NCBI GenBank assembly: GCA_030603445.1
Contig: JAUVXU010000009.1
Coordinates: 5,982-69,981 of the forward strand
Direction: 5' to 3'
Length of the DNA: 64,000 nucleotides
From: Methanomicrobia archaeon
GTDB taxonomy: Archaea; Methanobacteriota_B; Thermococci; Methanofastidiosales; NM3
In this document: positions 1 through 64,000 of the stretch, in pieces
How positions within the stretch are numbered: the stretch's first letter is position 1
How the letters are laid out: each line of letters starts with the position of its first letter
Translations under genes and position numbers: made by a program
The notes under the pieces: model-generated
Database searches by the model: none
Told to the model about the DNA's origin: nothing
Seen by the model: only the letters and a program-made list of their open reading frames with translations

Positions 1-1007
1 ATTTGCAACTGTTTCTCACTTTCCTCCAGCGTCTTTTCCGACTGCCTTTTTTGAAGAGCTATAGCAGCTTGTTTTACAAATGCTTCAATCATTATTTTAT
101 TTTCTAACTCAGCGTTTTTGGACAAGAATATTACGGCATTTCCAAACATTCTTTTCTCCTTTACAAAACCCATTGCATATATTTTACTTATGCCATAAAT
201 TTTTTCAATAGCATTGCAAACAGGTTTTGGCAGTGTTTTTAATGAAATGCCATATAGGCCTTTTTCATAATCATGTAATCTGCCGTCAGTTAGATAAGAA
301 ATATTTTCATCCTTTGCATTGTACGTTATCCCTTCGGGATGCCTTCCGAGAAGTTTTATAATGCCTTTGGAAAGTTTTCCCATTCCTACCACTGTGCGAG
401 TGGTCAAGATTTCTCCAGCCTCATCAATTGAATTAATGATGACAATTGATTCTCCAACGAATTCTCTTAATTTTTCCCCAATAAAACGATAAATATCTTC
501 ATCTGGAGAAAATTCAACAAATTCCATAGCAGTTTTAGACAACAATTCAATGTTTTTACGTTGTTTCCTTTCGTTCTCTTCTAATTCTTTTCTTTTGTTG
601 CTTGTTTCAAAAAGTTCTATTTGGGTCTTTATGGCATTATAGAACCTGTCATAACCGGCAAGCCCAACGTCCTTTGTGAAGTAGTCGCTTGCCCCGTGTA
701 CGAACACATTACGGGCGACCTGTTCGTTGCCCTGCCCTGTTAGAAATATGATTGGTGTAAAGACATTTCTTTTTCTCGCTTCCTTGAGAACGTCAAGACC
801 ATTTCCCCCAATAATCTGATAGTCGCAGACTATGCAGTCGTATTTTTTTTCGTTTATCTTTCGAATAGCTTCTTCAACAGAGGGGACAAGAGCAAATGAG
901 AATTCTTCTTCCTGTTTTCTATTGGATATTAGTTTCATCTGAATTTGAAACATTTCAGAATAGTCTAAATCGTCTTCTATGTGGAGAATTTTAAGCTTTT
1001 TAGCCAT
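1..1007 (-). CDS. Response regulator receiver + GAF-like sensory protein (C-terminus outside window)
   Basis: Partial gene: it starts with ATG at 1007 on the minus strand and reads off the left edge without a stop. Residues 1-120 form a receiver domain with the acidic pocket E11-D12-D13, phospho-acceptor D62 (in VCDYQ), T90 and K112. A coiled linker follows (about 125-160), then a roughly 150-residue GAF-like module, and a second helical linker begins at the edge, of the kind that often precedes a PAS or histidine kinase domain. Archaeal multidomain regulators of this layout usually signal by phospho-relay without a DNA-binding output. A CTTTTAAAA TATA-like box at about 1027-1036 predicts an almost leaderless message. 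The output domain and partner kinase cannot be seen. Confidence 0.85.
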   Translation of the reverse strand, partial: MAKKLKILHIEDDLDYSEMFQIQMKLISNRKQEEEFSFALVPSVEEAIRKINEKKYDCIVCDYQIIGGNGLDVLKEARKRNVFTPIIFLTGQGNEQVARNVFVHGASDYFTKDVGLAGYDRFYNAIKTQIELFETSNKRKELEENERKQRKNIELLSKTAMEFVEFSPDEDIYRFIGEKLREFVGESIVIINSIDEAGEILTTRTVVGMGKLSKGIIKLLGRHPEGITYNAKDENISYLTDGRLHDYEKGLYGISLKTLPKPVCNAIEKIYGISKIYAMGFVKEKRMFGNAVIFLSKNAELENKIMIEAFVKQAAIALQKRQSEKTLEESEKQLQ

Positions 1008-1243
1008 TGCAACGTTATATTAAACGGGTTTTAAAAGTTAAAAACTTTTTGTAAAATTGTATAATCAATTTTCTTTAGCCGCCATCCTTCTATTTTTAAG
1101 GTGGTTAATAGAAGATTGTAAAATGCCAGACTAGATGATTAAAAAAATATAATGAAAAGAAATTATAAGAAATATTTTTAAGAAAGGGCGCGTAAATTTA
1201 TTTCATGTCAATTATTGATAAAAACAGGAAGAGGTGAAGTATA

Positions 1244-1432
1244 ATGCCGACGATTACTGTAGAAGGGCCGCCAATAGATATTGGACGAAAGAGGGAGCTT
1301 GTGAAAAGACTTACAGAAGTTGCAATTGAAGTATATAAAATTGAACACATTACTGTGCTTATACGGGAAAATCCCCCTGAAAATGTTGGAGTAAACGGAC
1401 AGTTGATAGCGGATCGCAAAAGACCCAAATAA
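1244..1432 (+). CDS. 4-oxalocrotonate tautomerase family protein
   Basis: A 62-residue protein, the typical size of the small tautomerase family. After removal of Met the N-terminal proline (MPTITVEGPP) would act as the catalytic base, the family hallmark. A conserved arginine lies in the second beta strand (VLIRENPPENVG). A GAGGTGA ribosome binding site lies just before the ATG. These enzymes interconvert enol and keto forms of small acids; the archaeal substrate is generally unknown. It stands alone, upstream of an unrelated transporter on the same strand. Confidence 0.85.
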   Translation: MPTITVEGPPIDIGRKRELVKRLTEVAIEVYKIEHITVLIRENPPENVGVNGQLIADRKRPK

Positions 1433-1499
1433 TTGCCTAAAAATTTATTGGGGAAAATGCCTCAATAGACATTTATAAAATTAGGGTTAGTTATTAATC

Positions 1500-2378
1500 A
1501 TGGAAAAAGAGAGGCAGGCTTACGCATACGCCTTAATGGCAGTATTGTTATGGTCAACTATTGCTTCTGCTTTTAAGATCTCATTAAGGTATCTGGATTT
1601 TTTGCAACTGTTATTTTTTGCTTCACTTGCCTCAATTGTGGTTCTTTTCCTAATTCTGCTAATCCAGAACAAGCTATCCTTGCTTAAAAGATATTCAAAA
1701 GAAGAGTATATCCATTCTGCGCTGCTTGGTTTTTTAAACCCATTTCTTTATTATGTTGTTTTACTTAAAGCATACTCACTTCTTCCAGCCCAAGAGGCCC
1801 AACCATTGAACTACACATGGCCTATAGCGCTTGTTTTATTGTCCATTCCACTGTTTAAACAGAAAATAAAGTTCAAAAGCATTGTCGCAATTGTTATCAG
1901 TTTTATTGGGGTAGTTATAATCGGCACAAGAGGGGATCTGACTGCATTAAAATTTTCAAATCCTTTGGGGGTTTTGCTGGCTGTTGGCTCTTCAGTGATA
2001 TGGGCGTTGTTTTGGATATATAATACAAAGGATAAGAGGGATGATGTAGCAAAATTATTTTTGAATTTTTTGTTTGGTTTTATCTTTGTTTTAATTGCAA
2101 CTCTTTATTTTTCAAAAGTGGAGTTTCCTCAGGCTAATGGAATTTTAGGTGCAGTTTACGTTGGTTTATTCGAGATGGGAATAACTTTTGTTATCTGGTT
2201 AAAAGCTTTAAAATTTTCAAAAACAACTGTAGGGATAAGCAACCTTGTGTTTTTATCCCCCTTTATTTCATTGATATTTATCTATTTTATAGTTGGAGAA
2301 AAGATATTATTCTCAACAATAATAGGTTTGATCTTTATAGTAACAGGCATAATAATACAGCAACATAGCAGCAGATGA
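1500..2378 (+). CDS. DMT superfamily (EamA) transporter
   Basis: A 292-residue protein with about ten hydrophobic segments in two similar halves (about 10-140 and 150-290), the EamA/drug-metabolite transporter plan. It opens with a short basic-acidic N-terminus and the family-like YALMAVLLWSTIASAFKI helix. It is probably an inner-membrane exporter or permease for a small metabolite; the substrate cannot be told. A purine-rich AT stretch precedes the ATG but no strong Shine-Dalgarno is present, so it may have a short leader or none. Neighbours give no functional hint. Confidence 0.85.
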   Translation: MEKERQAYAYALMAVLLWSTIASAFKISLRYLDFLQLLFFASLASIVVLFLILLIQNKLSLLKRYSKEEYIHSALLGFLNPFLYYVVLLKAYSLLPAQEAQPLNYTWPIALVLLSIPLFKQKIKFKSIVAIVISFIGVVIIGTRGDLTALKFSNPLGVLLAVGSSVIWALFWIYNTKDKRDDVAKLFLNFLFGFIFVLIATLYFSKVEFPQANGILGAVYVGLFEMGITFVIWLKALKFSKTTVGISNLVFLSPFISLIFIYFIVGEKILFSTIIGLIFIVTGIIIQQHSSR

Positions 2379-2478
2379 AAGAGAATTGATGCATTCTGTT
2401 GTTAATAGCGCAATAAATCTTGTAAAATGCTCTATTTAGCAGATATTTATAAAATGGATAAAGGGGTATAAATTTAAT

Positions 2479-3438
2479 ATGTTTGGCAGATTAAGGCGAA
2501 AAATTCCATTAATCGTACTTGTATTACTTTCTCCTGCCATCGCGGAACTGCTTTCTGGTTCTTCTCCTCCGTTGGAATTTATTAATCCTCCCGCTTTTAT
2601 TATTCTTATAGGCCTTTATGGGAGTGGCATTCTTATCGTAAGGGAACTTTCCATAAAATGGGATAAAGGCTGGGGGGGAGTCATTTTGCTTGGAATGGCC
2701 TATGGCATTATTGAAGAAGGCCTTGCAGTAAAAAGTTTCTTTAATCCAAACTGGATGGATTTGAACGTCTTAGGCACTTACGGGAGATGGATTGGTGTAA
2801 ACTGGGTATGGGTCGTCTGCCTTACTGTATTTCACGTAGTTTATAGTATTGTTCTTCCAATCCTTCTTTTTGACATGATATTCCCATCCCTGAAAAACAA
2901 AAGATTGTTGGGTAGAAAAGGCCTTGGCATCTGTTTTATTGTTTTATTTTTTATTACCGGATTTTGTTGTCTTCTTTTAGTATCGTACAGACCGGATGAT
3001 TTTCTTTATCTTGCAACAGCAATTATTGTTGTTATTCTTTTCATAGGGGCATGGAAAGTTCCGATTGCCTGTGCAGCTGGTAGAAATGTTTACTCTTCTG
3101 CACGGCCAAGATGGTTTTTTATTATTGGAGCAATATTTGGTTTCTTGGTTTTTTTTATAATGTATGGCGTACCGCATATTGTAACAGCTCCATTGATCCC
3201 AATAGTTCTTGAAATATTGTTATGCCTATTGGTATTGCGATTTATTGCCAAACGTTCTGGATATGATAAGAACGCTTACCATGACTTTGCATTTGCAAGC
3301 GGCTTGTTGTCCCCTCTAATACTTTTATCATTCATTCACGAGAGCAATGGCGCTTATGGAATGTCAATTGTCGGCCTATTTTTTATTGGATTCTTATTCT
3401 GGTTAAGAAGGAGGATTAGAAAAAACATTGACAGATAG
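2479..3438 (+). CDS. Polytopic membrane protein of unknown function
   Basis: A 319-residue protein with about eight or nine predicted membrane segments and basic loops ending in RRRIRKNIDR. I do not recognise the family. A conserved-looking segment around residues 70-90 carries two acidic residues in a membrane helix (YGIIEEGLAV), followed by FHVVYS. This faintly recalls the EExxxR and FxxxH pattern of CPBP intramembrane proteases, but the arginine is replaced and the match is weak. The gene is followed by a strong hairpin (3499-3513) and faces the lipoprotein gene tail-to-tail. Confidence 0.6.
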   Translation: MFGRLRRKIPLIVLVLLSPAIAELLSGSSPPLEFINPPAFIILIGLYGSGILIVRELSIKWDKGWGGVILLGMAYGIIEEGLAVKSFFNPNWMDLNVLGTYGRWIGVNWVWVVCLTVFHVVYSIVLPILLFDMIFPSLKNKRLLGRKGLGICFIVLFFITGFCCLLLVSYRPDDFLYLATAIIVVILFIGAWKVPIACAAGRNVYSSARPRWFFIIGAIFGFLVFFIMYGVPHIVTAPLIPIVLEILLCLLVLRFIAKRSGYDKNAYHDFAFASGLLSPLILLSFIHESNGAYGMSIVGLFFIGFLFWLRRRIRKNIDR

Positions 3439-3490
3439 GCAAATATTCATTGTTTATGGAATAAGTGCTCCAAATACGTTCCTTAAAAAT

Positions 3491-3513
3491 AATAAAAAGG
3501 GGCATCATGCCCC
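3491..3513 (-). terminator. Hairpin terminator between convergent genes
   Basis: GGGGC-ATCAT-GCCCC (3499-3513) forms a five-pair GC-rich hairpin. On the minus strand it is followed directly by a T-rich run (3498 down to 3486), as expected for transcription ending after the lipoprotein gene. On the plus strand the following sequence is less T-rich, so it suits the minus-strand gene best. Confidence 0.6.
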
Positions 3514-3528
3514 CCTTATGGCAGTTTT

Positions 3529-4533
3529 CTAAGGAAGTTCAATAGAAAGTGAAACATATGCATTTGGTGCAGAGAATGATTTTAAAGACACAACCCATGG
3601 AACCCCTTCTATCAAGTCGGCGCTTTTAATGTCGTAGGATATGTCTATTCCGCTTGAACCATCTTTTCTGACATAATAGCCAACCTGTTTTGGCCCGTTA
3701 AGTATCAAAGACATAGTGTTTGGTATACCCGTCCATTCTGCGTTAGCACTTACCGTGCCTGTTTTATTTCCTGGGACAAAGAATTTGATTGAACCACGAT
3801 TGTCGGCTAATATGAAAGAAAGAGTGATATTATTGTTTGGGTACGCTACGGTGATGTTGCCTGAAGTTGTGGATGTTCCAAAGTTGACAAGGGATACTGT
3901 CCAGAGATTCCCTGAATCAAGATCTGCTTGTGAAACATTATAGCTTACTTCTAGACCACTAGGTCCGTCGCTACGCGCATAATAACCTGTTTGTCCTGGC
4001 CCATTAATTATCAGGGCAAGATTTCCTGCTCCACTGCCCCAAGTTGCACTTGCACTGATTAGTCCTGGTTCATCTATTATCAGATAATGTAGCGCATGAT
4101 GGGGCGTCATGGCAGTTTCAAATTCCACTGTTGTTGTTGGAAAAAAGATAAAGGGGGGTATTGTGATTGTAAAGAATGGCGGAAGCACAAAAGATGGTGC
4201 TGCAGTAGTTGTTGGAGCAGCAGTTGTGGTCGGTGGTGGAGTTGTAGTAGGCGCCGCAGTAGTTGTTGGAGCAGCAGTTGTGGTCGGTGGTGGCGTCGTA
4301 GTAGGGGCTGCTGTTGTAGTTGGAGCAGCCGTGGTAGTAGGAGCGGTAGTTATAGGTGGGGGCGTCTCGGTAGGACAGCCTTGATTGCTAGGTTCTCCAG
4401 GTATGTCGGGGCAAGCATCATACTTGTCTTGAACGCCGTCACCATCTCTGTCGCTTGTTGAGTCGTCTCCCAAAATACATCCTGAAATAATTAGCATCCC
4501 AATTATAATAAAGGGCAAGAAGTGTTTTTTCAT
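3529..4533 (-). CDS. Secreted lipoprotein: TSP3-like calcium motif, Thr/Pro linker, duplicated C-terminal domain
   Basis: A 334-residue protein. Residues 1-19 are a lipoprotein signal with lipobox LIISGC (Cys19 would be lipidated). Residues 27-54 hold one thrombospondin type 3-like aspartate-rich motif (SDRDGDGVQDKYDACPD) with two cysteines. Residues 55-112 are an 18-residue repeat rich in TTTAAP and TTTPPP, likely an extended, possibly O-glycosylated stalk. The rest contains two similar units of about 80 residues (about 152-215 and 245-325), each with an (I/L)NGP-x-Q-x-GYY segment and a VSL strand, suggesting duplicated beta-sandwich domains. It is probably an S-layer-associated surface protein. 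A TATA-like element lies at 4567-4577. Function unknown. Confidence 0.75.
   Translation of the reverse strand: MKKHFLPFIIIGMLIISGCILGDDSTSDRDGDGVQDKYDACPDIPGEPSNQGCPTETPPPITTAPTTTAAPTTTAAPTTTPPPTTTAAPTTTAAPTTTPPPTTTAAPTTTAAPSFVLPPFFTITIPPFIFFPTTTVEFETAMTPHHALHYLIIDEPGLISASATWGSGAGNLALIINGPGQTGYYARSDGPSGLEVSYNVSQADLDSGNLWTVSLVNFGTSTTSGNITVAYPNNNITLSFILADNRGSIKFFVPGNKTGTVSANAEWTGIPNTMSLILNGPKQVGYYVRKDGSSGIDISYDIKSADLIEGVPWVVSLKSFSAPNAYVSLSIELP
4202..4340. repeat. 54-bp tandem repeat (minisatellite) inside the lipoprotein gene
   Basis: Two nearly identical 54-bp units occupy 4202-4255 and 4256-4309, followed by a partial third copy built of the same 9- and 18-bp sub-repeats. Each unit encodes 18 residues of the Thr/Ala/Pro stalk. 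Being a multiple of three, unit gain or loss would change stalk length without shifting frame. Confidence 0.85.
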
Positions 4534-4688
4534 AAAAATCGCCTGTATAATATTCTTGCATCAACCCTATAAATATGTCGCTTATTTTCAGTGAAAATAA
4601 GGCATATCTGCAATTAATGGAAATATGCAAGTTGCTTATACAGTGATTCTTTAGGTTATATGCCTAGATGGATGAAAGGGATTATGCT

Positions 4689-5186
4689 TCACATATCCAA
4701 AAGATTTTTGTTATTGCCTTTTTCTGCAAACATCTGGTATAAGTTAGCCATCTCAATAGCAGTTTGTGCGGCCTCAAATCCCTTGTTACCTGCCTTTGTT
4801 CCGGCCCTCTCGATTGCCTGATCGATAGTGTCGGTGGTCAAGACGCCAAATATGACTGGAATGTTTGAATCAAGTGCCACTTTTGCAACGCCTTTTGAAA
4901 CTTCAGAGGAAACATATTCAAAATGGGGTGTTTCGCCCCTTATGACCGCCCCAAGGCATATGACGCCATCATAGGAATTTTTTGAAACTAACAGTTTTGC
5001 TACGCTGGGTATCTCAAAAGACCCGGGTACCCATATGACCTCTATATTTTCTTTTTGAGCACCATGGCGCATTAAACAATCCAAAGCCCCGTCCATGAGC
5101 CTGGATGTGAAGAATTCATTGAATCTGCTGATGACAATAGCAAATTTTAATCCATCAGCATTAAGCTTTCCTTCATAAACTTTCAT
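4689..5186 (-). CDS. ribH: 6,7-dimethyl-8-ribityllumazine synthase
   Basis: Condenses 5-amino-6-ribitylamino-uracil with 3,4-dihydroxy-2-butanone 4-phosphate to lumazine, the penultimate step of riboflavin synthesis. The 165-residue protein shows the family landmarks: [11 protein letters not shown] near the N-terminus, the WVPGSFEIP substrate segment, and [14 protein letters not shown] with the catalytic histidine. The ATG overlaps the ribBA stop by one base (TGATG), so translation is probably coupled. It is last in the ribE-ribBA-ribH operon. The C-terminal tail after about residue 150 is slightly longer than usual and poorly conserved. Confidence 0.96.
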
Positions 5187-6406
5187 CAGATATAACCTCC
5201 TTGTAATTTTTCAAGATGAATAATATGCCCGAACTTCTCTTTTTTAGTCTTCAGGTAATGTATGTTTTCAAGTCTTGGTTCGACTTCAATAGGCAAACGC
5301 TCTACATTCCTTACACCATATTTTCTTAAACCTTCTACTTTCAGAGGATTATTGGTAAGGAGTTTTACATTGTTTATTCCAATATCTTTTATGATCTGTG
5401 CAGCTACGTAGTATTCCCTGGGATCTGGCTTGAATCCTAAGCAAACGTTTGCCTCAAACGTGTCCTTTCCATTATCCTGCAATTCATATGCTTTGAGCTT
5501 GTTATGAAGGCCAATTCCTCTTCCTTCCTGTCGCAGGTAGATAAGCACGCCTGAATCACTTTCTCCTATGATGCGAAGTGATGTTTCCAGCTGTTCCCCG
5601 CAGTCACAGCGAATTGATCCCAGAGCATCCCCTGTAAGGCATTCTGAATGAATGCGAACAATAGTAGAAGGGTCGTTCTTAATATCGCCTTTTATCAATG
5701 CTACATGGTGTTCACCTGTAGTCGTGTCGACATAGCTTACTCCATTGAAATGGCCATGTTTTGTGGGCGAATCAAAAGATGCCTCTCTTCTTACAAAAAT
5801 TTCTTTTGACCTTCTGTACCTGACAAGATCATCGATAGTTATTATCTTTAACCCAAAATTATCGGCGATTTTCTCCAGCTGGGGCAGTCGTGCCATCGTG
5901 CCATCTTTATTTAGTATTTCACATATTACACCAACTGGCTCTAATCCTGCAATTAAAGCTAGATCAACAGCCGCTTCCGTATGCCCCATGCGTTCTAACA
6001 CGCCTTTTTCACGTGCTTGCAAGGGGAATATATGACCAGGCCTGCGCAGCATGCCTGCATCTGCATCCGGCCTAACAAGCGTCATGATAGTTTCGTGTCT
6101 CTCAAAGGCAGAGATCCCTGTGGTGGTCTTGACGCCATCAACAGAAACACCAAAAGCTGTATTATGGGGATCCGTGTTCGTGGATGTCATCGGGTGGATG
6201 CCTAGCCTATTCATCCCTTCTTCTTTCATAGGCACACACAGCAGACCTCTTCCGTTAGTGATCATGAAGTTTATTTTCTCAGGGGTAGAATGTCCTGCAG
6301 CCATTACAAAGTCCCCCTCATTTTCCCTGTCCTCGTCATCGACCACAATGACAATTTTTCCTTTCTTAATATCGTCAATGGCTTCTTCTATAGTGCTTAT
6401 TTTCAT
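5186..6406 (-). CDS. ribBA: Bifunctional DHBP synthase / GTP cyclohydrolase II
   Basis: A 406-residue fusion. Residues 1-200 form 3,4-dihydroxy-2-butanone-4-phosphate synthase (acidic [11 protein letters not shown] motif near 23-33), which uses ribulose 5-phosphate. Residues 205-400 form GTP cyclohydrolase II with zinc ligands C256, C267, C269 ([17 protein letters not shown]) and the [11 protein letters not shown] motif. The frame could open at TTG 6418, but ATG 6406 has GAGGG about five bases upstream and begins the conserved [10 protein letters not shown], so I chose it. Most archaea use a stand-alone RibB and the unrelated GTP cyclohydrolase III, so this fused bacterial form suggests acquisition from bacteria. 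Confidence 0.95.
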
Positions 6407-6414
6407 ATAATCCC

Positions 6415-7044
6415 TCAAAAACCCTTCTCTATTAGAATGCGAGTGTTTATTTCACTTTTTTTATTTTTAGACGTATATTTCTCAATATATTTTGCTATGA
6501 TGTCATATTCTATGTTTATGTTATCCCCTATCCTCTTTGAAGAAAGAATAGTGGACCTAAGTGTATGTGGTATAAGGGCGACCTCAAATGAAGTATCGTC
6601 CACAGACACTACTGTAAGGCTTGTACCATCGATTGCAACAGACCCTTTCTCCACAACGTAGCGGGTGGAAGGGACTTGAATTCTAAAATGCTTGGAATTT
6701 TTTTCATCCCATATGTTAACTATCCTGCCTGCCTCGTCTATATGGCCAGTAACGATATGCCCATCGACCCTTCCATCGATTCGTAGAGCGCGCTCCAGAT
6801 TTAGAGGGCTGTTTTGCTTTAGGGAGTGAAGGGTGGACCTTCGCATAGTTTCAGGCATAACATCAACGGTCATGCTGCAATCATTTGTGTTGCGCACAGT
6901 AAGGCAGACACCATTAACTGCAACACTGTCTCCAATTTTTATATTTTCCATTACAAAACTTGCTGCGATATTCAAACTATAGTTAGAACCATCATTTTTT
7001 ATAGAGATTATTTTTCCAATTTCTTCAACTATGCCCGTAAACAT
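6415..7044 (-). CDS. ribE: Riboflavin synthase, bacterial two-domain type
   Basis: Dismutates two lumazine molecules into riboflavin and 5-amino-6-ribitylaminouracil. The 209 residues hold two lumazine-binding barrels, about 1-88 and 95-190, starting with the invariant MFTGIVEEIG and containing VAVNGVCLTV and VAIDGTSLTVV. The last helix ends at about 200. Archaea typically have the unrelated RibC-type riboflavin synthase, so this bacterial alpha-chain type fits co-transfer with ribBA. It leads the operon; the 135 bp upstream contain an AT-rich TATA candidate near 7100-7110 and no FMN riboswitch core. Confidence 0.95.
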   Translation of the reverse strand: MFTGIVEEIGKIISIKNDGSNYSLNIAASFVMENIKIGDSVAVNGVCLTVRNTNDCSMTVDVMPETMRRSTLHSLKQNSPLNLERALRIDGRVDGHIVTGHIDEAGRIVNIWDEKNSKHFRIQVPSTRYVVEKGSVAIDGTSLTVVSVDDTSFEVALIPHTLRSTILSSKRIGDNINIEYDIIAKYIEKYTSKNKKSEINTRILIEKGF

Positions 7045-7179
7045 GACATTTCCTCAAAAAGGTGTTTCTACCTGTATATGGTACAACCTTTGAGTAGGCA
7101 TATTAAAAATATTTGGGTAGTTAATCAATTATGAGTAATTTAATAAGTAAGAGGATATGCACAATAAACTGATAAATTA

Positions 7180-7674
7180 TTAGAAGAACTTATCAAAAAG
7201 TTTGTGTTTTTCAATAGCGTTCACTATTATAAGGGATAATACGGCGCCAGAGACGAACTGCAAGACGTTAAGTGGTATCTCACTTAAAGCGGCAGGGTAA
7301 CCAAATAGATATACTTCAGCCAAAAAATAACCTAAAACTAGCACGACCCCTCCACATGAAAGAGCTATTACTTTGTATTGCAGTGTTTTCTTCTTATATG
7401 CAATCGTCCCGACGACAAATCCTTCTATCCCTTTGACGACAAGTGTTATTGGGGCAAATGCACTAAAACCTAAAAGGAGATCGGCAAGAGCAGAACCAAT
7501 TCCCCCTACAAAGCCGCCGACCACACCACCAAATAACATAGCTGCGATATAAATGACAGTTTCCCCAAGATTAAAATATCCTCCTGTTGCAGGAATTGGA
7601 ACTACCAAGACCATGGTTGCCACGCATACAAAAGCAGTAAATAGCGCGCGTATAGCTATATCTTTGGATTGCAT
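7180..7674 (-). CDS. ECF-type transporter S component, possibly for riboflavin or a related precursor
   Basis: A 164-residue integral membrane protein with about five or six hydrophobic helices. The pattern (N-terminal IAIRALFTAFVCVATMVL, PATGGYFNLGETVIY, LFGGVVGGFVGGIGSALADLL) is that of the ECF substrate-binding subunit family often annotated as riboflavin transporter S. These proteins need an EcfA/EcfT energy module, which is not in the window. It lies on the same strand just upstream of ribE, which supports a flavin-related substrate, although thiamin or other vitamins cannot be excluded. Confidence 0.75.
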   Translation of the reverse strand: MQSKDIAIRALFTAFVCVATMVLVVPIPATGGYFNLGETVIYIAAMLFGGVVGGFVGGIGSALADLLLGFSAFAPITLVVKGIEGFVVGTIAYKKKTLQYKVIALSCGGVVLVLGYFLAEVYLFGYPAALSEIPLNVLQFVSGAVLSLIIVNAIEKHKLFDKFF

Positions 7675-7750
7675 GGTTTAATAAAAAATATGGATATTAA
7701 AAACATTTGTGTTCCTACACAATAATGAGTAAGAAAGAAAAATGAAAGGA

Positions 7751-8395
7751 TCACTGCTTAACAGATTTCCAATCATTAAGGAAACTATCAAGGCCTTTGT
7801 CTGTTAAAGGGTGCTTGAACATCTTTTCAAGAATGGCAGCAGGAATGGTTGCAACATCTGCTCCAAGCCTGGCAGACTCAAGAACATGCAGTGGGTGTCT
7901 TATGCTTGCCACGATAACCTCTGCATCAATGTTATAATTGTTCTTTATTGTGGCGATATCTGAGATTATCTCCATACCATAATGACCGATATCATCAAGT
8001 CTTCCAATAAATGGCGAGAGAAAAGTGGTCCCTGCTTTCATGGCAATCAATGCTTGGCTGACAGAGAAAATAAGCGTTGTATTGGTCATTATCTCCTCAT
8101 CGCGAAGTATGGGTAGCGCCTTTACGCCTTCTTTGATGAAAGGGACCTTAACGACAATGTTGTCGGACCAAGTAGAGAATTCACGAGCCTCTGCAAGGAT
8201 CCCATCAGTGTTTTCACTTGTGGCCTCAACAGATACAGGTCCATCGACAATAGCGCATATGTCACGTATTATGCTTTTGAAACTTTGCTGTTCTTTTGCA
8301 ATAAGGGAGGGATTTGTGGTTACACCATCCACTAAACCCATATCGTTCCAATACTTTATTTCTGAAATATTGGCCGTGTCTATAAAAAACTTCAT
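7751..8395 (-). CDS. tal: Transaldolase, small TalC/MipB type
   Basis: Transfers a dihydroxyacetone unit between sugar phosphates in the non-oxidative pentose phosphate pathway. The 214-residue single (beta/alpha)8 barrel has the Schiff-base lysine K83 in NIVVKVPF, the early DGVTTNPSL motif, and Glu57 in VSVEAT, where fructose-6-phosphate aldolases carry Gln; the Glu favours transaldolase activity. Its ATG overlaps the end of the transketolase C subunit gene by four bases, and an AAGGAG site precedes it. It is the last gene of the rpe-transketolase-tal operon. Confidence 0.93.
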   Translation of the reverse strand: MKFFIDTANISEIKYWNDMGLVDGVTTNPSLIAKEQQSFKSIIRDICAIVDGPVSVEATSENTDGILAEAREFSTWSDNIVVKVPFIKEGVKALPILRDEEIMTNTTLIFSVSQALIAMKAGTTFLSPFIGRLDDIGHYGMEIISDIATIKNNYNIDAEVIVASIRHPLHVLESARLGADVATIPAAILEKMFKHPLTDKGLDSFLNDWKSVKQ

Positions 8396-9315
8396 TTCAC
8401 CAACTCCTTAGCTTTTTTTACAATGGCATTAGACGAAATGCCATACTTTATATACAGGTCCTTTGGGCTGCCAGATTCTGTGAAGCTACGAACCCCCAAA
8501 CGAGAAATACGTGTTGGGTAAGCACTGCTAAGGTATTCACACACCCTGCCGCCCATGCCGCAATACACGCTATGGTCTTCAACTGTTATTATCCTTCCAC
8601 AGCGTTTTGCAGCAGCAACAATGGTCTTCTCATCAAATGGCCGCAATACCTGCATATCTATAACTTGTGCTGATATATTGTCTTGCTTTAGTTTAGAAGC
8701 AGCTTTTAATGCATCATGTGTAGAATAGCCGCATGTAAAAATAGTAACATCCTCTCCTTCGCGCAGGACATGCGATTTTCCTGCATTGAAGTCTTCATTA
8801 GGGTCGTATATCTGCTCTACACTGTCCCTAAATAAACGTACATAACTGGGTCCTTCTTCATTGTATATGTGGTGGATGGTCGCATATGTAGAAACAGGGT
8901 CGCTTGGAACATATATTTGCATATTTGGAAGTGTCCTCATCATGGCCAAGTCCTCATTGGCATGATGGCTTGCCCCATCTTTTCCAACAGATATGCCTCC
9001 ATGGGTGGATACTAAGTTCACATTAAGATTGGGATATGCTATGCACATACGTATCTGATCAAAAGACCTTCCCGGCACAAATGCACAAAACGTTGAAACG
9101 AACGGGTGCTTTCCACAAGACGCAAGACCTGCGGCCGTTGCTACCATATCCTGCTCGCAGATGCCCATATTGAAAAATCTATCAGGATATTTTTTGCCAA
9201 AGACCGCCGTTTTTGTGGAACCAGATAGGTCCGCATCAAGCACGACAACATCTTTATCAGAATCACCCAGCTCTGCTAGAGCCTTCCCATATAAGTCACG
9301 TACATTTACTTTCAT
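8392..9315 (-). CDS. Transketolase, C-terminal subunit
   Basis: A 307-residue subunit carrying the pyrimidine-binding and C-terminal domains of transketolase; the full enzyme forms with the N-terminal subunit encoded just upstream. Visible landmarks are VVVLDADLSGSTKT, FFNMGICEQDMVATAAGLA with the catalytic glutamate that activates thiamin diphosphate, and the VRPFDEKTI-like tail. ATG 9315 was chosen over 9324 because AGGGAG lies about eight bases upstream and the conserved MKVNVRDLYG starts there. Split transketolase is normal in archaea and some bacteria. Confidence 0.94.
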   Translation of the reverse strand: MKVNVRDLYGKALAELGDSDKDVVVLDADLSGSTKTAVFGKKYPDRFFNMGICEQDMVATAAGLASCGKHPFVSTFCAFVPGRSFDQIRMCIAYPNLNVNLVSTHGGISVGKDGASHHANEDLAMMRTLPNMQIYVPSDPVSTYATIHHIYNEEGPSYVRLFRDSVEQIYDPNEDFNAGKSHVLREGEDVTIFTCGYSTHDALKAASKLKQDNISAQVIDMQVLRPFDEKTIVAAAKRCGRIITVEDHSVYCGMGGRVCEYLSSAYPTRISRLGVRSFTESGSPKDLYIKYGISSNAIVKKAKELVK

Positions 9316-10127
9316 AAGGAACACTCCCTTATGGCCTCTTCGTACTGTTCGGATAGAAGAGGTTTTCCATGCCAGTTGTTTTTGCCTTCCATGCAGGATA
9401 CCCCTTTTCCTTTTTTAGTGTGGGCTATAACAAGCGAAGGTTTGTTAGTTACTTCACATGCTTTTCTAAGGACATTTTGCAATGCCCCGACGTTATGCCC
9501 GTCTACCTCAAAGACCTCCCATCCAAAAGACCTGAACTTCTCGTCAAGTGGCTCAAGTGACATTATGCTCTCTGTATTATCATCACACTGCAGCATGTTG
9601 CGATCTACGATGGCAACTACGTTGGATAAGTTGTAATGCGCAGACGTCATTGCCGCCTCCCATACTTGGCCCTCCTGTAGTTCACCATCCCCCATAAGGA
9701 CGAAAATATTGGGCGATAGATTATCAAGCCTGCATGCAAGCGCCATGCCATTGGCAACAGAAAGGCCCATACCAAGGGAACCTGTGGAAAAATCCACGCC
9801 AGGTGTCTTGTTCATATCAGGATGCCCCTGAAGCCTGCTGTTGATATCCCTAAGTGAACCGAGCTCTTCACGAGGTATAAAACCACGAAGCGAGAGCGCA
9901 GAATAATATGTGGGCGCAGCATGCCCCTTTGAAAGGATAAAGCGATCTCTATCTGCTTTATTGGGGTATGCAGGATCTATTTTCATCATATCAAGTATTA
10001 ACACACCAATTATCTCTACACAAGAAAGGCAACTGGAAGGATGTCCAGACTCGGCTTTAGTTGTCATTTTTATGGCATCAATACGGATGATGTCACATTT
10101 TTTCTTTAGTTCTTTAGTATCCATCAT
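9312..10127 (-). CDS. Transketolase, N-terminal (thiamin diphosphate-binding) subunit
   Basis: About 271 residues holding the diphosphate-binding domain: GHPSSCLSCVEI, FILSKGHAAPTYY, DFSTGSLGMGLSVANGMAL, and the thiamin diphosphate/Mg motif GDGELQEGQVWEAAM...NVVAIVDRN. It pairs with the downstream C-terminal subunit to move two-carbon units between sugar phosphates. The frame is open from GTG 10136, with ATG codons at 10127 and 10124 before the conserved KELKKKCDIIR; none has a convincing ribosome binding site, so the exact start is uncertain. It overlaps the rpe end by about 14 bases. Confidence 0.92.
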   Translation of the reverse strand: MMDTKELKKKCDIIRIDAIKMTTKAESGHPSSCLSCVEIIGVLILDMMKIDPAYPNKADRDRFILSKGHAAPTYYSALSLRGFIPREELGSLRDINSRLQGHPDMNKTPGVDFSTGSLGMGLSVANGMALACRLDNLSPNIFVLMGDGELQEGQVWEAAMTSAHYNLSNVVAIVDRNMLQCDDNTESIMSLEPLDEKFRSFGWEVFEVDGHNVGALQNVLRKACEVTNKPSLVIAHTKKGKGVSCMEGKNNWHGKPLLSEQYEEAIRECSL

Positions 10128-10758
10128 TATTATCACACATCTTTATCATCTTAAGATATGCTTCGCGTGGGTCATGTTTAAAGATCCCAGCTCCAACAAC
10201 AAAGTGGTCTGCACCACATGATTTTAATTTTGTTATATTGCTCTGCGTAACGCCTCCATCGACAACAATATCATAATTGTAATTTGCTTCAAGACGTGTT
10301 GAATGAAACAATTTAACCTTGTCGAAAGTAGATTCCACGAATGAAGCACCACCAAATCCGGGATACACCCCCATTATGATCAAGAAGTCAATAGACGATA
10401 GTATCTCTTGCGAGATATTATGGGTGTCCGGATTTACTGCTACACCTATCTTCGATCCTTGTGGTATATCCAGGCTGTGCGGGTGAATCCCTGTCTCGGC
10501 ATGGTAAGAGATCCATTTCTGCGGGATGTCCTCAAACAGTTTTATGAATCTTTGGGGGTCTTTTACCATATAATGCACATCAAGATCAAAATCAAACTCA
10601 TCGTAAATTTCCTTGATATACTTTGGGCCAAAGCTGACATTTGGGATAAACACGCCATCGCCTATATCAATGTGCAACATTGGTGCCACTCCTACTAGTT
10701 TTTTTAATTGCTCATGTAAGTGCAAATGGTTTGTAGAAAGTATTGAAGGCAGTATCAT
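10114..10758 (-). CDS. rpe: Ribulose-phosphate 3-epimerase
   Basis: Interconverts ribulose 5-phosphate and xylulose 5-phosphate. The 214-residue TIM barrel shows PSILSTNHLHLHEQL, LHIDIGDGVFIPN, VHYMV, the MGVYPGFGG phosphate loop and VDGGV near the C-terminus, with the expected metal histidines and aspartates. The longest frame begins 14 codons earlier (10800), but that extension is not family-like; ATG 10758 gives the normal MILPSIL start. It heads the rpe-transketolase-transaldolase operon and so shares control with pathways that consume ribulose 5-phosphate, including the DHBP synthase of the nearby rib operon. Confidence 0.94.
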   Translation of the reverse strand: MILPSILSTNHLHLHEQLKKLVGVAPMLHIDIGDGVFIPNVSFGPKYIKEIYDEFDFDLDVHYMVKDPQRFIKLFEDIPQKWISYHAETGIHPHSLDIPQGSKIGVAVNPDTHNISQEILSSIDFLIIMGVYPGFGGASFVESTFDKVKLFHSTRLEANYNYDIVVDGGVTQSNITKLKSCGADHFVVGAGIFKHDPREAYLKMIKMCDNNDGY

Positions 10759-10889
10759 ACAGTAACCTGTGGCATGCAATATATATTGGGCTTGTTGCAT
10801 CGCTTAAAATATTTTTTGGTGTGTTGTACGTTTATAATTTCTATAATCATAAACAAAAAATATAAATCCCTAAGTAAATATGTTCTTCT

Positions 10890-12347
10890 ATGGATAAAAT
10901 ACCGCGCTGTATGAGCACCCAACACCCGGACAATGTTTCACCCCCATTTTTTGCAATAAATCCTGAGTTGGGGGGAGATGACGAGATACAAGAAGCATAC
11001 TACGTGTTCTCACATCTTCGTTGCGATGAGCAGATGTGGGATTGCGAAGGAAAAGAAGTGGATAACTTCGTGATAAAAAAACTTCTGTCCCGTTATGAGG
11101 ACTTCTTTCATGAGCATATTATTGGAGAGGATGTCTTTATTACATTTAGGGTGCCAAATCCACAACTAGAAAAAACAGAATCAAAGATATTACTTGAGAC
11201 TTTAGAATCCATACCGCGCTCATTTGATACATCCCAATTATTTTACAAGAAAGACATTACACCTATATTTGAGGTAATACTGCCGATGACAACATCCCAT
11301 GAGGAGTTAAACAACATATATGATTACTATAAGGAGTTTGTGGCAGGAAAACAAGAAAAAAAGATAGGAAATACTACAATAAAAGAGTGGATAGGGGATT
11401 TTCAGCCCGAAAACATAAATGTTATTCCTTTAGTGGAGGATTATGAGCATATCCTAAATGTTGACACAATTATTAAGAACTATCTTGTGGACAAAGATGT
11501 TAGCCACCAACGCGTTTTCCTTGCACGCAGCGACCCTGCAATGAACTATGGATTTTACTCAGCAATAATACTCAATAAGATAGCGTTGCAGCGCCTTCAC
11601 AACACATCAAAAGAGTTGGGGGTAAAGATATGCCCAATAATAGGCGTTGGGACTGCTCCTTTTAGAGGATATCTTTCCCCATATACTGTGGATGACTTCG
11701 TAAACGAGTACCCGTCTATGCAAACATACTCAATACAATCTGCATTCAAATATGACTATCCCCCTCATGATGTAATAAAAGCAATTGATAAGCTGCATAA
11801 AACCAAAGTAAAAAATCCTAGAACAGTTGATGAGGAAGTTGCGATTGAAGTAATAAAACGTTATTCTAAGTCGTATCGCGAGGAAGTTAAGAAGGTAGCA
11901 CCCATTGTAAACAAGCTTTCAAAATATGTCCCGGCGCGAAGGAAAAGAAAGCTACATATCAGTCTTTTTGGTTACTCAAGAAGCATGGATGGTGTAACTT
12001 TGCCACGTGCTATTGCCTTCACATCCAGCTTATACTCTTTAGGATTTCCCCCCGAATTATTAGGTTTTGGCTGTTTGGATGAAAATGATATAGATATCAT
12101 AAAAAAGATACATATAAACTTCAATGAAACTCTCTCTGCGGCGCTTTCCTATTATAATCCAAGTTCTGATTCATTACTAAAAATAGAGATTCGTGACAAA
12201 CTCGAAAAGCTAGATATTGATATTGTCCCTAATAATCAACATATGCAGCTTACAGAAAACATAATAGACTGCATAAAGAAAAATGACTTGGACCAGTTAC
12301 AGAATCTGTGCCTCCATGCAGCAAACATACGCAAGTTCTTAGGATAA
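10890..12347 (+). CDS. ppcA: Phosphoenolpyruvate carboxylase, archaeal type
   Basis: Makes oxaloacetate from PEP and bicarbonate, feeding the (partial) citric acid route to 2-oxoglutarate and aspartate. At 485 residues it matches the short archaeal PpcA family rather than the roughly 900-residue bacterial enzyme. Landmarks are the N-terminal PRCMSTQHPDN, EIQEAYYVF, RVPNPQLEK, and VGTAPFRGYLSPYTV. A TATA box (AAATATAAATCC, about 10856-10867) sits about 27 bases before the ATG, so the mRNA is probably leaderless or nearly so. It is divergent from rpe. Confidence 0.96.
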   Translation: MDKIPRCMSTQHPDNVSPPFFAINPELGGDDEIQEAYYVFSHLRCDEQMWDCEGKEVDNFVIKKLLSRYEDFFHEHIIGEDVFITFRVPNPQLEKTESKILLETLESIPRSFDTSQLFYKKDITPIFEVILPMTTSHEELNNIYDYYKEFVAGKQEKKIGNTTIKEWIGDFQPENINVIPLVEDYEHILNVDTIIKNYLVDKDVSHQRVFLARSDPAMNYGFYSAIILNKIALQRLHNTSKELGVKICPIIGVGTAPFRGYLSPYTVDDFVNEYPSMQTYSIQSAFKYDYPPHDVIKAIDKLHKTKVKNPRTVDEEVAIEVIKRYSKSYREEVKKVAPIVNKLSKYVPARRKRKLHISLFGYSRSMDGVTLPRAIAFTSSLYSLGFPPELLGFGCLDENDIDIIKKIHINFNETLSAALSYYNPSSDSLLKIEIRDKLEKLDIDIVPNNQHMQLTENIIDCIKKNDLDQLQNLCLHAANIRKFLG

Positions 12348-12414
12348 TATTTTGGAACTCTTGTATTAATTTCAAAAGATAGTATTATTAAATGTTAAGT
12401 GGGTATTTAGTGTT

Positions 12415-13920
12415 ATGGAACTTTCTGTCAAAACATTCGACCTAGAAGCAGGCAAACGATTTACAGTTATAATAAATGAAAAAGATATGTTAAAAGAAAG
12501 AATACGCCCTGGTGATAGGGTCTCAGTTTCTGGGCCGCTAGATACTCTTACAGCATTTGTTAACTCAACTGAGAAGATAGTAAAAGAAGGCGAGATAGGA
12601 TTGTTTGAAGAAGTGTCAGAAAAGACGGGCCTAAAGAACAAATCTATTGGAAAAGTAGAATACTCTCCCCCCCCAAATTCTGTGCACTCCATACGGAAAA
12701 AGATGAATGGCGGGAAGCTTTCCAACGAGCAGATATATGAGATTGTGCGAGATATTGTGGAGCAAAATCTAAGTGAGGCAGAAATTGCAGCATTTCTTGT
12801 TGCACAACAAACAATAGGAATGGAAATGGATGAAGTGGAATCCTTAACGCGCGCTATGGCGGATTCTGGTAAAAAGGCGGATTACAAAAAAACCACTTTT
12901 ACCAAACACTCTATAGGGGGCGTTCCAGGGGACTCCAAGGTATCACTCATAAATATCCCTATAGTGGCCGCAGGAGGAATTTTCATTCCTAAGACCTCAT
13001 CTCGCGCCATAACATCCCCTTCGGGAACTTCAGATACGATGGAGGTATTTGCAGAGGTGGATTTTTCCATAGACGAAATAAAGGACATTGCAACGAAATG
13101 TGGTGCAGCCTTAGTATGGGGCGGGTCACTTAACATGGCGCCTGCAGATGATTTGCTCATACGAGTAGAGCGGCCGCTAAAGCTTGACCCCCTTTCGCAG
13201 ATGCTTGCATCTATTATGTCAAAACAAGTGGCAAACAGCGTTGATTTTATGCTCTTAGATGTCCCTGTCGGGATCGGAGCAAAAGTAGAAACAGAAAAAG
13301 AAGGAAAAAAAATTGCAGCTAAGTTTAGTGAATTAGCAGAAAGACTAGGGATCTCATTCAAAGCAGTCTTAACATATGGAGGGCAGCCCGTAGGGCATGC
13401 CGTTGGCCCGGCACTTGAGGCTATTGAGACGCTTATGGTGTTAAACAACAAAGGCCCACCAAGCGTTACTGAAAAGGCAATAGCACTCTCGGGAATTATG
13501 TTTGAGATGGCTGGGCTAGCCTCATCAGGACAAGGGGATGCTATTGCAAAAGATATACTAACTTCGGGGAGAGCTCTAACAAAGTTCCAAGAAATAGTCG
13601 AGCTTCAAGGGGGAGACCCAAAAGTCAAGCCTTCAGACATACAAGTTGGAGAAAAAAAATTCGATATACTATCAAAAGGTGATGGGTACGTCACCGCGGT
13701 GTCAAACGAAAGGATATGCAAGATAGCACATCTTGCAGGAGCTCCAAAGGACAAGGGTGCCGGGATATATCTTCACAAGAAAGTTGGGCATAATGCGAAA
13801 AAAGGAGAACCAATATTTACTATCTATTCTGAGAGTGGGAAAAAATTGGATGATGCAATAAAATTTGCACTAAAATATGCGCCATATCAGATAGAAGGCA
13901 TGATAATAGAGGAGATTTAG
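12415..13920 (+). CDS. deoA: AMP phosphorylase (thymidine/AMP phosphorylase family)
   Basis: Converts AMP and phosphate to adenine and ribose 1,5-bisphosphate in the archaeal nucleoside-degradation pathway that usually feeds R15P isomerase and type III RubisCO, neither of which is in this window. The 501 residues consist of an archaea-specific N-terminal domain (about 1-85) and the phosphorylase core with KHSIGGVPGDSKVSL, SPSGTSDTMEV, and the C-terminal GYVTAV/hammerhead region ending in GEPIFTIYSESG. The next gene starts ten bases downstream and is probably co-transcribed. Confidence 0.95.
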   Translation: MELSVKTFDLEAGKRFTVIINEKDMLKERIRPGDRVSVSGPLDTLTAFVNSTEKIVKEGEIGLFEEVSEKTGLKNKSIGKVEYSPPPNSVHSIRKKMNGGKLSNEQIYEIVRDIVEQNLSEAEIAAFLVAQQTIGMEMDEVESLTRAMADSGKKADYKKTTFTKHSIGGVPGDSKVSLINIPIVAAGGIFIPKTSSRAITSPSGTSDTMEVFAEVDFSIDEIKDIATKCGAALVWGGSLNMAPADDLLIRVERPLKLDPLSQMLASIMSKQVANSVDFMLLDVPVGIGAKVETEKEGKKIAAKFSELAERLGISFKAVLTYGGQPVGHAVGPALEAIETLMVLNNKGPPSVTEKAIALSGIMFEMAGLASSGQGDAIAKDILTSGRALTKFQEIVELQGGDPKVKPSDIQVGEKKFDILSKGDGYVTAVSNERICKIAHLAGAPKDKGAGIYLHKKVGHNAKKGEPIFTIYSESGKKLDDAIKFALKYAPYQIEGMIIEEI

Positions 13921-13930
13921 GGGTGCTACA

Positions 13931-15709
13931 ATGCAAATAAAATGGTTGGGGGGCGCCGAAGAGGTCGGACGCTCATGTGTATATGTAAAAGAAAATAATT
14001 TCAAATGTATTATTGATTGTGGGGTAAAGCTATCTTCAGATGATATGTATCCCGACTTATCAGATATCAATTTCTCGGAACTAGATGCAATTATCGTTTC
14101 ACACGGGCATTTGGACCACTGTGGTTATGTTCCCTTCTTTTTTGCCCATGGTTATAATGGGCCGGTGTATGCAACACATCCAACTAGAAGAATATCAAAA
14201 GTTATCCAGGAGGATTTTGCATACATTCAAAAGGAAGAAACAGGATGGGCGCCGTATTGGAGGGATGATGTCCGCAATACAAAAAAGCATACTGTTGCCC
14301 TGGATTATAACGAGAAAATTGAAATTGGGAAAAACATATTCTTGACGTTTTATAACGCAGGCCACATACTTGGTTCTGCACAGGTGCTTCTTGAGACACC
14401 TGCCCAGTCGCTTCTATACTCTGGCGACATAAACACCTCAAAAAGCAGGGTCATGCGGGTTGCAGATACTAACATAATTACAGACACCCTCATACTAGAA
14501 TCCACATATGGAAAGAACAACGATGTACACGAACCTATTGAAGACAACGAGAAACGACTTATTGAAATCATTAACGAAACAATAGAACACGGCGGGAAAG
14601 TCGTCATCCCTGTTTTTGCTATAGGCAGGGCGCAAAACATCCTGATGTCATTAAAAAGAGCATGTGAGGCAGGGGATTTGCACTGCCCCATATTTCTTGA
14701 TGGGATGCTAACCCAGATAAATCAGATATATGACGATTATCCTGAGTGGATGAATGACGAAATGTATGATCTTTTCAAGAAGGGCAACCCATTTGAAAGC
14801 CCTTTCTTTACTAATGTGCACCAACGAAAGAAAGTGCTTAACCTAACAGAGCCGGCAGTCATAGTAACAACTGCTGGAATGATGTCTGGCGGTCCTGTTC
14901 TCTCATACTTCAAGAAGTGGGCAGCAGAATCAAGTAACACTTTCGCATTAGTTGGATACCAGGTCGAAGGAACGCTTGGAAGGATGCTTGTTGATGGTCA
15001 ACGGCGTGTTGTGGTGGATGACAAGGAAGTGGATGTCAATGCAAAGATAGCCTCTATTAATTTTTCAGCACACGCAGACAGTAACGGTCTTGTCAGTCAT
15101 GCGAAAAATCTGAAAAAGATGCCGAAAAACATCTTCTTAAATCATGGCGAACCCGAGAGCGTACGTGAATTGGCAGAAGCGTTAGGGGAAAGTGCAGTGG
15201 TTGCCAAATTAAATACAACATATACCATAAAAGAAGCTAGGACTGGTTTTGAACCTATAGAACCAACTTTCACAGAGGAAAAAATCCAATTAGTAATCAC
15301 GACGCCTCGTGATGAGATAATAAAAGGATACCTCATCCAGATGATCCGCTCAACAAGAAAACATATGCGTATCTCAGGATATGTTGATACTGCCCTTACT
15401 AACGAGCTCATAAAGGCTATGCGCAGAGGGGTAAAGCTATCAATACTATTTAGGCATATCACCCGCCCATCTAACAAAGATGCGTTCCAAATATTAAAAA
15501 GCCATGGTGCAAAAATAAGTGAGAACAAAGATATGCACGCACGGATAGTGATATCTGATAATAGGTACGCCTTTATCTCGTCTTCTGATCTCACAAGGGA
15601 CAGTTTCTACGACCACTTCGAGGCAGGTTTCCTTGTAAAGGATGAAGATAAGGTGGAAAAAGTTATTTCGTTCTACGAGAAAGTATGGCAAGAGTCATGT
15701 GAGCTATAA
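13931..15709 (+). CDS. Metallo-beta-lactamase/beta-CASP RNase fused to a C-terminal PLD-like domain
   Basis: A 592-residue protein. Residues 1-200 are a metallo-beta-lactamase fold with zinc motif SHGHLDHCG (H58, H60, D62, H63), H145 in AGHILGSA and D166 in SGDINTS. Residues 205-335 are the beta-CASP domain (PVFAIGRAQ), and 340-430 the RNA-metabolism segment with H381 (NFSAHAD) and H405 (LNHGEPES). This core resembles archaeal CPSF/RNase J-like 5' exo- or endoribonucleases. Residues 455-592 are extra and look like a single phospholipase D-superfamily half: MHARIVISD then FISSSD, an HxKx4D/GSxN-like pattern with Lys replaced by Arg. The fusion is unusual and may target a second nuclease or nucleic-acid binding site to the RNase. 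Confidence 0.85.
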   Translation: MQIKWLGGAEEVGRSCVYVKENNFKCIIDCGVKLSSDDMYPDLSDINFSELDAIIVSHGHLDHCGYVPFFFAHGYNGPVYATHPTRRISKVIQEDFAYIQKEETGWAPYWRDDVRNTKKHTVALDYNEKIEIGKNIFLTFYNAGHILGSAQVLLETPAQSLLYSGDINTSKSRVMRVADTNIITDTLILESTYGKNNDVHEPIEDNEKRLIEIINETIEHGGKVVIPVFAIGRAQNILMSLKRACEAGDLHCPIFLDGMLTQINQIYDDYPEWMNDEMYDLFKKGNPFESPFFTNVHQRKKVLNLTEPAVIVTTAGMMSGGPVLSYFKKWAAESSNTFALVGYQVEGTLGRMLVDGQRRVVVDDKEVDVNAKIASINFSAHADSNGLVSHAKNLKKMPKNIFLNHGEPESVRELAEALGESAVVAKLNTTYTIKEARTGFEPIEPTFTEEKIQLVITTPRDEIIKGYLIQMIRSTRKHMRISGYVDTALTNELIKAMRRGVKLSILFRHITRPSNKDAFQILKSHGAKISENKDMHARIVISDNRYAFISSSDLTRDSFYDHFEAGFLVKDEDKVEKVISFYEKVWQESCEL

Positions 15710-15805
15710 AAAGATTTTATCGTGGCATGTTTTGCTTACGATAATCTAATTTTTCTTTTATTATATGCACCGAATAATATGATGGATGTATCAATGGGCG
15801 GATAA

Positions 15806-16273
15806 TTAACGATTTAAACACTCTAAACCGCACTTTTCCATGTTCCAGTATATGCAAGCCTTTGGAGATGAAGCGCATATCTCCATATATTTTCCCGAAA
15901 CTTTTGATAAAATCAATGGATTTTTATATTTATTTAGTATATCCACTGCTTTTTCTTTTGTTACGTACTGGGCTTTTTTTGCATTTACCATCCCTTCGGC
16001 CAGTTCATCTATGAAAATGGCTTCTGTAAATTCTGATTTTTTGTATATTGCCCTACAAACACGTTCTCCTACTGCACATTTATTTGATTGTTGAATCGAT
16101 TTCGATGCTGTTATCATGTCGATTTGCCTTGGCTCGAATTTTTTTGTTTTTCCAAGTAATCCTTTTTTAATTAAAGGGCCAACGATTGGTGTTTTTACAA
16201 ATTTAAGGAGAAAAAAGGCTAATTTTACATTTCTTAATATCGTGCCTGTAGAATAGCAATTTACATCCGCCAT
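15806..16273 (-). CDS. Conserved-looking cysteine-rich protein of unknown function
   Basis: A 155-residue soluble protein that I do not recognise with certainty. It has a basic, partly hydrophobic N-terminus (about 14-40, too charged for a clear membrane anchor), then KCAVGERVCRA at about 66-76 and a C-terminal cluster EICASSPKACIYWNMEKCG ending in a further cysteine. The arrangement of paired cysteines suggests a metal or Fe-S site. The middle (TEAIFIDELAEGMV ... VTKEKAVDIL) looks like an ordinary alpha/beta core. It lies alone between the beta-CASP gene and a radical SAM gene, both of which could be functional partners or chance neighbours. Confidence 0.6.
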   Translation of the reverse strand: MADVNCYSTGTILRNVKLAFFLLKFVKTPIVGPLIKKGLLGKTKKFEPRQIDMITASKSIQQSNKCAVGERVCRAIYKKSEFTEAIFIDELAEGMVNAKKAQYVTKEKAVDILNKYKNPLILSKVSGKYMEICASSPKACIYWNMEKCGLECLNR

Positions 16274-16328
16274 AAATAGTAACTTACTTTAATTCCTTAT
16301 ATATTGTGATGTTAAATAATGTGTAGCT

Positions 16329-17870
16329 TCAAGAAATTAATATCTCATTTCCCACAACGCTTCTAAGCATATGGTCTGTTACAGCTACGTCAATAAAGCG
16401 ATCAAGCCCTATGCGGCCCTTTATTCCTACAATTAAAGGATACGTTCCTACTTGTCTGGCAAAGGTAGTATTCCCATCATAGATCTCAGTCCGAAGCCCT
16501 TTTAATATAGTATCTTTTGGGGCAATTCGTAAAAGCATCGGATTATCTATTTCATGCCTTATGGCGTTGCGCCATTTCCAATAGTTGCTGCGATTCTTTC
16601 GTAAGAATTTATTGCCCGACTCATTAGATAGTTGGGTCCCTGGAAAAATAACAACTTCCCGGATGTTTATGCGCCTAAGCATCAGCCCATCATCAAGGAT
16701 CTTTCGCAACCACTCCATGTTTGCATCATGCGTGCTTTTCGATTCCCCTGTAAGCCCAAAGAGGATATTAATACCGGGAAGAAACGATGGCATTCCATTT
16801 GGGCCGCGCCTTCCCCCCACCTCATTTATGAGCTTTACTTTTTCATATACAAGTTCAGGGGATGTTCCTAGATTGTTTTTTTGGATGACAACAGGGTCAA
16901 AACTCTCTACCCCCATGCTAGCAACATTACCTGGTGTGCAGTACTTGACTATGGTCTTTGTTTTTTCCACATCCACATAAAGCGGATTGACATTGTCGAT
17001 ATGGAGTATGTCACAAAGGGGTTGGAGATTGCTAAGTAAGAACTTAAGCTCGCTATTTGTCCCATAAGAATATATGCAGGTCTGTTTGCCTAATCTTATA
17101 TTTCGCATTCCTTCCTTATAAAGCGCCTTTACCTCATCTATGATATCGTGTGCATCACGTCTCTCAACATTGCCGCTTTTTAGTTTTTCAGTGCAAAATG
17201 AGCATGGATTGGCCTTTGCACAGCCCCTCATAGTTTCTACTTCTGCGGTATGAAAGCGGAGGTCATGCGGCAGCTGGCGCACCACTGCTGCCCCGAGTAT
17301 GGCTTTTGATCGCAGGGCGTCATATGATGGCATTGTCTCTGGAACTTCTGTGAAATTGTTTTCTATCAGTGTGCTAATGGCATATTCCAAATTTGGGACT
17401 ATTATATCAAACAAAGATGTGTCATGCGCCATCGGGCGCGCCTTCTTTCCCCCCCATTGCCCTGAACCAACAGATGCGACCGGACCGGTAAGTATGGAAA
17501 ATGTACGAATGCCTAAAGAGTCCAAAATCCTGCTCACTTCTTTTGTTGTACCAGGATACGCAGAAAGGTATTTTCCAGGTGTGTGTATACCTGCTATTAT
17601 TATTAGGACATCTGAAGTTGAGAGTATTTTTAGTGTGTTTGCCACGTTGGGTGTGCAGTTCCTTACCTTTATGGGCGTCTTTACCGCCGTTTCAAGAGGG
17701 GTGGGCCGTTTTATAGTTGCCCGAAGGTCATCTATAGTGAGATAGAAGATGTCTTTTACACCTTTTTCAATAAACGCTCCAGCAATATAACGAGGATATG
17801 TCCCAATGTAAGGCATGACCCCGAGCCCGGAAGGTTCATCTGTGTAGCAATCAAGTATGGCCACTCTCAT
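16329..17870 (-). CDS. Radical SAM protein (COG1031-like)
   Basis: About 513 residues. A Rossmann-like N-terminal domain with GLGVMPYIGTYPRY and GPVASVGSGQWGG (cobalamin-like positions but without a clear binding motif) precedes a radical SAM barrel. The cluster motif reads GCAKANPCSFC, that is CX5CX2C instead of the usual CX3CX2C. The C-terminal 60 residues look like a small beta-barrel (NTTFARQVGTYPLIVGIKG), reminiscent of TRAM domains that bind RNA. The archaeal COG1031 family has no established reaction. ATG 17870 was preferred to 17909 because MRVAILDCYTDEP is where family members begin and the extension is hydrophobic and non-conserved. Confidence 0.8.
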   Translation of the reverse strand: MRVAILDCYTDEPSGLGVMPYIGTYPRYIAGAFIEKGVKDIFYLTIDDLRATIKRPTPLETAVKTPIKVRNCTPNVANTLKILSTSDVLIIIAGIHTPGKYLSAYPGTTKEVSRILDSLGIRTFSILTGPVASVGSGQWGGKKARPMAHDTSLFDIIVPNLEYAISTLIENNFTEVPETMPSYDALRSKAILGAAVVRQLPHDLRFHTAEVETMRGCAKANPCSFCTEKLKSGNVERRDAHDIIDEVKALYKEGMRNIRLGKQTCIYSYGTNSELKFLLSNLQPLCDILHIDNVNPLYVDVEKTKTIVKYCTPGNVASMGVESFDPVVIQKNNLGTSPELVYEKVKLINEVGGRRGPNGMPSFLPGINILFGLTGESKSTHDANMEWLRKILDDGLMLRRINIREVVIFPGTQLSNESGNKFLRKNRSNYWKWRNAIRHEIDNPMLLRIAPKDTILKGLRTEIYDGNTTFARQVGTYPLIVGIKGRIGLDRFIDVAVTDHMLRSVVGNEILIS

Positions 17871-18123
17871 GGAACAAAATAACAGGCATCTAATAAAAAT
17901 CCTGTCCACCCATACTTGAACATATACTCTTTTCGAGTAATTGTGGAGATTTCATTGTTTGTTAAAGGCAAGATATATATACATTTAAAGAGCAATAATT
18001 ATTGGAAAAACCCTTGTCTGTAGTGTTTTACTAAAAACATATATTTACAAAATGTTAATAATAATGCAGTGCTTGCAGGGTTCTAATTGTAAAATGTATT
18101 AATAGTTTATAGGTGAAAAATCC

Positions 18124-19626
18124 ATGTATGGAATAAAATCAATACCAGCACTTTTTCTTATGGGCATGCTACTATTCCAAACAGGCGTTGGAGGACCTGG
18201 AGGAGTGACAGAGGGAGAATACCTTGGAATCACTTTAAGCGTCGATAATGGGGCCTTGCATAGCTTTGATGAAAATGGTGCCAGAATATGGTGCATGGCA
18301 CCAGATGTTATATTGTCAATAGACGCTTCAGGATTGGAAACTCCTTATGAACTTACAGTTGTATTTGATAACGTTTCAGAAAGAGCTTTCCTTCTTCCCC
18401 TTAGTGCCTCAGACTACGGAAAACACAAAAATGAGATTATCGTAAGCAGGATAATACAACCAATGGAACAATCCGAGCTTGTCATCAACACACTTATTTA
18501 CTCTCCCGGTAGTTTTAAATTCATAGCTTTTGGGGATAACAGGGACGGACCCGAAGTATTTGCAAAAATACTTGAAGAGACCCAGACATATGATGATGCC
18601 GTCTTTGGTTTTAATGATGGGGATATTGTTAGTGGCGGAAGAGAAAGCGAATATGTGGAGTTTTATGGTTGGATTGAGGATTTGTCTTATCCTTTGTACC
18701 CTGTTATAGGCAATCACGAATTAGGCAACAACGGCAGGGAAGTTTTTGAGAAGTATTATGGCAAGACGTACTACTCTTTTACTTATGACAATACGTACTT
18801 CATAATACTTGACGATGCAGACGATAAAGTCCCAAACAAGATATATGGAGAACAAAAAGATTACCTAATATCAGAACTTGGGAAAGCACAAGCATACGAT
18901 AATATCATAGTAATTATGCATATACCCCCATTTTGGTTAAACATTGCCGCGACATACACAATCGATGAATCACAGGCAATTGACAACGACTTCACAGACC
19001 TTATGTCCCAGTATAATGTAGACCTCGTCCTTCTTGCACATATCCATGGATTTGGAGAAGTGAATTACAAGGGCATAGATTATGTAATAACAGGGGGCGC
19101 AGGCGCACCTGTAGACGGGGCTGAGGACGAGGGGGGATTTTATCACTACCTTATTGTTAGTGTGGAAGGCAAAGATGTAAGCTATGAGGTATTCAAGGTA
19201 AATCACCCGGATGATGAACCAGGGCTAGTGGCAAAGAATCTGCAGGATGCAAAGGATAGCGTTGCACTCACTAAATCCAAGATGGAAGAGCTCTACAATG
19301 AGATACAGTCTGCAAAGGACAGGGGAGCAGATATTACAGGAATTAACCAATCCTACAATGAGCTATACAACAGCAATGTCAGCCAGCTTGACACATATAT
19401 GCAAAGAGCACAAGAAAAGTTCGATATCAATCATTACAGGGAAACAAACAACATTCTCACGTCTGTCATGTCGTTGACCAACCTCACACAGGTGCTTGCT
19501 GACCCGCTCATTGAGGATGCAAAAAACGCTGAAGGTGCAAGCGGAAATACGATGCTGTATGCTGCTATAGCGCTAATAGCAATCATTGTGCTAGCTGGAG
19601 TGGTAATGTCTAAAAGAAAACGTTAG
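18124..19626 (+). CDS. Cell-surface metallophosphoesterase with C-terminal membrane anchor
   Basis: A 500-residue protein. Residues 1-22 form a signal peptide, about 30-125 a beta-rich N-terminal domain, and 130-345 a calcineurin-like phosphoesterase with metal ligands D138 (FGDNRDG), D167 (NDGDIVSGG), N197-H198 (IGNHE), the MHIPPF histidine and AHIHG. Residues 360-470 are helical, probably coiled coil, and about 477-495 a membrane helix followed by KRKR. This is the layout of an archaeal surface enzyme hydrolysing phosphate esters outside the cell. GGTGA precedes the ATG. Its stop interlocks with the convergent nog1 stop (TTAG, 19623-19626). Confidence 0.88.
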   Translation: MYGIKSIPALFLMGMLLFQTGVGGPGGVTEGEYLGITLSVDNGALHSFDENGARIWCMAPDVILSIDASGLETPYELTVVFDNVSERAFLLPLSASDYGKHKNEIIVSRIIQPMEQSELVINTLIYSPGSFKFIAFGDNRDGPEVFAKILEETQTYDDAVFGFNDGDIVSGGRESEYVEFYGWIEDLSYPLYPVIGNHELGNNGREVFEKYYGKTYYSFTYDNTYFIILDDADDKVPNKIYGEQKDYLISELGKAQAYDNIIVIMHIPPFWLNIAATYTIDESQAIDNDFTDLMSQYNVDLVLLAHIHGFGEVNYKGIDYVITGGAGAPVDGAEDEGGFYHYLIVSVEGKDVSYEVFKVNHPDDEPGLVAKNLQDAKDSVALTKSKMEELYNEIQSAKDRGADITGINQSYNELYNSNVSQLDTYMQRAQEKFDINHYRETNNILTSVMSLTNLTQVLADPLIEDAKNAEGASGNTMLYAAIALIAIIVLAGVVMSKRKR

Positions 19627-20630
19627 CCATCTTCTTTTTTTATTATTAATTTTCTTTTTTCTTCAAAAGCTTTGTCATCTAGAATCATTCTCGTAAGCTT
19701 GGCCTTGAGCTCTTGGGTGCCTAAGGATTCCAGAGAAGATATCTTAACATCAGCATTAACGTCGTCTGAATCGACATCTATCTTGTTTTGAACGATGATT
19801 AGTGGCATATCCCCAAGCTGTGCCTTTACATCCTCAAGCAATGCATACTGCTCATCAAGTGTGTAGTTTCGTGTTTTTGAACCATCTATCACAAATATAA
19901 GCACACTTGCCAAGTATTTTATTGCCGTAGTTGCCTTATGCTCTATCTCATTTCTCTTTGAAGTGGGCCTGTCAAGCAGGCCGGGCGTGTCAATTACATA
20001 TATGCGCTGGTACTTTAATTTGAAAGTGCCTATATTTATGCCACGAGTAGTGAATGGATATGATGCAATCATAGGTTTAGAGGTTGTCAGGTGGGCAAGA
20101 ATAGAAGATTTTCCAACATTAGGATATCCTGCTATAACCACGGTGTAATCGTTTGTAGATATAGGGGGTATCTCCTTTAGGCGTATCTGCGCCTCATTTA
20201 ATTCATCTATATTCTTGGATATGGTGCGAAGGATGGAATTGTATTTGCCGTACGCTTCCTTGCGATATTGGATTATGCTGTCCTTATCCCTGGTTCCTTC
20301 CATCCTCTTGAGTATTTTTCTATCAGTGCGAAAGATCGATGTTATTGCCCAGCGAAGAGCATCAAGATTTTTCCTTGTGTTTCTTACTCCTGCAAGTATG
20401 TCTATCATGTTCCAGTTGAAGTCATCAAGCTCGCTCATCTCGGGATAACGATCGATTACCTTTTGGAGCGAAGAGGCTATTATCTGTGCTGAGCGTTCAA
20501 CTTTTTCCATTTCCTTGTCACGAAGCACCAGGTTTTTAGGCCCATGTGATTTGACCACGGTTTTTGCTGAGCGGGAGAAAGCCTTATTTATTATCTCGTC
20601 GATCGATATGTAAGGTATTTTTTTGAACAT
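19623..20630 (-). CDS. nog1: Nog1-family ribosome-assembly GTPase
   Basis: A 335-residue GTPase of the Obg/Nog1 group, which acts in large-subunit ribosome assembly. The N-terminal 160 residues are the helical Nog1-specific domain. The G domain has the P-loop GYPNVGKSS (168-176), the switch region PFTTRGINIG, DTPGLLDRP and QNKID. The archaeal form lacks the long eukaryotic C-terminus, as expected. Its ATG overlaps the DUF2110 stop (TAATG), so it is translated within an operon of information-processing genes (tfe, DUF2110, nog1). Confidence 0.94.
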   Translation of the reverse strand: MFKKIPYISIDEIINKAFSRSAKTVVKSHGPKNLVLRDKEMEKVERSAQIIASSLQKVIDRYPEMSELDDFNWNMIDILAGVRNTRKNLDALRWAITSIFRTDRKILKRMEGTRDKDSIIQYRKEAYGKYNSILRTISKNIDELNEAQIRLKEIPPISTNDYTVVIAGYPNVGKSSILAHLTTSKPMIASYPFTTRGINIGTFKLKYQRIYVIDTPGLLDRPTSKRNEIEHKATTAIKYLASVLIFVIDGSKTRNYTLDEQYALLEDVKAQLGDMPLIIVQNKIDVDSDDVNADVKISSLESLGTQELKAKLTRMILDDKAFEEKRKLIIKKEDG

Positions 20631-21292
20631 TAATATTCACCGACTATACCGAATCGCGCCTTACGCAACATTTTCCCCAGGTAAGAGACAACACCAGGGG
20701 GTTCGGTTCTCCCAGAACATGTTAGGGTAAATGAGGTGGAACATATCCGCCCGATAACTATAGAATCCCTAAAAGGAGAATGGGCAACAGCATTTTTTAG
20801 CAAGTCCTCTTCAATATCGGCCACAAATATTGTTCCTTCTTTTAGAAATGTTTCTATCCATTCAGAAGAAAGCTCTGCCCACACACGTTCTATGCCCCTT
20901 TTGACCTGGGTTAGATTTACCTCTACACACAATCCATTTACAAGGCCGTATTTGCTAATGTACTGCCGGGTGGATAGCTTGCCACCAAAAGTTTTTCTAA
21001 GTGTGTTAAGGTCTATTAAGGCATCTTTCTCCGATCCGATGTCACAGTATATGCCATAGCCAAACTTGCCAACATCAACTAATTTTCCGAGATATTTGGT
21101 CTGTTTCAAGTTTTTTAAAGGAAATCCTTGGCGATAGGTAGACAAAAGGTATTGTTTGAATATATCTTTGTCTTCTCCTTCAAAATCAATCTCCATGAAT
21201 TTCCCAATGGATTTTATTGAATAGGTGATATTAAGATCTATATTTTCCTCAATATCATTTTTTGTAATTTTATCTATTAATGTAATTTTCAC
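20630..21292 (-). CDS. DUF2110 family protein
   Basis: A 220-residue protein of the archaeal DUF2110 family. The central segment (about 65-130) reads like an S1/OB-type RNA-binding strand pattern (YLGKLVDVGKFGYGIYCDIG), followed by a mixed alpha/beta region ending in RKARFGIVGEY. The family is commonly found next to the gene for transcription factor TFE, as here, and is presumed to work in transcription or translation. No enzymatic motif is apparent. The 138 bp to tfe contain no gene. Confidence 0.8.
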   Translation of the reverse strand: MKITLIDKITKNDIEENIDLNITYSIKSIGKFMEIDFEGEDKDIFKQYLLSTYRQGFPLKNLKQTKYLGKLVDVGKFGYGIYCDIGSEKDALIDLNTLRKTFGGKLSTRQYISKYGLVNGLCVEVNLTQVKRGIERVWAELSSEWIETFLKEGTIFVADIEEDLLKNAVAHSPFRDSIVIGRICSTSFTLTCSGRTEPPGVVSYLGKMLRKARFGIVGEY

Positions 21293-21430
21293 ATATACAA
21301 ATTATACACGCCATTTAAAAGCTTAATTATTTGCGGGCTGTTTTTATCAGCTCCTGACAAGAATATTACTTGGATTTTTGAGCAGTCGTGAAAAATAGAG
21401 AATAATATTGAAGCAGCAAGTGGAAAAATA

Positions 21431-21937
21431 TCATGCCACTTCTTCATGTCCTTCATTGACTGCAGTAATTTCATCTTCTAATCGTGCGATTATCTTGGAG
21501 TTGTCAAAGTACTCCAAAGTCTCATTACAAGAAGGGCATTTGAAAGATACCTCTTGTGCGTCCGCAAAGGAAAAACGCATGCATGTATTTTTGCAAACAA
21601 AGTACATTGTAGAGGTTTCATACTTTAAACGTTCCTCAAGTTTGTTGAGATAATTGGATTCTAGATTTTTGACAACTTCTGGGGCCTTTTCAAAATCAAG
21701 TTTCCAGAAATAGATGTACCATCCAGTGTTCTTATCCCGTATGCGCCTATACGACGCAAGCCTGTGGTCGTATAGTTTGTATAGGACCTTCCTGACATTA
21801 TTTATTTTCATGTCAGTTTCTTCGGCTAATTCCTCTGCTGTAGATTCCTTTTTTCCGATAATAGAAGCAATCTCTACGCCGCCATCGCCCAAGAGGTCTT
21901 CTAAAAATTCAAATATAAATGTGTTAATATCTTTCAT
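21431..21937 (-). CDS. tfe: Transcription initiation factor TFE (TFIIE alpha homologue)
   Basis: A 168-residue archaeal TFE that stabilises the open promoter complex with RNA polymerase. Residues 1-100 form the extended winged helix (ELAEETDMKINNVRKVLYKL). Residues 113-145 form the zinc ribbon, with cysteines in YFVCKNTC and FKCPSCNE, followed by an acidic tail. The CX3C first pair differs slightly from the usual CX2C. It heads the tfe-DUF2110-nog1 group. Upstream (21938-22080) is AT-rich with TATA-like elements. Confidence 0.94.
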   Translation of the reverse strand: MKDINTFIFEFLEDLLGDGGVEIASIIGKKESTAEELAEETDMKINNVRKVLYKLYDHRLASYRRIRDKNTGWYIYFWKLDFEKAPEVVKNLESNYLNKLEERLKYETSTMYFVCKNTCMRFSFADAQEVSFKCPSCNETLEYFDNSKIIARLEDEITAVNEGHEEVA

Positions 21938-22080
21938 TAAATCACCGATAATGAAGCTTAGAATATAAAAAACTTGTCTTTAAATATATAAGCTTTAAGT
22001 TATATATACTTTTCTATATGCCCAATGCAGTAATAATTATATGAACGTGATTGTTATAAGAATATAAGGGCATATCATGA

Positions 22081-22599
22081 TTATTTTTTATTGTTTCCTT
22101 TTACAATTTTGCCTTTTTCACTAGGCTTAATTTCAAGTTTAGCTTTGGAAAATTGTCTATTAAACTCATTGCCCTTATAATATCTATCCAGAAACAATGC
22201 TAAAGATGAAACCTCCGAATGAGGTTGGTTTCCAATCGCCAAATTGTATGTGGCACGTTGGTAAATTTCGGGTGGAACTTTCTCGGCACCCACTATTACG
22301 CATATATCACCGCTTATTTCTCTTATTTCATTGATCTTTTCCTCAAAAGGAATTCCATACATCGTAAGATGAACTATCGTCCCAGAGAAATTAGACAAAA
22401 ACGATTTCCACCTCTGAAACTCAATTGAAAAATCTCCCCCCCAAGATTCAACTACTGATGTGATAGTTTCCTTTATTTTTTGGTCTTCTTCTGAAATAAC
22501 GATTTTATCGGCTCCAAAGGCCCTAGCGACCAATGCTACGTGCGTTGTTATACGTTTGTCTCGTTGTGGTCTATGGCCGATTCTCAGAACAGTTATCAT
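22081..22599 (-). CDS. trm56: tRNA (cytidine(56)-2'-O)-methyltransferase, Trm56 type
   Basis: Methylates the ribose of C56 in the T-loop of archaeal tRNAs. About 172 residues of SPOUT fold: VLRIGHRPQRDKR at the start, HVALVARAFGA, the VHLTMYGIPFEE strand, and the knot-forming VIVGAEKVPPEIY ... NLAIGNQPHSEV, all characteristic of the family. ATG 22599 (MITVLRIGHRP) was preferred to 22611 because homologues begin there. The end (KGKIVKGNNKK) is basic and probably disordered. It is a single gene between tfe and an MFS transporter. Confidence 0.92.
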   Translation of the reverse strand: MITVLRIGHRPQRDKRITTHVALVARAFGADKIVISEEDQKIKETITSVVESWGGDFSIEFQRWKSFLSNFSGTIVHLTMYGIPFEEKINEIREISGDICVIVGAEKVPPEIYQRATYNLAIGNQPHSEVSSLALFLDRYYKGNEFNRQFSKAKLEIKPSEKGKIVKGNNKK

Positions 22600-22660
22600 A
22601 AATGTAAACAAAATAATATGATATAAAAATTTTGTTATATCTGGTAGAAATAACAGCTCT

Positions 22661-23824
22661 TCAAATAGTATTGGAAATCCAGAAAAAAAGAAGTATGGCG
22701 CCCATGGATATGGCTAGTATTATAGAACCGATAAAAACAAGGGAAAATCCCCCCGAAGAATATAAAATGCCCATTGCAATAGGGCCAATGCTCTGGCCGA
22801 TACGAAGTGTGGAAGAATAAAATGAAGAAATTGCACCCTTTGCTTCAGGGCGTACATAATGCAGTATATATATTTGCAATGCAGGGAGATTTAAACCTTG
22901 GCCGGCACCATATATGAAAACAGCAACAAGGCCTAACCAGATAGAATCCATAAAAAGCATAATGGTCAGGCCGACACCATATAGCAGAAAACCAGTAATA
23001 ATGGGCGGCACTAGTCCAAATGTTTTAATTATCGCACCTGCCTTAGATGAAAAAATAGCTGTGGATATTGACATGAAAGATAGGATGATTCCAATGGTGA
23101 ACGCATCAGCACCAAAATCATTGCTCAAAAATTGAGTAAAAAAAGTGAGATAAGAACCATATAACAGCACAAAGGTGACAACCCCTGCAAGAAGCGCAAT
23201 TAACAAGCGTTTTTGCTTGGCTTCATCGAGGATGTCTGTAAAATATAATTTAAATGACCTCTTCTCAAGAACCTGGGGCGCGTCTAGGAATCTCCACAAA
23301 ACAAGGCCAATGGGAATTGCAATGAAAAAAAGATAAAAGGGATACTTCCATCCAAAAACTGCAAGAATGCCGCCTATAAATGGATATGATGCAGTGCCAA
23401 TAGAGAGAACACTGCCATTGTATCCCATAACTGTGGCTCGCCTATCACCCTCATATGCATCAGCGATAAGGGCAAGAGAAAGCGTTGATAGTCCAGCTGC
23501 AGCACACCCTTGGAAAAAGCGCAATAACAATATGCTAAAAAAAGAATTCACAAAAATAATAAGCCCGCCTGCTGCCCCAAATATAATAAGAGAAGCTATT
23601 AACAAGGGTTTTCTTCCTTTTCTATCAGATATTATACCGATAATGGGGCTAAATATGATGCCAGGAAGTGTAAAAACTGTCACAAGAAAACCCACTTCTG
23701 GCACAGATAGCCCAAAAGCGTCTCTAATGATTGGGAATGCAGGAGAGATGAGGGAGACCCCAATAACGCCCATAAGCGTCACACAAAAGATCATCTGCAG
23801 CGTGCTATCTTTATATTCTCCCAT
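22661..23824 (-). CDS. Major facilitator superfamily transporter
   Basis: A protein of about 387 residues with twelve hydrophobic segments. It has the motif A-like loop between helices 2 and 3 (IGIISDRKGRKPLL) and the drug-exporter-like RFFQGCAAAG segment in helix 4. It is most like the DHA1 efflux branch, but the substrate is unknown. ATG 23824 (MGEYKDS) and 23833 are both possible starts. It stands divergent from the TetR-ABC operon; the 183-bp gap contains the TetR promoter and operator, which might also influence this gene. Confidence 0.88.
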   Translation of the reverse strand: MGEYKDSTLQMIFCVTLMGVIGVSLISPAFPIIRDAFGLSVPEVGFLVTVFTLPGIIFSPIIGIISDRKGRKPLLIASLIIFGAAGGLIIFVNSFFSILLLRFFQGCAAAGLSTLSLALIADAYEGDRRATVMGYNGSVLSIGTASYPFIGGILAVFGWKYPFYLFFIAIPIGLVLWRFLDAPQVLEKRSFKLYFTDILDEAKQKRLLIALLAGVVTFVLLYGSYLTFFTQFLSNDFGADAFTIGIILSFMSISTAIFSSKAGAIIKTFGLVPPIITGFLLYGVGLTIMLFMDSIWLGLVAVFIYGAGQGLNLPALQIYILHYVRPEAKGAISSFYSSTLRIGQSIGPIAMGILYSSGGFSLVFIGSIILAISMGAILLFFWISNTI

Positions 23825-23957
23825 AAATACCAACTAATATGCTTGTTTTTTTATATAAAAGGCTTATTAGCATCTGTTAAATAAAAATCTAATTTTATGG
23901 AAAAAGATGTATTGTCTCATATTAATAAATCGCCTGAAATGGACAAGAACCAAAAGA

Positions 23958-23996
23958 TTTATATACTCATTAATTAATTTGACTGACAATCAGTCA
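23958..23996 (+). promoter_or_regulatory. TATA box and 7-3-7 palindromic operator of the TetR-ABC operon
   Basis: TTTATATAC (23958-23966) is a clear TATA box; transcription would start near 23985. The perfect inverted repeat TGACTGA-CAA-TCAGTCA (23980-23996) overlaps that start and ends 20 bases before the TetR ATG. Its size and place are typical of an autoregulatory TetR operator. Confidence 0.75.
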
Positions 23997-24016
23997 GTAA
24001 ATGAGATGTAAACAAA

Positions 24017-24700
24017 ATGAAGAGAATAACAAAGGATCCAGAGGAAAGAAAAAGCGAGATTTTAGATGCTGCGGAGGAATTGTTCATAGAAAAAGGATTC
24101 AATAAAACTTCTGTAAATGAAATAACTCGCAATATGAAAGTGGCGCACGGTCTGTTCTATTACTACTTTAAATCAAAAGAAGATCTCTTAAATGCTATAA
24201 TTGAGAGATATATGAAATATTATGAAACAGAGCTTCGTGCCATATCCGAAGATAAGACTCTTTCGGCATTGGAGAAGTTTGAACGTGTATTTACAAAATC
24301 CCTTTATTATAAGAAAGGAAAAGAAAAGCTTATGGTTTCATTTATTAAAAACAAAGATTTATTGATGGGGGAGAAGTTGCGAAGGGAAGGACTCCAAAAA
24401 ATCGTCCCTCATTTAACGCATATTGTTAAACAGGGAGTAAAGGAAGGCGTTTTTGATACAGATTATCCTAAAGAGGCTGTGGAAGTATACTACATTAGTT
24501 CAACACATTTTGAAGAAGCTTTCATCAAAAATGACCCGGATGATCCCAAAAGAATTCTAAACATAACAATAGATGTGATGGAGCGGCTTTTTGGGACAAA
24601 AAAGGGCACATTTGCTAACATGTTTGATAAAATGCAAAAAGATATGCAGGAAATGATTGACACTTTTCAGAATGCGTATGAAGTGGAGGGTATGAAATGA
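24017..24700 (+). CDS. TetR/AcrR family transcriptional regulator
   Basis: A 227-residue regulator. The N-terminal helix-turn-helix domain (1-60; AAEELFIEKGFNKTSVNEIT ... GLFYYYFKSKEDLL) is textbook TetR. The C-terminal ligand domain (about 65-215) is helical and poorly conserved. It very likely represses its own operon through the palindrome at 23980-23996 and is released by a substrate of the ABC exporter encoded directly downstream. The stop overlaps the ABC ATG (ATGA), giving tight translational coupling. Confidence 0.93.
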   Translation: MKRITKDPEERKSEILDAAEELFIEKGFNKTSVNEITRNMKVAHGLFYYYFKSKEDLLNAIIERYMKYYETELRAISEDKTLSALEKFERVFTKSLYYKKGKEKLMVSFIKNKDLLMGEKLRREGLQKIVPHLTHIVKQGVKEGVFDTDYPKEAVEVYYISSTHFEEAFIKNDPDDPKRILNITIDVMERLFGTKKGTFANMFDKMQKDMQEMIDTFQNAYEVEGMK

Positions 24701-25608
24701 AAATAATTGAAGTGGATTCACTTACGAAATACTATGAAGAAAGGACAATGTTCAAGAAGAAAAGAAACAGAGGAATTGAAAATATCACATTCGATGTTAA
24801 TAAAGGAGAGATATTTGGATTCCTTGGACCAAATGGGGCAGGAAAAACGACGACGATGCGAATATTGCTTGACCTGTTAAGGCCAACTTCTGGAAAAGCG
24901 AAGATATTTGGCAAAGATAGCGTTGAGGAATCAAAGATTATAAAGGAACAGTTAGGTTACATACCGGGTGATATAAATTTTTACAAGGCAATGACCGGTG
25001 GAGAACTTTTAGCATATTATGAGCAGTTGTATGGTTTACCTGCTCCACTCAAGGACGAGTTAGTAAAATACTTTGATATACCACTTAATAGAATCGTGAA
25101 TGGATATTCAAAGGGGATGAAGCAAAAACTTGCAATAATCCAAGCTTTTATGCATGACCCAGATCTTGTCATCATGGATGAACCAACAACCGGGCTTGAT
25201 CCATTAGTGCAGCAGAAGTTCTATGATTTTCTTATTTCTCAAAAGAAGCGTGGAAAAACAATATTTCTTTCAACCCACATATTAGCTGAAGCGCAAAAAG
25301 TTTGCGATCGTGTTGCCATTATAAGAAATGGCAAGATAGTTGCTATTGAAAATGTAGCAGAGATACTGGCAAGAAGTGGAAAGATAATCAAAGTAAGGTT
25401 CAAAGAAGCAGTCACAATAGATGATCTAAAGACAAATGACGTTAGGGGCATAATAGAGGAAGACGGCACATTTACAATTCATGTATATGGTGACATAAAC
25501 TCAACATTAAAAAAGATATCATCGCATCCTGTTGAGGACATTAAGATTGGAGAATCAACGTTAGAAGACATATTTATTACATTTTACAATGGTGAGAGAA
25601 ATGATTGA
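24697..25608 (+). CDS. ABC transporter ATP-binding protein (ABC-2 exporter type)
   Basis: A 303-residue ATPase. Walker A is GPNGAGKTT (about 46-54), the signature is YSKGMKQKL, Walker B is LVIMDEPTTGLDP, and the switch histidine is in STHILAEA. The C-terminal 80 residues after about 220 are the extra domain seen in drug and bacteriocin exporters. Together with the downstream ABC-2 permease it forms an efflux pump under TetR control. The gene overlaps both neighbours. Confidence 0.94.
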   Translation: MKIIEVDSLTKYYEERTMFKKKRNRGIENITFDVNKGEIFGFLGPNGAGKTTTMRILLDLLRPTSGKAKIFGKDSVEESKIIKEQLGYIPGDINFYKAMTGGELLAYYEQLYGLPAPLKDELVKYFDIPLNRIVNGYSKGMKQKLAIIQAFMHDPDLVIMDEPTTGLDPLVQQKFYDFLISQKKRGKTIFLSTHILAEAQKVCDRVAIIRNGKIVAIENVAEILARSGKIIKVRFKEAVTIDDLKTNDVRGIIEEDGTFTIHVYGDINSTLKKISSHPVEDIKIGESTLEDIFITFYNGERND

Positions 25609-26398
25609 AATTAGTATCAGGACATTTAATGAAAGACGGAACGGATTGTTTGTGTTTTCATTGTTCATGTTCCTTTTTGGAGTAATTATAGTGGCGATGT
25701 TTGATTCGGTCATACAAAGCTTTGATCTAGATGAATATCTAAGGCAGTTTCCGGAAATTTTCGGTGAAATGTTCGGAAAATCAGTAATTAGCATGGGGGA
25801 GTTTGGCGGATTCATTACAATGGAATATTTCCAGTGGTCATGGTATCTTATCATCCCTATATACTTTGCATTGTACTGCTCAAGCTTCATTGCAGGCGAG
25901 GTCGAAAGCAAGACTGTAGACATACTGTTTGCTTATCCTATCAAGCGCTATGCAATTGTGGTTGGAAAATACCTCTCAGTAACAGCATCCATAATACTTC
26001 TAAATGTTGTAGCGCTTGCTGCGATATATATCGGGATAATTTGGAAAGGCATTGATTATGATATATACTGGGTGGTATGCGCATGTGTACAGGCAGCACC
26101 ATTTCTCTTTGCGTTTGCTGCTCTATTTACTTTAATATCTGTGCTTGAAAGCGAGTCCCGCAAGGCGGCCACATACTCGATGTGCATAGTATTTGTCATG
26201 TTCATGCTTGATACTCTTTCTGCCTTGTCGGATAAGCTAAATACGCTTTCCTACTTAAGTTTCATGAAGTACTATGACCCGGGGAAGATCCTTTCGCAAA
26301 ATATTGTATCATGGGGCAATACTGCGGCACTTCTTGTCGTAACGATTGCATTACTGGGATTATCGATTTATGTATTCCAGAAAAAGGATATTTTGTAA
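25601..26398 (+). CDS. ABC-2 type transporter permease
   Basis: A permease of about 265 residues with six membrane segments. The long loop between helices 1 and 2 (FDLDEYLRQFPEIFGEMFG) and the GEVESKTVDILFAYPIKR segment are typical of ABC-2 permeases. ATG 25601 was chosen over 25589 because GGTGAG lies five bases upstream; it overlaps the ATPase stop by eight bases. A hairpin terminator follows the stop directly. Confidence 0.9.
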   Translation: MIEISIRTFNERRNGLFVFSLFMFLFGVIIVAMFDSVIQSFDLDEYLRQFPEIFGEMFGKSVISMGEFGGFITMEYFQWSWYLIIPIYFALYCSSFIAGEVESKTVDILFAYPIKRYAIVVGKYLSVTASIILLNVVALAAIYIGIIWKGIDYDIYWVVCACVQAAPFLFAFAALFTLISVLESESRKAATYSMCIVFVMFMLDTLSALSDKLNTLSYLSFMKYYDPGKILSQNIVSWGNTAALLVVTIALLGLSIYVFQKKDIL

Positions 26399-26424
26399 GG
26401 AGAATTTTCTCCTGTTTGTTTTTA
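26399..26424 (+). terminator. Hairpin and T-rich terminator after the ABC operon
   Basis: GGAGA-ATTT-TCTCC (26399-26412, immediately after the TAA) followed by a T-rich run to 26424. It separates the TetR-ABC operon from korD, whose own TATA-like box GTTTAAAAG lies at about 26435-26443. Confidence 0.65.
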
Positions 26425-26481
26425 TCATAGCAAAGTTTAAAAGATTGGGCGCTCCTACACTAAAACGTGCGTGGAATGGCC

Positions 26482-26679
26482 ATGATAAGAATTTCGGAAG
26501 AGTATTGCAAAGGGTGTGGATATTGCGTGTTTGCATGCCCAACTGATGCACTAAAAATATCAAATAAGATCAACTTCCGCGGGGTATCAATCCCCCTAAT
26601 AGATGAGAAGGCATGCAAGATGTGCCGGCTTTGCGAGATGATTTGCCCTGATTTTGCTATTGTTGTGGAGGAAGAGTAA
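26482..26679 (+). CDS. korD: 2-oxoacid:ferredoxin oxidoreductase, ferredoxin (delta) subunit
   Basis: A 65-residue two-cluster ferredoxin subunit with CKGCGYCVFACP near the N-terminus and CKMCRLCEMICP near the C-terminus, each binding one [4Fe-4S] centre. It passes electrons from the thiamin enzyme to ferredoxin. ATG 26476 and 26482 are both possible starts; MIRISEEYCKG fits family N-termini. The stop shares bases with the korA ATG (TAATG). Gene order D-A-B-C is typical of the 2-oxoglutarate:ferredoxin oxidoreductase of methanogens. Confidence 0.93.
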   Translation: MIRISEEYCKGCGYCVFACPTDALKISNKINFRGVSIPLIDEKACKMCRLCEMICPDFAIVVEEE

Positions 26680-27827
26680 TGGATATTAATACTATTCTGG
26701 GGCCAAGGGAACAGTTTATACAAGGGGACACGGCATGCGTGTATGGGGCACTGCTTGCAGGGTGCAGCTTTTTTGCAGGGTATCCCATAACACCGGCAAC
26801 AGAGATTTCTGAAGGGATGTCACGGCTTCTACCAAAAATAGGTGGCACATACATTCAGATGGAGGATGAGATAGCATCCCTTGGCGCAATTATAGGGGCT
26901 TCGTGGACTGGAAAAAAGACCATGACAGCAACTTCTGGACCTGGATTTTCACTTATGCAGGAAAATTTAGGATATGCACTAATGACGGAGACTCCCTGCG
27001 TTATAGTTAATGTGCAACGTGGAGGCCCATCAACAGGACAACCCACGCGTGCATCCCAGGGAGATGTTATGCAAGCACGTTATGGTAGCCATGGCGACTA
27101 TGAAATAATAGTGCTATCTCCTTCAAGTGTTCAGGAAATGTTAGATCTTACCATACGCGCATTTAATCTTTCAGAAAAGTATCGCGTTCCAGTGATATTA
27201 CTTGCTGATGAGTCTATAGGGCATATGAGGGAGAAGATAACAATCCCCGAACACACTTTAATAATTAATAGGACTTTGGTTGATATTGATTATACAGAAT
27301 ATAAACCGTTTAGGGCGGGATATCTGCATGCAACAAAAATCCCGGAATTCGACACATTTGGTTCAAAGTATAATACCTACGTCACCGGCCTTACACATAA
27401 CAAAGATGGTTTTCCAGTAACAGGTGACTGGAAGGTGCATAGTGACCTAATAAAAAGATTATCTCGCAAGATAACCGACAACATCGATGATATCTGTGAG
27501 ATGGATTGTCGTTTCCTAAATTATGCAGAGAGCGTCATTATTTCATATGGGATCTCTGCGCGTCCAGCACTATCTGCTGTTGAGATGGCCCGGACTATGG
27601 AAAAAAATGTTGCATACATAAATCTTAAAACCATTTGGCCTTTCAATTATGAGTTTATATCCGAGGTATCTAAACAAGTAGATAAGATCGTGGTAGTTGA
27701 GATGAACATGGGGCAAATCTACCATTGTGTGAAAGAGGCTGTCGAAGGCAGATGCGATGTTGAGCTTGTATCTTCTTTGGGGGGCAGAGTTCCAACACCA
27801 AAAGACATACTAGAGGTGTTGAAATGA
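26679..27827 (+). CDS. korA: 2-oxoacid (probably 2-oxoglutarate):ferredoxin oxidoreductase, alpha subunit
   Basis: A 382-residue alpha subunit. Visible family motifs are GYPITPATEISE, QMEDEIASLGAIIGASW, TATSGPGFSLMQENLGYA and RGGPSTGQPT, followed by the transketolase C-like domain. The lack of a fused gamma domain at the N-terminus and the GPSTGQPT motif point to the KorA (2-oxoglutarate) branch over pyruvate or indolepyruvate enzymes. The reaction joins 2-oxoglutarate and succinyl-CoA in the partial citric acid cycle, consistent with PEP carboxylase being present. Confidence 0.93.
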   Translation: MDINTILGPREQFIQGDTACVYGALLAGCSFFAGYPITPATEISEGMSRLLPKIGGTYIQMEDEIASLGAIIGASWTGKKTMTATSGPGFSLMQENLGYALMTETPCVIVNVQRGGPSTGQPTRASQGDVMQARYGSHGDYEIIVLSPSSVQEMLDLTIRAFNLSEKYRVPVILLADESIGHMREKITIPEHTLIINRTLVDIDYTEYKPFRAGYLHATKIPEFDTFGSKYNTYVTGLTHNKDGFPVTGDWKVHSDLIKRLSRKITDNIDDICEMDCRFLNYAESVIISYGISARPALSAVEMARTMEKNVAYINLKTIWPFNYEFISEVSKQVDKIVVVEMNMGQIYHCVKEAVEGRCDVELVSSLGGRVPTPKDILEVLK

Positions 27828-28630
27828 TATCAAACAAGGAGTTGCATGATAAATACATAAAAAAAGCCATGATGCCTTCAATATTATGTGCTGGTTGTGG
27901 CAATGGGACGGTCCTAAATGCAACATTGCGCGCTATTGATGTCCTCGATATGGATTTGGATAATATGGTGTTTGTTTCTGGAATCGGGTGTTCCTCTAGA
28001 TTAAATGCGTATATCAATGCAGATGCGCTGCATGCCACACATGGGAGGGCGCTAGCATTTGCCACAGGTATAAAGGCAGGTAATCCTAAACTTGACGTGG
28101 TGGTGTTCACTGGAGACGGGGATTGCGCAGGCATTGGGGGCAATCACTTTATCCATGCAATTAGAAGAAACATTGGCTTAACGGTAATTGCAATAAACAA
28201 CTACACATATGGGATGACCGGAGGACAGATGTCGCCGACAACACCTCAAAAATCCATTTCCACTACCTCCCCTTATGGTGCTATTGATCATCCTTTCGAT
28301 CTTGCCGAGCTTGCAAAGGCTGCAGGCGCCCCTTATGTTGCGCGTTGGACTATAGCACACCCATTACAATTACAGCGAGCTATAAAAAAAGGATTGAAAA
28401 ACAATGGTTTCTCCTTTATTGAAGTGCTTTCTCCATGTCCTACATCTTTTTGGAGAAGAAACAAGGTCAGGAATTTTGAAACAATATATAATTGGTATAA
28501 GGAAAACACAGTCACTATCAAAAAAGCAAAAGAACACCCTGATAAGATCCCTATAGGGGAACTTAAGAACATCGATAAGGATGAATGGACCGATTTGTGG
28601 AAATCTCTTGTAAGTGAGGTGAGAATCTGA
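27824..28630 (+). CDS. korB: 2-oxoacid:ferredoxin oxidoreductase, beta subunit (thiamin diphosphate)
   Basis: A 268-residue thiamin diphosphate-binding subunit with the CAGCGNGTVLNA opening, GIGCSSRLNAY, HGRALAFATGIK, the thiamin/Mg motif GDGDCAGIGGNHFIHA ... INNYTYGMTGGQ, and the SPTTP segment. The ATG overlaps the korA stop by four bases (ATGA). At the 3' end the last codons carry the ribosome binding site and the apparent CTG start of korC, so the four kor genes are strongly coupled. Confidence 0.94.
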   Translation: MISNKELHDKYIKKAMMPSILCAGCGNGTVLNATLRAIDVLDMDLDNMVFVSGIGCSSRLNAYINADALHATHGRALAFATGIKAGNPKLDVVVFTGDGDCAGIGGNHFIHAIRRNIGLTVIAINNYTYGMTGGQMSPTTPQKSISTTSPYGAIDHPFDLAELAKAAGAPYVARWTIAHPLQLQRAIKKGLKNNGFSFIEVLSPCPTSFWRRNKVRNFETIYNWYKENTVTIKKAKEHPDKIPIGELKNIDKDEWTDLWKSLVSEVRI

Positions 28631-29160
28631 GAGAGGAGATTCGAATTGTAGGCAATGGGGGCCAAGGAATCATCCTGGCAGGAGTAGTGCTTGGCAAAGC
28701 TGCTACAATCTACAATGGATTGATGGCCACACAGACACAGTCTTACGGCCCCGAGGCCCGCGGCGGTGCATCAAAAACAGAAGTTATACTTTCTGATGAG
28801 GAAATAAACTATCCTTTTATCGGCATGGCAGATGTTCTTGTATCACTTTCTCAGACATCATATACCAAATACATCCATGAGGTAAAAAAAGAAGGCATTA
28901 TGTTAGTAGATACAGACCTTGTGTTGCATCATGCAAATAAGTGCATTGAGATCCCTGCAACTAAAATAGCTATCGAATTGGGGTCTGTAATGATAGCAAA
29001 CATGGTAATGCTTGGTGCATTGTCATCCCTTACAGAACTTGTGACTTTAGAAGCCTTAACCAAGGCCGTGAAAAGTTCTGTGCCCCCCATGTACTTCGAT
29101 ATGAATGTAGCAGCACTTAAGCGAGGGCAAGAATTTGTCGGTGCTATTGAAAAAGATTAG
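28627..29160 (+). CDS. korC: 2-oxoacid:ferredoxin oxidoreductase, gamma subunit, with apparent CTG start
   Basis: About 177 residues. The family N-terminus (REEIRIVGNGGQGIILAG) is encoded from 28630 onward, yet the frame upstream, back to a stop at 28615, has no ATG, GTG or TTG. The only near-cognate start is CTG at 28627, overlapping the korB stop (CTGA), and GAGGTGA lies about four bases before it. Starting at the next GTG (28687) would delete the nucleotide-binding GGQG loop. Later landmarks are QTQSYGPEARGGASKTEVI and SLSQTSYTKY. It completes the KorDABC complex. Confidence 0.88.
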   Translation: MREEIRIVGNGGQGIILAGVVLGKAATIYNGLMATQTQSYGPEARGGASKTEVILSDEEINYPFIGMADVLVSLSQTSYTKYIHEVKKEGIMLVDTDLVLHHANKCIEIPATKIAIELGSVMIANMVMLGALSSLTELVTLEALTKAVKSSVPPMYFDMNVAALKRGQEFVGAIEKD

Positions 29161-29161
29161 G

Positions 29162-29617
29162 GTGGCGAGATACATAGGGCAAGAAGAATGCAAGATATAT
29201 TTTGATTCCCAAGATGATTTAAGCGATAAGGACATCAAACGCATACTAAAATATAAAACGATAGCAATAGTGGGGCTTTCTACAAATACAGAAAAAGCAT
29301 CAAATAACGTCGCGCGCTATATGATTGATAAAGGTTATGATGTCATACCCATAAATCCAAATCATGACACCATACTGGGAATTCCTTGCTACAACTCTCT
29401 AAAAGAACTGCCTAGAAAAGTGGATATAGTGAACATCTTCAGAAGGCCCAACGAGGTTGGCCCAGTTGTGGATGAAGCTATAGCTGTGAAGGCAAAGGCC
29501 GTATGGCTACAGCTGCAAATCGTAAACTTTGAAGCTTATAACAAAGCCCGCGGTGCCGGGCTTGACGTTGTCATGAATCGATGCATAAAGGTAGAACACA
29601 GCCGTCTCTTTGACTAA
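29162..29617 (+). CDS. CoA-binding (YccU-like) Rossmann protein
   Basis: A 151-residue CoA-binding domain protein: AIVGLSTNTEKASNNVARYM, VIPINPNHDTILG, VDIVNIFRRPNEV and VWLQLQI are the family's regular motifs, and MNRCIKVEHSRL ends the fold. It resembles the stand-alone YccU-like proteins, whose role is unclear. GTG 29162, immediately after the korC stop, is the likely start; a TTG at 29135 is less likely. Its place right behind a CoA-dependent oxidoreductase may be meaningful. Confidence 0.85.
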   Translation: MARYIGQEECKIYFDSQDDLSDKDIKRILKYKTIAIVGLSTNTEKASNNVARYMIDKGYDVIPINPNHDTILGIPCYNSLKELPRKVDIVNIFRRPNEVGPVVDEAIAVKAKAVWLQLQIVNFEAYNKARGAGLDVVMNRCIKVEHSRLFD

Positions 29618-29648
29618 GCAATATAAGGCCATATTTATAAAATAGGAT

Positions 29649-30218
29649 TTATTCTAATTCTATACGGCCCTTATCCATACTTTTTATCCTAACAAGAGAG
29701 AAGATTGGCACCCCTGGGCGCTCGAATCTCTTCCTCCCGTTTAAGAATGTTTTTTCTATCACAGTTCCAATACCAACAAGTGTTGCTCCTGCCTGATCAA
29801 CTATGTCGCACATAGCCTTTGTAGCATATCCTTCTGAAATAAAATCATCGATTATAAGGACCCGATCCTTAGAAGTCAGATAAGCTTTTTTTACCATTAT
29901 CTCTAATGTCTGTTCAGTTGTTGCGGATCTTGCAATACCCTTGTAAACATCATTTCCCATTGTCAAAGGTTTAGTTTTACGTGCATATATGATGGGAATT
30001 GAAAGTTTCATTCCAGTTGCCAAAGCAGGAGGTATGCCACTTGCTTCTGCAGTAAGTATCTTAGTTGCCTTCATATCTTTGAAAAGCTCAAAGAATTCGT
30101 CCCCTATTTCGTCCATCATTTTTGAGTCAATCTGGTGATTGAGAAAAGAGTTCACGACAATTATCTTTTCAGATAGAACAGTTGCCTCGTTAAGTATCTT
30201 TCTCTTTAGCGATTCCAT
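29649..30218 (-). CDS. xpt: Xanthine phosphoribosyltransferase
   Basis: Salvages xanthine (and probably guanine) with PRPP to the nucleotide that GMP synthase, encoded next to it, uses. The 189 residues are collinear with Bacillus Xpt: MESLKRKILNEATVLS, VNSFLNHQID, TAEASGIPPALATG, ARKTKPLT, and the PRPP loop VLIIDDFISEGYAT. It is translated after guaA from the same mRNA (nine-base gap). The similarity to the Firmicutes enzyme suggests bacterial origin. Confidence 0.92.
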   Translation of the reverse strand: MESLKRKILNEATVLSEKIIVVNSFLNHQIDSKMMDEIGDEFFELFKDMKATKILTAEASGIPPALATGMKLSIPIIYARKTKPLTMGNDVYKGIARSATTEQTLEIMVKKAYLTSKDRVLIIDDFISEGYATKAMCDIVDQAGATLVGIGTVIEKTFLNGRKRFERPGVPIFSLVRIKSMDKGRIELE

Positions 30219-30227
30219 ATCGACAAC

Positions 30228-31739
30228 TCAGCAAGGTTCTATCGTTTGAGGAGGTTTATGGGAGATAAAGTATGACACTGCAACAACTTCTCCAATCTCA
30301 TTGGTAATGCGCGTGCTGATGCGTTCAAGTAGGTCCCAGGGAAGCTTCACGAAGTTGGCTGTCATAGCATCAACAGACTGCACCACGCGCAAAGCAACCA
30401 CGCGGCCGAACTTTCGCTGATCTCCTACAACACCCACAACACGGTCCTCAAGAAGAACTGCAAAGGACTGCCACACTTTATCATGCCATCCTGAATTCTT
30501 AAGTTCTTCATCCAGTATGGCTGATGCATCACGAACTATGCGTATGTTCTCATCATTGACAGCCCCGGTGATGCGCACAGCTAGGCCTGGCCCCGGGCAA
30601 GGGTGCTGAAGCACTACTTCAGGCGGAAGCCCAAGAGTAGAACCGACAATTCGTACCTCATCTTTATATAATTCCCGTAATGGTTCAATTAATTCGTCAA
30701 AATCAAAGGATTCTGGAAGGCCGCCAACATTATGGTGCGATTTTATGGTCTCAGAGTTGCAGGTAGAACCACTTTCTATCACGTCAGGGTATATTGTTCC
30801 TTGAATGAGATACCGGGCACCTATCTTTTTTGCTTCTTCCTCAAATACTTTAATGAACTCATTTCCAATAATCTTGCGCTTTTGTTCAGGATCGGTAATT
30901 CCTTCTAATTTTTTAAAAAAGCGCTCCTTCGCATCCACAACGATAAGCTTGAGTGAATCACTAAATGTATTTTCGACAAATTCGCGCTCATGTTTTCGCA
31001 ATAATCCGTGATCAACAAAAACAGCATAAAGATTTTTCTTAATTACCTTGGCAGTTATCATAGCGGCTACCGACGAATCAACTCCTCCTGAAAGGGCGAT
31101 TATAGCTTTTTTGTCACCTATTGATTTCTTTATTTTTTGTTCAGCCTCAATCACAAAATCTTCCATTTTCCAATCCCGAGAAATTTCTGCCAGATCTAAA
31201 AAGTTATCAAGCAGTTGGATGCCATGCTCAGTATGATTTACCTCTGGATGGAATTGTAGTGCATAGATCATTCTATCTTTTAATCGGATGGCTGCTGGGC
31301 ACTTATCTGAAGTTGCAATGATATCAAAACCTTCCGGGAGATGCTCAACAGAATCCCCATGGCTCATCCAAACGCGCTCATGCTTGTTAAGGTTTTTAAA
31401 CAAAGGGTCGTCTTTTACAGTAATAGTTGATATGCCATACTCTTTTTTCCCTTTGTTTATGCTGCCTTTGAAGTAATGAACAATGTGGTGCATGCCATAA
31501 CATATGCCCAAAGTTGGAATATTATGTTTGACAAGATATGCAATTAACGTATTGTTAAGGGGGGCATTTTCATCATATATGCTAGATGGGCCTCCTGAAA
31601 GAATCACTGCATCTGCATCGATATCTTTTGGATTAATATCACTACTCACCACTTTAGAATATACATTTAGCTGCCGTATCCTGCGAGCTATCAAATGTGT
31701 GTACTGACTTCCAAAATCAATTATTAGAACAGTGCTCAT
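30228..31739 (-). CDS. guaA: GMP synthase (single-chain, glutamine-hydrolysing)
   Basis: Aminates XMP to GMP. The 503 residues combine a class I glutamine amidotransferase (1-190; nucleophile C80 in GICYGMHH, QFHPEVNHT) and an ATP pyrophosphatase (about 195-385; ALSGGVDSS), followed by the dimerisation domain (PGLAVRI, PQTIEPC end). Most studied euryarchaea encode these as two polypeptides, so a fused chain beside xpt looks bacterial. The predicted message has only a seven-base leader from the TATA box shared with gfcR. Confidence 0.95.
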   Translation of the reverse strand: MSTVLIIDFGSQYTHLIARRIRQLNVYSKVVSSDINPKDIDADAVILSGGPSSIYDENAPLNNTLIAYLVKHNIPTLGICYGMHHIVHYFKGSINKGKKEYGISTITVKDDPLFKNLNKHERVWMSHGDSVEHLPEGFDIIATSDKCPAAIRLKDRMIYALQFHPEVNHTEHGIQLLDNFLDLAEISRDWKMEDFVIEAEQKIKKSIGDKKAIIALSGGVDSSVAAMITAKVIKKNLYAVFVDHGLLRKHEREFVENTFSDSLKLIVVDAKERFFKKLEGITDPEQKRKIIGNEFIKVFEEEAKKIGARYLIQGTIYPDVIESGSTCNSETIKSHHNVGGLPESFDFDELIEPLRELYKDEVRIVGSTLGLPPEVVLQHPCPGPGLAVRITGAVNDENIRIVRDASAILDEELKNSGWHDKVWQSFAVLLEDRVVGVVGDQRKFGRVVALRVVQSVDAMTANFVKLPWDLLERISTRITNEIGEVVAVSYFISHKPPQTIEPC

Positions 31740-31767
31740 ATAATCACATTTAAGATAAAAGAGAAAC

Positions 31768-31777
31768 CTTTAAAAAG
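31768..31777. promoter_or_regulatory. Near-palindromic TATA box in the 54-60 bp guaA-gfcR divergent gap
   Basis: CTTTAAAAAG reads as CTTTTTAAAG on the other strand, so it is TATA-like in both directions. Its centre is about 27 bases from ATG 31800 (gfcR, plus) and about 34 from the guaA ATG at 31739 (minus), placing starts right at or just before both genes. No second TATA-like element is evident in the gap. Confidence 0.55.
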
Positions 31778-31799
31778 TTTATTAATCAAGAATATGTTT

Positions 31800-32513
31800 A
31801 TGAATATGCTTGAGAGTATGAAGTTTAGGATGAAGTCAATACAAGTCCTAAAGATGTTGAAAAGATGGCATACATACAGCGAGCTATCTAAAAAACTTGG
31901 ATTGCCAACAACAGTTTTGAATAGGTATATAATGGGGCGCGTCTTGCCAAACGAGGAACGTGCTCGTGAATTCATCATGTTTTATGAGAAATACTTTAAG
32001 CTTGAGGATGAAATTCTAAAACGAATCACGTTTGATGAGTTCGGATATTTTGATAATTCAGGCATATTATATGATACGCAACTACTTAATAGAATTGCTA
32101 CTCGGGCATTAGACCGATTCGAAAACGTTAACAAAGTCATGACATCTGAGACAGACGGGATACCTATTGCATGCCATATTGCACAAGCATTTGATATAGA
32201 TATGATCTTTACAAGAAAAGAGAAGGAAGTTGGACGCCTCGATTATGTGGAGGAAACCTACATCCCATCATCAATGGGAAAACTTATGTCTCTTTACTTA
32301 CCAAAGCGCTCAGTTAAAAAAGGGGAAAGAGTACTCATCGTAGATGATGTCATACGCAGCGGGGAAACACAACGCGCCCTCTTGCGGCTAGCAAAGAAAA
32401 TGAATGCAGATATTGCCGGATTATTCGCAGTGGTATCTATAGGCGACAAAGGCATTGTGGCACTTGAAAATGAGATACATCCTGATGATCTAGAGATATT
32501 GGTGAAGTTATGA
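31800..32513 (+). CDS. gfcR: HTH-phosphoribosyltransferase transcriptional regulator (GfcR/PurR-like)
   Basis: About 237 residues. The N-terminal helix-turn-helix (about 15-60; YSELSKKLGLPTTVLNRYI) is fused to a PRTase-like domain carrying the PRPP loop VLIVDDVIRSGET near residue 175. Archaeal GfcR-family proteins are DNA-binding regulators with an orotate-PRTase-like sensor domain. Lying divergent from xpt-guaA with a shared TATA box, it probably senses PRPP or a purine/sugar phosphate and controls those genes. The start is one of ATG 31794, 31800 or 31806; 31800 fits a leaderless mRNA. It overlaps pyrK by four bases. Confidence 0.85.
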   Translation: MNMLESMKFRMKSIQVLKMLKRWHTYSELSKKLGLPTTVLNRYIMGRVLPNEERAREFIMFYEKYFKLEDEILKRITFDEFGYFDNSGILYDTQLLNRIATRALDRFENVNKVMTSETDGIPIACHIAQAFDIDMIFTRKEKEVGRLDYVEETYIPSSMGKLMSLYLPKRSVKKGERVLIVDDVIRSGETQRALLRLAKKMNADIAGLFAVVSIGDKGIVALENEIHPDDLEILVKL

Positions 32514-33253
32514 TAGATGCAAGGATCACTAAGGTGATACAAGAAATACCTAAAGTGACCACTCTTTTCTTTGATACTGATTTAGGGGCTAAACCAGGTC
32601 AATTTGGCATGTTCTGGCTTCCAGGAGAAGGGCAGCGCCCGATGTCATTCTCATATGGTAATGCCATAACTGTTAAAAATGTCGGTCCATTTTCAGCAAA
32701 ACTTTCTGCATTGCGACCAGGCGACATGATATCCATTGAGGGGCCATATGGAAATAGTTTCGATATTTCAGGCAGTTCTGTGGTGCTCATAGGCGGCGGA
32801 TTCGGAATTGCGCCTCTTCGATTCGTGGCCCAGGAATGTTACAAAGAAAACATTGCCATCACTTCATTATTGGGTTTTAAATCGTTAGAAGATGTGTTTT
32901 TTGAGAAGGAGCTTAGTAAATATGGTGATGTATATATTGCAACAGAGGATGGAAGTTGCGGTGAAAAAGGCATGATAACATGCCTATTTAACACAGTAAA
33001 ACACGAATTTGACAAAGGGTATTGCTGTGGGCCTGAACGCATGATGGCAGCAGCCATGGAGCATTTCGGAAAGCATATGCCGCTGCAGTTATCGCTGGAG
33101 AGGTATATGAAGTGTGGCATGGGGCTTTGCGGGTCGTGTGAAGTTGATGGGCTATTAGTTTGTAAGGATGGGCCTGTGTTTTATCAGGAGCAACTTGGGC
33201 CGTCATTTGGAAAGTTCAAACGAGACAAAACCGGCCGTAAGATCCCTATATAA
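32510..33253 (+). CDS. pyrK: Dihydroorotate dehydrogenase electron-transfer subunit (PyrK-like)
   Basis: A 247-residue ferredoxin-reductase-like protein: FAD domain with RPMSFSY, nucleotide domain with VLIGGGFGIAPLR, and a C-terminal [2Fe-2S] site with cysteines in MKCGMGLCGSCEVDGLLVC. PyrK normally binds PyrD (type 1B dihydroorotate dehydrogenase) and links it to NAD. No pyrD is adjacent, so the partner is elsewhere or the protein serves another oxidoreductase. Its ATG overlaps the regulator stop (ATGA), hinting that the regulator responds to nucleotide supply. Confidence 0.88.
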   Translation: MIDARITKVIQEIPKVTTLFFDTDLGAKPGQFGMFWLPGEGQRPMSFSYGNAITVKNVGPFSAKLSALRPGDMISIEGPYGNSFDISGSSVVLIGGGFGIAPLRFVAQECYKENIAITSLLGFKSLEDVFFEKELSKYGDVYIATEDGSCGEKGMITCLFNTVKHEFDKGYCCGPERMMAAAMEHFGKHMPLQLSLERYMKCGMGLCGSCEVDGLLVCKDGPVFYQEQLGPSFGKFKRDKTGRKIPI

Positions 33254-33272
33254 TCATACAAGGGAGAAGACA

Positions 33273-34337
33273 ATGCACGAACCCCCCTATTCTCTTGGTA
33301 AAATAAGAACACCCCATGGCACAATAAGAACACCTGCCTTGATACCAGTTATTGCAACATCCTACGGGATTTGGGACAAGTGGATAAATGGGGAGTTTAC
33401 TGCCCCTTGGGAACTGGCGCAATCTGCTATTCTATCGCTTTACCATGTTTTGCAGTACGGACGCAAAGATGAGGTGCTCCAAAAAGGCATACATGACGTT
33501 CTCCACACTAAAAATCCGATATGGATGGACAGCGGAGGATTTCAATACATGAAAAAAGGCGCCGAGCTTGAACCATTGGATGTGTTGCATTATCAGGAGT
33601 TAAGCGGGTGCGACATAGGTGTTACATTCGACTACCCCATTACGCCTTCGCTTGATAACGATGAAAAGTTGGGCCGCCTGAAGCGCAGTGTGGAAGCTGC
33701 CAATCTTATGTTGTCACACAACAAGGAAATGAAGCTTTACGGTGCCATACATGGTAGCACGCCTAACGAGATAGAAGAGTATTCTACTAATCTTGATAGT
33801 GGGTTTGATGGATATGCAGTTGGTTCTCTTGTTCCGAGAAAATCCCAGTATGTTCATCTGATAGATATTATTCATGCGTCAAGAAATACCACAAATAGCC
33901 CATTGCATGCTTTTGGCATAACAGGATTTCCTGCACTATATGCCTTATCGTATCTTGGCGTTGATACGTTTGATTCATGGACCTACGTGGTCGCCGCAGC
34001 CTATAAGGAGTATATTCACCCAGAAAAGCTTACCAGGGTAAAGAACCTAAAAACTCTCTCATCACTGCCCGAATGCAATTGTAGCATCTGCCAGGAATAT
34101 GGGCTTATGGACTTCTTGCAACCCACTAGCGAAGGAGAGATACTGCTGGCGCTTCATAATCTCAATATATTTTTGCAGGAAATGAAAAATATTAGGGAAG
34201 CAATGGAAGAGAACGAATTGGAGTCTTATATTGTCCAAAAAGGAAAAGTAGGTAATAGGAACATAAATATTGCATTCAAACTTGCACAAAAAAAGGAAAA
34301 AGAAGGAAAAGAGATTATACATCATACAGGTACGTGA
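33273..34337 (+). CDS. tRNA-guanine transglycosylase family protein without PUA domains
   Basis: A 354-residue TIM barrel of the queuine/archaeosine transglycosylase family. Visible are WMDSGGFQ (D86, general base position), CDIGVTFDYP (D120), the VDTFDSW segment with the likely nucleophile D234, and a zinc site C268-x-C270-x2-C273 ... H295. It ends soon after the barrel, whereas archaeal TgtA is roughly 500-600 residues with PUA-type domains. It could be a compact tRNA enzyme needing a partner subunit or a paralogue with another substrate (DNA in DpdA enzymes). ATG 33273 with AGGGAG upstream starts the conserved part. The 3' end overlaps npdG by 23 bases. Confidence 0.82.
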   Translation: MHEPPYSLGKIRTPHGTIRTPALIPVIATSYGIWDKWINGEFTAPWELAQSAILSLYHVLQYGRKDEVLQKGIHDVLHTKNPIWMDSGGFQYMKKGAELEPLDVLHYQELSGCDIGVTFDYPITPSLDNDEKLGRLKRSVEAANLMLSHNKEMKLYGAIHGSTPNEIEEYSTNLDSGFDGYAVGSLVPRKSQYVHLIDIIHASRNTTNSPLHAFGITGFPALYALSYLGVDTFDSWTYVVAAAYKEYIHPEKLTRVKNLKTLSSLPECNCSICQEYGLMDFLQPTSEGEILLALHNLNIFLQEMKNIREAMEENELESYIVQKGKVGNRNINIAFKLAQKKEKEGKEIIHHTGT

Positions 34338-34992
34338 ACCTTATGCCTAGTCCTTTTGGTGTTTTGTAACGTATGTTCATCCCTATTATGAGTGCAGTCA
34401 TCGCTTCTATAATCCTGCAGTTGCATAAAAGCCCCCCATTGAGCCCCCTAATCCCATCTATCTTGTTTGCAATCTCCATGACTGCTGCACGTGCTTCTTT
34501 ATTATCAGAGCAGACCAGGACGTCATTGTCTACTGTATTTTCCAAATCCAAGAGCCGTTCTGCACAAACATTTTGAAATGCGCCTACAACAGGTGCGTTA
34601 TTCTTCAAAATTGCCTGCGCCTGTTCAGCAGCAGATCCTTCCCAGGGAGTAATTATCTGTGTAGGTTTTCCACCAATTGCATTGGCCAAAGGAACACAAA
34701 GAGATACAACTATCTTATCTGGGTCTAAGGCACCTTTCAATGATTTTATGGTATCTGCCATATACTTGTAAGGAACTGAAACTATTATTATTTCCCCATT
34801 TTTTACTGCACCCAAATTATCGCTTCCTTCAATATCTGCAGAAGGAAATTTGTCTTTGATACTATCGACTGCAATCTTGGCCTTTGATTCATCACGAGAC
34901 CCAATTATAACTGGTATGTTGGATTGAGCAAAACGCATTGCAAGACCAAGGCCTTGGTCACCTGTGCCGCCTATTATTGCTATCTTCTTCAT
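34315..34992 (-). CDS. npdG: F420-dependent NADP reductase
   Basis: Transfers hydride between coenzyme F420H2 and NADP+. The 225-residue protein has the glycine-rich NADP loop IIGGTGDQGLGLAM, the NADP-phosphate binding GSRDESKA, the IVSVPYKYM segment, and the C-terminal helical domain (NGGLLCNCRIIEAMTAL). It is the main evidence here that the organism makes coenzyme F420. It is convergent with the transglycosylase gene. A promoter-like AT-rich region lies at 34993-35030. Confidence 0.94.
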   Translation of the reverse strand: MKKIAIIGGTGDQGLGLAMRFAQSNIPVIIGSRDESKAKIAVDSIKDKFPSADIEGSDNLGAVKNGEIIIVSVPYKYMADTIKSLKGALDPDKIVVSLCVPLANAIGGKPTQIITPWEGSAAEQAQAILKNNAPVVGAFQNVCAERLLDLENTVDNDVLVCSDNKEARAAVMEIANKIDGIRGLNGGLLCNCRIIEAMTALIIGMNIRYKTPKGLGIRFTYLYDV

Positions 34993-35155
34993 ATCTTCAC
35001 CATGTTTTGATAATCAATAAAAGAATTAAAAAGCTTATGGTAATAAAAATTGTACAAAAATCGAAATTTATATAGCCCAGATTGTTCAGATGTCACCTTT
35101 CATGACATTTAAAAATAACAAAAAGATATTAAACTTTCACATTCAAAGGTAGGGC

Positions 35156-36826
35156 ATGATTACAGGCATAAGACAAAATGTTACACATATCAATAGATCT
35201 AGGCAAATTGCACATGTCATGGCAAAACATGGATTAGGATATTATGTTGACCAAATGGGCATAAGCAATCTGCTTCCACGCCTGCGCCGAAAAGATCTAT
35301 CAACACAAATGCCCAAGAAGTCGCTTGCTGTGACATATCGCATAATATTCGAAGAACTAGGGCCAACATTCATAAAATTAGGGCAGATACTTTCCACACG
35401 CCCTGACATCATCTCAAAAGAATATGTTGAAGAATTCTCAAAATTACAAGACAGCGTCGCACCAATATCTTTTGACAAAATAAAAGAGGTCATAGAAAAG
35501 GAATTAAACGCCCCAATTGATACTGTCTTCACTTTTTTGGATGAAGTGCCAATTGCATCAGCTTCTATTGGGCAGGTGCATCGAGGAATCTTGCTTGACG
35601 GCAATGAAGTTGCTATCAAGGTTCAAAAACCTAATATCGAGAGGATAATAAACACCGATACAGAGATAATGAGGAATCTTGCAAAGCGCTCCAAAAATCT
35701 GTTTGGACAGCGTTCACCCTACGACCCCGAGGAAATTGTTGAAGAGTTCGCAAAGGCAATAAAAAAAGAACTTGACTATAATATCGAAACAGCAAATGCT
35801 GAAAGATTCGGGCGAGAGTTTTACAATGATCCAACAGTTAAAATCCCAAAAATATTCAAACGGTTTGGAACAAAGCGATTACTTGTTATGGAGTATATAG
35901 ATGGAATTAAAATATCAGATGTTCTCCATTTAGAATACACAGAAAAAGAAAAAGCACATCTGGCCGAGATTGGGGCTAATGCTGTACTTAAGATGATATT
36001 TGAATTTGGATTTTTTCACGCAGACCCCCACCCTGCCAACATATTTGTAGTAGACAAGAATACTATAGCGTTTCTTGATTTTGGAATAATTGGCAGGATA
36101 AACAAGAATGCAAAACGAAACTTGACAAGTCTCCTAATAGCAATCATAAATAAAGATGCAGAAAAGATAGGGGATATCTTAGTGCACATGATGAGTGCAA
36201 CTGATGTAAACAAGGATGAACTGGTGTATGAGTTAGAAGACCTTATAGATGTGTATTATAACAGGTCGTTAGAAGAAATAAATATGGGGGAATTCTTGCA
36301 AGATCTTACATTATCTGTTAAGCGCCATGGGATGAAAATGCCGAAAAACTACGCACTGCTTGGAAAAACACTCATTATGATAGAAGGCGTTGGAAGACAA
36401 CTTAATCCCAACTTTAATTCTGTACAATACACCAAACCTTACGTCAAAAAAATTATAATGGAACGAATGGGACCAAAAAATATTGTTAAAAGATGGTATG
36501 AAATGCTGTCTCAGACAAGTGGCATGGCCGTTGACATTCCTAAAAAAATTGATAATATCATGACTAGGCTAAGCAAGGGGGAGTTTAGGGTCGGAGTTGA
36601 GAGCAAGAGCATGGAATATCTTACACATAGCTTTGAGCGTTCTGTTAATAGATTATCTTTTTCTATAGTAATCGCAGGGATGATACTATCATCCTCTGTG
36701 CTCTTTATGACAAATATAGGGCCAAAAATATATAATCTCCCATTGTTTGGGTGGATAGGTTTTATTATTTCCTTCACACTTGGCATATGGCTTATTAGCG
36801 GAATAGTTAAGACGGGAAAACTATGA
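35156..36826 (+). CDS. UbiB/AarF (ADCK-like) atypical kinase
   Basis: A 556-residue protein with the ADCK/UbiB signature: FIKLGQILSTRPD (KxGQ motif, about 72-84), the ala-rich loop region, VAIKVQKPN (lysine), the ADPHPANIF catalytic segment and LDFGIIG (metal). Two hydrophobic helices near the C-terminus (about 500-550) anchor it in the membrane. In bacteria and eukaryotes it supports quinone synthesis; its role in archaea, which may lack ubiquinone, is unsettled but probably concerns prenyl-lipid metabolism. A TATA box lies at about 35066-35075. Confidence 0.92.
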   Translation: MITGIRQNVTHINRSRQIAHVMAKHGLGYYVDQMGISNLLPRLRRKDLSTQMPKKSLAVTYRIIFEELGPTFIKLGQILSTRPDIISKEYVEEFSKLQDSVAPISFDKIKEVIEKELNAPIDTVFTFLDEVPIASASIGQVHRGILLDGNEVAIKVQKPNIERIINTDTEIMRNLAKRSKNLFGQRSPYDPEEIVEEFAKAIKKELDYNIETANAERFGREFYNDPTVKIPKIFKRFGTKRLLVMEYIDGIKISDVLHLEYTEKEKAHLAEIGANAVLKMIFEFGFFHADPHPANIFVVDKNTIAFLDFGIIGRINKNAKRNLTSLLIAIINKDAEKIGDILVHMMSATDVNKDELVYELEDLIDVYYNRSLEEINMGEFLQDLTLSVKRHGMKMPKNYALLGKTLIMIEGVGRQLNPNFNSVQYTKPYVKKIIMERMGPKNIVKRWYEMLSQTSGMAVDIPKKIDNIMTRLSKGEFRVGVESKSMEYLTHSFERSVNRLSFSIVIAGMILSSSVLFMTNIGPKIYNLPLFGWIGFIISFTLGIWLISGIVKTGKL

Positions 36827-36833
36827 CATGTTG

Positions 36834-37526
36834 CTAGGAAATAAGCTCTATAGTCGTATTTACGCAAGTACGTTGTGAATTATCAAACAAATCATCAAGT
36901 ATGTCCCTAATCTCAAGAAGATTATCCACATTTACATCTGCAATTCCCCGAAGGCATTCCTTTGCACAAAACGCGATTCCAAGGTCTGCTTCATGTATCA
37001 TGGAGATGTCGTTTGCCCCGTCACCTACTGCAACTGCCATCGTGGCCCCAGATTCCTTCTTAAATTTACTGAGCCAATAATCTTTGTTGCCATCTACCCT
37101 AAGATCAAATCTGCCTGTAAGCATGCCGTTTTGTAACTCAAGCTTATTTGCAGCTATATAGCTGATGCCAAGATGCTTTGCATGGCGCTGCGCTATAACA
37201 TCAAATCCTCCTGTGATTATGGCAGTCTTTGCGCCATCTTCATGAAGGGACTCAATAAGCTCTTCTGCCCCGTCGGTAATATGTGATTCTTTGAATACTT
37301 TGTCTAGATTATTAATATGTAATCCTTTGAGAAAATTTAGGCGTTTGCCTAATGCTTCCTCGAACGTTATCTCACCACACATCGCCTGTTCTGTAAGTTC
37401 TGCAACCTCATTGTGGCAACCTTGTACTCTTGCCACTTCATCGAGAAATTCACAATCAATAAGTGTCTTGTCCATATCAAATGCTACAATAACCTTATCG
37501 TTGCCTTTCCATAATTTACCACTCAT
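36834..37526 (-). CDS. serB: Phosphoserine phosphatase
   Basis: Last step of serine synthesis. A 230-residue HAD phosphatase: DMDKTLID (nucleophile and acid aspartates), AIITGGFDVIAQRHA, and VGDGANDISMIHEADLGIAF. The 211-residue core is standard, with a slightly extended C-terminus. With serine hydroxymethyltransferase (61621-62883) the window covers part of serine-glycine metabolism. It is tail-to-tail with the ubiB gene, seven bases apart. Confidence 0.93.
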   Translation of the reverse strand: MSGKLWKGNDKVIVAFDMDKTLIDCEFLDEVARVQGCHNEVAELTEQAMCGEITFEEALGKRLNFLKGLHINNLDKVFKESHITDGAEELIESLHEDGAKTAIITGGFDVIAQRHAKHLGISYIAANKLELQNGMLTGRFDLRVDGNKDYWLSKFKKESGATMAVAVGDGANDISMIHEADLGIAFCAKECLRGIADVNVDNLLEIRDILDDLFDNSQRTCVNTTIELIS

Positions 37527-37781
37527 ATAATCTACACTCCCTTTTTAGTTAAAACTGACCAAAACAAACACATTAGGGAAGTGTATTGGAGTTCACACAC
37601 GAAATATTCATGAATTTTAATTATGTATACTACTTAAAAAACTATCGCAGGATTAGGCATTATAATGTCAATCATAAAACTAGAATATTGATGAAAATAA
37701 TAGAGAAGTGTGGCTTTTCTATGCCAATAGTCATATTTTTCTCAAAAACCTTTAAAAATTAATATATTTATTTTCAATACC

Positions 37782-38807
37782 ATGATTGAAACATTGGTAC
37801 GACAGGATATTGAATCGTTGCGTTTTGCACAGCCATATGTTCCGAAAAAATATCTTAATCTGTCACAAAATGAACCTATTAGAAAGATTATAGGAGATAA
37901 ATACTCTGCTAAGTATATAGGGCCCCATTACTATGAGCTAAAGAATAAACTTGCCGAATTTTTTGGGCTCAAACAAGAAAACTTCACTATAACAAACGGA
38001 GCTAACCATGGTATAGACGTATGTTGCCGCTGTTTTTTGGGGCCAGGTGACTGCTCAGCATTGTATGATCCAACATATGGGCCATATTACATGATACCCA
38101 GGATAAATGGAAAAGATGTTGTTCGTTTTCAGCTTGACGAAAACTTTGAACCAGATTGGCAACAGTTCAAAGATAGCAACGCAAAAATGGTGTTTATAGC
38201 AAATCCAGGGAATCCTACAGGAAATCTATTATCTCTAAAGAAGATAGAAGAAGGTCTGGAAACCGGAAAAGTTGTTGTAGTTGATGAAGCATATGCTGAG
38301 TTTACCGATGTCACTGCTATTGATCTTATAGGCAATTATGAGAACCTAGTTGTGCTACGCACCTTCTCAAAAGTATGGGCGCTCCCTGGGGCAAGGGTGG
38401 GATACATCGTTGCTAATGAAAAGACAAGTGACTATTTAGAGCTCTCGCATATCCCATACCATATGGCAAATCCATCCTTGAAATTGGCATACGACGTTAT
38501 TGACCATAAAGAGGATATGGAACGATTGGTCAAGGAGACTGTTAACATTCGTGAAGATCTGCGTATCGGTTTGCAGGCACTTGGACTTTATGTATATCCT
38601 TCATATACTAATTTTCTGCTCGTAAAGTTTCCAGAACAGATAAATGCGAACACTATATTCCAAAAACTATGTGAGAATGACATATGCGTCAACAACGTAT
38701 CAGGACAGGCAGGCATAGAAAATTGTTTAAGGATAAGTGTGGGATTGCAAGAAGAGAACGCAATGTTTCTTGCAGTTCTTAAAAAGCTTCTCGAGACGCA
38801 TATATAG
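37782..38807 (+). CDS. hisC: Histidinol-phosphate aminotransferase-like PLP enzyme
   Basis: A 341-residue class I/II aminotransferase. PLP lysine K197 lies in RTFSKVWALPGARVGY; ANPGNPTGN and VVDEAYAEF are the expected PLP-contact motifs, and LRISVG near the end carries the carboxylate-binding arginine. The short N-terminus and overall length fit HisC. The HAD phosphatase gene immediately downstream suggests the pair performs consecutive steps of histidine synthesis. A TATA-like CCTTTAAAAATT element at about 37749-37760 lies some 27 bases before the ATG. Confidence 0.87.
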   Translation: MIETLVRQDIESLRFAQPYVPKKYLNLSQNEPIRKIIGDKYSAKYIGPHYYELKNKLAEFFGLKQENFTITNGANHGIDVCCRCFLGPGDCSALYDPTYGPYYMIPRINGKDVVRFQLDENFEPDWQQFKDSNAKMVFIANPGNPTGNLLSLKKIEEGLETGKVVVVDEAYAEFTDVTAIDLIGNYENLVVLRTFSKVWALPGARVGYIVANEKTSDYLELSHIPYHMANPSLKLAYDVIDHKEDMERLVKETVNIREDLRIGLQALGLYVYPSYTNFLLVKFPEQINANTIFQKLCENDICVNNVSGQAGIENCLRISVGLQEENAMFLAVLKKLLETHI

Positions 38808-38824
38808 CATCTATTGTGGTAGAT

Positions 38825-39526
38825 ATGGTAAAAGCAATATTGTTTGATATGGACGGCACATTAATTGAGGTACAAAAAAGCTACAAAGAGGCTATTGTAA
38901 GGACCGTTCAATATTTTGTTCCTACAGTCAGACGGGAAGATATTGCAAAAGGAATCAAATCCTTAAGAGGAATTTCAAACTTCAACAATGACTGGGACGC
39001 ATCTTATTACCTCATAAAAAAGTTATCAGGGGACGCTCCAATCGTAGTTCGTGATGCATTCTGGAACCAAATGCAAGGTGTGTTTCAAAGCTTTTATCTT
39101 GGGTCCACCCTTTATAAAAAGGCTTATGGCACTAATTCACCGATACACATAGAACATGGACTAATAGAACAAGAAACCCCCCTTATAACTGAGGAAACGT
39201 TAAAAAATCTAGAAGAATACCCTTTGGGGATAGTAACGTCTCGCCCAAGGTTCGAAGCATTATATACGCTCTCATTTGGATTCTTTCCTAAATATTTTTC
39301 ATTAGAACACCTAATAGCATTAGACGACGTGAAGCATGAAAAACCGCATCCAGAACCGCTACTAAAGCTAAAAGAAAAGATAAAGGCAGATACCTACTTC
39401 TATGTTGGGGATACTATTGATGATGCCGAGGCGGCCAAATTAGCAGGATGCATAAGTATTATAGTTGGTGGAAACTGGGGAGATATTAACATAGGCTCTA
39501 TAAATGAACTGCCAAGGGTCATTTAG
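38825..39526 (+). CDS. HAD-superfamily phosphatase, possibly histidinol phosphatase
   Basis: A protein of about 233 residues with the HAD motifs FDMDGTL, IVTSRPR, EKPHPEPLLK and YVGDTIDDAEAA. The cap region is of the subfamily IA type. It follows hisC by less than 20 bases and no dedicated HisB/HisN-like gene is seen, so histidinol-phosphate is a reasonable substrate; this is inference from context. GTG 38816 is an alternative start. Its stop interlocks with the convergent gene downstream (TTAG). Confidence 0.8.
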   Translation: MVKAILFDMDGTLIEVQKSYKEAIVRTVQYFVPTVRREDIAKGIKSLRGISNFNNDWDASYYLIKKLSGDAPIVVRDAFWNQMQGVFQSFYLGSTLYKKAYGTNSPIHIEHGLIEQETPLITEETLKNLEEYPLGIVTSRPRFEALYTLSFGFFPKYFSLEHLIALDDVKHEKPHPEPLLKLKEKIKADTYFYVGDTIDDAEAAKLAGCISIIVGGNWGDINIGSINELPRVI

Positions 39527-39894
39527 CTGATTTTATAATACATTATTTTCTCGATCTCTACAGAGACTTCTTTTCCTACTTCCTGTTTTATTACGTCCAT
39601 TAATTTTGCAGTCCTGATTAACATTAGTTGAACGCGTGCAGTTGTTACTTCAAATTCATCGTATTCAAGAGATTGTCTTTTTTTCTGTAAAGAGATATAT
39701 TTTACTCTTGCAATAATGCCTTCTGTTTTTTTATTTAGGTCTTCTGTAGTCTTGTAGGTAACGAAAATATAGTCTCCCTCTTTGACATTTACAAGGGAAT
39801 TTATATTGTGGGAACTTCGTAGCTCCATCGTTTTTATTCCGTCTGTTAGAAGCTCTTTATACGCATAGGGGGTTATACATGTCAACGCATACAT
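39523..39894 (-). CDS. Small conserved archaeal protein, ASCH/DUF365-like
   Basis: A 123-residue protein starting MYALTCITPYAYKELL with GIKTMELRS, GDYIFVTYKT and EGIIARVKYI. This is the strand pattern of ASCH/PUA-like domains that bind RNA or act in nucleotide chemistry, and it matches what I recall of archaeal DUF365. ATG 39894 is preceded by GAGGTGA seven bases upstream and lies just after the PAC2 stop, so the longer frame (39951) is rejected. Function unknown. Confidence 0.7.
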   Translation of the reverse strand: MYALTCITPYAYKELLTDGIKTMELRSSHNINSLVNVKEGDYIFVTYKTTEDLNKKTEGIIARVKYISLQKKRQSLEYDEFEVTTARVQLMLIRTAKLMDVIKQEVGKEVSVEIEKIMYYKIS

Positions 39895-39904
39895 TGTTTT
39901 CACC

Positions 39905-40615
39905 TCACATATACATAGCGTCGAATTCATCGCGCTTTGTCTGATCTTCAACGTCCTTGCTTAGCTTTGAAAGAGCGGATTCTAGCTGCTCAGCTTCTTT
40001 TATCAGCATTTTCGTATCTATTTTCTTGTTAATAAGCTTGCCAATAATATTAAGCAAGCCTGATGCAGAGCGCGGGTCTGGTCTATTTCCGTAGGTCTCT
40101 GCAAGCAATGCTATTGAGGGTATGTCCTTATGGTGGCATTCAAGCAAGAGTGCACCACTGCCCCCAGAAATACTTCCCATAGGCAATATTTCAATGCCTA
40201 TTTTGCTTAGATTTAATAAAATATCCTCACTTGAACCAACACCAAATATTTTTCCAGTAGGCGCGCTCGTGCCAATCCCTGCAAGAGAAATAGATTTAGA
40301 TACATTATGTTTTTTCATAAAATCTCCAAGAGCCATGGCCATGGGATATGTTTTGATATCTGGAAATGCTAAATCAGAGATAAAAACAATAAGTTTTTCA
40401 TTTCCATAGATGCGGGCAGGTGGAACTACCTTTCCATTAAACACCATAGAGACTTGTGGTAATAGGTCTGTGCGTATGAAACCAATTTGGGGGATTTTGA
40501 GTTCAGATACAAGATATGTTGCAGCTATATGCCCCACAAGTCCAACACCAGGGAACCCCTCAATAACTATTGGATTTTTGAATTTTACCTCTTCTTTTAG
40601 AACAATATCTATCAT
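39905..40615 (-). CDS. PAC2 family protein (proteasome-assembly-chaperone-like)
   Basis: A 236-residue protein of the PAC2 family: PIVIEGFPGVGLVGHIAATYL at the start, the FISDLAFPD strand, SLAGIGTSAPTG and SGGSGALLLECHHK. Residues 185-236 form a helical tail. Archaeal PAC2 proteins resemble eukaryotic 20S assembly chaperones and are widespread, but their function has been shown in few species. It is co-transcribed with the ASCH-like gene. Confidence 0.88.
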   Translation of the reverse strand: MIDIVLKEEVKFKNPIVIEGFPGVGLVGHIAATYLVSELKIPQIGFIRTDLLPQVSMVFNGKVVPPARIYGNEKLIVFISDLAFPDIKTYPMAMALGDFMKKHNVSKSISLAGIGTSAPTGKIFGVGSSEDILLNLSKIGIEILPMGSISGGSGALLLECHHKDIPSIALLAETYGNRPDPRSASGLLNIIGKLINKKIDTKMLIKEAEQLESALSKLSKDVEDQTKRDEFDAMYM

Positions 40616-40695
40616 AACATCGCCTTTAAAAATATGTTATTAGCCAAAATATTAATAGTTTTCGGGAGAGATGACTTTGCATTACTGTATGAAGT

Positions 40696-41307
40696 TTATT
40701 TCCACGAAAAAAGGAAATACTTAGGAATATCCAAAAATGCACCCACATATTTTATTATGGCAGAATCAGCCGTTGCTGCAACCATTCCTGATTCTTTTAT
40801 TTCATGGTCCGGACTGTCGCATAATTTTATCTCCATCTCTACTGGCCATGAATGATTTCTAATGCGGCATGCTAGTTCACCGCTGTGAGAAACATGCTTA
40901 TCAATAAAGAATTTTACAAAGAGGGGGCGCGTCTTTACAAAAAACTCCTCAAGCATTGAGAGTGCTTTATTAGTATCGTCTCCAAGAATATATTTTCCAA
41001 ACACCCCTTTGTCATCACGAACAACGCCATCATCACATACTAAAGGATGCCCGCATACAACACTCTCCAATGTAATAAGGACATTGTACGTATCAACTGC
41101 AAGAGATTTGCCAGTAACATCTTCTGCACGAACATTCTTTTTTGTTGTAGATTCACTTTCACTATCAGAATAGGTGGTCCTTGTCAATAAATTACGTTGT
41201 GCTTTTGTAAGTTCATAGTGATTTCCAACAAAATCTAGCGCAACCTTTTTTTTGTAACCTTTGTTGAGCAAGTAACGCAATTCCTCACGTGCATCATGCA
41301 GCGACAT
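40696..41307 (-). CDS. DUF434 family protein
   Basis: A 203-residue protein of the archaeal DUF434 group (COG2454). It has an N-terminal helical part with conserved YELTKAQRNLLTR, then the VDTYNVLITLESVVCGHPLVCDDGVVRD core, whose acidic residues recall PIN/NYN-type nuclease active sites, and DSAIIKYVGAFLDIPKYF at the end. Nuclease activity is inferred, not shown. A TATA box TTTATATAAA is at about 41351-41360. Confidence 0.78.
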   Translation of the reverse strand: MSLHDAREELRYLLNKGYKKKVALDFVGNHYELTKAQRNLLTRTTYSDSESESTTKKNVRAEDVTGKSLAVDTYNVLITLESVVCGHPLVCDDGVVRDDKGVFGKYILGDDTNKALSMLEEFFVKTRPLFVKFFIDKHVSHSGELACRIRNHSWPVEMEIKLCDSPDHEIKESGMVAATADSAIIKYVGAFLDIPKYFLFSWK

Positions 41308-41434
41308 GTGTAAGTATTTACTATAATCAATTAATAAATATTGGGATGTATTTTTATATAAACTGGAATCAACAGAGGACGAGCAAGAAAACTAAAGCTA
41401 TTGAAAATACAAACACACAAATATAAAAGAAAAA

Positions 41435-41551
41435 GTGGCCGGCAGCGTCTCGGGGTTCCCACCAAAGGCAGTACAACCCGAATCGCAAAGAGACTTTACT
41501 TCTGGGATCGGAACGAGACCAGGTGTAGCCCTCTTGCTATGACCGCCGTAC
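41435..41551 (-). rRNA. rrf: 5S ribosomal RNA
   Basis: The reverse complement reads as a typical archaeal 5S rRNA: GGCGGTCATAGC near the 5' end, ACACCTGGTCTCGTTCCGAT and CCCAGAAGTAAAGTC in the centre, and GTACTGCCTTTGGTGGGAA with GGGAACCCCGAGACGCTGCC near the 3' end. A TATA box lies 27 bases upstream of the predicted 5' end and TTTTTCTTTT follows the 3' end, so it is its own transcription unit. No 16S, 23S or tRNA gene is adjacent. The ends are accurate to a few bases. Confidence 0.95.
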
Positions 41552-41572
41552 CGAACATATTAATCCAAAACC

Positions 41573-41582
41573 CTTTATAAAG
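41573..41582 (-). promoter_or_regulatory. Palindromic TATA box of the 5S rRNA gene
   Basis: CTTTATAAAG, identical on both strands, is centred about 27 bases upstream of the predicted 5S 5' end. Confidence 0.8.
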
Positions 41583-41864
41583 CTTTCTACAGCCGTATCG
41601 TATTGCACAAATAGCCCTAAACAATTTATATTTGTTTGATGACTGCACAGGCAGCAAATGGGTGTTTTTCAGGAGAGCACAACACAAAAGAAAATGCAGC
41701 AAGCGCCGGCATTATGTTAGATTCTTGAGACTTTTTCGATGAATTTTGTTGATGGCCCTTTGATGTTAGGAAAAAAATATATTTATGAACATATTATATT
41801 TATATTAGTAATATAGGTTAAAATTGTAATAATCACATAAAAACTAAGCTTTAGGTGGTAATAA

Positions 41865-43304
41865 ATGGAATTTAACATACTTGATATGGTAAGTTACATT
41901 TCGAAAACCAAAATAAGCAAGTTGCTTATAAAAAAATTATCTTATTATGATGAAAAGAGCAATGAAAGAAGAATAGAGAAAATTTTGAAGTACTATGTCG
42001 GAGAGAAAACGAATCTTGACATAACATGCAGGGCCTATTATCCTCTTGTAAAAAAAGTGATACAAAGCGGAAGACGAAAATTTGGGGCCACCGATGCACA
42101 AATGCGTTCATTTTTCTCATCCTCCATAAAAAGAAAAGGTTTAAGCAATGTGATCTTGAGCATCGCAAATTATGGCATGACAAAACCCCAGATGCTATCG
42201 GCCCCTTTTTTAGTGGTATGGGACATCACTCGAGGATGCAACCTGAAATGCCAACATTGTTACTCATCATCAGGGGTAAGATCTAGCGACGAGCTTCCAA
42301 AAGATAAGGTAATTGACATAATAGATGAATTAGAGCGGGCAGGAGTTGTTGCAATCGCTTTTTCTGGTGGAGAGCCCCTAATGAGGAAGGATTTTTTTGA
42401 AATCGCCAAATATGCATCCAAAAAGAATATTTATGTTGCAATGGCAACAAATGGAACACTTATAGACCGTAAAATTGCATCAAAAATAAAGCTGGCAGGA
42501 ATAAAATATGTTGAAATATCAATTGATGGGGCAACTCCACTTACCCATGATACGTTTCGTGGCGTCGAAGGTGCTTGGGAACGAGCCGTTGAAGGGATTC
42601 AAAATTGCGTAAAAGAAGGAATCATGACAGCAATGGCAACTACTATAACAAAGAACAATTATAATGAGATTGGAAAAATAATCGATTTTGCAGAAAAATT
42701 AGGCGTGAAAAGATTCTTAGAATTCAATTTTATACCCACAGGAAGAGGTAGATTCACGTGTGCATCAGATCTTACTCCCGAAGAAAGAGAATACATACTC
42801 ACATACCTGTACAAGCGTTCAAAGGATTCGAAAATAGAGATATTCTCAACAGCTCCCCAGTATGCACGTATTGCCATGCAGTCCATAATGCGACAAGGTG
42901 AGGGGGACATGTCATTTTCATTCTATGGGGGGCATGTTAGTGGGGAGATATTAAAGCTTGCAGAGTTTATAAGCGGGTGTGGCGCAGGAAGGCTGTATTG
43001 TGCCATCTCTGCTGAGGGAAAGGTTACACCGTGTGTTTTTCTCCCAATAGAAGCAGGAGATCTAAGAAAAGAACGATTCGAGGATATTTGGAAAAATTCC
43101 AAAATATTACAAATGCTGCGCACTCGAAACAACCTGAAAGGAAATTGTTCTGTTTGTGAATACAAATATGTATGCGGTGGTTGCCGCTCAAGGGCTTATG
43201 GTTATTATGGGGATGTAAACGAATCAGATCCTGGCTGCATAAGAAATCAGGATGCATTCGATAAGATATGTGAAAAAAATGTGATAAAAGAAGGGAAGAA
43301 ATAG
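41865..43304 (+). CDS. Radical SAM protein with SPASM domain
   Basis: A 479-residue protein. The N-terminal 115 residues are a helical region with no family I recognise. The radical SAM barrel has C125-x3-C129-x2-C132 (CNLKCQHC) and FSGGEPLMRKD. The C-terminal SPASM domain carries about eight cysteines (CGAGRLYC, VTPCVF, NCSVCEYKYVCGGCRSRAYG, DPGC) for auxiliary Fe-S clusters. Such enzymes mature peptides (sactipeptides, PQQ-like) or make heme (AhbD). No precursor peptide or heme gene is visible nearby, so the substrate is open. GGTGG precedes the ATG. Confidence 0.85.
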   Translation: MEFNILDMVSYISKTKISKLLIKKLSYYDEKSNERRIEKILKYYVGEKTNLDITCRAYYPLVKKVIQSGRRKFGATDAQMRSFFSSSIKRKGLSNVILSIANYGMTKPQMLSAPFLVVWDITRGCNLKCQHCYSSSGVRSSDELPKDKVIDIIDELERAGVVAIAFSGGEPLMRKDFFEIAKYASKKNIYVAMATNGTLIDRKIASKIKLAGIKYVEISIDGATPLTHDTFRGVEGAWERAVEGIQNCVKEGIMTAMATTITKNNYNEIGKIIDFAEKLGVKRFLEFNFIPTGRGRFTCASDLTPEEREYILTYLYKRSKDSKIEIFSTAPQYARIAMQSIMRQGEGDMSFSFYGGHVSGEILKLAEFISGCGAGRLYCAISAEGKVTPCVFLPIEAGDLRKERFEDIWKNSKILQMLRTRNNLKGNCSVCEYKYVCGGCRSRAYGYYGDVNESDPGCIRNQDAFDKICEKNVIKEGKK

Positions 43305-43334
43305 AAAATATACTGGGACTTCTCGCTAATTTAG

Positions 43335-44474
43335 CTAGAAACCTAGATTTTTGAAAAATCCCTTTTTCTCTTCTGCAGGTGTTTTTCCAAAAGAGTCCCC
43401 GAGCTTGCGTATAAGGTCTTTTTGTTCCTCAGAAAGAGATGTTGGTATATCAATAAAAATGCGGACATGCTGATCCCCCCGCCTGCCCGTGCGCAAATCC
43501 GGCATGCCTTTCCCCTTAAGCCGTAGCACTTTTCCATGCCGGGTGCCTGCTGGTATTTTCATCTGCACCTTTCCATCTATGGTATTTACTGTAATAGTAT
43601 CTCCAAGTGTAGCTTGAGGAAATGAGATTATTTGATCATATAAAAGCTCAGTCCCCTCACGGTAAAAATTAGAATCATTCTTTATATGTACAACGATGTA
43701 CAAATCTCCTGAAGGCCCGCCTGTCGTGCTGGGATTACCTTCCCCAGGTATCCTAATATGCGATCCATCCTCTATCCCTGCAGGTATTTTTACCTTGATC
43801 TTCTTTTTGCCACGAACACTTCCCTTCCCTCTGCATTTTAAGCATGGATCGTTGATTATTTGGCCAGAGCCATGGCATGAATCACAAGTAGTAATTGTGG
43901 CGAACTGCCCGAAAGGCGTAGCTCGTACTTTTTGTACCTGGCCAGATCCATTGCACGTGTGGCAAGTGGAAGGTGACGATCCGCTCTTGGAACGAGAGCC
44001 TTTGCACTCGGGGCATACAACCATTTTTTCCATATTTATTGTACGCTCAATGCTATCAAATGCATTTTTTAGGCTTATGGTGATATCATAACGAAGGTCA
44101 TTTCCTTTTTTGGGGCCAGTCCTTCTACTGCGCCTGTTTCCCCCAAAAAACATGTTGAAAATGGATCCACCAAAGTCACCGAATATATCTTCTACGTCTT
44201 GATAGTGGGTGAAGTCTGACCACTGAAATCCTCCTGCTCCCTGATTAAAGACGCCAGAATGTCCAAATTGATCATAGCGCGCTCGTTTGTCCTTGTCCAT
44301 TAGCACCTCATACGCTTCGGATACCTCTTTGAACTTTTCTTCTGCATCACTTTTAGTATCTGGATTGAGATCGGGGTGATGTTTGCGTGCAAGCTCCCTA
44401 TAAGATTTCTTTATCTTCGCATCGGTTGCATCCTTAGTTACCCCAAGGATTTCATAGTAGTCCCTCTTTGTCAA
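43335..44474 (-). CDS. dnaJ: Chaperone DnaJ (Hsp40)
   Basis: A 379-residue type I J-protein. It has a J domain with HPD in ARKHHPDLNP, a Gly/Phe-rich linker, four zinc-finger repeats (CPECKGSR, CHTCNGSG, CDSCHGSG, CLKCRGKG) at about 145-215, and two substrate-binding beta domains. It stimulates the ATPase of DnaK encoded 22 bases upstream. The grpE-dnaK-dnaJ set is absent from many hyperthermophilic archaea and was acquired from bacteria in mesophilic ones. Confidence 0.97.
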   Translation of the reverse strand: MTKRDYYEILGVTKDATDAKIKKSYRELARKHHPDLNPDTKSDAEEKFKEVSEAYEVLMDKDKRARYDQFGHSGVFNQGAGGFQWSDFTHYQDVEDIFGDFGGSIFNMFFGGNRRSRRTGPKKGNDLRYDITISLKNAFDSIERTINMEKMVVCPECKGSRSKSGSSPSTCHTCNGSGQVQKVRATPFGQFATITTCDSCHGSGQIINDPCLKCRGKGSVRGKKKIKVKIPAGIEDGSHIRIPGEGNPSTTGGPSGDLYIVVHIKNDSNFYREGTELLYDQIISFPQATLGDTITVNTIDGKVQMKIPAGTRHGKVLRLKGKGMPDLRTGRRGDQHVRIFIDIPTSLSEEQKDLIRKLGDSFGKTPAEEKKGFFKNLGF

Positions 44475-44496
44475 TTACTTCACCAAAACGCATTAC

Positions 44497-46317
44497 TTAT
44501 TGGTCTTCGTCAACAACCGTATAGTCGGCGTCTACAACATCGTCTTTTTTTGGTACATCTTCAGGGGATTCAGCCTGCTCTTGTTGTGCTTGCTGTTGAT
44601 AGAGTTCAGCAGACACTTCATAAAGAGCGTTGGTAAGCTCCTCTGATGCAGTTTTCATCTCTTCTACATTCTCGCTTGCAAGTTTGGATTTTAGCACATC
44701 TATCTTGTTGTTGATGTTTTCTTTCTTTGATGCATCTATCTTGTCCCCAAGCTCATTGAGGGTCTTTTCGCTAGTGTAAATAAGGGCGTCAGCATTGTTG
44801 CATGCTTCCACAAGTTCCTTTCGTTTCGTATCCTCCTCTGAATACTTCTCGGAATCTTTGACCATATTATCAATTTCCTCTTCGCTAAGGCCAGAGGAAG
44901 ACTTTATCGTTATAGCCTGTTCCTTTCCCGTGCCCAAGTCTTTTGCATTTACGTTAAGAATTCCATTTGCATCCAGATTAAAGGTAACATCGATTTGAGG
45001 AACTCCCCTTGGCGCTGGAGGTATGCCGATTAGTTGGAATCTGCCCAATGATGTGTTATCATTAGCCATTTGCCGTTCTCCTTGTAGAACATGGATCTCC
45101 ACTGAAGTTTGGCTGTCGGCTGCTGTAGAAAATATTTGCGATTTTTTCGTTGGTATGGTAGTATTTCGTTCAATTAGTTTAGTAAATATACTGCCAAGTG
45201 TCTCAATCCCAAGTGATAGGGGGGTCACATCAAGAAGCAGCACATCTTTTACTTCTCCAGCTAGTACTCCTCCCTGAATGGCTGCGCCCATAGCAACACA
45301 TTCGTCAGGATTAATGTTCTTGAAAGGTTCTTTGGCAAAGTATTTTTTAATGAGGTCGCGCACTGCTGGAGCACGTGTCTGCCCACCTACAAGAAGGATC
45401 TTGTCGATTTTTTCTGGCTCTATCTTGGCATCGGCCATGGCCTTTCGTATGGGGGTCAAAGTTCGTTCCAGAAGATCCTCTGTAAGCTTTTCAAGCTTTG
45501 ACCTTGTCAAAGTAATGTCAATATTTTTAGGGATATTTCCCTCCATGGCTATGAATGGCAAATTGATATTTGTTTGCATAAGTGTTGAAAGCTCTATTTT
45601 TGCCTTCTCTGCGGCATCATATATGCGCTGAAGAGCGACTCGGTCATTTGAGAGATCTGTTCCTGAATCTTTTTTGAATTCCTCTATGATCCAGTTGCTA
45701 ATGCGTTTATCCCAGTCATCCCCGCCAAGGCGCGTGTCACCGGATGTAGATTTCACTTCAAATATTCCTTCGCCCATCTCAAGAATTGAAACATCAAATG
45801 TTCCTCCTCCAAGGTCGTAGACAAGAATGGTCTGATCATTTGCATCGTTAAGCCCATATGCAAGAGTTGATGCCGTAGGTTCATTTATTATACGAAGTAC
45901 GTTAAGCCCTGCTATCTGGCCTGCATCTTTTGTGCCTTGTCTCTGAGCATCATTAAAATAAGCAGGAACTGTTACAACTGCATCAGTTATTTTTTCTCCA
46001 AGATAATTCTCAGCATCAGCTTTAAGCTTAGCAAGGATCATCGCAGATATTTCCTGGGGAGTATAATCCTTGTCATCAATTTTAATCTTCTTGTTAGTTC
46101 CGATTAACCTCTTTATTGAACTAATTGTTTTATCTGGATTGGTAACAGCTTGCCTTTTTGCAATTGAACCGACCAATCGTTCATCGCCTTTGAAAGCGAT
46201 AACTGATGGCGTAGTTCTTTCCCCTTCTGCATTAGGAATAACAGTGGGTTTTCCTCCTTCCACAATAGCCATGCACGAATTTGTAGTGCCAAGATCAATA
46301 CCTAAAACTTTACCCAT
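44497..46317 (-). CDS. dnaK: Chaperone DnaK (Hsp70)
   Basis: An Hsp70 of about 606 residues. The N-terminal ATPase shows [23 protein letters not shown] and [11 protein letters not shown]; the substrate domain has [11 protein letters not shown] at its junction; and the C-terminal lid ends in an acidic, Gln-rich tail (YQQQAQQEQ ... [12 protein letters not shown]) typical of the bacterial family. ATG 46317 starts [10 protein letters not shown] and is preferred to 46326. It overlaps the grpE end by eight bases, in operon order grpE-dnaK-dnaJ. Confidence 0.97.
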
Positions 46318-46831
46318 TTTTCTCACTATCCTCTTCAGATTTTTGTTTTTTTACTTTAACTCTAGAATGCCTCATGACTTTATTTTTGTATATGTATCCT
46401 TTTTGGAACTCCTCGCATACTATCTCTTTGTCCCCATCAGAACCATTGTCCATGATAAGCGCCTCATGGTAATAAGGGTCAAAGTTCTTGCCGACACATT
46501 CTATCTCTTCAATTCCCTCTTCAAACAGTAGTTTTTGGAGTTGTTTGTATATCATATCGAATCCTTTAGCATATTCGGCAGGGACCTTGTCAACACCTTC
46601 TGCTAAAAGGGACCTTTCAAAATTATCCTTTATATCTAAAAGCTTCATAAGTATGCCCTCGTTTGCAAAGGTTAATATATTTTTATTATCACGTTCGACA
46701 CGTTTTTTAAAGTTCTCAAAGTCCGCCTGAGTCCGCTGCATCGTATTTAGATAGTCTTCAATTACAGCTTCTTTTTCTTCAAGCTTTCCTTTTAGCCCCT
46801 TTATTTGCTCCTTATAAGATTTCTTTGTCAT
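46310..46831 (-). CDS. grpE: Nucleotide exchange factor GrpE
   Basis: A protein of about 173 residues. A long N-terminal coiled coil (to about residue 60; [16 protein letters not shown] marks the family) is followed by the four-helix bundle and the beta wing ([37 protein letters not shown]). It releases ADP from DnaK. The frame also offers ATG 46849; MTKKSYKEQ at 46831 is the more usual beginning, though neither has a strong ribosome site. A TATA-like box CTTTTTATATC lies at about 46886-46896. Confidence 0.94.
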
Positions 46832-47003
46832 AGAGCATCCTCTCATCATAATAAAAAGTTAAGTTAATAAAATGTGAATTTATTCCGATATAAAAAGTTT
46901 TCGGTTGTAGTGCTTGGTTGCATAAATTAAACAAATCATTTATATTTTATGAACTGTATAATTATATTATTGGATAATTTTTTAAGTAAAGGAGTGTCTT
47001 GTC

Positions 47004-47936
47004 TTGGGTGAGTATCAGCATGTTTTTGGTCCTATTTTTTCTCGCAGGCTGGGATTATCTTTGGGGATTAGCCCTATTACAGGTAAATCTTGTAGCTGTT
47101 CTTGTATATATTGTCAACTTGGACGAACAAAATCATTATCAATGGAAAGAAAGAGCTTTTTTCCTGTAAAAGATATTATTAATGAGTTTAAAGATTACTT
47201 GTCACAAGGTGCAGACTTTGATACGGTTACAATTGTGGGCGAGGGTGAGCCAACTTTATCTTTGGATTTAAAAGAGCTTATAATGGAATTGAAGAAATAT
47301 ACTGATAAGCCGATTGCTGTTATTACAAACGGAACTTTAATGATCAATGAAAGCGTAAGAGAAGCTCTTTTTGAAGCAGATATCGTCTTACCATCTCTTG
47401 ATGCTTTTAATGAATTATCATTCAGAGAGATAAATAGGCCGCATGAAGATGCCACCTTTGCTAATTTAGTTAACGGGTTGAAGGAATTTTCTAATAATTA
47501 TTCTGGACAACTTTGGCTAGAAGTAATGCTAGTAAAAGATGTCAATGATGGGGAGGCAGACTTAATAGCAATTAAAAAGATTATTGATGATATTAATTGT
47601 GATAAGGTCTATATTAATACCCCTGTTAGACCACCTGCAGAAGGATTTGTTAAAGAACCAACTAAAGATACGGTGGAAATGGCCATTGAAATATTAGGTG
47701 GTATTAGTCTTGATAATTTGGTTACGGGCACTTTTTATAGTAATATAGAAGATGATTATGAGGCAGTTCTTGCAATTATTAAAAGACACCCTATGAATCA
47801 ATATGAAATAAGAGAATTTTTAAAAAGCAGAAATTGCTCTAAAAAACAAGAGATTGACGTATTTAAACAACTTGAAAGTAACAATGAATTAGATATAGTG
47901 CGTTTTAAAAATTGTAGTAATTATAGGTATAAATAA
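47004..47936 (+). CDS. Radical SAM protein (COG0731-like), possibly foreign
   Basis: A 310-residue radical SAM enzyme with the cluster motif CSCSCIYCQLG (CX3CX2C) near residue 35, VTIVGEGEPTL, NRPHE, and a C-terminal winged-helix-like tail (NQYEIREFLKSRNCS). The family includes uncharacterised bacterial proteins. The likely start is TTG, with AAAGGAG about nine bases upstream. Isoleucine is mostly ATT here while neighbours favour ATA, and the gene looks more AT-rich at third positions, both signs of recent transfer. It lies between grpE and DUF2117 and has no obvious partner. Confidence 0.8.
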   Translation: MGEYQHVFGPIFSRRLGLSLGISPITGKSCSCSCIYCQLGRTKSLSMERKSFFPVKDIINEFKDYLSQGADFDTVTIVGEGEPTLSLDLKELIMELKKYTDKPIAVITNGTLMINESVREALFEADIVLPSLDAFNELSFREINRPHEDATFANLVNGLKEFSNNYSGQLWLEVMLVKDVNDGEADLIAIKKIIDDINCDKVYINTPVRPPAEGFVKEPTKDTVEMAIEILGGISLDNLVTGTFYSNIEDDYEAVLAIIKRHPMNQYEIREFLKSRNCSKKQEIDVFKQLESNNELDIVRFKNCSNYRYK

Positions 47937-47940
47937 TTTA

Positions 47941-49002
47941 TTAATACTTTTTAAGTTGCACTATCTTATCTTCCAAAAATGAGTTTAATTTATCTTTTAA
48001 CGTATCAAATGGGATATCAAGTTTCAAATTACTATTAAAAATTATATCATAGACTGCTTCACCAACTGCATCGTCGTGTTCTACCTCCACTACCACGGAC
48101 CCAGGGAAGAAACGTTCTTTGATTATCAATTTGTCCCAATCCCCATCTGTGATAGCATACACGGGCATGCTAAAACGATACAATATGTCACCAACTATGC
48201 GCGAGGTATCATCACCCACAGCAACTGCACCCTCGCAATGCCTTGTTAGATCGTATACATCTGCAGCACAATGATTGACAAATGCAACGCCTTTTCCCTC
48301 CTTCCTAGTGACGCGGGGGCATATTGAATCGTCACGTAATTGCTGTGTAGAACAGCACTTTGCGGTAAGTAAATTGATTTTTCCAAGTTTCTCTAATCCA
48401 TGTTCCTTAACCTCTAACCCAGATGTTGTTATTATATTACCCTCATTTGTGGATATTGTAACATTCTCGGAAGTTGCCTTGCCTATTATAAGATTATTAC
48501 ATAACACAAAATCCCCTACTTCACACGCCTGAAGATGGCGCGTGGTAAGATTATTTTCAAAGGAAAATAGTTTTGAAGGAGAAATAGCGTTGCCTTGTAC
48601 AAATCCAAGTTCTTCCAAAGATTTTATTATTTCATCATGAAACTTTCCTTGCCACACCACATACATTCCGGTTCTGCAATCAACATGCATTACAGGGATT
48701 GAAAGTTTTGCATTATCTAAGATTATTCGAACAAAACTTTGGCCCGAGAATTCACTTTTTGGATATATGACTATCATAAGCGCGTCGCATTCAATGGATT
48801 CGCGTATAACTTTTCCCGGAAGGTCTGGTATCGAAATAACATTTTCTAAATTATGGTCATATGCGGCCGTGCGGCCCATGGTGCCCGCCTGGTAAAAACT
48901 AGCTTCAGGAATAAGGTCTATTATTCTTTTTGCATATCCTTTATCAAAGACTTCGGGGCCATGAAAAAGAACTGCAAATTTATTCCCTATATAATGTTTC
49001 AT
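47941..49002 (-). CDS. DUF2117 family archaeal protein
   Basis: A protein of about 353 residues of DUF2117, known mainly from methanogens and relatives and without known function. Landmarks are FAVLFHGPEVFDKGYAKRII near the start, PVMHVDCRTGMYVVWQG, a cysteine pair region KCCSTQQLRDDSICPRV, and GKGVAFVNHCAADVYDLT followed by AVGDDTSRIVGDILYR. The cysteines and histidines suggest a cofactor. The longer frame (49101) adds 33 non-conserved residues; MKHYIGNKFAVLF at 49002 is the natural start. It overlaps the upstream TPR gene by 23 bases, so the two are coupled. Confidence 0.8.
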   Translation of the reverse strand: MKHYIGNKFAVLFHGPEVFDKGYAKRIIDLIPEASFYQAGTMGRTAAYDHNLENVISIPDLPGKVIRESIECDALMIVIYPKSEFSGQSFVRIILDNAKLSIPVMHVDCRTGMYVVWQGKFHDEIIKSLEELGFVQGNAISPSKLFSFENNLTTRHLQACEVGDFVLCNNLIIGKATSENVTISTNEGNIITTSGLEVKEHGLEKLGKINLLTAKCCSTQQLRDDSICPRVTRKEGKGVAFVNHCAADVYDLTRHCEGAVAVGDDTSRIVGDILYRFSMPVYAITDGDWDKLIIKERFFPGSVVVEVEHDDAVGEAVYDIIFNSNLKLDIPFDTLKDKLNSFLEDKIVQLKKY

Positions 49003-49558
49003 AGAATCGCTTTCGTTCTTTTGACCACTTTGCATCATCCTTCTCTCCTTTATCGTCCCAGTACTGTGAGTTCTTACTCCAAGCTTTTTGTGGCAATTCA
49101 TACTCTTTTGTAGGTTTTCCTAATGCATAACGAAGTTCTGCCGCATGCTCAAATGCGTCAGCTGCCAGAAAATAATTTCCAAGTTTTTCTTGTAAGAATC
49201 CAATATCCTCATAGCATTCTAAAGCATCCTTGAGTGCACCGTCCATCTCAAACTTGAATGCTAGTTCATAACTGAAAAAAAGGGATGTTGGGATGTCCGT
49301 CTTTTCAGAGTAATTTCGTGCTTTTTGCATCAGATCTGCACTTTTGCCGTATTCTCCTATGGAGGCAAGTAGTCTACTAGTATGGCAATATCCATATGCT
49401 GCAAGAAAGTATGAACCTTTTTTTATCTTAAGCTTAGCATAATTTTCCCAGTATTCGATTGCTTTTTCTATTTCTCCAACTTTTTCATACCTTTTCGCTA
49501 TGAATTCGTATTCTCGTGCTTTATAATAAGCATCCTTGTTGACCTTGTCCCATCGCAT
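48980..49558 (-). CDS. TPR/alpha-SNAP-like helical repeat protein
   Basis: A protein of about 192 residues made of paired helices of about 40 residues with TPR-like spacing (AIEYWENYAKLKIKKGSYFLAA, DALECYEDIGFLQEKLGNYF, AADAFEHAAELRY). It resembles soluble SNAP-like solenoids and is probably a protein-binding scaffold. The C-terminal tail is highly charged. ATG 49558 has GGTGG about seven bases upstream; 49576 is possible. It is co-transcribed with DUF2117, which may be its partner. Confidence 0.75.
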   Translation of the reverse strand: MRWDKVNKDAYYKAREYEFIAKRYEKVGEIEKAIEYWENYAKLKIKKGSYFLAAYGYCHTSRLLASIGEYGKSADLMQKARNYSEKTDIPTSLFFSYELAFKFEMDGALKDALECYEDIGFLQEKLGNYFLAADAFEHAAELRYALGKPTKEYELPQKAWSKNSQYWDDKGEKDDAKWSKERKRFYETLYRE

Positions 49559-49881
49559 AAGAAGCCACCAACACAAGACATAAATTTGTGTTATTTTTAA
49601 AGATTATGGTATTAGATAAAATTTTTAATATATTCGCATTGAATTAGAATTTTAATAAACTAACATTAGGTTGACCGTGTCTTATCATCCTTGATATATT
49701 TTTGTGTCATTTATCATGTTTTATAGTTATTTTTTCTTTAATTTTGGGATAATTTATCAAAAAAAATAAAATATTCATATATATTTAACAATTATAAATT
49801 TATTGATATTTTAATGGTTTACATGTATATGATTATATAAAACTCAATACACAAAAATATCTAATATTTATGTCAAGAAAA

Positions 49882-49891
49882 CTATTTATAC
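49882..49891 (+). promoter_or_regulatory. TATA box of the candidate ncRNA
   Basis: CTATTTATAC, centred about 27 bases before the G at 49914, where a seven-pair helix of the candidate RNA begins. No open frame follows on this strand. Confidence 0.6.
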
Positions 49892-49913
49892 TCTGTTTGT
49901 ATATGTACTTTTA

Positions 49914-50126
49914 GCAACGGCATATGGGAGTGACAGGACAGGCTTGTACCGTTCCTGAAGCGTCGATCATATGTGTTTCATGAGCAGAAATGCAAAAAAA
50001 CTGCCAGTTTCGAAAGAAAGGAAGCGGGGGACTGTTGCACGAGCCAGTACCTGAAAAGAAAAGGTGAATGTACTGAACAAACACCTTCGAATCCAACTCT
50101 GTTGGAGGTGCTGACTCACCTTTTTT
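49914..50126 (+). ncRNA. Candidate structured non-coding RNA (unknown family)
   Basis: A GC-richer island of about 213 bases in a very AT-rich gap, with its own TATA box and a final U-tract. A closing helix pairs 49914-49920 (GCAACGG) with 50032-50038 (CTGTTGC). Inside it are CAGGA/TCCTG (49934-49938 with 49953-49957) and GCAG/CTGC (49984-49987 with 50001-50004). The 3' domain nests AAAAGGTGA/TCACCTTTT (50059-50067 with 50116-50124), CACCT/AGGTG (50082-50086 with 50106-50110) and CCAAC/GTTGG (50093-50097 with 50101-50105), then T6. CAGTAC/GTACTG (50045-50050 with 50070-50075) would compete with or knot the terminal helix. I could not match it to SRP RNA, RNase P RNA or a known riboswitch. Confidence 0.55.
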
Positions 50127-50607
50127 ATTAGGCTAGTGTTAACATATGGTTTTATAATTTTAGATATTTTTATAAATCTAAAATATGTCTTATATTTTCC
50201 TCTTAAACTCGTTGCATTGAACAAAAGTCAATATGGGAATATTAGATTATATAATAAATTCAAAAACAAAATTTACGTCCATATAGAAGTAAAAAAAGGT
50301 AGGGTTATAGGAGGTATATGTTATTATTTTATATGTTTATATTGCCCTACCCTTTCTTGATGCCACTGCTAGCTTTTTTGTAAAATATAATAAGGTATTG
50401 TAACAATTAATATGAAATCGTGCCACTTTTATTCTTAATTAAATTAAGTTTAAGTGTTAACAATGCCCCAAAAAGTATAAGATTATATATGTATTAGCTA
50501 CAGTAGTGTAATTAGACGTAGGATTTGTCATAGTCCTTAAATATTATTGGCAGATAATAATTTATATTCTCCCTATGAACAAATAACATCTCTATAAGGT
50601 GATATGT
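50127..50607. other. AT-rich non-coding stretch with two inverted repeats
   Basis: No convincing gene. ATTTTAGAT/ATCTAAAAT (50157-50165 and 50176-50184) is a perfect nine-pair hairpin in AT-rich DNA. GGTAGGG/CCCTACC (50298-50304 and 50345-50351) encloses a GGAGGT sequence and a 21-codon hydrophobic frame (50318-50383). The last part holds the apgM promoter region and an AGGTGAT ribosome site at 50597-50603. Confidence 0.4.
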
Positions 50608-51834
50608 ATGAAAATGATACTAATTATCTCAGATGGCATTGGTGATGCACCAATTTCTAAATTACAATCAAAAACGCCTCTTGAATATGGTTCTTTCCCA
50701 AGTTTAGACCGGCTGGCCAGGGAAGGTATTACAGGCATTATGGACCCATTGCGTCCAGGTATTCCTGCCGGAAGCGACACGGCACACATTTCACTACTTG
50801 GTGAGAATCCATATTCTGTATACAAAGGAAGGGGTTTTTTGGAGGCACTAGGCGTTGGATTAGAATTAGAGGACGGGGACATAGGATTTCGCGTTAACTT
50901 TGCAACATTGAAAAATGGCATTGTCATTGACAGGAGGGCTGGGAGGGCCCCAGATGGAATACATGAACTTGCAGATGAGATAAATAACTCTATCACACTA
51001 GATGTACCCTTCTTGTTCAAGGAAGCAACTGGCACGCGCGCTGCCCTTGTATTAAAGGGCGATGGATTATCTTCTAATATTTCAGATAGCGATCCACATT
51101 CCACAGATGTTCGCCCTCTTGAAGTTAAACCATTGGACAGCTCCCGGGAAGCTGCATTCACAGCTGAATTGATCAATGATTTTATTTCTAAGACACATAT
51201 GTTACTAAATGATCATAAGATTAATTCCAAACGAATTGGGCAGGACATGCTTCCTTCAAACTATCTGTTGGTTCGTGGTGCTGGCGTGCGCCCCCCAGTA
51301 CTTACTCTTAAGGAGAGATATGGTATATCTGCCGCATGTATAGCGGCTACAGCCCTTATACGCGGCGTGGCTAAGTGCTATGGGTTTGATATTCTTGAAG
51401 TGGAGGGCATGACTGGAGAATACAATACAAATGAGGAAAATAAGGCCAAAGCTACTATCAAAGCACTCGATTCGTATGATTTTGTTTTTATGCATTTCAA
51501 ACCTACTGATACTGCATCACACGATGGCGACCCCCTCATGAAGATCAAGATGTTAAAAAAGTTAGATAGGATTGTTGGAATTATTCTTGACAAGCTATCT
51601 CCTGATGATGTTATTATAGCATTAACAGGCGATCATTCATCCCCCTGCTCCATAAAAGATCATTCGGGCGAGCCTGTGCCTGTGGCACTATGGGGTGGCA
51701 GGGTCCGCATTGATGATGTGTCATGTTTTGATGAGCGCATATGTGCTAAAGGGGGATTAGGGCGGATAAATGCTACAGATATTATACCTATGTTGCTTAA
51801 TCAGGCAAATAGGATAAAGAAGTTTGGAGCGTAG
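50608..51834 (+). CDS. apgM: 2,3-bisphosphoglycerate-independent phosphoglycerate mutase, archaeal type
   Basis: Interconverts 3- and 2-phosphoglycerate. The 408 residues show the alkaline-phosphatase-superfamily metal sites: ISDGIGDAP at the N-terminus, GSDTAHISLLG with the phosphorylated serine/threonine region, HFKPTDTASHDGD, and TGDHSSPC. ATG 50608 is chosen because AGGTGAT ends five bases before it; the frame is open from GTG 50599. Only three bases separate it from pgk2, which uses its product. Confidence 0.95.
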   Translation: MKMILIISDGIGDAPISKLQSKTPLEYGSFPSLDRLAREGITGIMDPLRPGIPAGSDTAHISLLGENPYSVYKGRGFLEALGVGLELEDGDIGFRVNFATLKNGIVIDRRAGRAPDGIHELADEINNSITLDVPFLFKEATGTRAALVLKGDGLSSNISDSDPHSTDVRPLEVKPLDSSREAAFTAELINDFISKTHMLLNDHKINSKRIGQDMLPSNYLLVRGAGVRPPVLTLKERYGISAACIAATALIRGVAKCYGFDILEVEGMTGEYNTNEENKAKATIKALDSYDFVFMHFKPTDTASHDGDPLMKIKMLKKLDRIVGIILDKLSPDDVIIALTGDHSSPCSIKDHSGEPVPVALWGGRVRIDDVSCFDERICAKGGLGRINATDIIPMLLNQANRIKKFGA

Positions 51835-51837
51835 GCC

Positions 51838-52707
51838 ATGTTATATGTTCAAAAGGACGGATTTAGGGAACCATACTCAAGATGGAAACTTACAGAATCC
51901 ATGACATCAGCAGGATTGGACAGCCATAGGGCGTATAAAATCTCGATAGTTATCCAGGAGAAACTAAAGAAAGAACGGGGCAGATCAATAAAGGAAGATG
52001 ACATTAGGGATACTGTTCACAAACACTTACTTGATATTGATAGTTCTTTAGCGGAGCGCTATATTATATGGAGCCAGATACGAAGAAAAAAGATACCGGC
52101 AGTAATGCTTATTGGCGGATCTACTGGTATAGGTAAATCCTCCATAGCGCTAGAGTTTGCCCATAGGATGGGAATAAAGCAGGTCATAGGCACAGATACA
52201 ATACGCGAGATCATGAAAAATGTCATTGCCCCAAATCTTATACCATCCGTCCACTACTCCAGTTTCGAGGCTTGGAAAACCATTTCGCATTCTGTAAAAG
52301 AGGACAAAGTCATCGTTGGGTTTAGGGAACAAGCTAAAGTGGTCTCAATTGGCATAAATGCAGCTATAGAGCGCTCTCTTAAGGAAGGGATATCATTGAT
52401 AATTGAGGGCGTTCATATTGTTCCAGAGTTCGTGTTAATAAACTCAAATGTTGTGCCGATCATGCTATGTCTTGATGATATTGAAGCCCATAAATCCCGT
52501 TTTATATCCAGAGCATCAGCGACACATGTTCGCAGGGATGCTCACCATTATACAGATTCCATGGGCCCCATACACACCATACAGGACTACTTGAAGGAAT
52601 CTGCAAAGAATGCAGGCGTCCCAATCATAGAAAATGTGGACTTTGACAAGACCATAGTGCAAATATTGGATGTAGCTGCCCAAAGAATGAAAAAACTAGT
52701 CAAATGA
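51838..52707 (+). CDS. 2-phosphoglycerate kinase with N-terminal ATP-cone domain
   Basis: Phosphorylates 2-phosphoglycerate to 2,3-bisphosphoglycerate, precursor of cyclic 2,3-diphosphoglycerate, an osmolyte and phosphate store known from methanogens. The 289 residues comprise an ATP-cone (about 1-85; REPYSRWKLTESM, SLAERYIIW) and a P-loop kinase with GGSTGIGKSS at 93-102 and DTIREIMK. The cyclising enzyme (cpgS) is not in the window. It is translated right after apgM. Its 3' end overlaps the convergent CBS gene by eight bases. Confidence 0.92.
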   Translation: MLYVQKDGFREPYSRWKLTESMTSAGLDSHRAYKISIVIQEKLKKERGRSIKEDDIRDTVHKHLLDIDSSLAERYIIWSQIRRKKIPAVMLIGGSTGIGKSSIALEFAHRMGIKQVIGTDTIREIMKNVIAPNLIPSVHYSSFEAWKTISHSVKEDKVIVGFREQAKVVSIGINAAIERSLKEGISLIIEGVHIVPEFVLINSNVVPIMLCLDDIEAHKSRFISRASATHVRRDAHHYTDSMGPIHTIQDYLKESAKNAGVPIIENVDFDKTIVQILDVAAQRMKKLVK

Positions 52708-53101
52708 ATCCTACGCGCTGGCGCTCTAGGTCCAAGAAGTTCTTGAAGGAAAACATACCTACAAGCTTACCGTTCTCCTCAACAAGAAGGTGGCGTATAT
52801 TTTCTCGTGCCATTATCATCAGCGCTTCTTTCACAGTCATCCTAGCATCAATTGTTATGGGTTTTATAGTCATTATATCTTTTATTAGCGTCTTGTTGAC
52901 ATCATTTTCAGATGCTACATGCTTGATTATGTCCCTTTCTGTTATGATCCCTAACGGTTTGTTGTCCTCCTCAACTATAAGGGAACCTATATTTAGTGAT
53001 GACATTAGCTTTGCTGCTGCAAGAAGTGTCTTTGTTCCCGCAACCGTAAGCAGATTGGGTGTGAGAAATTCTTTGACAGATGCAAATAGTTTTGACTCCA
53101 T
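52700..53101 (-). CDS. CBS-domain pair protein
   Basis: A 133-residue protein consisting of two CBS domains (about 8-62 and 72-128), with the usual GSLIVEEDNKPLGIITERDII and HLLVEENGKLVGMFSF strands. Such stand-alone pairs bind adenine nucleotides (AMP, ATP, SAM) and regulate partner proteins. No partner is fused or obviously adjacent. It is convergent with the 2-phosphoglycerate kinase gene. Confidence 0.92.
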   Translation of the reverse strand: MESKLFASVKEFLTPNLLTVAGTKTLLAAAKLMSSLNIGSLIVEEDNKPLGIITERDIIKHVASENDVNKTLIKDIMTIKPITIDARMTVKEALMIMARENIRHLLVEENGKLVGMFSFKNFLDLERQRVGFI

Positions 53102-53197
53102 AAATATTAATTGCAGAGCATGAATTTAATTCTTTTTGAGTTTTCCAATGATGCATCCTTCGTATAACTTATAAGGATAGAATGCATATCTGTTTTA

Positions 53198-54694
53198 ATG
53201 GTTCGTATCTTGCAGCTCTCTGACACACACATTTCAAACACTTATCATTTTGATACAGAGGCATTTCATCGCGGAATTGATATCATGAACACAATTCCTC
53301 GTGACATTGTCATGCATTTGGGGGATATTACAGAGCATGGTTTTGAGAGCGAATACCAAATTGCAGAGAAACTGCTTAATATATCCGATATAAAATTTGT
53401 TCTTGGAAATCATGATTCGCGTAATGTTGGTTACACACTTTTTGAGAAGTACCTTGGAAGTCCCAGGACTATATTTGTGACAAAAGATATTGCATGTGCA
53501 ACGTTTGACTCCACAATCCCTGATAAAAACGAAGGCAGGATGGGAAAGAACGAGATACGCATGCTAAGGACGTTCCTAGACGAGTACTCCGACCTTTTCA
53601 CTGTAGTTGCATTCCACCATCACCTCTTGCCACCACCACGCTCAGGCAGGGAACGCGGACTTCTCACCGATGCGGGAAATGTCTTGAAGGTCATACTGGA
53701 CTATCGTGCAGACCTCGTTTTATCTGCTCATAGACACTCCTATAATGTCTATAAGGTAGAAGATACTGTAGTTGTAAACTCAGGCACTTTCTCCTCTTAT
53801 AAGACGCGTGCAGGAGATGCGCATTCATTTAACTTGATCGAGAAAAAAGATGGCAGCATTCATGTGCGCCGTTTTGATATAGATACGTCTAGCCAAGCGC
53901 TGGAAACGAGAACATACAAAGGAAACTGCCTTGTCCCTGCATGCAAGCTGGAGCATAGGATAGTGCACCTATCAGATAGTCATTTTGGTTCTGGGGGCGA
54001 CTTCCTGCCAGAGGTCTACAATTCTGCTGTAAAAAAGATAGTTGAACTTTCGCCGAATGTCTTGGTGCATGCAGGCGACGTGACACATGATGGTTTGCAG
54101 GAATCATATGAGGCCGCAAAAGGACATCTTGATATGTTGCCTTTTGAAAAAGTTGTGGTTCCAGGGGCGCGAGATTATATGCACCTAGGAGAAGAGCTTT
54201 TCCCGGCGTATTTTCCTGCGAAAAACACCACAATTGGAAAACTCAATATCATATGGGCCGATAGTGTAAAGTTTGATGAGTCAGAGGGATATATAGGTAG
54301 ACGCCAGTTAAGAAGAATACTTGATTCTATACACCAGGAAATGATAAACATAGTGGTCTTTCACCACCATATTGTTCCAGTTCCGCATACAAGAGAAAGG
54401 GATGTGATAGAGGATGCAGGTGATGTGCTAAAATCCCTATGCAACAAGGTCCATCTTATTCTTAATGGAAATAGGCATGTCTCATTCTCCTGTAAAGTGG
54501 ATGGCACCATAATAGCCAACTCCAACACCATATCCTCAAAGCGCGTGCATTGCAGGTATGGCAATACGTTTAATATTATAGACATCCTTGACAACAATAA
54601 TATCATTATTAGTGAAATGGGCGCAGTTAGTGGCGTTCGCAGGGTGCTTGGAGTCTATTCTCCACTTGATACGAATGAAAAAGAAACAGGCTAA
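53198..54694 (+). CDS. Tandem calcineurin-like phosphoesterase; second domain degenerate
   Basis: A 498-residue protein made of two homologous metallophosphoesterase domains. Domain 1 (1-245) has all metal ligands: D9/H11 (LSDTH), D43 (LGDI), N71-H72 (GNHD), H140-H142 cluster and H178/H180 (SAHRH). Domain 2 (253-490) retains D260/H262 (LSDSH) and D294 (AGDV), but GNHD has become GARD (A324-R325) and the first His of the AHxH motif is N425. It is therefore probably catalytically dead and may regulate, bind substrate or dimerise. The cellular substrate is unknown. No signal peptide is present. Its stop interlocks with the convergent phosphoesterase gene (CTAA). Confidence 0.87.
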   Translation: MVRILQLSDTHISNTYHFDTEAFHRGIDIMNTIPRDIVMHLGDITEHGFESEYQIAEKLLNISDIKFVLGNHDSRNVGYTLFEKYLGSPRTIFVTKDIACATFDSTIPDKNEGRMGKNEIRMLRTFLDEYSDLFTVVAFHHHLLPPPRSGRERGLLTDAGNVLKVILDYRADLVLSAHRHSYNVYKVEDTVVVNSGTFSSYKTRAGDAHSFNLIEKKDGSIHVRRFDIDTSSQALETRTYKGNCLVPACKLEHRIVHLSDSHFGSGGDFLPEVYNSAVKKIVELSPNVLVHAGDVTHDGLQESYEAAKGHLDMLPFEKVVVPGARDYMHLGEELFPAYFPAKNTTIGKLNIIWADSVKFDESEGYIGRRQLRRILDSIHQEMINIVVFHHHIVPVPHTRERDVIEDAGDVLKSLCNKVHLILNGNRHVSFSCKVDGTIIANSNTISSKRVHCRYGNTFNIIDILDNNNIIISEMGAVSGVRRVLGVYSPLDTNEKETG

Positions 54695-55317
54695 AATGAT
54701 TTAAACGCATATTTTATGGTGTCATTTATGAGGATGTCCGCATAATATCCTTTGAAGTAAGGGCCTGGATTTAGCAAAAGTGTCTTTCCAATTTTATCAG
54801 CACCTCTTGCCTCATGGACATGGCCACAGATATGCAGGTCAGGCTGATATTTTTGAATAAAATCATAAACAGATCTTGAACCAATATGGCCTACGTGGGA
54901 AATGTCAAGTTTTGTTCCATATGCAGGCACGTGTGTAAGGATTATGGTGCGTTTCCCTGTTGCAATCACGATACCTGCGCCTATTTTATCGTCTTCAAAC
55001 TCCCCCGGGGTCCTAAAAGGAGATATGGGGGCACCAGAAAATCCGCTTATTATAACTCCATTTACAATGGACGCCTTATTGTGCACCGAGATGCCTTGTT
55101 CGTTTAGGTATTCGCCGACACCTATATTGTCGCAATTTCCAAAAACTGCCCTTACATCGTGATTCTTTATAAGATCATAGAGGACATCATTTGCCGCGGC
55201 GTATCCACCAAAATGGGTTATATCTCCTGCAATGAGAACAAGGTCGTAATCACTCGCAACATCATTGGCATTTTCAAGAGATGTCCCATGAATGTCACTT
55301 AGTACTAATATTCGCAT
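54691..55317 (-). CDS. Calcineurin-like metallophosphoesterase, small YfcE-like type
   Basis: A 208-residue single-domain phosphoesterase: LSDIHGTSLE, AGDITHFGG, FGNCD (Asn ligand kept; Cys where others have His, a known variant of this branch), LTHVPAYG and ICGHVHEARG. It probably hydrolyses small phosphodiesters or phosphoesters in the cytoplasm. It is unrelated in detail to the tandem enzyme that it faces tail-to-tail, although both belong to the same superfamily. Confidence 0.9.
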   Translation of the reverse strand: MRILVLSDIHGTSLENANDVASDYDLVLIAGDITHFGGYAAANDVLYDLIKNHDVRAVFGNCDNIGVGEYLNEQGISVHNKASIVNGVIISGFSGAPISPFRTPGEFEDDKIGAGIVIATGKRTIILTHVPAYGTKLDISHVGHIGSRSVYDFIQKYQPDLHICGHVHEARGADKIGKTLLLNPGPYFKGYYADILINDTIKYAFKSF

Positions 55318-55371
55318 ATATGCACCATTATATTTTTAAGCATTGTTTTTTTAAAAAGTTGTGGTGGCACG

Positions 55372-55596
55372 ATGTGTTTGGCTATTCCTGGAAAGATTAT
55401 CAAAAAGCATGGAAGTAAGGGTATAGTAGATTATGATGGGGCTCAGTTTGAGGTCAGGCTGGATTTGGTCAATGTAGAAGTTGGCGACTATGTAATAGTT
55501 CACACCGGATTTGCAATAGAGAAGCTATCTGAGGAGGATGCCAAAGAATCTATTGATATATGGCGCCAGATAGGGGAGCTGCAAAATGGAGGATAA
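55372..55596 (+). CDS. hypC: Hydrogenase maturation factor HypC
   Basis: A 74-residue HypC/HupF chaperone beginning with the invariant MCLAIPGKI, whose Cys2 binds the iron precursor, then DLVNVEVGDYVIVHTGFAI. With HypD it assembles the Fe(CN)2CO centre of NiFe hydrogenases. The ATG of hypD lies inside its last codons (11-base overlap). The other hyp genes and the hydrogenase structural genes are outside the window. Confidence 0.97.
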   Translation: MCLAIPGKIIKKHGSKGIVDYDGAQFEVRLDLVNVEVGDYVIVHTGFAIEKLSEEDAKESIDIWRQIGELQNGG

Positions 55597-56665
55597 GTTA
55601 AGAAATGACCCACATTTCATACGCTTGCTTGCACAGAAGATACACGATTTAAGTGAGGGATTGGAAAAGATAAAGATAATGCACGTTTGTGGTACACACG
55701 AGCATACAATAGTCGCATCGGGACTGCGCTCACTTTTGCCAAAAAACATCTTTTTAGTATCTGGGCCAGGCTGCCCTGTATGCATAACCCCCCAAAAAGA
55801 CATAGAGAGGATGATTTTTCTTGCTGAGCATGGCCTTACCATAACTACTTTTGGAGATATGCTAAACATACCAACAACATCAGGATCCTTGGCCGATGCC
55901 AAGGCACGCGGGGCTGACATTAGGGTGGTATATGGAATTAGTAACGCTTTGGCCATAGCTAAAAAAGAAGAAAAAGAGGTTGTTCATTTCGGCATTGGAT
56001 TTGAGACCACAGTACCAACTTCTTCCGTGGCCTTGCTTTCTGAACCAGATAACTTCTCTATACTGTCCGTACACAGGACAATTCCCGAGGCACTTGAATT
56101 TCTTATGAAAAATGATCTAAAGGTCGATGGACTAATAGACCCAGGGCACGTATCCTCAATTATAGGGGTGCGGCCATACGTCCCTGTTTCTAAGAAATAT
56201 AAAATTTCACAGGTAATTTCAGGGTTTGAGCCGGGCGATATCATGCTTTCTGTATATATGCTGCTTTGCCAGATATCTGAACAAAGGGCGGATGTGGAGA
56301 ACGAATACGTTAGGGCCGTGAGGGAAAATGGGAATAAAAAAGCAAAAGATATGATTAATCAAACTTTCGAGCATGTGGATGCAGCGTGGCGCGCTTTGCC
56401 GATGATTCCTAGCTCCGGTCTTGCAATACGAAAACGTTTTGAGGACTGGGATGCCTTATGCCGCCATGAGGATATTCTTTCTGATTTTGTATATGAATTC
56501 AAAGAAGATAGTGCCTGCCGCTGCAAGGAAATACTTCTTGGGGTCTGCTCTTCAGAGGAATGCCCACTTTTTAGAAGCGTATGCACGCCGGATTCGCCCA
56601 TAGGGCCATGCATGGTCTCTGCAGAAGGCACTTGCAACATCAGCTACATATATGGCCAATCATAA
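55586..56665 (+). CDS. hypD: Hydrogenase maturation factor HypD
   Basis: A 359-residue protein carrying the [4Fe-4S] centre and the HypC-binding site, the scaffold on which CN and CO ligands are placed on iron. Family landmarks are C35 in HVCGTHEHTI, C63/C66 in SGPGCPVCITP, FGDMLNIPTT, FGIGFETT, GLIDPGHVSSI, SGFEPGDIM and the C-terminal cysteine cluster CRCKEILLGVCSSEECPLF with GPCMVSAEGTC. Full-length and normal. Confidence 0.97.
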   Translation: MEDKLRNDPHFIRLLAQKIHDLSEGLEKIKIMHVCGTHEHTIVASGLRSLLPKNIFLVSGPGCPVCITPQKDIERMIFLAEHGLTITTFGDMLNIPTTSGSLADAKARGADIRVVYGISNALAIAKKEEKEVVHFGIGFETTVPTSSVALLSEPDNFSILSVHRTIPEALEFLMKNDLKVDGLIDPGHVSSIIGVRPYVPVSKKYKISQVISGFEPGDIMLSVYMLLCQISEQRADVENEYVRAVRENGNKKAKDMINQTFEHVDAAWRALPMIPSSGLAIRKRFEDWDALCRHEDILSDFVYEFKEDSACRCKEILLGVCSSEECPLFRSVCTPDSPIGPCMVSAEGTCNISYIYGQS

Positions 56666-56708
56666 TACATAAATACCTTGCAGAACACTTCTTTTTCGGT
56701 GATAACTT

Positions 56709-57242
56709 ATGGATGAAATGTTAAATGATGCTGCTAAGACCATAGCACAGCTTATGTGCGCCTCAGCTCGTACTGCTCCAAAGGCAAAGGGGGAAGACAC
56801 GCTTTTCTTGCATATCCTTGAAGGGGATGAGAAAGAGAGCGTTGTTAAGGAGATGGAGAAGATAGCAGAAGAGAAGGGCTGGCCTTATTACGTGAGGGAT
56901 GCAAACAACTTGCGCGCTGCAGCATGCGCTGTACTAATGGGGATAAAGAACAAGCCTGTGGGGTTGCGTTGTGGTGGGTGTGGCCATGATTGTGACTCGA
57001 TACTTGACAATATGAATAAAGACACAGACTTCTCTGGCCCGATGTGTATTTTTAAGACTATAGATTTAGGTATTGCACTTTCAAGTGCCGCAAAAACTGC
57101 ATCAATACACAATGCAGATAGTAGAATGATGTATACTGTTGGATTATCTTCAAAACGATTAGGTATTATCAAAGGCGATGTTGTAATTGGCATACCTATC
57201 TCTTTGAAAGGGAAAAATATATTCTTTGACAGGCAGCGATGA
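56709..57242 (+). CDS. DUF2148 ferredoxin-like domain protein
   Basis: A 177-residue protein of the DUF2148 family. Cysteines at about 17 (MCASARTAPKAKG), in LRCGGCGHDCDS and SGPMCIF look like Fe-S ligands, and the AAxAAKTASIHN and VGIPIS segments are typical. Its function is unknown; it often occurs in anaerobes. It follows hypD by 43 bases, but a TATA-like CATAAATACC stretch at about 56668-56677 could give it its own promoter. Confidence 0.85.
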   Translation: MDEMLNDAAKTIAQLMCASARTAPKAKGEDTLFLHILEGDEKESVVKEMEKIAEEKGWPYYVRDANNLRAAACAVLMGIKNKPVGLRCGGCGHDCDSILDNMNKDTDFSGPMCIFKTIDLGIALSSAAKTASIHNADSRMMYTVGLSSKRLGIIKGDVVIGIPISLKGKNIFFDRQR

Positions 57243-57290
57243 GTTAATATATTGTCTAGCCTTAAAAAAATAAAAATGGAAAAATCCTGA

Positions 57291-57695
57291 TTAGTCGAGC
57301 AGTCGTTTATTCCCTTCTAATTTTTGTATCTCAGATATATTCTGGGATGCCTCTAGCACGCCAAGGTATGTTCCTTCATTATTCCTGAGTGCGTAGTATT
57401 CTATCATTACTTTTTCCATTTCCTCTTCTTTTCCTAATGGAAGGTCTATCCAAAATCTTGCCTTGTCGCGCGTCCCTGCTTTCATTTCACTTATTATTTT
57501 CTCTACTTTATGCACGCTTTTATTGGGGTGGCAGTCGTGGACATCCTTTCCTATAACAGCTTCTGGTCTTTTGAATATGCGCGTCTTGTGCTTGTTCCAT
57601 GCAAGCACTTTGTCGTTGCAATCCACAACAGATATTTCCAAAGGTATGGTTTCTAATATGGCATCTAACACTTCTTGGGATATCTTTCCGATCAT
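57291..57695 (-). CDS. PAS-domain protein (DUF438 C-terminal-like)
   Basis: A protein of about 134 residues consisting of one PAS domain: ILETIPLEISVVDCNDKVLAWNKHK, GKDVHDCHPNKSVHKVEKII and YYALRNNEGTYLGVLEASQNI. The DCHP segment resembles heme- or Fe-S-linked PAS domains of the DUF438 type. There is no output domain, so it is either a sensor acting through another protein or a small-molecule binder. ATG 57695 (MIGKISQEV), preceded by GGTG, is preferred to 57728. Confidence 0.85.
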   Translation of the reverse strand: MIGKISQEVLDAILETIPLEISVVDCNDKVLAWNKHKTRIFKRPEAVIGKDVHDCHPNKSVHKVEKIISEMKAGTRDKARFWIDLPLGKEEEMEKVMIEYYALRNNEGTYLGVLEASQNISEIQKLEGNKRLLD

Positions 57696-57788
57696 AAAAA
57701 CACCTATACAATCATGATTTAAAAACATATAAATTTATCTTGCCATATGTGAGATATTACCGATTAATGGACGATTTGCAAGTATATT

Positions 57789-57986
57789 TTAATCTCGTTC
57801 AAAAATGAACAGTTCATCTATGGTAGTATGAAGGGCTCTTGAGATGTCATGTGCTAATTTTAGGGAGGGATTATATTTTCCTTTTTCAAGAAAAAGAATG
57901 GTTTCCCTGCGCACGCCTACCTTTTTTGCAAGCTCTTCTTGTGTTAAGTCATGCCTTGCCCGAAGTTCTTTGATCCTTGTTTTCAT
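57789..57986 (-). CDS. XRE-family (Cro/CI) transcriptional regulator
   Basis: A 65-residue helix-turn-helix protein: [32 protein letters not shown], then [22 protein letters not shown], the classic small XRE repressor paired with DUF2178 membrane proteins in archaea and Firmicutes. It follows that gene by one base and is co-transcribed. It probably binds the repeated AACTTTATA motif upstream of the pair and represses its own operon. Confidence 0.92.
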
Positions 57987-57987
57987 G

Positions 57988-58314
57988 TTAACCCCTTGGC
58001 TGTGTGTAATAAAATAAGGAAAGAATGCACACCAATAAGGAACCCCCTAAAAGAGCTACAAATGCGACACTAAATAATTCAGTATTGCCTGTTAGGTATA
58101 TATACACAATTGTTGCAATTCCAAAAAATATCGTATATACAAATGCATTTGTCGTTGCCTTACCTATAAACAGTTCTAGCATTTCATCACTTACATTGTA
58201 CATTGCAAAGTATGGGATAAAACAAAGGAACCATAGAAAGGCCGTTTTTCCCTCAACAAAATACAGGAGGCTTGCTAGAGAAAGAAATCCAAGATACCAC
58301 AATATATTCTTCAT
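57988..58314 (-). CDS. DUF2178-like small membrane protein
   Basis: A 108-residue protein with about four hydrophobic helices ([68 protein letters not shown]). Its size and linkage to an XRE regulator match DUF2178 membrane proteins, whose role is unknown; toxin-antitoxin-like, stress or signalling roles have been considered. The 230-bp region upstream carries repeated operator-like motifs. Confidence 0.75.
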
Positions 58315-58374
58315 TTTATATCACCTTTTTTTTATAACTAGCTTATTCTTGTAACTTGTTATTTGGTAATCACT

Positions 58375-58444
58375 TATAAAGTTATAGATAATTAACTTTA
58401 TATTATTTATTTATAACATAATATTAGATTTTTATAACTTTATA
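58375..58444. promoter_or_regulatory. Repeated AACTTTATA motif upstream of the DUF2178-XRE pair
   Basis: TATAAAGTTATA (58375-58386) and its exact reverse complement TATAACTTTATA (58433-58444) form a 12-bp inverted repeat 46 bases apart; a third partial copy, TTAACTTTATA, is at 58392-58402. The elements lie 60-130 bases upstream of the DUF2178 start and are good candidates for XRE binding sites. Confidence 0.45.
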
Positions 58445-58546
58445 TTATTAAAATGTTTCGTTCAAAATATAGAAAGTGATTAGGCATTCTGAAAATAAAT
58501 GACATGAATTAATTAAAAGAAGAAAAAAGAGAATATAAAAAAAGAT

Positions 58547-59122
58547 CTACCAGTTCTTGTCTGCTAGCCTGAAGTACTCTTGTTTGTGGGCGCATGCAGG
58601 GCATACATTTGGTGCTTCTGCAGATTCGAACACATAACCGCAATTAGCACATTTCCACAGTACTTTTTTCTCTTTTTTGAATACTTGCCCATTCTCGATA
58701 TTTTCCATTAACTTAAGGTAGCGTTCCTCATGCCTCTTTTCCGCTACAGCAATGGCACGCATGGTTGCAGCAATTAGCGGGAATCCTTCCTTATCAGCGA
58801 TATCTGCGAATTCAGGATACATTGAGGTCCACTCATGATTTTCTCCAGCAGCAGATGCTTTAAGATTTTCTTTCGTTGTTCCTATCGTGCCAGCAGGAAA
58901 TACGCCAGTAATCTCGACATCTCCCCCTTCAAGGAACTTGAATAAGCGTTTTGCATGTTCTTTTTCATTTTCAGCTGTTTCGGCAAATATCTCACTTATT
59001 TGAACATATCCTTCCTTCTTTGCCTTTGAAGAGAAGTAGTTGTACCTGTTTCTTGCTTGAGATTCTCCTGCAAATGCAGTTAAGATATTCTTCTCTGTCT
59101 GTGTGCCTTTCAAACTTTTCAT
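58547..59122 (-). CDS. rbr: Rubrerythrin
   Basis: A 191-residue peroxide-reducing protein of strict anaerobes. The N-terminal ferritin-like four-helix domain carries the di-iron ligands ([37 protein letters not shown], ... RHEERY). The C-terminal rubredoxin domain has CANCGYVF and CPACAHK. ATG 59122 with GGTGAG seven bases upstream is better than 59152, whose extra ten residues are not family-like. It follows desulfoferrodoxin by eleven bases; together they detoxify superoxide and peroxide. Confidence 0.95.
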
Positions 59123-59133
59123 TTTTTTCTCAC

Positions 59134-59514
59134 CTAAAACTTCCTTGACCATAACCCGTGTATGTTGCAGTAAATGCGTACTTCTTTTACGTTTTTTAAA
59201 ATGTTAAAGTTAGCTGCTGGTTTATTATTTGGCAATAGAAACTTTTTGAATGATCCACCATCGGTTATAACTTCGATCCACTCAATAAAATGAGAATCCT
59301 CCATAGGATGGGACACCCCTCCAACATATACCTTGACTTGTGTATCGGTTTTCTCTACCAAGGGCAAATGTTTTTCCTTTCCCGCATCTTCAGTTTTTTC
59401 CTCATAAAGTGCCATTGGTGCGCCGCAACACGAGAGCTCGCCTGGACCGTCATGCAGGACTTCGATAATATTGCCGCATTTTTCACATTTATAAATCTGC
59501 AATTTCTTTGTCAT
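59134..59514 (-). CDS. dfx: Desulfoferrodoxin (superoxide reductase)
   Basis: Reduces superoxide to hydrogen peroxide, which rubrerythrin then removes. The 126-residue protein has the N-terminal desulforedoxin site (YKCEKCGN ... LSCCGAPM) and the catalytic Fe(His)4Cys centre: [22 protein letters not shown] and the C-terminal [11 protein letters not shown] 59514 with a G-rich site upstream begins [13 protein letters not shown]. First gene of the dfx-rbr operon. Confidence 0.95.
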
Positions 59515-59610
59515 GTAATTCCCCCCATTCATCATAGCCTTCTAATATATTTATAATTTTTCGTGTTCAAAAAAACATAACATCTTTTCGTGAACAAACA
59601 ATAATTTTTA

Positions 59611-60300
59611 TTATTTGAAGATCTCATTTTTAGCCTTATACCACATCACAAAATCCAAGTGGGCAACAGGCATTTCTATGCTTTTTGCAAATGTTCTCAT
59701 GTGCCTTTCTATTTCGAGGTATTTCTTTACTGTGATGCTGTTTGGGATAGTGTCAATTACATGGGCAGCGGCTAGTCCACTTAGGATGTGCCTGTCTAGT
59801 ATTGCGATATTGTCGCCAAAACCTATATTTCTCAAAAAATGGCTAGCCTCCTTGTAGCCAATTCCTTTTATCGTTGCCGCCAACCATTCCCGGGTTTTGT
59901 AAGCATCAGGAAATGATGACAAGATTGATTTTAATTTTATATTTTCTCCATCTATTAACAGCTTGCGCGCATACAAGATGTTCTCTGCTTTCTTGTTCTT
60001 GAAGCGAGCATATTTTAAGTATGGAACTATGTCCTCTTTGGTTCCATTAAGGATAAGATCATCCCTGCGCATTAGTTTTATGGTGTCCCAGCAGCGATGT
60101 GCGTTTGACTGTGGCGTCAAAATGCAGAATAGCAGTTCAATAAATAGTTCGTATTCGTTGCCATTATCCCAAATTCGCCTGAATTTTTGCATCTGCAATA
60201 TGATATCTTTATGAATGTGTTTATATATGGACTCCAGTTCTTGGATATAGGTTTGTGGATCTAACTCTGTTTTTTTATCCAATACTCGGCGATTATGCAT
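59611..60300 (-). CDS. ogg: 8-oxoguanine DNA glycosylase, Ogg2 type
   Basis: Removes 8-oxoguanine from DNA. The 229 residues form a HhH-GPD glycosylase of the archaeal Ogg2 family: LLFCILTPQSNAHRCWDTI near residue 60, the hairpin-helix-hairpin KGIGYKEASHFLRNIG with the catalytic lysine, and ILDRHIL with the catalytic aspartate. The C-terminus ends soon after the lysine-rich DFVMWYKAKNEIF, as in that family. Next to superoxide reductase and rubrerythrin it completes an oxidative-defence neighbourhood. Confidence 0.9.
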   Translation of the reverse strand: MHNRRVLDKKTELDPQTYIQELESIYKHIHKDIILQMQKFRRIWDNGNEYELFIELLFCILTPQSNAHRCWDTIKLMRRDDLILNGTKEDIVPYLKYARFKNKKAENILYARKLLIDGENIKLKSILSSFPDAYKTREWLAATIKGIGYKEASHFLRNIGFGDNIAILDRHILSGLAAAHVIDTIPNSITVKKYLEIERHMRTFAKSIEMPVAHLDFVMWYKAKNEIFK

Positions 60301-60398
60301 ATTTATTAAAAGTTAATCAATATATTAAATCTTATTGTAAGGCCCGTTGATCCCATAAAATTACAGTACTATCAAGTTATCATATCTTCATGATGGAG

Positions 60399-60470
60399 CC
60401 ACTGGTCTTTTTGCCTGGTAGAGGGACCATCGCTTTTCGTTGATTAGTATAATATGACATGTTCCAGTGG
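60399..60470. ncRNA. Weak candidate structured element upstream of ogg
   Basis: CCACTGG (60399-60405) and CCAGTGG (60464-60470) are perfectly complementary and enclose a moderately GC-rich segment that can also form GGTC/GACC (60404-60407 with 60425-60428). TATA-like sequences lie on the minus-strand upstream side (60481-60489 and about 60503-60520). It could be a small RNA or a structured leader of ogg; the strand is uncertain and nothing else occupies 60301-60567. Confidence 0.25.
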
Positions 60471-60567
60471 AAGTAAAGGGGTATAAAGATACGGTTATTC
60501 TTGTGTATATATACATAAAATTGTAATATTTATACACCAAACACCGAAGTATTGGCATCATAGAAAT

Positions 60568-61620
60568 TTATTTTTTATGTGGCGTCATTAAAGCCAGCAT
60601 GTTAGTGGCCAAAAATGTTGCCGCAAGCACAATGAGTTGAAAATAAAAGGTAAGTGCACAAAAGGTATTCTTTTTTCCTTCATACATATTTCCCACAAGC
60701 TGAATGCATCCTTCTGCAACGATTAGAAATAACAGCAAAGGATATGCGCCATAACATGCGAGAAGGGGAAGTGCCAATACGTCGCATATGCCAAGGAAAT
60801 ACCCTTTGCAAAGGCCCCTTATGGGAAGATTGTACTTTCTCATCTCCCCAATAGTTCCATTGGCCCATCTTGACCTTTGCGAAAAGTAGGCATGAAGCGA
60901 TTCAGGCATTTTGGTATAGGCATATGCAGTTGGCTCATATGATATTATGGCACCAGAATTACGCAAGCGAATAGTATGTTCAAAGTCCTCCACACATGAT
61001 GGTAAAAACGGAACATCTCCCAAAACTTTCTTTTTATATCCTGCAACAACACCAGATATCGTGTCAACACCCTCTTTAGCCCTCCTATGCATTGCTATAC
61101 GAACATGCTCTTGGGCCTGGATGCATCCAAGAACCGATGTTGTGTTTGCCACCTGAAGATTGCCTGCCACGGCATCAGACCTATTAAGGGCAAAAGAAAG
61201 TATGTTTAGTGTTGATGGCAGGACTTTTGTGTCTGCATCTATAACTGCAATATGATTGTATGATGCATTCATTATGCCGTTGTTTAGCGCCGCCCATTTA
61301 CCTTCATGCCGTTGGGATATTAGATGTATGGAATCGGAAAGAAATGGTTTGCATAAATTACTAGTATCGTCTGTTGAACCATCATCTACAATTAGTATCT
61401 CGTACCTAACATTCTCACTAGACATAAGTGATTGCAAGGTATCGCGTATCGTTTCTTTAGCATTGTATGCTGGCACTATCACCGAGATTGGTGCACATCG
61501 CCCTAATTGAGGAAGTGGAGCTATACGAAGCGCCCTTATGTACCTGAACAAGAGGGCAGCATCACTGAAAAGAACTATAAAAAAAGGGATTAGGACTGGC
61601 CATATAACCAATGCGCCCAC
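60568..61620 (-). CDS. Membrane-bound family 2 glycosyltransferase
   Basis: A 350-residue protein: one N-terminal membrane helix (about 5-25), a GT-A domain (about 42-270) with VIVPAYNAKETI, VDDGSTDDT, VIDADTKV (metal-binding DxD) and the product-binding QRSRWANGT (QxxRW), then two or three C-terminal helices. This layout matches processive hyaluronan/cellulose synthase-like or archaeal surface-glycan enzymes. Its ATG directly abuts the glyA stop. The sugar and acceptor are unknown. Confidence 0.88.
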   Translation of the reverse strand: MGALVIWPVLIPFFIVLFSDAALLFRYIRALRIAPLPQLGRCAPISVIVPAYNAKETIRDTLQSLMSSENVRYEILIVDDGSTDDTSNLCKPFLSDSIHLISQRHEGKWAALNNGIMNASYNHIAVIDADTKVLPSTLNILSFALNRSDAVAGNLQVANTTSVLGCIQAQEHVRIAMHRRAKEGVDTISGVVAGYKKKVLGDVPFLPSCVEDFEHTIRLRNSGAIISYEPTAYAYTKMPESLHAYFSQRSRWANGTIGEMRKYNLPIRGLCKGYFLGICDVLALPLLACYGAYPLLLFLIVAEGCIQLVGNMYEGKKNTFCALTFYFQLIVLAATFLATNMLALMTPHKK

Positions 61621-62883
61621 CTAAAGGTCGTTCCAGTCATAACCATAATGGATAGTGACATATTCTTTTTTAAATGACGATACATCAGCTGCAACAGCAC
61701 GTACATCCTTTTTATCGATTATCGCTTGACGATAGAATTGTGCAACATCCCTCATTTCTTGTCCTTTCATGCCAAGTCGTGTGAGTTCTGCTACTCCAAT
61801 CCTTAATCCAGATGGATTATCAGACTGTTCTATAGGATCCCAGGGGAGTAGATTCTTGTTTGATATGATGTTTGCATGCTCAAGTGTTTCGGCGACCCAC
61901 TTGCCCCCACCATTTTTTCCTACATCTAATACTACCTGGTGGCTTTTTGTAAATCCCTTGTGTTCACATAGCACTGTTAATCCCTCTTCCGTTAGCGCTT
62001 GAGCAAGTGCTTGAGCGTTTTTAACAATCTGTTTTGCGTAATCTTCTCCAAAATTTAACATCTCTGCTGCAGCAATAGCCTTGCCTGCAACATGATGCAA
62101 GTGATGATTTGACAACACTCCGGGAAAAATTCCCCATTGGGTCTTTGCCAACAGGTCATCATCCATGTTGCGCGTTATCAAAATTCCTCCTTGCGGCCCC
62201 GGAAATGTCTTATGCGTACTACCTGTTATGGCCTTTGCGCCCTCAAAAAGAGGACTTTGGAACTGCTTTCCTGCGATAAGGCCAAGCACGTGTGCGCCAT
62301 CATAAGCAATCACTGCCCCAACTTCTTCTGCAGCATCAATGGCATCTTTTAAGGGATGAGGAAATAAAAAGAGCGATGCTCCAAACAATATTATTTTTGG
62401 TTTTTGTTCAATAATCGCTTTGACCATTTTATCGCTATCTATGTTCATTTCTTTTTCATCAAAGGGAAATGTTACCACGTTTAGTCCCCGTATGCCTGCA
62501 GAACCGAAGTTTGTGTGGCTTATATGCCCCCCATGGCTGGTGTGCAGTGCCATTAACGTGTCTCCCTGCTCTGCTAATCCAAAGAACAATGCCATATTGG
62601 CATTTGTCCCAGATATTGGGCGCAAATCAACATATTGTGCATCAAACAGTTTATAAAATAATGAGTTTCCCGTAAGTTCGACCTCATCGAAGTATTTACA
62701 TCCTTGGTAAAATCTTGCATTAGGCCATCCTTCTGCGTACTTGTGAGATAACCCTGAAGCAACAGCCATATTCACTGCACTTGATGTGATGTTCTCTGAG
62801 GCTATCATGTTAAGGGTCTGGCCCCTCCATTCTTCATGGAGTTGTATATACTTCTTTATTTTATGTGCTTCATCTACGACCAT
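61621..62883 (-). CDS. glyA: Serine hydroxymethyltransferase
   Basis: Converts serine and a tetrahydrofolate-type (or tetrahydromethanopterin) C1 carrier to glycine. The 420 residues include the early MIASENITSSAV, HKYAEGWPNARFYQGC, GGHISHT, AYDGAHVLGLIAGKQFQ and the PLP-lysine motif GSTHKTFPGPQGG. It is full length. It lies between two glycosyltransferase genes on the same strand, which look unrelated in function. Confidence 0.96.
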   Translation of the reverse strand: MVVDEAHKIKKYIQLHEEWRGQTLNMIASENITSSAVNMAVASGLSHKYAEGWPNARFYQGCKYFDEVELTGNSLFYKLFDAQYVDLRPISGTNANMALFFGLAEQGDTLMALHTSHGGHISHTNFGSAGIRGLNVVTFPFDEKEMNIDSDKMVKAIIEQKPKIILFGASLFLFPHPLKDAIDAAEEVGAVIAYDGAHVLGLIAGKQFQSPLFEGAKAITGSTHKTFPGPQGGILITRNMDDDLLAKTQWGIFPGVLSNHHLHHVAGKAIAAAEMLNFGEDYAKQIVKNAQALAQALTEEGLTVLCEHKGFTKSHQVVLDVGKNGGGKWVAETLEHANIISNKNLLPWDPIEQSDNPSGLRIGVAELTRLGMKGQEMRDVAQFYRQAIIDKKDVRAVAADVSSFKKEYVTIHYGYDWNDL

Positions 62884-62942
62884 GTTATCATCACCATAAT
62901 ATACGCACTAACACTATATATATTAAGATTGTGATGGATAGG

Positions 62943-63593
62943 TCAGCATCTTTTAAAGAATATCATTTTCAAGAATTTTATTATATCTAAGAAAGAGAAA
63001 TGGAATGCGCCATTTTTGTATATTATATGGATAGGCACTTCCACTATGCGAACATTGAGTTTTGCAGCACATATTAGCATCTCGGTCTCGATAACGAAAC
63101 GCTTGCTATCCAAGGGCATTTTTTCTATGGCTTCTTTTCGTATTGCTCTAAATCCGCTTTGGGTGTCAAGTATTTTTTGACGTGTCCTGAGTTGGATGAG
63201 TCTTGTTGATATGCTATTGGACACTCTGCGTAACATCGGCATTTTTGAACGGGGCCCTAATAACCTGGACCCGATAGCCATGTCATAATGTCCTTTTTGT
63301 ATTGGCATAACAAGTTTAGGTATGTCTTCAGGGAGATGCTGCATATCAGCATCAATAAACACGATAATACTTCCTTTTGCATGGCTTACCCCTGTAAGCA
63401 TGGCTTGTCCTTTTCCCATGTTCTTCTGGTGGCGTATCACTTGGGCTCTTGTTGACGTAGCGCGTTCGTATGTTTTGTCTGTTGATCCATCATCAACTAC
63501 TATAACTTCATACGACTTGTCACATCCATTGACCACGTCTGCAACTGCGTCTTCGACGTTATATGCAGGTATTATCACTGATACTTTAGGCAT
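62943..63593 (-). CDS. Family 2 glycosyltransferase, dolichol-phosphate sugar synthase-like
   Basis: A 216-residue GT-A enzyme: VSVIIPAYNVEDAV, VVDDGSTDKTYE, VFIDADMQHLPEDIPKL (DxD), IGSRLLGPRSKM and GFRAIRKEAIEKM are the DPM1/GtrB-like motifs for transferring a sugar from a nucleotide to polyprenyl phosphate. It lacks membrane helices, as in the shorter archaeal members. It probably supplies lipid-linked sugar for surface glycosylation together with the GT2 at 60568-61620. Confidence 0.87.
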   Translation of the reverse strand: MPKVSVIIPAYNVEDAVADVVNGCDKSYEVIVVDDGSTDKTYERATSTRAQVIRHQKNMGKGQAMLTGVSHAKGSIIVFIDADMQHLPEDIPKLVMPIQKGHYDMAIGSRLLGPRSKMPMLRRVSNSISTRLIQLRTRQKILDTQSGFRAIRKEAIEKMPLDSKRFVIETEMLICAAKLNVRIVEVPIHIIYKNGAFHFSFLDIIKFLKMIFFKRC

Positions 63594-63790
63594 ATGACTT
63601 CTCTAATCTGAAAAGTTATTAAAAAGTTATGTGTTACAAGGCTTTGCACATAAAGTAACTCTCTAAACATAAAGTATCAGAAAGCGAACATAAACTTACG
63701 TTCACCTTACCATTGCCCTCCTTCTATAGGTTTTTATTGCAGTTATTTCAATATTATTTCAAATGTATGTCACGCGCATAAAACATCATG

Positions 63791-63876
63791 AAAAAGGCAT
63801 TCCCCAAAGCTTTCGCAGAGGGGATAGAGGATGCCAGCTTGTATCCAGTACGCACGGCAATGTGCCCTGCGTGCGA
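63791..63876 (-). ncRNA. Candidate two-hairpin small RNA
   Basis: On the minus strand a TATA-like GTACATAAAC (63897-63906 reversed) lies about 27 bases before a hairpin formed by 63870-63875 and 63851-63856 (CGCACG/CGTGCG, with GGC/GCC inside). A second hairpin follows: GGCAT/ATGCC (63831-63835 with 63796-63800) enclosing CCCC/GGGG (63802-63805 with 63820-63823), and then five Ts. The shape recalls H/ACA guide RNAs or a short sRNA, but no target or family match is claimed. The rest of 63594-63975 shows no gene. Confidence 0.35.
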
Positions 63877-63975
63877 ATGAACATGAACTTTTGATAGTTT
63901 ATGTACAAAGCCGTGTTACAATGTAAATAGTAAGCTATTTAAGGAAAAAGTAGTTTTCTTACATGTGGTGAAAAG

Positions 63976-64000
63976 ATGATATGCGAGATTTGTGGAAGAG
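63976..64000 (+). CDS. Start of an MBF1-like (zinc ribbon) gene, cut by the window edge
   Basis: Only eight codons are visible (MICEICGR), following GGTGA five bases upstream and a CTATTTAAG TATA-like box near 63933-63941. The CEICG opening matches the zinc ribbon of archaeal multiprotein bridging factor 1, whose rest (helix-turn-helix) would lie beyond the window. The identity is tentative because so little is present. Confidence 0.5.

Follow-up and report, generated by a model that had tools for sequence, protein, structure and literature searches.

A multi-copy, two-domain candidate non-coding RNA found in one family of Methanofastidiosia-like archaea

Archaea have few large structured RNAs beyond the universal set of rRNA, tRNA, SRP RNA, RNase P RNA and guide RNAs. 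The archaeal SRP RNA (RF01857) and RNase P RNA (RF00373) resemble the RNA described here in size class, in having several junctions, in their BRE/TATA promoters and in being stand-alone genes. Both, however, are found elsewhere in the same genome (contig C41, 195.7 bits, and contig C5, 110.6 bits, respectively), and neither model has a match at this locus. Riboswitches share with this RNA a compact multi-helix fold, conserved junctions and a GNRA loop. In contrast to them, it has its own promoter, no consistent downstream gene and no supported alternative pairing. Precedents for such an RNA are the lineage-specific candidate structured RNAs recovered by comparative genomics (Weinberg et al. 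2010, PMC2864571), which likewise covary, are likely to act in trans, belong to one lineage and are open in function. The present RNA differs from these in matching, by sequence or structure, none of the 4227 families of Rfam 15. Nothing pertinent was found among the papers listed for the Methanofastidiosia-like lineage combined with non-coding RNA or riboswitches.

The window analysed is a stretch of 64,000 nucleotides from a Methanomicrobia archaeon. The features of the RNA gene within it are listed in Table 1. The original prediction had described a GC-richer island of about 213 bases in an AT-rich gap, and this is borne out, with the island being about 45% GC (0.40–0.47 across) and most of the surrounding gap 0.11–0.29. 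The TATA box is centred 26.5 nt upstream of G49914, the first base of a closing helix of seven pairs (GCAACGG/CTGTTGC), in agreement with the 27 bases first given, and the predicted T6 is present at the end. All 10 complete copies of the RNA have a TATA-like hexamer or heptamer 20–22 nt upstream of the modelled start; the chance of such a box in a 12-nt segment of this gap is about 6%, the copies not being independent draws. Most complete copies also have an A-rich BRE-like stretch upstream. Similar BRE and TATA layouts precede the SRP RNA and 5S rRNA genes of the genome. The T-run is missing from the branches not named in Table 1.

Table 1. Features of the candidate RNA gene (window coordinates).
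Feature	Coordinates	Strand	Details
Archaeal promoter	49875..49890	+	BRE-like AAGAAAACTA and TATA box TTTATA (49885-49890); TATA spacing kept in 10/10 complete copies; layout as in SRP RNA and 5S rRNA
RNA gene	49914..50126	+	About 213 nt; likely start G49914, T-run at end; 257.8 bits with model R1; 92% identical paralogue
5' domain	49914..50038	+	Closed by P1 (49914-49920/50032-50038); junction with P2-P3, P4 and P5; P1 has two-sided changes in 6/7 pairs
Long arm	49921..49973	+	P2 49921-49926/49968-49973; P2b 49928-49931/49960-49964 (one bulge); P3 49935-49941/49949-49956
P4	49976..49990	+	Short variable hairpin, UUUC/GAAA in the window copy; from the paralogue's fold, by eye in other sequences
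P5 hairpin	50008..50019	+	Invariant GAAA tetraloop; CGAAAG in 10/10 aligned copies; stem covaries UA/CG/GC
3' domain	50041..50117	+	Closed by P6 (50041-50051/50107-50117); three-way junction with P7 and P8
Joining strand	50052-50060	+	TGAAAAGAA; in the 3' domain
P7 hairpin	50061..50087	+	50061-50066/50082-50087; apical stem UGU/ACA 50069-50071/50077-50079; pentaloop ACUGA
P8 hairpin	50092..50106	+	TCCAAC-TCT-GTTGGA; two-sided changes in 5/6 pairs
T6 run	50121..50126	+	Likely archaeal terminator; T4 to T6 in the window copy, the paralogue and the G004 copy

Whether the threshold was the gathering score or a permissive one, searches of the window RNA and its homologues against Rfam gave chance matches only. 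The original prediction had been unable to place the RNA among SRP RNA, RNase P RNA, 5S rRNA, tRNA or known riboswitches and had proposed this covariance-model check, which returned no family at the window RNA or at any homologue. Identity with 5S rRNA was also rejected, the 5S rRNA gene of the genome being located elsewhere. That gene (window 41437–41550, minus strand) is the sole match in the window at an Rfam gathering score.

A DNA search of relatives identified a paralogue on contig C36 of the window's genome, where the flanking sequence is unrelated, and a stretch of 77% identity in a sister genus. Two covariance models were used, R1, built from three sequences, and R2, which covers the 3' part from P5 to P8 only; the seed rows of both were trimmed by hand, with a few loop bases deleted and N inserted in two R2 rows, to bring the helices into register. 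Over 115 genomes R1 found 11 places of 55–260 bits, two of which, in G003, are perhaps one gene assembled twice. They occur in each of the five genomes examined from the window's family, at one to three copies per genome. This family sample is metagenome-assembled as far as the records name it. R2 recovered the same set together with a fragment at a contig edge in G002 (L069:1-101; the model match covers G002:C28:1-57), which is another copy of the G001b/G001c type truncated by the contig end. The search of related archaeal genomes that had been suggested shows the RNA in each of these five.

Beyond the family, the best R1 match is of 19 bits, and no believable match to either model was found in the 110 other genomes of the class or phylum. 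Weak matches in G006, G007 and G014 (19–20 bits) were rejected, those in G007 and G014 being coding-looking sequence in which little of the fold is kept, as was a full-length weak match in the window's own genome (14.6 bits) inside an ORF resembling biotin ligase. In a scan of about 85,000 species, which demands an exact pattern match so that far homologues could escape, true matches were confined to four genomes of the family: Candidatus Methanofastidiosia archaeon MAG 293, Candidatus Methanofastidiosia archaeon Zod_Metabat.1406, archaeon NM3 and Methanomicrobia archaeon SpSt-1146. The genome of the window is placed in this family by a kinship table, and its likeness to Methanofastidiosia is deduced from these record names. 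Pattern matches in Muriicola, Fulvivirga, an Anaerolineae MAG and one IMG/VR contig were unsupported by the model, and the RNA was not found in phages or plasmids. By every search made this is a new RNA family, and lineage-restricted structured RNAs of open function have precedents (PMC2864571).

In a tree of the copies, the two from the window's genome pair, as do the two from G003, and G001b, G001c and G002b form a separate branch. This suggests lineage-specific duplications beside an older split. Identity between branches is only 49–65%, so that it is structure rather than sequence that is conserved. No strictly invariant stretch exceeds about six bases (CGAAAG), and the unpaired stretches that are conserved measure only about 5–7 nt and vary between branches. 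The copies have no conserved reading frame, as the pair in the window's genome differs by a one-base indel and the longest frame free of stops varies among copies.

The single-sequence fold of the window copy (−64.9 kcal/mol, against −54.2 ± 4.4 for shuffles) has a z of −2.46, which is modest alone; the G004 copy, from the sister genus, has a stronger z of −4.35. Comparison among homologues gives much stronger evidence than the single fold. An alignment fitted to the model, which leans the pair counts and the scan of all column pairs toward that model, contains 47 pairs in seven helices with 94.9% of cells paired. Two-sided changes are present in 32 of these 47 pairs, a number equalled by none of 500 shuffles, and slid structures reduce the paired cells to 38–49%. 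In the scan, the known helices and the apical stem of P7 rank top. RNAalifold, run on a plain unfitted MAFFT alignment, recovered P2, P3, P5, P6, P7 and P8 (39 pairs, 20 with two-sided changes) and added P2b and the P7 apical stem. P1 is misaligned in the MAFFT alignment, and its support includes the fitted one. Paired columns have 43 GU against 18 AC, which favours the plus strand, though the fitted alignment itself also favours G-U. Compensatory changes, on which the original prediction had made a functional RNA depend, are present in both alignments. Together with the promoter and the Rfam result they uphold its view that this is a well-folded, independent non-coding RNA, possibly of a new family.

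Individual helices differ in their conservation. P2 is paired in 100% of cells, with two-sided changes in 4 pairs, and P3 in 96.7%, with 6. Pairing in P6 is retained in 98% of cells and 7 of its 11 pairs have two-sided changes. The P7 apical stem covaries from UA to CG and from GC to AU. P2b, as seen by RNAalifold, is consistent but not compensatory. P4 is the weakest helix of the fold and is a longer hairpin in other branches.

The locus is best read as encoding a new structured RNA that is confined to one lineage, probably acts in trans and is most likely the RNA component of a small RNP. Stated in full, this is a stand-alone multi-copy non-coding RNA gene whose transcript would fold into two domains and act in trans as a small-RNP RNA, to which a probability of about 0.68 is assigned. 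Fold, family, promoter and independence from neighbouring genes, taken together, are close to certain on comparative sequence evidence; the choice of an RNP RNA over another trans role is made by analogy and is evenly balanced. We infer the transcription of the RNA, its transcript ends, its action in trans, RNP assembly and its biological role. RNA polymerase would initiate from the BRE/TATA promoter at or beside G49914, and the transcript would terminate near the T-run at 50126. A two-base linker would separate the 5' junction (P1, the P2-P3 arm, P4, and P5 with its GAAA loop) from the 3' three-way junction (P6, P7 and P8). The parts that stay constant while the helices drift, namely the GAAA loop, the joining strand CCUKAAA, the P7 loop and the P2/P2b internal loop, are likely to provide tertiary contacts and a protein surface. 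The RNA would act in trans as the RNA of a small RNP and not as the leader of the next gene. A hitherto undescribed RNP or housekeeping-type RNA of one Methanofastidiosia-like family, with one to three diverged paralogues per member and a mechanism unlike that of any known archaeal RNA, is a bolder proposal, held tentatively and with the odds somewhat against it.

The genes next to the RNA vary among the copies. They encode an apgM-type phosphoglycerate mutase in the window, a DUF1508 protein after the paralogue, and elsewhere an RNase III-like protein, a histidine kinase (G003) and a beta-helix protein; others are convergent to the RNA, as at G001b, G002b and the second G003 copy. There is no common neighbour partner, apart from proteins of about 155 aa near three copies. 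Since the neighbours differ and are partly convergent, the RNA is an independent gene, which argues against a standard riboswitch. A riboswitch or leader acting in cis on the downstream gene could account for those copies that have a close next gene on the same strand (the RNase III-like gene in G001 and G002, the histidine kinase gene in G003 and the DUF1508 gene after the paralogue). Such a role is very improbable, however, in light of the changing and sometimes convergent downstream genes, and of the window's next gene beginning about 470 nt past the T-run. A consistent place upstream of one kind of gene on the same strand was not found among the copies, nor were two mutually exclusive conserved pairings. 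The 6-nt complementarity CAGTAC/GTACTG, from which alternative folds or a pseudoknot had been suggested, does exist in the window copy. It has no two-sided changes, three of the six pairs are disrupted in some branches, and the two segments sit in P6 and in the P7 apical hairpin, where each covaries with its own partner and is kept paired in all branches. The scan of all column pairs in the fitted alignment showed no pseudoknot, and the suggestion is not sustained.

The main rival to an RNP RNA is antisense regulation, in which the RNA would pair with mRNAs in trans, using the exposed ACUGA loop of P7 or the CCUKAAA joining strand. Several copies per genome, each with its own promoter, and conserved unpaired loops would suit such a regulator, but a large fold is kept everywhere and the conserved unpaired stretches are both short and variable between branches, making this reading unlikely, if the least so of the alternatives. 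A guide RNA carrying a long antisense element is likewise unlikely because of the brevity of the longest invariant stretch. A small mobile or selfish element, carrying its own promoter and spreading as a unit of 300–350 bp, is suggested by the 354-column block shared by the window copy and its paralogue between unrelated flanks, and by two copies about 700 nt apart in G001. Against this, copies are few in each genome, the neighbour genes examined include no linked transposase or integrase, no tRNA is near the copies, and the structure is kept across large divergence, so that there is little chance of the RNA being such an element. The two junctions, the invariant tetraloop and the conserved joining strands would also be in keeping with a self-processing or otherwise catalytic RNA, yet no Rfam ribozyme family matches and there is no strict core of many invariant bases; a ribozyme is accordingly a very doubtful identity. 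A multi-copy, promoter-bearing, two-domain RNA in all five genomes examined from an uncultured archaeal lineage offers a well-defined object for mapping transcripts and pulling down proteins. It also adds a new family of the Rfam type, for which a covariance model is already available.

Further features are present around the copies. The proteins of about 155 aa are related, have no Pfam match and are encoded no more than 3 kb from RNA copies in three genomes (L048:6403-6873, L054:8144-8599 and L053:3155-3643). The RNase III-like gene, without a dsRNA-binding domain match, follows one RNA copy in G001 and one in G002 at a distance of 84 nt (L048:7375-7845, L049:2559-3029). A link between it and the RNA was rejected, as it adjoins one copy in each of these genomes yet no RNase III match is present in G000 or G004; this protein family is missing from most relatives searched. 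An inverted repeat, AAAGGTAGGG...CCCTACCCTTT, is located downstream of the RNA gene at window 50294–50360 and has no second full copy in the window's genome. The sequence TTAACATATG, which is not seen in the other branches, is at window 50139–50148, 12 nt past the T-run, and recurs with similar spacing behind the paralogue and the G004 copy.
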